24,797 nt of DNA from a virus: IMG/VR virus record IMGVR_UViG_3300008220_000065, positions 1 to 24,797 of that record; one strand, given 5' to 3'. The notes beneath the pieces were generated by a model. The model was not told the DNA's origin and did not search any database. It was given only the letters and a program-made list of their open reading frames with translations. The position numbers and the translations under genes are program-made. Positions 1 through 24,797 of the stretch are shown in pieces (position 1 is the first letter of the stretch; every line of letters starts with the position of its first letter).

Positions 1-117
1 CTTCGACACAAGCTCTTTTACAAAAAGCTCCTGCTTTCGAGTTAGTTTTTTATGCTCAAGGGGAACACGCCTACTGATCTTCTTTGGTCGAGCGCACAAG
101 GCTTTGCTGTTATCCAT
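1..117 (-). CDS. terS: Terminase small subunit, N-terminal fragment (cut by window edge)
   Basis: The first 39 codons are visible and the rest lies outside the window. The segment is basic and then reads LTRKQELFVKELVSK, which resembles the conserved opening helix of the Terminase_2 family (pattern LTxKQxxFVxEY/L), where a helix-turn-helix follows. The small terminase subunit recognises the packaging site and loads DNA on the large subunit. The ATG at 117 is the only Met available in the fragment. It has no good Shine-Dalgarno. The gene is the first of a new transcription unit after a 267-nt noncoding region. The call rests on a short motif in a truncated protein, so another DNA-binding phage protein cannot be excluded. 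Confidence 0.6.
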   Translation of the reverse strand, partial: MDNSKALCARPKKISRRVPLEHKKLTRKQELFVKELVSK

Positions 118-123
118 TGCCGG

Positions 124-152
124 AGTTTATGTGGGCAGAAGGGCTTTGTCAA
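124..152 (-). promoter_or_regulatory. Candidate sigma70 promoter for the terminase gene
   Basis: On the minus strand a perfect TTGACA (147-152) is followed after 17 nt by TAAACT (124-129, four of six matches to TATAAT). The -10 box ends only 6 nt before the ATG at 117, so the message would be nearly leaderless if this promoter and start are both right. This is a pattern match only. Confidence 0.4.
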
Positions 153-177
153 AATATCCCTATATAGCTGTAGCCAG

Positions 178-228
178 CAAAAATAAAAAAAATAAAAAAC
201 GATTTCAAAACGCATAAACGGAATATCG
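178..228 (-). terminator. Possible weak hairpin plus long U-tract ending the small-gene operon
   Basis: Read on the minus strand, an imperfect stem (arms 221-228 and 200-206, one bulged base) is followed by a very long U-rich tract interrupted only by single A residues (178-199). The stem is short and the loop about 14 nt, so this may be just an A/T-rich element of the noncoding region. Confidence 0.25.
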
Positions 229-255
229 ATATTAAGCTTGTCTTGTTACTAAAAC

Positions 256-339
256 ATAACCGTGTAACCTTGCCGTAACCGCCAAAAGCCCCTTGGTTCG
301 TGGTCCCTAGACCATTGGTTACGCCGTTACGCCGGTTAC
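256..339. repeat. Two mirror-image triplets of a GGTTAC/GTAACC hexamer
   Basis: ATAACC (256), GTAACC (264) and GTAACC (275) lie on one side. GGTTAC (317), CGTTAC (325) and GGTTAC (334) lie on the other side in opposite orientation. Starts within each triplet are 8-11 nt apart, close to one helical turn, so bound proteins would sit on about the same face. Between them is a short dyad (TGGTC at 301-305, GACCA at 310-314). Likely roles are iteron-like origin sites or operators; the binding protein is unknown. Confidence 0.55.
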
Positions 340-384
340 GGCCATTTTTTTCAAAAATAAAAAAAAATATTTCTCCAGCCACAG

Positions 385-666
385 CTATATAGAGGGTTTT
401 ATGCAACCGATCCCGATACATTCCCCGTCGCAGAGGATTTCCCATTCGATGGAGGGTTCCACCTTGTGGAGGTTGAGGTAATGGGGTTTGAGTGTTTCGA
501 CGTAATCGGCAATTTTCTGGTTTATTTCTTCGGCGTCTTTGCCGTCGAGGATGACGCGGTATATGCGTGGTCCGACGTTTGCTGTGTTCCCAGGTGGTAC
601 GGTTAGTTTGACTAGGGCTGATGCTGTGATGGCGTCTTTGCCTTCGTGGGTGAATAATTTTTTCAT
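385..666 (-). CDS. Hypothetical 93-aa protein
   Basis: Not recognised. It is an acidic, soluble-looking protein with no membrane segment. A central stretch (YRVILDGKDAEEINQKI) suggests a small alpha/beta fold, and three Cys lie near the C-terminus (LCDGECIGIGC) without a clear paired zinc motif. The ATG at 666 overlaps the stop of the upstream 176-aa gene as ATGA, implying translational coupling. It is the last gene of a three-gene minus-strand run (1402 to 385), and its TAG stop lies inside the right arm of the inverted repeat bracketing the noncoding region. Confidence 0.6.
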   Translation of the reverse strand: MKKLFTHEGKDAITASALVKLTVPPGNTANVGPRIYRVILDGKDAEEINQKIADYVETLKPHYLNLHKVEPSIEWEILCDGECIGIGCIKPSI

Positions 667-675
667 TCTTCAGCC
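658..675 (-). repeat. 18-bp junction repeat, copy 1
   Basis: This is identical to 1185-1202. On the minus strand it contains the end of one gene and the start of the next (GGCTGAAGAATGAAAAAA, with the ATGA overlap). The two copies bracket the 176-aa zinc-finger gene exactly, so recombination between them would remove that gene and leave an intact junction. Confidence 0.8.
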
Positions 676-1193
676 GCCTCTTCCTGTAAAAGTTTCGTTT
701 TTTTACACTCTGAACAACTTAATTTAAGACTTTCCCGCTTAATCTCATCGTTATTTACAACGATAAAATTTCCGCAGTGGCAGCGACACACCCACCTAGT
801 TTGGGGTATTCGTTTTGTTGCTTTCTGTGTGTCTTTAAAATTACGCCCACCGCAAGTTGGACATCTTTTAGGTTGGGGGTTATAAGATTCCCATCGCCTA
901 GACCAAGGAATTGAATCATCATAGTCAGGCAAGTAAACGCCTAACACTCTAACCTGACCATACTTGGAGCCACTGTAATCTTTTAATTTCCTAGTGTTTC
1001 TTTCATTTGGGTGATACAAATTAACCAGATGCTCAAAACCATACGGCTGAATAAAAGTATCGCTTTCAATGCGTCCAGAGAACTTATCTAGCTCCGATTC
1101 AAACTCTGGTTTAGGCTTATGCAACGCAAGAGCCGCTTGCTTATTAATTGGCCGCCTACTTTCCGAAAGTTTTTGATGCAGAGTTTTTTTCAT
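663..1193 (-). CDS. Hypothetical 176-aa zinc-finger protein
   Basis: Function unknown. The N-terminal half is polar and Lys/Arg-rich. The C-terminal half (from about residue 112) has a zinc-binding Cys cluster: CPTCGG, then CRCHCG about 25 residues later, then CSEC about 20 residues on. This resembles a double zinc ribbon of the kind found in phage nucleic-acid-binding or HNH-like proteins. The region between (YGQVRVLGVYLPDY...RWESYNP) could fit a DNA-binding accessory domain. No catalytic HNH motif is seen. The start at 1193 overlaps the upstream stop as ATGA and its own stop overlaps the downstream start the same way. It lies exactly between two identical 18-bp junction repeats. Confidence 0.65.
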   Translation of the reverse strand: MKKTLHQKLSESRRPINKQAALALHKPKPEFESELDKFSGRIESDTFIQPYGFEHLVNLYHPNERNTRKLKDYSGSKYGQVRVLGVYLPDYDDSIPWSRRWESYNPQPKRCPTCGGRNFKDTQKATKRIPQTRWVCRCHCGNFIVVNNDEIKRESLKLSCSECKKTKLLQEEAAEE

Positions 1194-1202
1194 TCTTCAG
1201 CC
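1185..1202 (-). repeat. 18-bp junction repeat, copy 2
   Basis: Exact second copy of the sequence at 658-675, at the junction of the 70-aa and 176-aa genes. Both upstream proteins end in Ala-Glu-Glu and both downstream ones begin Met-Lys-Lys because of it. Confidence 0.8.
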
Positions 1203-1402
1203 TTCTCTGGCCCACGTCCAAATTCTGTCTCTTTTTCTTTTATAAGGATCATCCCACCCATATGCACCATAGCATCTGTCATGAGAAGGTCTTTGTCAGC
1301 GATCTGCACCTCATCTGTAATAAGGTCTTTCACCTCGTTGACACGCACAATTTCATATCCCTCTTTGACAGGGGGCATTGGGATCCATCTATATATTGTC
1401 AT
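1190..1402 (-). CDS. Hypothetical 70-aa protein
   Basis: Not recognised. It is small, slightly acidic and beta-prone (MTIYRWIPMPPVKEGYEIVR...), with no transmembrane segment. The reading frame is open to an ATG at 1441, but the start at 1402 is preferred because an AAGGAG sits 7 nt ahead of it and because the longer form would translate through the parS-like palindrome. It is the first gene of the three-gene group 1402-385, joined to the next by ATGA. Its leader begins just downstream of the parS match, so ParB bound there could affect its transcription. Confidence 0.6.
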   Translation of the reverse strand: MTIYRWIPMPPVKEGYEIVRVNEVKDLITDEVQIADKDLLMTDAMVHMGGMILIKEKETEFGRGPEKAEE

Positions 1403-1424
1403 TAGTTTGCTCCTTGGTAATAGA

Positions 1425-1440
1425 TGTTCCACGTGAAACA
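1425..1440. promoter_or_regulatory. parS: parS-like centromere site (ParB binding)
   Basis: TGTTCCACGTGAAACA matches the bacterial chromosomal parS consensus TGTTNCACGTGAAACA at every defined position. The dyad extends three further base pairs on each side (AGA and TCT, 1422-1443), giving a 22-bp palindrome with one mismatched pair. It lies in the 101-bp gap between two minus-strand genes, where a coding constraint is unlikely. Chromosomal ParB (Spo0J) loads at such sites as a CTP-dependent clamp. No parA or parB gene is visible here, so the host protein would have to act, unless one lies elsewhere in the genome. Confidence 0.75.
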
Positions 1441-1503
1441 TCTAGGTAGCTCAAAATATGAGCCACACACCATGGTAGCATACTCTATGTGGAAAGCTCT
1501 ACT

Positions 1504-1689
1504 CTATTTTTTGCGGCGCATCTTACTGAGCGTCTTCGCCAGATTTGCCTGTCGGCGGGTGGTGGGGTTTTTGGACTTCGCTGCCTTGTTGAGTTGTTTG
1601 GCAGAGATGGTTTTCTTGCCTTTCACGCCCAGCTTTTTCCGGAGCGCACCGGGATTTTTAATTGCTTTCTGTATCCACTTTTTAGCCAT
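1504..1689 (-). CDS. Small basic phage protein (61 aa)
   Basis: A very Lys/Arg-rich protein, starting MAKKWIQKAIKNPGALRKKL and ending KMRRKK. The pattern WIQKAIKxPGALRxxLxVK, then a Lys/Ala-rich middle and a C-terminal RRQANLAKTL, resembles a family of short basic proteins common in metagenomic phages. To my knowledge its function is unproven, though a nucleic-acid-binding or virion-associated role is plausible from charge. The ATG at 1689 is chosen over an upstream start because GAGG lies 10 nt before it and the family begins here. It overlaps the end of the lipase gene by 8 nt. Confidence 0.7.
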   Translation of the reverse strand: MAKKWIQKAIKNPGALRKKLGVKGKKTISAKQLNKAAKSKNPTTRRQANLAKTLSKMRRKK

Positions 1690-2461
1690 GTTTGCGTTTC
1701 CTCTTTTTGTTGCGTTTACGGCGGCGGTCAACCGCGACTTTCATCTCGGTGCCGTTGGCCGCGAGTGATGCTTTAAGACAGTCATTGCAGAAGGAAGTGA
1801 TCCTTTGGCAATAGCCCGTCATCATGTGATCTTCCACGCTGTCTTTTACAGACCAGTCCGCTACTTTAAGCTCCCTGGGAGGATTGATGTAGTCTTCCCC
1901 GGCGTTGGAAAACCAGAGTTGTCTCAGGTTTTTGCCACTGGAAGGTCGGTAGCCTACCCGGGGTATCCTGGCAACCACGTCACTGCCGTGTACGATGGAA
2001 TAAAAAGATTGCAAGTGATCCATGCGGCATTTTTTAAATTTCGAGAAGGTGTTGGGCTTGCCAAAAGCATAGAGGTGCAGATCGCTGAACTCCCGGCACA
2101 GGTGGGCCGAAACCTCGGCACAGGCACCCCCCAACGAGTGCCCGACGAGAATTGTTTTGTTGGCAGGGTTCAGTTCTTTACGGATGTCCTTCCAGACACC
2201 CTGTTGGGCGAGATAGAAACCGAGGTGGATCCACGCTTTTTTGACGGGGATAAAAAAGAAGAGGAGGTTGAAGGCCCAGTCCTTTTTCTCAGCGGTGCCT
2301 TTGAACACTACCCAGTCCTCACCCTTGTGGGGGTTGCGGAGCAGGAAAGCGGTGGTGGAAGTACGTTTGTTTTCAAATTTTTGTGCGCCGGGGATGGTGT
2401 CATCGTAGGCAGCTTGGGCAAGCTGGGCGGCGCGGGTTAGCAGTTCAATATTATGATCCAT
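1682..2461 (-). CDS. Class 3 lipase / alpha-beta hydrolase
   Basis: A 259-aa Lipase_3-type hydrolase. Residues 105-112 read LVGHSLGG, the nucleophile elbow with Ser109. Asp161 (in HGSDVVARIP) and His212 (in EDHMMTGY) complete the expected triad in the usual order and spacing. The opening (LLTRAAQLAQAAY) and the FKGT strand-turn at 53-56 also fit the family. It probably cleaves ester bonds of glycerolipids, and a role in host envelope disruption at lysis or lipid remodelling is inferred. No signal peptide is visible. The last 15 residues are extremely basic (RRRKRNKKRKRKHG), which could bind membranes or nucleic acid. The first ATG (2461) directly follows the U-tract of a terminator, and its only ribosome-site candidate is AGGG in the hairpin. 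Confidence 0.8.
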   Translation of the reverse strand: MDHNIELLTRAAQLAQAAYDDTIPGAQKFENKRTSTTAFLLRNPHKGEDWVVFKGTAEKKDWAFNLLFFFIPVKKAWIHLGFYLAQQGVWKDIRKELNPANKTILVGHSLGGACAEVSAHLCREFSDLHLYAFGKPNTFSKFKKCRMDHLQSFYSIVHGSDVVARIPRVGYRPSSGKNLRQLWFSNAGEDYINPPRELKVADWSVKDSVEDHMMTGYCQRITSFCNDCLKASLAANGTEMKVAVDRRRKRNKKRKRKHG

Positions 2462-2507
2462 AAAAAAAAACCCTGACTCAATATCTGGTAAGGATATCAA
2501 ATCAGGG
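2462..2507 (-). terminator. Strong rho-independent terminator ahead of the lipase gene
   Basis: On the minus strand a 15-bp stem (arms 2493-2507 and 2471-2485, 7-nt loop) with three G-U pairs is followed by nine U (2462-2470). The wobble pairs are compatible only with minus-strand RNA, matching the side of the U-tract. It would end the transcript of the 82-aa gene. The lipase ATG comes immediately after the last U, so lipase expression must depend on readthrough, antitermination or an unusual start. Confidence 0.85.
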
Positions 2508-2546
2508 TGATCCCTTCTAGGAGCTAGCTAGAATTCTTATTTAAGG

Positions 2547-2795
2547 TTAGCCAAAGCGCCGAACGCTGTCAACGTAATCAACCAGTTCGCGGACCATCTT
2601 CTCTGTATCGAGGGGGTTGTTGCGAAGTATCCGGCACACAGCATTGGTGTCATTGATTAGTTGCTGGGTGCGCAGTGCGTCATAAGCCCTGTCTTCTTCA
2701 TTCGGATCTTGCTCGGGTGGACTGAACGTGTCCACGCAAACGTCTTTCAGGTCTTTCTCCCATTCAGGAGTTTCGTCGTTGTGCCCTTGTTTCAT
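2547..2795 (-). CDS. Hypothetical 82-aa acidic protein
   Basis: Not recognised. It begins MKQGHNDETPEWEKDLKDV, is rich in Asp/Glu, and ends in a helical segment (EKMVRELVDYVDSVRRFG). The ATG at 2795 is chosen because GGGAG sits about 7 nt before it; a GTG or other start further up has no such site. It is a single-gene unit: its promoter would be in the divergent region 2796-2877 and a strong terminator follows its stop. Confidence 0.6.
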   Translation of the reverse strand: MKQGHNDETPEWEKDLKDVCVDTFSPPEQDPNEEDRAYDALRTQQLINDTNAVCRILRNNPLDTEKMVRELVDYVDSVRRFG

Positions 2796-2877
2796 GTGTG
2801 TCTCCCACTGTGAATAGCACGATTGTCCCATACCCAATGTGGAATGGCAATAAAAAATGTGCTATGGTAGCGCCAAT
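2796..2877. promoter_or_regulatory. Divergent promoter region with paired TGCTAT elements
   Basis: The inverted repeat ATAGCAC (2814-2820) / GTGCTAT (2859-2865) places an extended -10-like element facing each way: TGCTATTC for the minus-strand 82-aa gene and TGCTATGG for the plus-strand operon. The -35 boxes are poor on both sides. The plus-strand start point would be near 2875, only a few bases before the ATG at 2878. The arms could also be an operator shared by both units. Confidence 0.4.
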
Positions 2878-3000
2878 ATGTACATTACACTCTTTATGGT
2901 GTTTGTAATGGCCTTACACGTCAGCCTCTTGGTGTGGCTGGAAACAAGGAACCCGGGGAAGTTGCTGGAGGAAAGAGATGAAGAAACAGTATTCCTTTGA
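2878..3000 (+). CDS. 40-aa single-pass membrane peptide
   Basis: Begins MYITLFMVFVMALHVSLLVW, a hydrophobic helix spanning about residues 1-20, then a polar charged tail (ETRNPGKLLEERDEETVFL). No family is recognised. It may be a membrane-associated regulator or a small toxin-like or exclusion peptide; these are guesses from topology only. There is no convincing Shine-Dalgarno and the likely transcription start is only about 3 nt upstream, so translation may be leaderless. The next gene starts inside its last codons (at 2978). Confidence 0.4.
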   Translation: MYITLFMVFVMALHVSLLVWLETRNPGKLLEERDEETVFL

Positions 3001-3130
3001 AACAGTCGAAGCGGTGCGTTACGCTAGAAGAGTGGAGAAACGCTCAGTGGCGTGGATCGCGGCCCGTTTTGAAATACCCATCGACACAGTAAGGGACTGG
3101 TTATATCGTGGAACTAGACTGGAACAATGA
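2978..3130 (+). CDS. 50-aa helix-turn-helix DNA-binding protein
   Basis: Begins MKKQYSFETVEAVRYAR. The segment SVAWIAARFEIPIDTVRDWL (about residues 24-43) fits a homeodomain-like helix-turn-helix as in transposase N-termini and small terminase subunits: helix, short turn with Ile-Pro, recognition helix with conserved Trp. The GGAGG placed 6 nt before the ATG at 2978 is one of the best ribosome sites in the window. It overlaps its upstream and downstream neighbours, as expected for a compact operon. It could be a transcription factor for the divergent region; a packaging or recombination role is an alternative. Confidence 0.65.
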   Translation: MKKQYSFETVEAVRYARRVEKRSVAWIAARFEIPIDTVRDWLYRGTRLEQ

Positions 3131-3326
3131 GCCGTACCCTTACAAAGGGTATCGTTACAATTGCTCACGCTGTGAGCAAGAATTTGAGCTTGATGTTTTT
3201 CTAAGCAAGTTAATTGCCGAGGGCGACACAGAAGTGGAACTAGCCTTATGCCACGACTGCATGGAAAAGCTGTGTTCTCACCTCATGCTTCCCTTTTACG
3301 CTCCTGATTTTTTGAGCTGTCATTAA
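3108..3326 (+). CDS. 72-aa Cys-rich (zinc-finger-like) protein
   Basis: The GTG start at 3108 overlaps the helix-turn-helix gene by 23 nt. An AAGGGA lies about 11 nt before it, which is somewhat far. The protein carries CSRC (about residues 19-22) and CHDC (about 48-51), a spacing that fits a treble-clef or zinc-ribbon site, plus two further Cys. Function unknown. It is the last of the plus-strand trio. Its last 44 nt overlap head-on with the end of the minus-strand gene 3283-3462, so one of the two could be spurious. Confidence 0.5.
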   Translation: MELDWNNEPYPYKGYRYNCSRCEQEFELDVFLSKLIAEGDTEVELALCHDCMEKLCSHLMLPFYAPDFLSCH

Positions 3327-3462
3327 TATTCTTTTTTTCGTGCAGGAGTTCGGCCCATAGCTCGGCCTTTTTCAGGTCGCTGGCATGGGCCATGTTGGTT
3401 GTGGACAGGTCTTTCTGAAGTTTTTCAAGGGCTTGACGCAACCCTTGTTCGATTGCGCTCAT
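3283..3462 (-). CDS. Hypothetical 59-aa helical protein
   Basis: Not recognised. It begins MSAIEQGLRQALEKLQKDL and is predicted almost entirely helical with heptad-like leucines (GLRQALEKLQKDL, LKKAELWAELLHEKK), ending in a charged tail. Its ATG lies 2 nt after the stop of the ribbon-helix-helix gene, so it would be translated from the same message without its own clear ribosome site. It runs into the plus-strand trio tail to tail. A partner or modulator of the upstream regulator is possible but not shown. Confidence 0.5.
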   Translation of the reverse strand: MSAIEQGLRQALEKLQKDLSTTNMAHASDLKKAELWAELLHEKKNINDSSKNQERKREA

Positions 3463-3464
3463 AG

Positions 3465-3695
3465 CTAGACTGACATAGAGCGGGTAGGATTGTCAGGAAC
3501 AGTCTGTGGTTTGTTACGCGCAAGTTCGGCAGCTATGTACTCCTTGTCTTTGTCAGTTAGGTTCTGTTCTTTCCAGTAGTCAAAGATTATGCGTAGCTGG
3601 CCGGAGATTGTACGTCCTTCCACTTTGGCAATTATCTTGATTTCCTCGTAGATTTCCCGAGGAAGCAGCACTGATTTCCATTTATTAAGGTTCAT
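3465..3695 (-). CDS. Ribbon-helix-helix (Arc/CopG-like) regulator
   Basis: A 76-aa protein. The first 45 residues fit the ribbon-helix-helix pattern: a short basic strand (NKWKSVLLP), helix A (REIYEEIKIIAKVEG), the conserved turn with RTISGQ, and helix B (LRIIFDYWKEQ). The rest is a polar tail. Such proteins bind palindromic operators as pairs of dimers and often repress their own gene. A perfect GGAGG 6 nt before the ATG fixes the start. Just upstream is a dyad overlapping a consensus TATAAT box, fitting autoregulation. Confidence 0.7.
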   Translation of the reverse strand: MNLNKWKSVLLPREIYEEIKIIAKVEGRTISGQLRIIFDYWKEQNLTDKDKEYIAAELARNKPQTVPDNPTRSMSV

Positions 3696-3706
3696 GTTTA
3701 TCCTCC

Positions 3707-3722
3707 ATAATCTGCGATTATA
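3707..3722 (-). promoter_or_regulatory. Promoter -10 with dyad operator for the RHH gene
   Basis: On the minus strand TATAAT (3717-3722) is an exact -10 box; the -35 is weak. A dyad ATAATC (3707-3712), TGC, GATTAT (3716-3721) covers the -10 and start region and ends beside the GGAGG. This would suit repression by the ribbon-helix-helix protein encoded next to it. Confidence 0.45.
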
Positions 3723-3734
3723 TCGGACAATATC

Positions 3735-5639
3735 TTAATTTTCTACCGCTTCTCCCCAAGAAGGCCCAATTTCTATGTCACAGTGGTTAGGAACCGTCAA
3801 TTCTATGGCGTTTTCCATCAGATGTGCCAACATTTCGGCATGTCGTTTGTCTTCCACCGAGAAAGCCAGTTCATCATGGATTTGAAGGAGGGGAATCTCC
3901 CCGGCCTCGCACACATCCACCATGGCTTGCTTCGTCTGGTCAGCAGCGGAAGCTTGGATTAAACGGTTAAGCGCCTTATAGGTGTAGCTTCTCTTGAGCC
4001 GGGTCGTTGGACCGTGGGCGGCGATTGCTTCTTCTTTAGGGAGCGCCTTGTGCATTTCAAAAGTGGCTGGTTCCCAGAGATCGAAGCGGCACTTGCGTCC
4101 CTTGAGGGAGCGGATGCTACCGGAGGAGCGTGGATCTTCGAGTCTTTTCTGTACGCCCTTGGTGAGCATTTTCACAAACGGCACCTTCTCGTGGTATTCC
4201 TCCGTCAATTGTTTGGCGTCTTCATCGCTTATGCCCAGTTCCACCGCCAATTTTTTGATGCCCATGCCATAGAGGAGGGCTAGAGAGATAGTTTTCCCAC
4301 GTTTCCTGTCGATCCCGGCCATTTCGGCCACCACGTTGTGGAAGTCAGCCTTCGGATTATCCTGGTACTCCTTTATAAAGGCATCCACCCCGGGGAGCGG
4401 TTCGTTCTTGAAGTCACTGAACACCTTGGCGTAATGGGTCATTATGCGTGGCTCTTGCTGGCTGAAATCAATTGCCGCCCACTGGCGTCCTTCTTCGGGA
4501 AGGAACAGGCGGCGGATCATAGGCCCGAGTTCAGGGTCACGACTCGGCAACTGCTGGAGATTTGGACTGTTCATGCTGATTCTGCCGCTGACGGTCCCCC
4601 CGTCGCTGGATCTCACTTGGTTGATATGACTGTGGATGCGTCCTTGATGGACATGCTTGAGGATGGAGTCCAGAAAAGTGCCGTGTACCTTGTTCAGGTT
4701 TCGGGCTTGCACGATTAACTGGGGCAGCTTATGGGGATGTTCGGTCAGAAAGCTCTTGGTGAAGGAGGGCGCTCCCTTATCTGTCTTGGGATAGGACAGT
4801 CCTGCTGCATCAAAGGCCGTAGCTATGCTGGCAGCGGCCCATATCTCCACGTCGCTCCCGGCGAGTTTTTTTATTTCCTTTACTGTTTCTTTCTCCCGTT
4901 TGAGCAGCACTTGTTTACTGCGCTCGGCTTCGTCCATGTCTATGCGGATACCAAGTTCGGTCATGCTCACCAGATGGGGAAGCAGGGTGGTTTCAAGATT
5001 CCAGACTTCCCACAGGTCTTCCTTGGTCAACAGGGTTTTGAGATGGTGCCACAGCTCAAGGGTGATCTCGGCATCTACCTCGGCGTAAGGGCCGACGTAC
5101 ATGGCGGGGAGTTTGTACATTTCGCCTTTTGGATCGACGCCAAACTCACGGGCCGCTTGGACTAGGGTCTTTTCGGATTTGGTTTTTCCAAGGAGGTCAT
5201 AGCACAGGGCGTTGAGCGAATAGCTGAACCGGTTTTCATCAAGCAGCGCAGAGGTCATCATGGTGTCGATGATCCTGCCTTTGACTTCAAAGCCCATGGC
5301 GCGGATCCAGCCCAGATCATACTGGGCGTTGTGCATTATCTTATCCCCAGGTGCGGCAAACACTTTCTTTAAGTATTTGTTTATCTGCCTAGCGTCCATG
5401 TTGCCGCCACCGACGTGGCCGACAGGGAAGTAGCCCTTCCATCCGGGCACTGCTATGGCATAGCCCACCACTTCGCCGTTCTTGGTCGGCCAGCCCGGAC
5501 CCCGGCTCTTGAGATCCGGGTCACGGGTTTCCACGTCTATTGAGATTTCCTTGGCATCGTGCAGATCAGGGAAAGGATGCTCCGGGGGGAGCCAGTCGGA
5601 CTTGGGGGGAAACATAGCCATCTGTAGTCTAGTTTGCAT
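3735..5639 (-). CDS. polA: Family A DNA polymerase with 3'-5' exonuclease domain
   Basis: A 634-aa replicative polymerase. The exonuclease (about residues 30-205) has Exo I Asp35/Glu37 in SIDVET, Exo II Asn104/Asp108 in HNAQYD and Exo III Tyr185/Asp189 in YAEVD. The polymerase has motif A AIDFSQQEPRIM (Asp391), motif B KTISLALLYG, and motif C QIHDEL (590s). The position matching E. coli Phe762 is Leu453. There is no 5'-3' exonuclease domain, as usual in phages. The ATG at 5639 overlaps the zinc-ribbon stop by 11 nt; Mets at 5621 and 5615 are alternatives, and an upstream TTG is unlikely. It is the last gene of the replication operon. Confidence 0.95.
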   Translation of the reverse strand: MQTRLQMAMFPPKSDWLPPEHPFPDLHDAKEISIDVETRDPDLKSRGPGWPTKNGEVVGYAIAVPGWKGYFPVGHVGGGNMDARQINKYLKKVFAAPGDKIMHNAQYDLGWIRAMGFEVKGRIIDTMMTSALLDENRFSYSLNALCYDLLGKTKSEKTLVQAAREFGVDPKGEMYKLPAMYVGPYAEVDAEITLELWHHLKTLLTKEDLWEVWNLETTLLPHLVSMTELGIRIDMDEAERSKQVLLKREKETVKEIKKLAGSDVEIWAAASIATAFDAAGLSYPKTDKGAPSFTKSFLTEHPHKLPQLIVQARNLNKVHGTFLDSILKHVHQGRIHSHINQVRSSDGGTVSGRISMNSPNLQQLPSRDPELGPMIRRLFLPEEGRQWAAIDFSQQEPRIMTHYAKVFSDFKNEPLPGVDAFIKEYQDNPKADFHNVVAEMAGIDRKRGKTISLALLYGMGIKKLAVELGISDEDAKQLTEEYHEKVPFVKMLTKGVQKRLEDPRSSGSIRSLKGRKCRFDLWEPATFEMHKALPKEEAIAAHGPTTRLKRSYTYKALNRLIQASAADQTKQAMVDVCEAGEIPLLQIHDELAFSVEDKRHAEMLAHLMENAIELTVPNHCDIEIGPSWGEAVEN

Positions 5640-5790
5640 AGGGCACCCACTTGGTTTCCCGCAGGATTGCCTTTTCAAAGTGGCGACAGCTTCGGCAGTA
5701 CCACCCTACTCGCTTTCTGGTTTCCATGTTAAGTACCTCTTCTGATTTTTCTTTGCACTGTGGGCAAGTGTTGGTGGTCAGGTCTGTCAT
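5629..5790 (-). CDS. 53-aa zinc-ribbon protein
   Basis: Begins MTDLTTNTCPQCKEKSEEVL. CPQC (residues 9-12) and CRSC (about 32-35) form a Cys4 zinc ribbon with a beta-strand between (KRVGWYC). Function unknown; between helicase and polymerase a role as a small replication accessory or nucleic-acid-binding protein is plausible. The ATG at 5790 overlaps the helicase stop as ATGA and its stop overlaps the polymerase start, so the three are probably translationally coupled. Its codons read cleanly through the gap, which would otherwise be an unexplained 150 bp. Confidence 0.7.
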   Translation of the reverse strand: MTDLTTNTCPQCKEKSEEVLNMETRKRVGWYCRSCRHFEKAILRETKWVPYAN

Positions 5791-7292
5791 AGGTCATAGG
5801 CTCGTGTGTAATCCTCCGGTTCAACGATGTACAGACTGGATTTGGTTCTTGTAACGCCGACATAGAACACACGATGAAGGTCATCTCCGGCTGACTTCAA
5901 AGCCGCTGCTGTAAGATCCAGAAAGAGTACCACGTTTTGGGCTTCGCCGCCTTTAGTGCCGTGGATCGTGGACAGTTTGATACGCGGCATGGCATTGAAC
6001 TTCTCGCCCCGCCGTAGCAGGGCTGTTATGTACGCCCGGTCAGGTGGTGGAATTTTGTCCATGGCTTCATGCCATATCATATCCTCGGTAGCCAGTAGGC
6101 CGTAGTATTTCTGCAAATCAGACAGTGACAGTTTTGCAGTGTCCGTTGTTACTATTTTTTTCTTGCCACGTGCAACTCGTCCGCCATTACCTGACATGAA
6201 GTTATAAATGATTTGTGCTATATCGCGTTCAACCGGTCTTCCCTTGCGCAGTCCTTCCCATGCGTTAACAGCTACCGACAGCTTTTCACTGATGGACCGG
6301 GAGCCGTTACGTTCAAACAAATACCCTAAGCTTTTCAACTGGATAGACAACGGGGTGAGCATGTAGTTGGCCTGAGCCATAATCAGCCATGTGCCCACAC
6401 TCATGTCCAAGCCGTCAATGGAGTGTAAGCGAGTGACCTGACCCCTTTCTTCCTTTGGTTTATAGACCTTGGGGAATCGTTTGTGGATACGGGATGAGAT
6501 TTTATTAGCCAGCGCATGTACTGTCTTGGGGATACGGTAAGACTGCTCAAGCACTTCCGAACCGCCGGGAAGGTTTATAAAATGGTCAACGTCGGCACCA
6601 GCCCAGCGATATAAACATTGGTCGTCATCACCAGCCACGTACATACGTTCCGATTTTTGATCTAACGCATGTGCTATGTCCCATTGCAACGGAGAAAGGT
6701 CTTGGGCTTCATCAAGGAAGCACAGTTTAAAATCAGGACACAGTTCCTCGGCGCTGCCAGCAAACAGTTCAAGCATGTCGGTATAGTCCAACAGCCCCTG
6801 TTTCTGTTTGTATTCATTATAAGAACGTGCCACGTAGTCCACTTCATGCCATGTAAAAGGTAGTTCGGTGTGGTTGTACTCAGTATGCAAAGAGGTTTTC
6901 TTCAGACGCGACAGGTTAATGAGGGACAGCATCGGGTGATCGCTCACTCCCACCGGGCCATCTTCACCCACCTCCTGCTGGTGTTTCACATTCAGGGTAA
7001 ACCCGATCTCCTTGGACAGTTCGGCGTAATGCTTTTTCTGCATGATGTCGCGTTCGCGGATGTTCAGTAGTTTGTACGATAAGGAATGGAGGGTGCGGAA
7101 ATAGAAAAGGTCGGAGTCCATGTCCAGCTTGAATCGAAAGGCTGCTCGTTCCCGGGCTTCATGTGCTGCCTTCCTGGTGAAGGCGAGAAAAGCTATTTGC
7201 TGGGGATTTATCCCCGCGTTCAGCGCCTCATCAACCATGTTCAAAAGGGTGGTGGTCTTGCCTGTACCGGGTGGCCCGAAGATCCTAAACAT
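5787..7292 (-). CDS. UvrD/PcrA-like superfamily 1 DNA helicase
   Basis: 501 aa. Walker A GPPGTGKT (residues 6-13), motif Ia-like AFTRKAA, Walker B CFLDEAQD (about 191-198), motif III GDDDQCLYRW (221-230), motif IV LEQSYR, motif V STIHGTKGGEA (441-451), and motif VI VGVTRTK. This is the complete SF1A core, so it should unwind DNA 3'-5' using ATP. It is shorter than host UvrD (about 720 aa) and starts straight at Walker A, so the usual N-terminal Q-motif is missing. The ATG at 7292 overlaps the upstream stop by 8 nt; the upstream GTG is not needed. A fork or repair helicase in phage replication is inferred. Confidence 0.9.
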   Translation of the reverse strand: MFRIFGPPGTGKTTTLLNMVDEALNAGINPQQIAFLAFTRKAAHEARERAAFRFKLDMDSDLFYFRTLHSLSYKLLNIRERDIMQKKHYAELSKEIGFTLNVKHQQEVGEDGPVGVSDHPMLSLINLSRLKKTSLHTEYNHTELPFTWHEVDYVARSYNEYKQKQGLLDYTDMLELFAGSAEELCPDFKLCFLDEAQDLSPLQWDIAHALDQKSERMYVAGDDDQCLYRWAGADVDHFINLPGGSEVLEQSYRIPKTVHALANKISSRIHKRFPKVYKPKEERGQVTRLHSIDGLDMSVGTWLIMAQANYMLTPLSIQLKSLGYLFERNGSRSISEKLSVAVNAWEGLRKGRPVERDIAQIIYNFMSGNGGRVARGKKKIVTTDTAKLSLSDLQKYYGLLATEDMIWHEAMDKIPPPDRAYITALLRRGEKFNAMPRIKLSTIHGTKGGEAQNVVLFLDLTAAALKSAGDDLHRVFYVGVTRTKSSLYIVEPEDYTRAYDL

Positions 7293-7467
7293 CTTCAAAT
7301 TGTGGCGTTCGCCACACACTATAGGAACGGGCGACGGGTTTGCGGTTCATGAATTTATCCTTTTTGTCTGCAATATAGCCCGGGGGAATTAAGCGAATGA
7401 TGCCGCCCCGTGCAAGGTATTGCTCCACATGCTCGGCTACCTGTTTGCGCTCGTCCTCTTTTGTCAA
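7285..7467 (-). CDS. Hypothetical 60-aa replication-module protein
   Basis: Small protein with the segment ARGGIIRLIPPGYIADKKDK, a pattern seen in short phage proteins of unknown function; similar short proteins are sometimes labelled regulators, but I cannot name a family. The start is inferred to be TTG at 7467: it overlaps the primase stop as TTGA and has AGGAAG about 7 nt upstream. The longer GTG form would overlap the primase by 82 nt, and there is no suitable ATG. Lies between primase and helicase. Confidence 0.6.
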   Translation of the reverse strand: MTKEDERKQVAEHVEQYLARGGIIRLIPPGYIADKKDKFMNRKPVARSYSVWRTPQFEDV

Positions 7468-9002
7468 AAAGGAGCTTCCTGCCCGTTGGAACCCACGGGG
7501 GTAGTCACTTGCCCCGTGTGCTGTGAATAAGCGGGAATTGCCCACACTCGTGTGGCTTTTCCGTTGATCTTCAAACTGATTGCTTCCCCGTTTATGTCTC
7601 TTAATCGTTGCGCAATTTTATGTGACTTGTACTCAAAAAATCTATTTTTTCTCAGGAAGGAATCAAAGTCTTTTAGCCGGAAATAGGTCTTTCCTTCATC
7701 GTCATCGGTGAAGGGTCGGCGCAACAGGATCTCTTCCCGGTTATCCGCCTTCTGCATCACAGTGCAGAACTCTTCCAAAAACTCATAGAACTGGCCTTGG
7801 ATGCTGGCGTCCTGCGATACCTCCACAATGCTACCATCGGTATCACTCATCTCCAGAAGGAGGGCATTGATTCGCCCTTCCCAGATTGGTTTGGACACCG
7901 AACGAGGCATAAAGTTTAGTTGTTCAACACAGGCCCGCTGGAACGCGGCCTGATTCATCAAAGCTTCGGTATCCAGTTCCAGTGGCTGGGCATTAACGTC
8001 CATGAACCACACCGGGGGAGAACTATTGTATTTTCTAAGATTGGCGATAGTCGCCCCGGACACTGCTGCTTCTATCCCGAACTTTCGAGTTTTGCAGACT
8101 TCGGCGTTGCAATACGCATTGATTGGTGCGTCCTTGCACATGTACGCATAGTCCTTGCGTTGTAGCTGCTTTGCCACCACGTTAACTTCGTTCAGGGGTA
8201 ACGGCGGCGAGAGATATTTGGCGTTGTAGACAAGGATCTCGGACTCCCACGAATCTGGATAAGCCTTGCGCAAATAAACGCCTACGTTGAACAGCCCGTT
8301 GTTCCTTCCCCCCTCGTTGATCATCTGCGCACAGAGCGTCTGGAGACACGGTGGACCGTCCTTTATAGGAACATTGGGATCATCTTCTATAGTAAGAGCT
8401 AAAAGCTGCTCAGGCGTCTGTATGTGCGTCTGGTGCAGTTGAAAGAATTCTTGGAGAGTGGCGGAGGAACCATCGTCTTTGATGGCATAACGCAGTCCTT
8501 CCTCGGCGTCATAAAAAGGCAAGTTTAAGAAGTTGCCGACATCACCTCGCTCAAGGAAGAGCTTGATCTGTTTGGGGAAGATCTCGCAATCACCGTAGCC
8601 CAGTGCAGCGGCCACATGCTGCAAGACTTCCTGCATCTCTTTGGCTGCAACCCACTGATCTACAAACAGAAAGCAGTGCGCCCCACCACTTTTGGAGCGG
8701 CATACCACCAGCGGCAGTTTCATGCGCCTGATTTTCTGGATTAATTCGGTGTGATCCAGGGGGTAAGTGTCAACGTCGATGCAACCCCACGTGACTTTGT
8801 TGTCCTCGTTGATGGGGATGATGCCTAGCGCATCGCCCTTACCGGTGAGATGGTTTTCCCACATCTCGTCAGTGCGTGGGGCTTTAACTACCGTCGCTTT
8901 GCCTGTGTTCTTCCCGTTGTTTTGTTGTCGGTCAATTCGATAGGTTCCGTAGGCTAGCTTCAGTCCCTCGAAAATGGCCGCGAACTGCTTTGCATCGGAC
9001 AT
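7464..9002 (-). CDS. Archaeo-eukaryotic-type (AEP) DNA primase
   Basis: 512 aa. Residues 70-115 hold the catalytic signature of AEP primases: WGCIDVDTYPL with Asp76/Asp78, followed by CRSKSGGAHCFLFV with the SGGxH nucleotide-binding motif (105-109). The overall layout is closest to the TOTE-conflict-type primase domains. From about 220 comes a PriCT-like helical segment (INEGGRNNGLFNVGVYLRK), and then a Cys cluster (C289, C298, C303) typical of phage primases. No Walker A is seen, so there is no fused helicase. It makes primers for the polymerase. The C-terminus is GQEAPF, very like the SSB-type tail of the upstream gene. Downstream gene starts on its stop (TTGA). Confidence 0.85.
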   Translation of the reverse strand: MSDAKQFAAIFEGLKLAYGTYRIDRQQNNGKNTGKATVVKAPRTDEMWENHLTGKGDALGIIPINEDNKVTWGCIDVDTYPLDHTELIQKIRRMKLPLVVCRSKSGGAHCFLFVDQWVAAKEMQEVLQHVAAALGYGDCEIFPKQIKLFLERGDVGNFLNLPFYDAEEGLRYAIKDDGSSATLQEFFQLHQTHIQTPEQLLALTIEDDPNVPIKDGPPCLQTLCAQMINEGGRNNGLFNVGVYLRKAYPDSWESEILVYNAKYLSPPLPLNEVNVVAKQLQRKDYAYMCKDAPINAYCNAEVCKTRKFGIEAAVSGATIANLRKYNSSPPVWFMDVNAQPLELDTEALMNQAAFQRACVEQLNFMPRSVSKPIWEGRINALLLEMSDTDGSIVEVSQDASIQGQFYEFLEEFCTVMQKADNREEILLRRPFTDDDEGKTYFRLKDFDSFLRKNRFFEYKSHKIAQRLRDINGEAISLKINGKATRVWAIPAYSQHTGQVTTPVGSNGQEAPF

Positions 9003-9015
9003 TTATTCTTCTCGG

Positions 9016-9038
9016 AAAAGGGGGCACCGGAGTGCCCC
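9016..9038 (-). other. Very stable cUNCGg-type RNA hairpin between SSB and primase genes
   Basis: In minus-strand RNA the 7-bp perfect stem GGGGCAC/GUGCCCC (9032-9038 with 9021-9027) closes a UCCG tetraloop with a C-G pair, the UNCG class of extra-stable loops. Only four U residues follow (9016-9019), weak for termination. It occupies the 44-nt gap between the two genes and could be an attenuator, an mRNA end stabiliser, or a pause site. Confidence 0.6.
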
Positions 9039-9046
9039 ATGCTAGA

Positions 9047-9853
9047 TTAAAACGGTGCTTCACCCGCATCCTTTTCAACGGGAATTTCTTCCCGTTCATG
9101 GTTAGCGGTCACTTGGCCTTTTTCAACGGATTCAGCGAAGATTTTGCAGTGGTTATAAGTATCCGCACTCTCCACTTTACCGTCCAGCGTGATATTCCAT
9201 GTGTTCCATGTATAGTTGCCTTTCGCTGCTTTTTCTGTGGTTAAGTGGTAAACGTAATAAAAGGAAGGAGGATTGAAATGTCCCTTTTTGCCCTTCTCTA
9301 ATCGGCTTGTCATCATGGAATTCCACTTTTCCGATTTTTTTTTGGCTGTTTTTGCCATGGTGATTAGACCGGGTTCAATGCGACCATCATCTTTGAGCAT
9401 TATGACGTAATGATGGGCGGTGTTTTCAAGGTAATTCTCTGAGCCAACGATATAATCAGTGTAGTCCTCTTTCCCATCAGGATCGAGACGTCGCTCAGTT
9501 TTGGGCATCTCGCCGGAGGCTTTTTGCGCCGGAGTATAGAAATTGATAGGCGCACCAGCTTCTTCTGAGTCTCGGGGTGCCCATTCGATGTAACGACGCT
9601 GATAGATACACGGCACCACTTTAATTCCAACTGTCTTGCTGAACACTTCCTGCGTGACACTGTTGTAAATGTCGCCACCCTTCGCGTCATACTCTTCCGC
9701 TTTTTCGGCGGTGAGAATTCTCAGAAATGGCAAAGCCAAATCTTCCGTGGTTATGTTCTGCAAACCTAGTCCGGCATCTGCCTCTACGCTTGCAATATCG
9801 AACGGGATTACATTGCTTTCTTTCTTCTTGCTTACTGTTTTGTTGTTTGTCAT
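9047..9853 (-). CDS. Probable phage single-stranded DNA-binding protein
   Basis: 268 aa. The N-terminal part (ITTEDLALPFLRILTAEKAE, then GGDIYNSVTQEVF and VVPCIYQRRYIEWAPR) resembles a phage protein family found in replication modules and often assigned to ssDNA binding. The last nine residues (EKDAGEAPF) form an acidic tail ending in Pro-Phe, as in E. coli SSB (DDDIPF), where the tail recruits partners. It sits directly before the primase and after a coiled-coil protein. Lys/aromatic-rich central segments (KTAKKKSEKWNSMM, NPPSFYYVYHL) fit an OB-type DNA surface. The SSB label is inference from tail and context; no enzymatic motif is seen. Confidence 0.55.
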   Translation of the reverse strand: MTNNKTVSKKKESNVIPFDIASVEADAGLGLQNITTEDLALPFLRILTAEKAEEYDAKGGDIYNSVTQEVFSKTVGIKVVPCIYQRRYIEWAPRDSEEAGAPINFYTPAQKASGEMPKTERRLDPDGKEDYTDYIVGSENYLENTAHHYVIMLKDDGRIEPGLITMAKTAKKKSEKWNSMMTSRLEKGKKGHFNPPSFYYVYHLTTEKAAKGNYTWNTWNITLDGKVESADTYNHCKIFAESVEKGQVTANHEREEIPVEKDAGEAPF

Positions 9854-9859
9854 TGGTTT

Positions 9860-10420
9860 CTACCTTTTAATTGTCGCTTTATGGCCTACATAGGCCCCAA
9901 ATAATTCTTCTGGGAAGTCCTGTCCCCCCTCAATCATCTCCTTAACAAAAGCCTTTAATGTTTGATTATGCACTTCGGCTTTCTGGTTCACGTCAAAGCC
10001 TTCGGACTGGGCCAGTTTAATAAAAGTTTCAGCCTTATCATCTTCGCCCCGCCCAAACGGCAACGACACAGTGTTCTTGATAATGTCGTCGTGACCTTTT
10101 TCTCGCAGCCAATTAAACGCCTCTTCCCGATTTTCAACTTTAATGTGTGCGCCATAGACAGCACCCACTTTGACCTTGGAACCGTCATCAAGTTCAAAAG
10201 AGGTCATTCCAATTTCTTGTAATAGAGAAGGCAGATCTTCGAGAGAGATTTTATCGCGTTCTTTTTTGGCTTCCTTGAGAATCCCTTCCAGCTTTTCTAC
10301 TTCTTCTTCCTTCTGTCGGAGAAGTCGGGCGACTTCCGCGATACTTTTTACACCTTCGGTGTTGAGGGACTCCACGCCAGAGGCGGCGTCGGCTTCCATT
10401 TGATCAAAAAGATCATTCAT
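9860..10420 (-). CDS. Coiled-coil replication-module protein (186 aa)
   Basis: Function unknown. Residues about 30-60 (VARLLRQKEEEVEKLEGIL plus following Lys/Glu) are a coiled coil. The C-terminal two thirds carry segments such as AFNWLREKGHDDIIK, SLPFGRGEDDKAETF and QTLKAFVKEMIE, a layout I associate with a widespread phage family of unknown role. An AAGGAG 9 nt before the ATG at 10420 fixes the start; a longer frame begins at 10468 but would run through the operator dyad. First gene of the replication operon, with promoter -10 near 10469-10474. Confidence 0.7.
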   Translation of the reverse strand: MNDLFDQMEADAASGVESLNTEGVKSIAEVARLLRQKEEEVEKLEGILKEAKKERDKISLEDLPSLLQEIGMTSFELDDGSKVKVGAVYGAHIKVENREEAFNWLREKGHDDIIKNTVSLPFGRGEDDKAETFIKLAQSEGFDVNQKAEVHNQTLKAFVKEMIEGGQDFPEELFGAYVGHKATIKR

Positions 10421-10439
10421 TTTCAGTGTCTCCTTATTT

Positions 10440-10458
10440 AAGAGTGTTATGCACTCTT
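10440..10458. promoter_or_regulatory. Operator-like dyad between divergent promoters
   Basis: Perfect 7-bp arms AAGAGTG (10440-10446) and CACTCTT (10452-10458) around a 5-bp spacer. The right end overlaps the -35 box of the plus-strand SNF2 promoter, and the whole dyad lies in the early transcribed leader of the minus-strand operon. A bound repressor could therefore act on both. Confidence 0.6.
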
Positions 10459-10486
10459 GCGAAAGCACATATTAATCGGATAGAAT
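10457..10486 (+). promoter_or_regulatory. Promoter for the SNF2 helicase gene
   Basis: TTGCGA (10457-10462), an 18-nt spacer, and TAGAAT (10481-10486; five of six matches to TATAAT). Transcription would begin around 10493, with the AAGGAG ribosome site and ATG (10507) directly downstream. Confidence 0.5.
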
Positions 10487-10497
10487 TAGATATGCAA
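10469..10497 (-). promoter_or_regulatory. Promoter for the replication operon
   Basis: On the minus strand TTGCAT (10492-10497), a 17-nt spacer, and TAATAT (10469-10474). Transcription would start around 10462, just ahead of the operator dyad. The spacing is ideal but the boxes are only partial matches (3/6 and 4/6). Confidence 0.4.
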
Positions 10498-10506
10498 GGA
10501 GAAATG

Positions 10507-11955
10507 ATGAATTTTAAAACCACGCCGTACCAACATCAGTTGGATGTTTATGAATGCTCCAAGGACCGTGATTTCTGGGCCTTATTTATGGAAATGGGAA
10601 CCGGAAAATCCAAGGTGGTCCTTGACCAGATGGCCTATCTATATGAAAAAGGAGCGATTGATACCGCCCTAATTATCGCACCGAAGGGGGTTTTTGACAC
10701 GTGGGTGCAGCAAGAGATTCCCCGGCATCTGAGTGATGATGTTCCATACAAAGTGGTGCGATGGCAACCTAGTTTCACGAAGGGTTTTGTGCGTGACATC
10801 TCCGAGATTGCTTTGCCCGAGAAGCGAGAGGAAAAGTTTCTAGGTATCCTCGTGATGAACGTCGAAGCTTTTTCCACTAATAAAGGAAGCCAGACCGCGA
10901 CCAAGTTTCTTACTCTTAATCCTAACAATCTTGTTATTGTGGATGAGTCCACCACCATTAAAACGCGCAAGGCTCAACGGACAAAGAACCTGATTGAACT
11001 GGGCAAGCTGGCAAAGTATCGCCGTATCCTGACTGGCAGTCCCATCACAAAAAGTCCTATGGATCTCTTCACGCAGTGTGCGTTTCTTTCCCCGGATGCA
11101 CTTGGGTTCAGCAGCTTTTATTCGTTTCAGGGTCGCTATGCGAAAATAGAGAGACGCCATGGTGCTAATCGTATTTATCCCCACATCCTTGGCTATCGAC
11201 GGTTGGATGAACTGGGGGACAAGCTTGATAAATTCAGTTCCCGTATATTAAAGGAAGATTGTTTGAATCTTCCCGAGAAGATTTACATGCGCCGTAATGT
11301 CCCGCTGACCCCGGAACAAGCTAAATTATATAAGCAAATGAAGAAGTTAGCGTTGGCTCAACTTGAAAGCGGGGAAATAGCTTCGACGGTTAATGTTCTC
11401 ACCCAGATCATGCGACTTCAGCAGATCACTTGTGGGTTCTTGCAACCGGACGAAGGGGAAGTACAACCGATTAAAAACAACCGGCTACAGGAATTACTCG
11501 ACATCGTGGAGGAAACCGACGGCAAAGCCATCATCTGGGCCTACTGGATCCACGACATCGAACTTATTTATGAAGCTCTCACCAAAAAGTATGGAGTGGG
11601 ATCGGCAGCTACTTACCAAGGCAAAACTCCGCAGGACGAAAGACAACAGATTATTGTTTCTTTTCAAAGCAAGGATTCTCCGCTTCGCTTTTTTATCGGG
11701 CAACCATTGACTGGAGGTTATGGTATTACTTTGACAGCGGCTAACAGTGTCATATATTACAGTAACTCCTACCATCTGGAAGCAAGACTTCAGTCTGAAG
11801 ACCGGGCGCACCGGATTGGACAAACCAGATCAGTCAACTATATAGATATAGTGAGTCCTGACACCGTGGACGAGAAAATTTTAAAAGCTTTGCGGGGTAA
11901 GATAGATATTGCCGGGACGGTACTGGGCGAAGATACCAAGAACTGGTTAATCTAG
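10507..11955 (+). CDS. SNF2-family (superfamily 2) helicase
   Basis: 482 aa with a full SNF2 core: Walker A MEMGTGKSK (28-36), motif Ia APKGVFDTW, motif II IVDEST (144-149), motif III ILTGSPI (174-180), motif V LTGGYGITLTAA (about 401-412), and motif VI RAHRIGQTRSV (434-443), the SNF2-type AHRIGQ arginine finger. It probably moves on double-stranded DNA or remodels bound proteins; in phages such genes lie in replication modules. The ATG at 10507 has AAGGAG 5 nt before it; the adjoining ATG at 10504 would sit too close. It is the only large plus-strand gene, divergent from the replication operon, and its TAG overlaps the stop of the 1423-aa gene. Confidence 0.9.
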   Translation: MNFKTTPYQHQLDVYECSKDRDFWALFMEMGTGKSKVVLDQMAYLYEKGAIDTALIIAPKGVFDTWVQQEIPRHLSDDVPYKVVRWQPSFTKGFVRDISEIALPEKREEKFLGILVMNVEAFSTNKGSQTATKFLTLNPNNLVIVDESTTIKTRKAQRTKNLIELGKLAKYRRILTGSPITKSPMDLFTQCAFLSPDALGFSSFYSFQGRYAKIERRHGANRIYPHILGYRRLDELGDKLDKFSSRILKEDCLNLPEKIYMRRNVPLTPEQAKLYKQMKKLALAQLESGEIASTVNVLTQIMRLQQITCGFLQPDEGEVQPIKNNRLQELLDIVEETDGKAIIWAYWIHDIELIYEALTKKYGVGSAATYQGKTPQDERQQIIVSFQSKDSPLRFFIGQPLTGGYGITLTAANSVIYYSNSYHLEARLQSEDRAHRIGQTRSVNYIDIVSPDTVDEKILKALRGKIDIAGTVLGEDTKNWLI

Positions 11956-14900
11956 CCTAAAGAACCAATCCCTTGTCGGGAACGGATCACTTCACTTACC
12001 GAATCAAACGGAAAGGCGGCGGCATACGCATCTTGGCCCGTGGACGGTGGAGCTTGGCCGGTGGGTGCTTGGCCCTGTGGCATCGTTAGTGGTGGCATTG
12101 GAGGGGGTGTAAATCCCACTGTCGGGGAGAGGTCCACCTGTTCTTCTGTTTCTTCTACTACTACTTCTTCTGGGGGTCGTGCCCTGAGTTCACGTCGCCG
12201 CGCCGCAGCAGCACGTCCCGGGGAATCTTCACCTTGTTCCTGAAACTGTTGGTACATTTCTTCGGCGGCTCCTCTAGTGTACTCCGTTAAATCAGCTTCT
12301 TCTAAAGTAGTTCCTGCCCAACCCGCAAGCCAGTTATTCAAACTTCTTAAATTAATGGTAGTTCCGGCCCTTTCTCCTTGTCTTTGTAGTCCCAACTCTA
12401 ACAAGTGACTTGCCATTTCAGGATCATTTACCAAGCTGAAAAAAGCGTCATCTATTCGGCTTTGGGGCATGTTACTTAGCAAGTTTTCAAAAAGCTGTGC
12501 GCCAAAAGCAGGAGCCTGAATAGTGGCTACTCCACCCGGCAACATCCTACCGGCTTTAGCGCCTACCTGGGCACCTACCAGTCTTCGCATAAAAGGTAGC
12601 AGGTAACTAGCCCCCGGGGTTTGTTCAACCCTTCTCAATAAATCCTCAACTCCTGCATTATCCAGTTTTTGAAAATCACTCATCATCTCTAACAGGTTTT
12701 TCCACACACGGACTGCTTCGTCTTCTATAACTCCCGTTTTATTAAGAACCTGCATTGCGCTGTCGCCTCCTTTTACCAAGGGGTCAAACAGGTAGGCATG
12801 AAAGCGGTTTAAATCCAGGGGTGGTCTTCCTGCTTGAGGGCCGGTTAAAGCCAGAGGCTCTGCTCCTTTGGCATAAAGCCAAGCATCGTGGAGAACGGAT
12901 TGCATAAAGCCGTTAGCGACTGTTTTACCCTCTTCCACCGCTAATTCCGAAAACCTTCGTAAATTTCTAACGGAGGTGCCCCCGGCCCTAGCTCGTTGGC
13001 CCGGTTCGCCGATCATCTGGCGAACGGCAGCAGCCGGATCATCTATTGCAAAGGCGTTAAGAAAGGCTAACTTTTCTTCTGCCTGTTTGAACATTGGGGT
13101 ATCCGGGGTAATCGGATTATCAAAGAGTCTGTTTACGGTTTGAACATCGGTTAAATCTTCCAAGATTTCGGGATAAAATTCATCCAACATGGGAGTATTT
13201 GATTCCAACCAATTATTGAACTCAGCGGTAGGGGCCATCCGGGTTACCGCGTTGCCTTGGGCGTCTATGTGCGGTTTACCGTCGGGTCCGAGAACCGGTT
13301 CTTCGCGCCAGAAGCGAGGTTCATTAAGAACACCAAACAAAATATTTTCGCCAGCCGCTTTTACATCTCGTATACGACCCTCGGGGTTGAAATCAAGGAG
13401 GAGTTCACCATAGGCATCTTCGCCTGTTGTGGCCGCACGTGCCATAGCGTCTTCATTTGCTTGTCCCAGTGCGCCGAACCTCTGGGTGTTTTGTTCGTCC
13501 ATTACGTTGATGGCGCGGTCCATTTCTACGTGCCGCATTCTTACGGTATTGGGACTACCTTTAAATAATTCCTCTCCAATTAATTCAGGGCGCTGGTTCA
13601 AGTCGCCTCTACCCATGTCTCCCACGAAGGTTCGATTGACGGTTCGTCTTACGGCTTGCTCAAAATCGATAGCTGTGTTTAAACGGCGTTCAATGCTGTC
13701 CGCTTGTCCACTTGCTTGAGGTATTTCAATGAGAGATAAATCTTCGAGAGTGGCGTCGTATAGTAGTTGCAACAACTCTTTATGTTCATCGTTACCAACT
13801 CGACTTGCATTGTTAATGGCTTGTTGTAAATTCTTACGCATATTGTTTAGATCACCACTGGTGATGTCACTTTCCGCTAGCAACTCGTCCTGTATTTTTT
13901 TTATCGCGCTAGTCGTTGTACTTTCTGCTCTTGTTGTAGCTGTCGCTGCGTTTTCTTCCAGCCGTGTAATTTTATTTTGTTCTGTACGACGTCGAGACAC
14001 TATCTCTTCTTGAGCTATTCTTCTGTAGGCGCGTCGTTCCTCCGTGGTTTTGCCAACGCCCTGTTCCTTTGCCCTTCTCCGCCTACTAGCCTCCCAGACC
14101 TTCAAATCGGCTCGTATTTTGTCCGTCTCCGTCTTTAACTTCTCACCAAGTTCCGTGGTTCGTGTGCCAAGGTCCTCTTCTAGTTTTTCTATTTGCGGCC
14201 TTTTATACTTGTCGGGATTGGCTATATGATCAAATTGTTCGAGAACGCGGTCTAAAAAGACAAGATCACTACCTGAACTGACCCGTGGTTTCTCACCCAA
14301 GATCCCGAATCTCTCCATCGCTCCCGTATAGGCTTCCACCAAGTTGCTGGTATTTGCTCGTAACTCCGGAGGAATGGCGTCAAACAAAACATTCTCTTGT
14401 CTTCTTAAATCATTTAAAAGACTGGGGGAATCTGCATTCTCCCCTATGAACAAGTTATATAGAACACGATCCGCATCAAAGCTGTCGCCAGACCGTCGAG
14501 CGTTGTTGAATACCCGATTATAATTAGCCAGCGTTACACCAATGAGCTGTTCTACTTCAGCAGTCATTACCCCCTGTTGAATGTCACGCGCAATTCCTAA
14601 AGCTGATTCATCTCCGGTAGCAATTAAACTCCCCATATAAAGACGCATCAGGTTATTGGCGTTTTCCATTTTGTCCCGCAGAATCTTTTTCTGGGGGGCA
14701 GTAAGATCAAATTTATCTGCTTCTCCTAATGCGCGTTGCTGGAGAATGGCGAAAAAAGGAAGCCCACTTGCCAAAGCAGTGGTTTGATTATCGAGGTTTA
14801 TTCCAGCTTCTCTTAAAAGGTCCGACAGATTAGAACTAACGGGTTCTCTGGGAACACCTTCTTCTCCCCTAACTAGCCGGGAAACAGGACGTCCTTCGGC

Positions 14901-16223
14901 TTGTTCAAGGACAAGATGATCTAACAGTACATCCAAAGTTTGTTGTGAGTTTAATTCACCGGGCATCAGCCTATTTAGTTCATCTATAGCCTCCACCAGC
15001 CAATCAGCCATTTTGCCTTCTCGGCCACCGGCAGTAAGGCTAGAGCCGAGGTTCTGGGTTCGTTGCCAAAGGGACGGGGCGAAATTAGAGAGGTAGGAGG
15101 TGGGCATAAATGCACTAGCTCCTTCCACCATAAATTGGGCTAAATCAGCGTCCGGGGCGATTGCCTCTACAACGCTCCCTGCTCCAGCGGCCACCAGCCC
15201 TTGATACAATTGCTGGGTAGTATAAATCCCGGGATTTTGCCTAGCGGCTTCAAAAGCTTCTTCAAGAAACTCTTCTCCTATCCCGGCGTATTTCCTGCCA
15301 CCCACAAATACCCGGTTGAAACCGGGCAATTTTCCTACGTTAGTGTTTATAACCCCGGTTAAAAAATCCTTACCTAATGAAACTTCCCCTGCTTTTACTC
15401 CAAAAGGAATGGTAGCGAAAGGCCCTTCTGACCCTGCAAAATTTCCAAAGTAATACCAGGGTTGAAGGTCGGGCATGAATCTTTCACTTTGGATCTGGGG
15501 AAACATTTCACGCATGAGAGCGTCAGAAGTAAAAAACGCTGCAACCGCCGCTGGAAGTTTAGTGGGCCACCCACCGGGCATCCTCTGAAAAGCCTGAACA
15601 CCAGACATCATCGGAGGAGCGCCTTGCGCAAAACCGGAAGCTACCGCTTGCAAGGGTCCTGCGTCCACGTTTATATTGGCATATTCTTTTATGATTTGTG
15701 CATCACTGAAGCCTGTTACATTTGCCGGACCTTGATATTGATGCCTTAAAGTATCGTAATCTCTTCCAACCATATTAGCTATTGTACGAGCAATATCTGA
15801 GGTGACTTCCTCCGGGGTCATTCCTTCTGCCGCTCCCTGCTTCTGCATGGCTCGAATATCTATATCAACGGGGTCAATTACTCCTAGCTCTCGTAGGCTA
15901 GCAAGTCTGCCTTCAGCTTTAGCCGCTCTGTCGATTGTCTCTACATATTCTTCATCGTCTAAATATTGTCGCGCTAAACTCGTCATAAAAAGTGGGGAAT
16001 TTTCCCACTCATAGGCTCTTATAGCGGATTCGTCAAAACCAGCGTCCGTTAATTGCTCCGTTGAAGGATAAGTGATATTGAAATCGATTCTGCCTCGATC
16101 ATCACGCGGAATAGCCCCCGGACCATGCCCCACACTAGGTCTAGGACGCCTGATTTCACCAGTCCAACCGTATTGTTGAACCAGATCTTGTACCGATTGA
16201 GGTAATGCTTCAGCTTCAGCCAT
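11952..16223 (-). CDS. Large 1423-aa virion protein, possibly ejection (gp16-like)
   Basis: No family recognised. Features: no signal peptide, an Ala/Gly-rich central region with some amphipathic segments (about 190-380), a long Arg/Lys/Glu-rich coiled-coil region (about 670-800), and an Arg-rich then proline-rich C-terminal tail (TPPPMPPLTMPQGQAP, about 1375-1390). It is the last gene of the structural operon and follows an 836-aa protein. The order and sizes parallel T7 gp15 (747 aa) and gp16 (1318 aa), so a DNA-ejection or internal core role is inferred from position only. No lytic transglycosylase motif is seen. Start ATG at 16223, 11 nt after the upstream stop. Ends tail to tail with the SNF2 gene on CTAG. 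Confidence 0.85.
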   Translation of the reverse strand: MAEAEALPQSVQDLVQQYGWTGEIRRPRPSVGHGPGAIPRDDRGRIDFNITYPSTEQLTDAGFDESAIRAYEWENSPLFMTSLARQYLDDEEYVETIDRAAKAEGRLASLRELGVIDPVDIDIRAMQKQGAAEGMTPEEVTSDIARTIANMVGRDYDTLRHQYQGPANVTGFSDAQIIKEYANINVDAGPLQAVASGFAQGAPPMMSGVQAFQRMPGGWPTKLPAAVAAFFTSDALMREMFPQIQSERFMPDLQPWYYFGNFAGSEGPFATIPFGVKAGEVSLGKDFLTGVINTNVGKLPGFNRVFVGGRKYAGIGEEFLEEAFEAARQNPGIYTTQQLYQGLVAAGAGSVVEAIAPDADLAQFMVEGASAFMPTSYLSNFAPSLWQRTQNLGSSLTAGGREGKMADWLVEAIDELNRLMPGELNSQQTLDVLLDHLVLEQAEGRPVSRLVRGEEGVPREPVSSNLSDLLREAGINLDNQTTALASGLPFFAILQQRALGEADKFDLTAPQKKILRDKMENANNLMRLYMGSLIATGDESALGIARDIQQGVMTAEVEQLIGVTLANYNRVFNNARRSGDSFDADRVLYNLFIGENADSPSLLNDLRRQENVLFDAIPPELRANTSNLVEAYTGAMERFGILGEKPRVSSGSDLVFLDRVLEQFDHIANPDKYKRPQIEKLEEDLGTRTTELGEKLKTETDKIRADLKVWEASRRRRAKEQGVGKTTEERRAYRRIAQEEIVSRRRTEQNKITRLEENAATATTRAESTTTSAIKKIQDELLAESDITSGDLNNMRKNLQQAINNASRVGNDEHKELLQLLYDATLEDLSLIEIPQASGQADSIERRLNTAIDFEQAVRRTVNRTFVGDMGRGDLNQRPELIGEELFKGSPNTVRMRHVEMDRAINVMDEQNTQRFGALGQANEDAMARAATTGEDAYGELLLDFNPEGRIRDVKAAGENILFGVLNEPRFWREEPVLGPDGKPHIDAQGNAVTRMAPTAEFNNWLESNTPMLDEFYPEILEDLTDVQTVNRLFDNPITPDTPMFKQAEEKLAFLNAFAIDDPAAAVRQMIGEPGQRARAGGTSVRNLRRFSELAVEEGKTVANGFMQSVLHDAWLYAKGAEPLALTGPQAGRPPLDLNRFHAYLFDPLVKGGDSAMQVLNKTGVIEDEAVRVWKNLLEMMSDFQKLDNAGVEDLLRRVEQTPGASYLLPFMRRLVGAQVGAKAGRMLPGGVATIQAPAFGAQLFENLLSNMPQSRIDDAFFSLVNDPEMASHLLELGLQRQGERAGTTINLRSLNNWLAGWAGTTLEEADLTEYTRGAAEEMYQQFQEQGEDSPGRAAAARRRELRARPPEEVVVEETEEQVDLSPTVGFTPPPMPPLTMPQGQAPTGQAPPSTGQDAYAAAFPFDSVSEVIRSRQGIGSLG

Positions 16224-16234
16224 AATTTATCTTG

Positions 16235-18745
16235 TTAAAGGGCACATAGAGGATCAGCTAGTCCTTCAGTGGTAGCGCAATAAGCCGCATTATCCGCTAG
16301 CCATTTCGCTCTTGCTTGGGAATCTGACTCCCTTGGTATGGGATTAGCTGTCTCATCAAATACATTAATTAGATTAGATACTTCCCTGACTCGATCTGTA
16401 AGCATTTGATGTTTCATATTTAGTTGCTGTTCAGCCTGTCCTGTGACTTTACCGCCATATGTCGGGTTTAGACCAATTTCTATAGACCGGAGTGCGTCCA
16501 AAAGATCGTTTCTTAACGCCACATATTTCTCTCTTGCGATTACGTCATTGGTAAGAAAAGCTTGAGGCGTAGGTATCAACCTCTCCAAGGTTCTCCGCAA
16601 TTGTTCACTGTCCCTTCCCTCTGTGGCTTCCATTAAACTTAAAACCGCCATCGTGTTAAAACTCTCAAGAGCAGCAATCGCCCCGGACCTGTCCGTTCTA
16701 GGGTCGTAAGCGCCAAAAGTCAACATGGGGATATACTTATCCCATATTCCCCTGAATGCAGCCGAAGTACCCCAAAGAGTCTGCAAGTCATAATTTGCTT
16801 GAGAATACGGTTCCACGGCAGCATCAAACTCAATCGGCGCCATTTCAAGGTTAATGTTCGGCATACCCTGAAGCTCGTCCGCCAGATCATTAATCTCTGT
16901 CAAGCCCTCGGTGGAGCTTGAAGCGTCTATCCCAGTGATTGCTGCGTTTCCAGCTTCGGTAAGAGTAAATCTACCCCCCGCGTCTATATCGTAAAACAAC
17001 TGAATTCCCCTTGGTTCGTCTGGCACTTTAAGCGCCTCCACGATCCATAGAGGGGGTTCCTGTCCACGAGCCTCATCCCCAGCTACTCTCGCTTCAAAAG
17101 CTTGTCGTACATAGGGAGGAAGAGGTTTGTCTGGATGCGCTACATATTCCCCTGTTTCTTGTACAAGCTCGCCACGCTGCTGTCGGTCCCGTGCCAATAA
17201 AATACCCAATCGTCTTTCCTCTTCAGGAGTAGCAGTGCCGTTTGCAATTTTATCTAGAAGCTCGGTATCGGTAAGCATAAATCTTTCTTCACTCGGAGTA
17301 ATGGAATCGTCGCCTTCCCGTAGTGCTACTTCATTTTGCGCCAAGCTGCGTACTCTATACCCCTTCCTAATTAAGGCTTGCCCTTGAGCGCGTCCAGCAC
17401 TAGTACCGACATCAAGGTACTGTATGTCCTCCTCCATGTTTCCGTCTGCACCTTCTTTCTGCCCTACATAAGCCATCATGGTCTGAGTAGGTAAATTCCG
17501 ACCTGCGGCGGCAATTTTGGCTCTTTCTAACGCCCCGGCCTCTTGGATGCCCAGCCTTTCTAACGCCCGTGCCTCTGTCTCCTCCGCTGTACGACGGGAT
17601 AAAGCACTTCCGATAGCGGCTTGTCTGGCGGCTGCTTCACCAGCAGCTGATTGGGCGGCTTTAGATGCTTTGGGAACACCGGCCAGAACCGGTTCGGTTA
17701 CAGCCGCAAACTTACTGGCTGTACTGCCATACAGGGGACGACCCTGGGAGTCCCGGTTAGCGGCAAGATTTAAACCTGCCCGGGCGGCATCAAAGAAAAG
17801 CTGAGAGCGAGCAAGCCTGTTTTGTTGCTCAGTTGGAGCCATAATCTCTTTTATGGTCTGATAGTCTTCACCGAAAAGTTCAGCAAGTCTGCTTATTTCT
17901 TCTTCTTTTTCTTTTCCCCACTCTCTCCATCCTTCCGGTTCGTCGCCGCCCAGTGCCCAGAACTCCTCTCCTGCCGTAGAAGTAGAGGTGCTACCACCCT
18001 GCAACTTTTTTACAGCACCACCAACCGCAGCCATCATCTGCGGAGGAGGCGGTGGTGGGGACATTCCCGGTCCTAGTAAAGCGCCTACCCCTTGGTCCGT
18101 GGGCGGTGGTCCCATTGCTAACTGGGGTGGACCCCCAGGTGGACCCATAGAAGGAGGAGGAGCCATGGGCGGCGGACTTCCCATAGCAGGGTCACCAGTG
18201 GGGGGTATCTGCTGAAGAAGTTGTTCAATTCCGCTTTCCATGACTCCTTGTTCGGTCATTAAGAAGGTTGGCTGCACAAGCGCCAGTACCGTTTCAGGGG
18301 TCTGGTGTGCATCCTGTTGTCCTACATACTGGGATAATTCGTCATAACGGGCCTGTATGGGCTTGTCATTACCCCGGATTGCATCAATTAATTGCTCGGT
18401 GTTACCGGCACTGTCTACCTTTTGGCTCATCTGCTGCGCGAACGCTGCTTCAATTCCTTCCGGGGCTGGTCCCATTTGAGGTGGTGGACCTCCCATTGGA
18501 GGTGGACCCATAGGTGGTGGTGGCATCATGGGCATTCCCCCGTTTGCCATCCGGTTCATCCGGTGACGAAGGTAACGCTTTTCTCTCAGGTCCCGTCCGT
18601 ACTCATCCCGTGCATCTCTTCCCACGGCACCTCTGTCATAGGTTTTCGGGGCTATGCGGTATATCTCGTCATCGACATTACGAATGGTTCGCTCGTCGTG
18701 AGCCATTCCACCTGAGTTACGATATAAAGGATGATTTCTATACAT
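16235..18745 (-). CDS. 836-aa proline-rich structural protein
   Basis: No family recognised. The N-terminus (HPLYRNSGGM) shares a motif with the 335-aa protein of this window. Residues about 70-95 and 185-240 are Pro/Gly/Met-rich linkers (MPPPPMGPPPMGG and similar), and the rest is mostly helical with Ala-rich stretches (about 355-420). Such PPPMG tracts occur in virion proteins of marine phages. It lies upstream of the 1423-aa protein in the structural operon, in the position of an internal virion or ejection protein. The start at 18745 follows GAGAAG and lies 14 nt after the preceding stop. Function inferred from context only. Confidence 0.8.
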   Translation of the reverse strand: MYRNHPLYRNSGGMAHDERTIRNVDDEIYRIAPKTYDRGAVGRDARDEYGRDLREKRYLRHRMNRMANGGMPMMPPPPMGPPPMGGPPPQMGPAPEGIEAAFAQQMSQKVDSAGNTEQLIDAIRGNDKPIQARYDELSQYVGQQDAHQTPETVLALVQPTFLMTEQGVMESGIEQLLQQIPPTGDPAMGSPPPMAPPPSMGPPGGPPQLAMGPPPTDQGVGALLGPGMSPPPPPPQMMAAVGGAVKKLQGGSTSTSTAGEEFWALGGDEPEGWREWGKEKEEEISRLAELFGEDYQTIKEIMAPTEQQNRLARSQLFFDAARAGLNLAANRDSQGRPLYGSTASKFAAVTEPVLAGVPKASKAAQSAAGEAAARQAAIGSALSRRTAEETEARALERLGIQEAGALERAKIAAAGRNLPTQTMMAYVGQKEGADGNMEEDIQYLDVGTSAGRAQGQALIRKGYRVRSLAQNEVALREGDDSITPSEERFMLTDTELLDKIANGTATPEEERRLGILLARDRQQRGELVQETGEYVAHPDKPLPPYVRQAFEARVAGDEARGQEPPLWIVEALKVPDEPRGIQLFYDIDAGGRFTLTEAGNAAITGIDASSSTEGLTEINDLADELQGMPNINLEMAPIEFDAAVEPYSQANYDLQTLWGTSAAFRGIWDKYIPMLTFGAYDPRTDRSGAIAALESFNTMAVLSLMEATEGRDSEQLRRTLERLIPTPQAFLTNDVIAREKYVALRNDLLDALRSIEIGLNPTYGGKVTGQAEQQLNMKHQMLTDRVREVSNLINVFDETANPIPRESDSQARAKWLADNAAYCATTEGLADPLCAL

Positions 18746-18759
18746 TAGGCTTCTCTATG

Positions 18760-19962
18760 TCAGGCCGGAGCCAGTTGGTTAAATCCAGCTAGTGCGCCCA
18801 GTCCGGCCAGACCGTAACCCAAGGCTGTTTGCCCTGCTGTAGCTCCCGGTCGTGATTCAGTAGTTAAGCGTTGCTGTTGGGAGGGTATTCCTGAGAGCAT
18901 GTCTCCAAAGTAGCTGTATTCCTTATAAGGCATCTGCTGTCTCGCCAGATTGGTCTTGTACACCGCATCCAGCACATCCTGATCTACCCCGCGCCTGATT
19001 GCACCAAGGTTACCCAGCATAGCGACATCAGCACGTCCCTGTCCTGCGGCCAAGCTGCCAAGGTTTGCTTCGCTGGTTCCAAGGCTTCCCAGTCCTTTTC
19101 CAAGATTGGAAAGCAATTCCACATCCCGCTGGCCCAATTGTCCGTAGGTGCTACCCAGGTTACCCATCATCTGGGCAGCTTGCTGGGCACGACGTTGCTG
19201 GTTTTCAAAATCGGTGGACGCCTGAGTCATGGCACTTTGATAGCCCTGTCCCCTGATTGAGGCAAGCGCCCTTAACTCTGCGTCATTAAGGTTACGCTGC
19301 GCTTCCTGCTGGGCAATTCCCGACCGTGAGCCGCCAAAAGCCCCGGCTCCTACCGCTTTCCCTGCCTCCTGCATGTCCGACATTTTCCGGGCGCGGTCAA
19401 AATCCGATTGCACCACATCCACGACTTGCTGTTCGTAAGGGTTGTAGTAGGCACTTATCTGGGAATCCGGGTCAGCCAAGGTGCCCGGGGTGAATTGACC
19501 AATCGAGGTTCCAAGTCCTGTAGCAGCGGACTGTTGGTAACCGTAGGGATCTTCGCGGGTAAGTCCCGCCAGTCCCCGTGCATCTTGCACGTATTGCTGA
19601 CCCTGCTGGACATTCCGTAGGCCACCCTGCATGTAGGGCATAAACCCCCCAAGTCCCCGTTGGGCTTGGGCAGAGGCTTGTTGCTGCTCGGGGGTTAGGT
19701 CGGCAACCTGAAAATCGGGTTCATAGGCAGGACCTACCCATTGACCCGCATCGTCCATTATTTTTTCATAGCTTTGAATTGGGTAGCCAAACTCGTCTTT
19801 AAGTACCGCACCGGTTGTGGGGTCGGTTTTATCGACTAGGTTGTAACCAAAACGATTTGCCTGTAGTCCCCGAACATCCTGAAGTAAGCCACGACGCATG
19901 GCCTCCATATACGGCTCTTCCCGTGTCATTTGTTCGGTATAACTGACTATCGGCTCAGTCAT
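18760..19962 (-). CDS. 400-aa Gly/Gln-rich structural protein
   Basis: Contains the pattern ISAYYNPYEQQVVDVV (about 170-185) and GAGAFGGSRSGI (about 206-217), seen in many uncultured phage virion proteins, then a long Gln/Ala helix and repeated GNLG/LGSLG units (about 270-325). The C-terminus is a small Gly/Ala-rich hydrophobic segment (LGYGLAGLGALAGF). The role is not known; a small internal/ejection or tail-assembly protein fits the location before the 836- and 1423-aa proteins. AAGGAG is 8-9 nt upstream of the ATG, which overlaps the previous stop as TAATG. Confidence 0.8.
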   Translation of the reverse strand: MTEPIVSYTEQMTREEPYMEAMRRGLLQDVRGLQANRFGYNLVDKTDPTTGAVLKDEFGYPIQSYEKIMDDAGQWVGPAYEPDFQVADLTPEQQQASAQAQRGLGGFMPYMQGGLRNVQQGQQYVQDARGLAGLTREDPYGYQQSAATGLGTSIGQFTPGTLADPDSQISAYYNPYEQQVVDVVQSDFDRARKMSDMQEAGKAVGAGAFGGSRSGIAQQEAQRNLNDAELRALASIRGQGYQSAMTQASTDFENQQRRAQQAAQMMGNLGSTYGQLGQRDVELLSNLGKGLGSLGTSEANLGSLAAGQGRADVAMLGNLGAIRRGVDQDVLDAVYKTNLARQQMPYKEYSYFGDMLSGIPSQQQRLTTESRPGATAGQTALGYGLAGLGALAGFNQLAPA

Positions 19963-20969
19963 TACGCAGCTCCTTCCAAGCGATGCATCATGTCATACAT
20001 ACGTTTCATGCCGTGTTTGCGACTGCCGTTACCTGCTCCTCTTACTGCATCTGCCGTCATAACAAACTCACCGTCGGACAGCATGGCCGGGATTTCGTCG
20101 GAGGTTCCTGTGCCCGGTCCATTGATAGAGCCGTTACGGCGTGGGTAGCTCTGGGCTAATCCCCCGTGCTGGCCTCGTGGCACGAACGTGGGTGCCGAAC
20201 GGTAAGCCGCAGGGTTAGCTTGCATCAAGCCTTGCCATGTTTGACCCCTCCATGGGTCTGGTGGAGGTAACGGATCGGGGGGATCGAACTGGCCCGAAGC
20301 CCACAAGCCCCCTATACCAAGGCCCAGCAGCGGTCCATACTGGCGGATATAATCTTTTTTGTCTTGGAAAGCGCGAGAGTCCGGCAGAAACGCCTGTTTA
20401 AGGCTTCCTAATTTATTTGGGTCAGTAAACACATCCACCATGGATTCAGTAAACCCACGCTGGTCTATATCTCCCGCCGAAGCGGTAATAGGGGTTAAGC
20501 CCGTTCTAAAAGCTTCAACTTGCTGAGGTGAATACTCGTGTCCCGTGCCCCCATCTTTCCCATACCCAAGAGGGCCACTCGGTACTATTTTCGCGGCTTG
20601 CATCTCGGCAATTTCTTGAGGGGTAGCGGGAGCTATGGGACCTGTAGGAGTAGCTCCACCAGTTCCACCAGTTCCACCCGTTCCACCAGTTTGACCCGCT
20701 CCCATAAATTTTTGCGCTCCGAGAGAAGCAATCCCCATGGCAGCAGAGTATTTAAGGGCATCTTTGGGAGAAGCTCCCATGAGCAATGACGGAAGCCCGA
20801 CGGTTACTACACTCTTAGCAATTGCCTCAACAGAGTCCCCAAGAAGACCTTTTACATAGTTAAACGCATCCCATAAGGGGCCACCACCCGATTGAAACCT
20901 TTGTACGCCATGACCTGCCGGTAAGGACATAATGCCAGTGTTTCTATGGGACGGATGGCGCTGGTTCAC
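19962..20969 (-). CDS. 335-aa structural protein with GTSDEIPAMLSDGEF motif
   Basis: N-terminus (after GTG) reads NQRHPSHRNTGIM, similar to the 836-aa protein. A hydrophobic helical region (about 45-85, SVVTVGLPSLLMG and AAMGIASLGAQKF) is followed by TGG repeats, and the C-terminal domain carries GPGTGTSDEIPAMLSDGEF and MTADAVRGAGNG, a segment common in marine phage virion proteins of unknown function. The hydrophobic part could be membrane-active, as in ejection proteins. The GTG start is supported by GGAG 7 nt upstream; the Met at residue 14 is weaker. It overlaps the preceding and following genes by 1 nt. Confidence 0.8.
   Translation of the reverse strand: MNQRHPSHRNTGIMSLPAGHGVQRFQSGGGPLWDAFNYVKGLLGDSVEAIAKSVVTVGLPSLLMGASPKDALKYSAAMGIASLGAQKFMGAGQTGGTGGTGGTGGATPTGPIAPATPQEIAEMQAAKIVPSGPLGYGKDGGTGHEYSPQQVEAFRTGLTPITASAGDIDQRGFTESMVDVFTDPNKLGSLKQAFLPDSRAFQDKKDYIRQYGPLLGLGIGGLWASGQFDPPDPLPPPDPWRGQTWQGLMQANPAAYRSAPTFVPRGQHGGLAQSYPRRNGSINGPGTGTSDEIPAMLSDGEFVMTADAVRGAGNGSRKHGMKRMYDMMHRLEGAA
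20656..20691. repeat. 9-bp tandem repeat (4 copies) in the 335-aa gene
   Basis: CCACCAGTT is repeated four times (third copy with one change), coding for a Thr-Gly-Gly linker on the minus strand. It is likely prone to copy-number change by slippage. Confidence 0.8.
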
Positions 20970-21154
20970 TAAGTTTCTCCAGATGCGGCTGGGGCAAAAA
21001 CACTAATCCTTGTGATCTTTACTTCTTTGCCAGTCCACGGTGTTCCACAATTGGGACACACACCTGAAGGGTAGGAGGTTATCTCCGCAGGGGTATCCAC
21101 CTCAGTATTACAAGATGCACATTCGATTATATCGGAACTATTAGCTTGCGTCAT
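20969..21154 (-). CDS. 61-aa zinc-ribbon protein in the structural operon
   Basis: CASC (residues 12-15) and CPNC (33-36) make a short rubredoxin-type zinc ribbon between beta strands, ending with KEVKITRISVFAPAASGET. Function unknown. It is unusual among structural genes but tightly embedded: its ATG overlaps the 99-aa gene stop (ATGA) and its TAG overlaps the GTG of the 335-aa gene. May be a small virion or assembly factor. Confidence 0.7.
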   Translation of the reverse strand: MTQANSSDIIECASCNTEVDTPAEITSYPSGVCPNCGTPWTGKEVKITRISVFAPAASGET

Positions 21155-21450
21155 GTCGTTACCACCGTCACAGTGCCAACTTCCCCTGTAGCACTGTTTC
21201 CTGCCGGATAAGGCATACTCGCCAGCGTTATATGTAACACGCCAGCGACCTGAAAAACAGCCCCGGTTTCAAGTCCGACGTTGTTTTCCTGTAAATTAGT
21301 TAAAGTAAGGGTCGTGGCCCGTGAATCGCCGGGGTTCTGCACCTGTTCAAGGAACACGGAAAAGGCACGTACCACCTCGGAGGTATAGGTCTGGTTATAC
21401 TTCTCCGGCGCGTTGGGAAAGAGCGGCCTTACAACCTTGCGGGTAGCCAT
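21151..21450 (-). CDS. 99-aa tail-associated protein
   Basis: The segments LFPNAPEKYNQTYTSEVVRAF and TTLTLTNLQENNVGLETGAVF resemble a short protein family commonly found next to tail hub genes in marine podoviruses; a helical first half is followed by a beta-rich second half. Its function is unproven. The ATG overlaps the hub gene stop as TAATG, so the two are likely translated together and may form one complex. Confidence 0.65.
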   Translation of the reverse strand: MATRKVVRPLFPNAPEKYNQTYTSEVVRAFSVFLEQVQNPGDSRATTLTLTNLQENNVGLETGAVFQVAGVLHITLASMPYPAGNSATGEVGTVTVVTT

Positions 21451-23375
21451 TACTGCCTTCCGTCAGGACGTACTTCAACCCGTGGACTGCCAAGCCGCCA
21501 CTGTATATCTATGGTGTTTGAAGCCACCTTCAGGGCAAACGACCGTCCACGGAGCCTGATATAGGCTTCGGTAGTAAATTGCTCTACCGGGGTGGTAGAA
21601 GTCTGGGTGACAGCAGAAGCGTTGCTCTGCAAGTATTGCCCACCGGGATAGTTCCGTGTTTCGAGGGTCATGTTCACTGAAGCGGCAGAATCGGTTGACG
21701 CATCAAAGGTCAGGTCGGGAATGAGACGATTGAGAAATACAAACTCCTCGCCTTCCCCAATACTGAGCTGGCTGGACTGGATATAACTGGCAATGGCCGA
21801 GGCCGGGGTAGTAGTCCCGTCATTAAGCCCGAATTCCTGCTGGTACAGGTAGCCGTCAGTATTGGCGGCAACCGGATAGTCATTGACCCCGCGATCTAGC
21901 CAGTAAGTGCGTACCATGGTGCCGTAGTACCACACCTTCTCCTCGTAGTTAAAGACCACGTAGCGATCTATCTCGGTAGCATCGGAAGAGGGGTAGAACC
22001 ACCAGATTTCGGAAAAGGAGGAATTAAGCCCCGCAGTAACCAGTTCCTGTTGTTCAACATTAAAGTCATTGAACACGTAAGATCGTACAGAACAAGGAAG
22101 CTTTTGTACCTGTCCGGTGTAGATATAGAACTCTTCAACGCCCATCCAGAACACCATGTCGTCCACGGCCTTGACTGCAAGTGGCCCTGCGATAGTGGTG
22201 TTCTCTGAAATCTGGTCAATACCGAAAGTAAACGGAGGACCGAGATATTGCATGGCGTGTAGGGAAACATCGGTCCATATCAAGACTTGCTGGCGCGTTT
22301 CAACTGCACACACGATCTCGGAACCCGAACCTACCCTCAGATCCCCTGCGGTGTTAGTAGCTGCCGCCGCCCATTCGGTTATGGACTCTTGGTTGCTGAA
22401 GCGAATCAGCAGGGGGTCCTGCGTTCCAATGGATGTTTCAGCATCACACCCGAAAACAATAACATGGCGATCCCTGTCACTCACCATCACCTGCTTGGCA
22501 ACCGTGGGAGTAGCGGCATCCGCTCCAGAAACAAGGGTAAGAGGCACTCCCCGGTCCGTGCCCAGGGTATCCGTGTCGGTGTCCCAGAAATAGATGTTAC
22601 CGTCCCTGACATTAAAGAGAAGATCTTCGCCAAAGTTATCATGGGTCCATATTCGCAATTCGCTGGAAGGCGTAGTGGTAGCTGCCGATCCCCACGTTCC
22701 ACGACTCCAGGTACCGGAACCCCAGCCTGTACCGGCCACAGCTACAATCAAACCTGTATTTACCTGATAAGAACCAACTGTTGAACCGCCGCCATTGCCT
22801 GTGTCAGAAGAATTGGCAGTTACAGGGGTATCAACAATCTCACCGTCCACGGTGAGGCTCTGGATCGTGGTCCCTGCGGTACGGGCCGAGATCGTATAGT
22901 TATCGGCATCTACAACAGTAACGATCTGGTATTCCTGATTAAGCACCCCCGCAGTAATGAGGCCGCCAAGGCTGACTGCCCCGGAGAACGTCACAAAATC
23001 GTTAGTTACTGCCCCGTGGGCCGTGTCTGTTATGGTAAGAACCGCAGAGCCGTTGACCGCAGCAAAGGTCACATCCCCCGGTGACGTAGTTACGCGGATC
23101 GGGGTGATGTCATAATACTGACCGCCTTGTTCTATGTAGTATTTAAGAGAGGTCCCTACTCCGGTTAAGGTCGTACCGGGAAGCGAGACAAAGGTATGCA
23201 GGGCGCGACAGACCCCTAGAAAACTGTAAATGGATTTTTTGACCCAGCCGCCTATCTTTTCGGGAAGTCCAAACCGGAAGCGGACTTTATTAGAATCGAA
23301 CCAGCCGCCTTCGTTGGTGTAGGAGGTGGTTTCCCGGTTAACGCCGGGTCGAAACTGCAATTTGGTTAAAGGCAT
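21450..23375 (-). CDS. Tail hub / DNA-stabilisation protein (P22 gp10-like)
   Basis: 641 aa. Starts MPLTKLQFRPGVNRETTSYT, then GGWFDSNKVRFRFGLPEKIGG. This N-terminal pattern is characteristic of the Phage_stabilise-type tail proteins of short-tailed phages, which form the nozzle below the portal. The rest is beta-rich with many Thr/Gly/Asp, with segments such as LRIWTHDNFGEDLLFNVRD and MVFWMGVEEFYIYTG that fit propeller blades, and a C-terminal beta domain. It is therefore placed in the tail. The ATG at 23375 has AGAGAG a few bases upstream. A T7 gp12-like role is the alternative; both are tail-tube/nozzle components. Confidence 0.7.
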   Translation of the reverse strand: MPLTKLQFRPGVNRETTSYTNEGGWFDSNKVRFRFGLPEKIGGWVKKSIYSFLGVCRALHTFVSLPGTTLTGVGTSLKYYIEQGGQYYDITPIRVTTSPGDVTFAAVNGSAVLTITDTAHGAVTNDFVTFSGAVSLGGLITAGVLNQEYQIVTVVDADNYTISARTAGTTIQSLTVDGEIVDTPVTANSSDTGNGGGSTVGSYQVNTGLIVAVAGTGWGSGTWSRGTWGSAATTTPSSELRIWTHDNFGEDLLFNVRDGNIYFWDTDTDTLGTDRGVPLTLVSGADAATPTVAKQVMVSDRDRHVIVFGCDAETSIGTQDPLLIRFSNQESITEWAAAATNTAGDLRVGSGSEIVCAVETRQQVLIWTDVSLHAMQYLGPPFTFGIDQISENTTIAGPLAVKAVDDMVFWMGVEEFYIYTGQVQKLPCSVRSYVFNDFNVEQQELVTAGLNSSFSEIWWFYPSSDATEIDRYVVFNYEEKVWYYGTMVRTYWLDRGVNDYPVAANTDGYLYQQEFGLNDGTTTPASAIASYIQSSQLSIGEGEEFVFLNRLIPDLTFDASTDSAASVNMTLETRNYPGGQYLQSNASAVTQTSTTPVEQFTTEAYIRLRGRSFALKVASNTIDIQWRLGSPRVEVRPDGRQ

Positions 23376-23385
23376 TTACATCTCT

Positions 23386-23931
23386 CTACTGGCTGTCATT
23401 TAGAGGGTTATCCAGTATTTGCTGAATCCTATCTTCTAAATCTTCCCTTACATCACGCAATTCCGTGTTTACATCTCGAATACTATCATTAACTCGCTCT
23501 TCAAGCGCGTAGACATCATCACGCAATTCACGGGTAGTCTCAGCTACCGTATCATCTGCTCCCCGCGCTATATCCTCTGTGCTGGCAACGTCTGTCTCGA
23601 TACGATCAATCTGCTGATTTACGTTGTTTAGCATTCGCTGGTTTTGACTGGTCAGGTCATCAATGTCCTGTCGCAGGGATGCTTCGACCGTATTCAGGAT
23701 TCTTTCCTGATCTTCCAGCCTAGTTGACAGTACAGCCAAACCTTCGTCATAGGAGGAAAAGTCCGGTGAAATGTAATTAACAATCGCTGCCTCGGCATCC
23801 AAGAGCCTTTGGTATAGTTCAAACCCACCCCATAGCCCACCGATTATCGTACCCAGGACAGGAATAATGATAAGCAGTTTGCCACCAGTGAGCTTTATAG
23901 CTCCGACTTCTATTTCAGTTTTATCGGTCAT
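23386..23931 (-). CDS. Membrane-anchored coiled-coil protein (181 aa)
   Basis: A single hydrophobic helix (about residues 19-35, LLIIIPVLGTIIGGLWGG) follows a short N-terminus (TDKTEIEVGAIKLTGG), then an almost continuous acidic coiled coil to the C-terminus. This topology suggests an inner-membrane protein with an extended domain outside or inside; a spanin- or holin-like lysis component or a tail-associated membrane protein are both possible. No enzymatic motif is seen. Its ATG lies inside the end of the upstream gene (11-nt overlap), and it precedes the tail hub gene by 10 nt. Confidence 0.7.
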   Translation of the reverse strand: MTDKTEIEVGAIKLTGGKLLIIIPVLGTIIGGLWGGFELYQRLLDAEAAIVNYISPDFSSYDEGLAVLSTRLEDQERILNTVEASLRQDIDDLTSQNQRMLNNVNQQIDRIETDVASTEDIARGADDTVAETTRELRDDVYALEERVNDSIRDVNTELRDVREDLEDRIQQILDNPLNDSQ

Positions 23932-24797
23932 ATTGCCCTTGAATTAGCTCTTGAAAAGTCTGCGCTCCTTGCCCTTGAAAAGCCCTTATATTGCCATCAA
24001 CGGGTCTATTATCTCCATATATCTCCCTTTCCTGATACCACTGGCTCTGGTCTTGTAGCTCTACCCCGTAGACATCGAAACCTGGAACTCTCGACATCAG
24101 CAGAATAGTTAAGGTCTGGTCATCGAACCCACCAGAGTCCTGCACGTTCTCAAGCTGCGACTCAATGCTCTGCTCAATTTCAGCCTCAGTCATGGTTTGT
24201 AAGGCTGTCTCAGCTCGTTGCACAGTACGAGCTTCGTCAACGCTTGGAGGAGCCACATTAAACTGCCCAAAATCGGGAGCTTGTTGGCTTAGAAATTGCC
24301 CTATGGTCTGCCCAGTGGCAATAGCCTCATTAAAGTCTTGTTCAAACTTCATCTCTGTTACTGAGGCACTTAGCTCTTGCATCACTTCAACTTCTTCAGA
24401 AGGCGTCTCTTCGCTACTGCTTTGGGTAACTACTTGGTTAAAATTCTGTACTGGGCCGGTAGAGACTATTTCTTGTATCACCTCAATTTCCGACTCAAAA
24501 CCCCCAGTATCACCAAATACATCGGTTGAACCCCCGGTGTCCATACTCTGCTGAATATCCGTCTGTCCTAACTGAGCAAGTTGCATAGAACCCGAATACC
24601 CTGAATCAAATACAATCCCTACTTCTGCCAGCGCCGCTGTCTGGGTGGTGTTAATAGCCTCACTGACAAAACTAGTGTCAGCGAAAGTGGCTTCTGGTGT
24701 AGGCGTAATAGCAAATGTACCTTGGGTAAAGGTCTGCGGAGAAGCAATGACCTGAGTACCCTGCGCTGGCCCACCACTGAAGGTCTGGACAGGCTGC
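23921..24797 (-). CDS. Acidic Gln-rich phage protein, 5' end cut by window edge
   Basis: The frame is open from the stop at 23921 to the window edge, so the true start lies beyond 24797 and the internal Met at 24586 is not the start. The visible 291 residues are Gln/Thr/Glu-rich with no clear domain; a region of acidic repeats (EEVEVMQELS) is followed by a C-terminal motif RVPGFDVYGVELQDQSQWYQ that I recall from marine phage proteins of unknown function. Probably virion-associated. It overlaps the next gene by 11 nt. Confidence 0.7.
   Translation of the reverse strand, partial: QPVQTFSGGPAQGTQVIASPQTFTQGTFAITPTPEATFADTSFVSEAINTTQTAALAEVGIVFDSGYSGSMQLAQLGQTDIQQSMDTGGSTDVFGDTGGFESEIEVIQEIVSTGPVQNFNQVVTQSSSEETPSEEVEVMQELSASVTEMKFEQDFNEAIATGQTIGQFLSQQAPDFGQFNVAPPSVDEARTVQRAETALQTMTEAEIEQSIESQLENVQDSGGFDDQTLTILLMSRVPGFDVYGVELQDQSQWYQEREIYGDNRPVDGNIRAFQGQGAQTFQELIQGQYDR

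Follow-up and report, generated by a model that had tools for sequence, protein, structure and literature searches.

Similar C-terminal tips on a phage SSB-like protein and the neighbouring AEP primase, and a possible shared docking site

The locus raises the question of why a primase should end like the SSB-like protein encoded beside it, and what the two endings might bind. In the window (the whole stretch of 24,797 nucleotides that was analysed), the SSB-like protein ends in ...DAGEAPF and the AEP primase in ...NGQEAPF, and the GEAPF and QEAPF ends described in the original prediction were confirmed by the ORF translations. The interval given there ended at position 9069, which merely takes in the SSB tip.

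The locus and its two tip-bearing proteins

The features considered are as follows.

9047..9853, minus strand: SSB-like protein of the Pam3_Gp34 family (PF23977 / phrog_2402), predicted OB-type fold, 268 aa
9050..9064, minus strand: tip GEAPF, C-terminus of the SSB-like protein (from the sequence)
7464..9002, minus strand: AEP primase (CAPP/TOTE-type Prim-Pol), 512 aa
7467..7481, minus strand: tip QEAPF, C-terminus of the primase (from the sequence)
9021..9038, minus strand: GC-rich, terminator- or attenuator-like hairpin between the SSB-like and primase genes (fold -16.2 kcal/mol)
9860..10468, minus strand: gp33-like protein (DUF7307), candidate dock (PF23984, 115.3 bits, cut-off 27)
5787..7319, minus strand: UvrD-like helicase without such a tail, candidate dock (PF00580, 110 bits)
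3735..5678, minus strand: family A DNA polymerase with a 3'-5' exonuclease domain, candidate dock (PF00476, 197 bits; PF01612, 49.6 bits)
10426..11955, plus strand: SNF2-type helicase without such a tail, candidate dock (phrog_62, 1.6e-120)

The gp33-like gene is the usual upstream partner of the SSB-like gene. The hairpin had a z-score of -2.09 and was equalled in 6 of 200 shuffles; stems of at least six pairs were present in 42 of 87 SSB-primase gaps of at least 20 bases (6.7 expected from base shuffling), and a T run (at least three T in eight bases) followed the stem in 25 of those 42.

The primase scored 47.3 bits against PF22548 (cut-off 27) and matched the primase family phrog_21866 at 8e-95. 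The CAPP Prim-Pol 7nqd was matched both by profile (2.2e-14, primase positions 4-196) and by fold (5.9e-11), and an AEP catalytic domain was thus found by either route. Residues D76, D78 and H109, which we take to be the AEP motifs, were invariant across 71 sequences, and a Pfam scan reported no replicative-helicase domain in the protein.

The SSB-like protein passed the curated cut-off of PF23977 (157.8 bits, cut-off 27) and matched phrog_2402 at 2.1e-47. The best structural neighbour of its model was the phiC31 RDF (Z 8.4, the only one above Z 8 among those listed), RB69 gp32 reached Z 6.5, and most of the 50 neighbours listed were SSB, RPA or other OB-fold chains, mostly at Z 4-5, aligned over residues ~57-228. 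Neither gp2.5-type SSBs nor Enc34 ORF6 were among those 50, and Foldseek alone returned nothing under E 0.001 for the model. The matches give moderate support to a predicted OB fold, and from this fold and the gene neighbourhood we infer that the protein binds ssDNA. If the shared-dock reading set out below is right, an SSB function gains support for phrog_2402, a large phage family whose PHROGs entry reads unknown function.

The tip is encoded by GGT GAA GCA CCG TTT TAA in the SSB-like gene and by CAG GAA GCT CCT TTT TGA in the primase gene; i.e., the Ala and Pro codons differ, as originally stated, and GAA and TTT are common to both. These differences rule out a recent DNA duplication of the tip. 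Across the clusters described below, Pro is encoded at the tip by all four of its codons and Phe by both, in both families, which also argues against such a duplication; synonymous codons vary at the tip, and selection therefore acts on the residues. There is next to no probability that the cause lies at the nucleotide level, in a possible TTG start codon of the following ORF; this codon would consist of the final T of the Phe codon and the TG of the primase stop TGA, and such an overlap could fix the last codon. The overlap is present in the window, and DSL-LC04 has an annotated four-base overlap at the primase end. However, this cause was rejected by the primase Phe codons of the cluster representatives (TTC in 36, TTT in 27), and the overlap explains neither the Pro nor the SSB tip, since a 44-base gap lies behind the SSB-like gene.

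The tail had also been called acidic, a description that is fair for the SSB-like proteins and weaker for the primases: the mean net charge of the last ten residues is -1.95 and -1.35, respectively, and in the window primase the last ten residues contain a single acidic one, a Glu. The AlphaFold (AF2) models had mean pLDDT values of 91.5 (SSB-like protein) and 90.2 (primase). The last two blocks of the SSB-like model were at 66 and 56, and the primase model was at 60 for residues 501-510 and 56 for residues 511-512. Judged by this low model confidence, both tips probably sit in disordered tails.

Conservation and specificity of the tip

Conservation was assessed in 113 clusters (less than 80% identity in the primase core) combined from viral and bacterial-contig sources; 71 of 379 sources were dropped with one gene incomplete or below the score limits, the duplicate L060 having been excluded beforehand. 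In the viral set, 42 of 316 sources without one gene complete were dropped before the counts, and neighbouring genes were counted in its 84 cluster representatives. The last residue was aromatic in 93 of the 113 clusters and hydrophobic in 104, in either family, and a hydrophobic last residue was missing from at least one member of the pair in 15. A Pro-aromatic end was found in 65 clusters for the SSB and 66 for the primase, and at least one Asp or Glu at -3 to -6 in 92 and 98. Last-residue entropy was 1.8 and 1.5 bits in the two families, compared with 3.3-3.9 bits at positions -7 to -20. The homologue alignment thus upheld the original prediction in that the tails do not vary freely: the tip is kept and the residues preceding it diverge.

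The ending is specific to these two families. A Pro-aromatic end was present in 1 of 356 other plus-strand ORFs of at least 150 aa in the cluster representatives. Among the four neighbouring families, aromatic ends occurred in 0/77 gp33-like proteins, 3/78 UvrD, 0/56 PolA and 5/67 SNF2 proteins, and Pro-aromatic ends at most in 1/67 (SNF2; UvrD, 0/78). The gp33-like protein was complete in 77 of the 84 clusters and ended in Lys in 41 of these; a PolA match was obtained in 253 of the 316 viral sources, many sources being short. No third tail-bearing family was found among the 21 families seen in at least four loci (856 other genes, 84 representatives). Four single Pro-aromatic ORFs occurred among these other genes: canonical SSBs in L006 and L076, a member of a 21-locus family otherwise without the tip (L283), and a minus-strand ORF (L307).

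The tip is missing from the primase, and kept by the SSB, in Nanhaivirus (R5C, Pan1 and R26L) and HTVC023P. When tip loss in the primase was compared with polymerase type, the family A polymerase of R5C had no exonuclease domain by Pfam, the exonuclease being encoded separately, and a clamp-loader-like AAA protein was present as well; HTVC023P, by contrast, has a PolA match like other phages. R5C gp048 ends in DDEIPF and had no PHROG match. Where the SSB tip is missing in L339 and L351, it is also absent from the other frames just downstream, and in L003 a stop codon lies just before the SSB tip, a stop that its relative L004 does not have.

Ten SSB relatives came from phages without a detected primase homologue, and nine of them end in Phe; because such relatives mostly keep the Phe end, the primase tail looks derived. 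Among 64 bacterial-genome contigs, both genes were complete in 35; in another 27 the primase was complete and a gp34-type SSB was not found. Those 27 primases, mostly low-scoring relatives, had an aromatic end in 12 cases and a Pro-aromatic end in five.

Covariation of the tips and the proposed shared dock

The kinds of SSB and primase tip covary, and independence was rejected on the tree. PF/PF is the dominant pair, and PY/PY, EF/EF, -IV/-IV and -II/-II pairs were also seen. Matched unusual pairs (SSB/primase) include KSII/TDII (L370), QDIV/ENIV (HTVC027P clade), KSPY/DSPY (L055), EAPY/ETPY (L364), SGNY/KPNY (L296) and GGEF/KSEF (Bhz9). Mismatched pairs are many (e.g. DVPW/PQPF, DIPF/APW and TPY/EAF), and the likeness is therefore one of kind, not of letters. 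The last residue was the same in 79 of the 113 clusters, where 57.7 would be expected under random pairing. Tree-based tests of dependent evolution gave likelihood ratios (LR) of 28.8 for Tyr, 23.9 for Phe and 20.9 for Pro-aromatic ends (26.2 in a second fit), all with p<0.001, and p values of 0.007 for aromatic and 0.008 for aliphatic ends; the observed LR was reached in 0/59 (Tyr), 0/76 (Pro-aromatic) and 0/71 (Phe) simulations of independence. In the viral set, Fisher tests gave a strong association at 95% and 80% clustering and no significant one at 60% (37 clusters; p 0.12 and 0.15). A relative-swap test was modest in the combined set (p 0.015-0.035) and gave p 0.064 in the viral set, in which one of 14 control pairs (SSB with SNF2) gave 0.009. 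Plain permutation was passed by the SSB-PolA, primase-PolA and gp33-UvrD pairs as well.

The joint change of the tags in both proteins suggests a common socket for the two, and a conserved, covarying, family-specific tail is what a shared docking site predicts. It had been proposed that the two proteins compete for, or co-assemble on, one docking protein, either the phage polymerase or a host clamp or helicase system. The idea of one dock gains from the tail being conserved in both families, covarying in kind and found in no other family of at least four loci; the candidates fare less well, in that a host dock is disfavoured, as is the view that the phage polymerase was the sole ancestral dock. 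The reason in the latter case is that four phages whose polymerase is annotated as PolIII-alpha or PolC-like have retained the SSB tail. The tip is presumably unlike the usual beta-clamp peptide, and the comparison of SSB tips from phages of one host, given below, speaks against the host clamp as dock.

On balance, it is probable that the primase carries a mimic of the docking tail of the phage SSB, and that both address a single type of pocket, located on a replisome protein of the phage. Both proteins would present a flexible linker followed by a short tip, usually with at least one acidic residue and usually Pro-Phe, and a free carboxylate, the tip most likely inserting into this pocket. 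Each SSB or primase molecule would fill one pocket, because a chain has one C-terminus. We infer that the two tips bind the same, phage-encoded partner in competition or with hand-off; SSB and primase might alternate at, or gather on, the same hub, which would put the primase onto the SSB-coated template.

The dock could also be the SSB-like protein itself, its own tail folding onto the ssDNA groove and the primase tail binding that groove in trans. This reading is unlikely, although it makes a third protein unnecessary and explains two observations: SSB relatives keep the tail in phages in which no primase homologue was found, and the primase tip goes with that of the gp34-type SSB. It also has parallels: in the portion of PMC2965674 consulted, the tail of T7 gp2.5 competes with ssDNA for the cleft, and in that of PMC5686142 the C-terminus of Enc34 ORF6 lies on the beta-sheet of a neighbouring molecule in the crystals. 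However, the low pLDDT of the model tail means that no contact is confidently predicted, and with 33 Lys/Arg and 36 Asp/Glu the SSB core of the window has no net basic character, though a local groove could have it.

Mimicry of the host is decidedly improbable; here both tips would imitate the host SSB tail and occupy Pol III chi, PriA, DnaG or similar. Many SSB-like tips are indeed textbook SSB tails (DDIPF, EDIPF), and the E. coli tail DDDIPF binds DnaG, chi, PriA and ExoI (excerpts of PMC5872125). On bacterial contigs, three distant relatives of the primase (L363, L373 and L374) have the ends DEDIPF or DEDLPF, and no gp34-type SSB was detected in the stretch examined; a host dock or a canonical-SSB dock would account for them equally well or better. 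Against this stand the non-canonical tips (-EF, -IV, -II and -EI/-DM) and the SSB tips of two phages recorded on the same Pelagibacter host, -VPF and -DIV. A second, canonical SSB was seen in three phages (no PF00436 SSB was found in the window's own record, a 24.8 kb fragment); the primase tip resembles the gp34-type SSB and is unlike the canonical one in Bhz9 and L076, and L006 does not discriminate. A host dock is disfavoured because of these same-host differences and the Bhz9 and L076 primases. It is very improbable, too, that there is no common partner, i.e. that two independent acidic-aromatic tails, each with a role of its own, are alike by convergence or by co-transfer of the cassette. 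The Fisher tests at coarse clustering, the modest swap test and the control pair that passes it are in keeping with this explanation, but rare tips are matched in several lineages, independent evolution is rejected on the tree, and neighbouring genes of the same cassette have no such tail.

A more far-reaching form of the preferred reading, of a docking-tail mimic on the primase, is a co-evolving docking code, to which we tentatively give just short of an even chance. The AEP primase would have acquired the phage's private SSB tail and would follow changes of the socket (PF, PY, EF, IV, II); at a single socket of the phage, priming would then compete with SSB or be handed over from it. Such a code would reverse the bacterial layout and be a second origin of the T7 principle. 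If true, it would offer a simple rule for the way in which primase is brought to the fork in phages whose AEP primase is free-standing. The natural tip variants (PF, PY, EF, IV, II) could be used to search for the socket by co-evolution or peptide competition.

Comparison with known systems

The N-terminal catalytic part of the window primase resembles CAPP Prim-Pol (7nqd) and AEP-TOTE proteins by profile and fold; the phage primase has ~300 further residues and the SSB-like tip, the CAPP comparison covering the N-terminal catalytic part. Enc34 ORF6 (DUF2815) is described, in the part of PMC5686142 seen, as a phage OB-fold SSB of a replication module with an acidic C-terminal segment, and on that description is like the window SSB, whose family, PF23977, is set apart by name. 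Among titles and abstract starts (subscription papers and preprints lying outside this scope), no description was found of a tail shared by SSB and primase in phages with AEP primases.

The tip is like the bacterial SSB-Ct (DDDIPF) in that a flexible linker leads to acidic residues and a final Pro-Phe-COOH, whereas the window SSB was matched by PF23977 in the Pfam scan, with no match to the bacterial SSB family. DnaG, the primase of E. coli, holds a pocket for the SSB-Ct (PMC5872125, in part); i.e., there the primase carries the pocket, and here it carries the tip.

In T7, both the SSB gp2.5 (...EADEDGDF) and the primase-helicase gp4 (...DWSNDTDF) have an acidic tail with a terminal Phe (DF) in the sequence record. 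According to excerpts of the sources, the gp4 tail binds basic patches on the family A polymerase gp5 (PMC12593628, PMC5997990) and the tail of gp2.5 has been implicated in contacting the polymerase and the primase-helicase (PMC5686142). In contrast to T7, the pair here is an AEP Prim-Pol and a gp34-type OB protein, unrelated to the T7 pair; the tip is usually Pro-Phe and less acidic, and it also persists in SSB relatives whose phages have polymerases annotated as PolIII-alpha-type. If the proposed reading is true, the wiring of the T7 replisome, with one type of tail on SSB and primase, would be a convergent principle.

Replication genes and C-terminal tips of the window

The SSB-like protein and the primase of the window (24,797 bases of viral sequence) had been predicted to share a C-terminal EAPF tip with different Ala and Pro codons. 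This was confirmed from the sequence, the last residues being VEKDAGEAPF in the SSB-like protein and PVGSNGQEAPF in the primase. The genes concerned are:

10468-9860, minus strand: gp33-like protein (DUF7307), replication cluster
9853-9047, minus strand: SSB-like protein, replication cluster
9002-7464, minus strand: primase, replication cluster
7319-5787, minus strand: UvrD-like helicase, replication cluster
5678-3735, minus strand: family A polymerase (PolA), replication cluster
10426-11955, strand opposite to the replication cluster: SNF2-type helicase

The primase is an AEP-superfamily member (PF22548 match), and both profile (2.2e-14) and fold (5.9e-11) comparisons match it to the CRISPR-associated Prim-Pol of Marinitoga. 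The SSB-like protein is a member of Pam3_Gp34 (PF23977) and of phrog_2402, for which the listed function is unknown. Its AlphaFold model (mean pLDDT 91.5; 67 sequences) resembles an OB fold. Foldseek alone gave no match under E 0.001; when its candidates were re-examined, the phiC31 recombination directionality factor ranked top (9teh, Z 8.4), followed by RB69 gp32 (Z 6.5) and then by many SSB and RPA chains (Z 4-5). These modest Z values and the Foldseek result leave the SSB label good but unproven; the phiC31 factor and the gp34-type phage SSB family may have a common origin. In both models pLDDT is low over the final one to two dozen residues (SSB-like protein, residues 251-268, 66 and 56; primase, residues 501-512, 60 and 56), and both tips therefore probably lie on flexible tails.

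A GC-rich, terminator-like hairpin is located between the two genes (9021-9038, minus strand; -16.2 kcal/mol, z -2.09). Among 96 adjacent SSB-primase pairs, 87 had a gap of at least 20 bases, and a stem of at least six pairs was found in 42 of these gaps (6.7 expected by base shuffling), its sequence differing among relatives. Three or more T within eight bases after the stem were observed in 25 gaps; the shuffling expectation refers to the stem itself. Such a hairpin could raise SSB output above that of the primase, as a competition model would need. The 3' end of the primase gene is overlapped by a small ORF (7285-7467, minus strand), for which the last base of the primase Phe codon together with the TG of the stop could serve as a TTG start. 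At the same place in DSL-LC04, with a 4-base overlap, lies a gene annotated as 'RNA polymerase sigma-G factor'.

Conservation and covariation of the two tips

The primase and its relatives, used as queries, yielded 315 loci (L001-L315), among them 13 annotated phage stretches. With profiles built from these loci, complete copies of both genes were located in 274 of 316 sources, the window counted. The resulting viral set forms 84 clusters at <80% primase-core identity; the last residue is aromatic in 67 of them for the SSB and in 69 for the primase, and the end is Pro-aromatic in 46 and 49, respectively. Aromatic ends were found in 0/77 gp33-like, 3/78 UvrD, 0/56 PolA and 5/67 SNF2 clusters, and in 5.9% of other plus-strand ORFs of at least 150 aa, of which 1/356 was Pro-aromatic. 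A further 64 bacterial-genome contigs, presumed to be prophages or binned phage contigs, were sampled; both genes were complete in 35, with both ends aromatic in 30 and both Pro-aromatic in 20.

Of the 379 sources examined, 308 (273 viral, 35 genome contigs) carried complete copies of both genes scoring above the limits; these form the combined set of 113 clusters. The expectation that the tail is conserved in homologues of both families was borne out, since the last residue is aromatic in 93 clusters for each protein; it is hydrophobic in 104 for each, and the end is Pro-aromatic in 65 (SSB) and 66 (primase). With the ends right-justified, entropy across the last 20 positions reaches its minimum at the final two in both families, as a linker that carries a selected tip would show.

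Exceptions occur in both proteins. The primase tip is absent from the Nanhaivirus phages R5C (GEA), Pan1 (GEA) and R26L (GQD) and from HTVC023P (KFRT), all of which retain PF on the SSB. Loci L339 and L351 lack the SSB tip, and their primases, too, have deviating ends (APFA, PSFK); in three other loci (L266, L282, L313) the SSB ends in RRR or FRR, and in L005 and its kin one Gly follows PF. The SSB-like gene of L003 (4390-4450) has a stop codon directly ahead of the tip, which its relative L004 lacks; the primases of both are 93% identical to that of the window, and either sequencing error or natural tail loss could account for this stop. Dinoroseobacter phage R5C, its primase tailless, also encodes a small protein with a textbook SSB tail, LDDEIPF (gp048; L388 24358-24603, minus strand), for which there was no PHROG match.

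Covariation was first seen among named phages and nearby contigs, as PY/PY, EF/EF and -DIV/-NIV pairs (SSB/primase) and a PFA/PFV pair in which both proteins have one additional residue beyond PF. Across the combined clusters, SSB and primase share their last residue in 79/113, with 57.7 expected at random pairing. Three controls for shared ancestry were applied: Pagel-type tests of dependent evolution on a tree built from both protein cores, simulation of independence, and partner swaps between nearest relatives. Dependence was supported in the viral set (149; Pro-aromatic p 0.002, aromatic p 0.049) and in the combined set (152) for Tyr (LR 28.8, p 9e-6), Phe (LR 23.9, p 9e-5), Pro-aromatic (LR 20.9, p 3e-4), aromatic (LR 14.2, p 0.007) and aliphatic ends (LR 13.7, p 0.008); in the latter set the inferred changes numbered 7 to 20 for each trait in each protein. 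The simulations covered three traits, and no replicate reached the observed LR (Tyr 0/59, Pro-aromatic 0/76, Phe 0/71; the Pro-aromatic LR was 26.2 here, from a better optimum in the fit).

In the swap test on the combined set, within-genome similarity exceeded that with the swapped partner at each of the four cluster levels (one-sided p 0.015, 0.023, 0.025 and 0.035); in the viral set alone the SSB-primase p was 0.064, and one of 14 other gene pairs, SSB with SNF2, gave p 0.009. Plain permutation was also passed by the SSB-PolA, primase-PolA and gp33-UvrD pairs. Fisher tests on the viral set reached significance when clustering was at 95% or 80%, but at 60% they did not (37 clusters; p 0.12 and 0.15). 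As judged from these tests, covariation of the tips in kind, rather than letter for letter, is well supported.

Origin of the tails and candidate docks

Ten phage records were read from the 460-485 with an SSB match, chosen outside the 25 with a primase match at E 1e-5. Nine of the SSB relatives end in Phe (PB1 and RCIP0319, EEF; BcepF1, Carpasina and Pluto, DNF; MyoSmar, EQF; YuA, PVF; RHph_I65, PPF; Pantoea phage PA1, EGF), the exception being VP2 (DEM). The SSB tail is thus more widespread than the primase tail. On the basis of this distribution rather than of a rooted tree, it is probably the older of the two, and that of the primase looks derived.

The original prediction further suggested that the two proteins compete for, or co-assemble on, one docking protein, and this is supported in part. 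In these loci the tail exists, is under selection, is mostly confined to SSB and primase, and covaries between them; what we infer is the partner to which it docks, and the competition. The explanation favored, by a modest degree, is that the primase carries a mimic of the phage SSB docking tail and that both use a common dock. That the tips form a co-evolving two-protein docking code, the primase following the SSB tail at one phage socket, has a little under an even chance. It is improbable that both tips imitate the host SSB tail, and a host protein is disfavored as the dock because HTVC023P and HTVC027P, with the same recorded host (Candidatus Pelagibacter sp. HTCC1062), have different SSB tips (VPF and DIV). 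Three loci encode a second, canonical SSB with its own DLPF or DIPF tail:

31019-31330, Bhz9 (Acinetobacter phage, L390): canonical SSB
15138-15395, L006: canonical SSB
16281-16622, L076: canonical SSB

In Bhz9 the canonical SSB ends DDDLPF, the gp34-type SSB GGEF and the primase KSEF; in L076 the ends are DQDIPF, ADM and SEI. In both, the primase end is closer in kind to that of the gp34-type SSB than to that of the canonical one, which likewise speaks against a host dock. All three are Pro-aromatic in L006, which does not discriminate. Textbook SSB tails are present on distant primase relatives in Mesorhizobium and Rhodospirillaceae contigs (L363, DEDIPF; L373, DEDLPF; L374, DEDIPF), where no gp34-type SSB was found within the fetched stretch. 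For relatives of this sort they count toward a dock of the host or of canonical SSB, slightly raising host mimicry and slightly lowering both the common-dock and docking-code explanations. They belong to 27 bacterial contigs in which a complete primase relative was found and a gp34-type SSB was not; the primase end is aromatic in 12 of these and Pro-aromatic in 5, the three textbook tails included.

A polymerase as the single dock for the SSB tail is also disfavored, as the tail is kept in BcepF1, Carpasina, MyoSmar and Pluto, for which a PolIII-alpha or PolC-like polymerase is annotated. The remaining candidates are the gp33-like protein, the SNF2 and UvrD helicases, PolA, and the groove of the SSB itself. 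The gp33-like gene usually adjoins that of the SSB, and its product often has a basic C-terminus, opposite in charge to the SSB tail (last residue Lys in 41/77 clusters). Close to PolA, Bhz9 has an annotated '2-aminooxy adenylosuccinate synthetase' and dATP-removing enzymes (L390 31343-32509); read as Z-genome enzymes, they suggest that this primase type may also occur in a Z-genome phage.

Comparison with known systems

The tail of T7 gp4 is described as touching basic patches of the polymerase (PMC12593628, PMC5997990), with its terminal Phe and acidity being important (PMC12230644), and E. coli DnaG as having a pocket for the SSB tail in which Arg452 is the suggested Phe-carboxylate binder (PMC5872125). 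The E. coli arrangement is the reverse of the one here: there the primase holds the pocket, whereas here it carries the tip. No description of a shared SSB/primase tail in AEP-primase phages was found among the titles and abstract openings of the open-licence papers that the literature searches listed. In T7 the SSB and the primase-helicase likewise have a common tail (gp2.5, DEDGDF; gp4, SNDTDF), and the AEP-primase phages are thus a second, apparently non-homologous instance of this principle. What they add to it is evolutionary evidence of both tails changing together.
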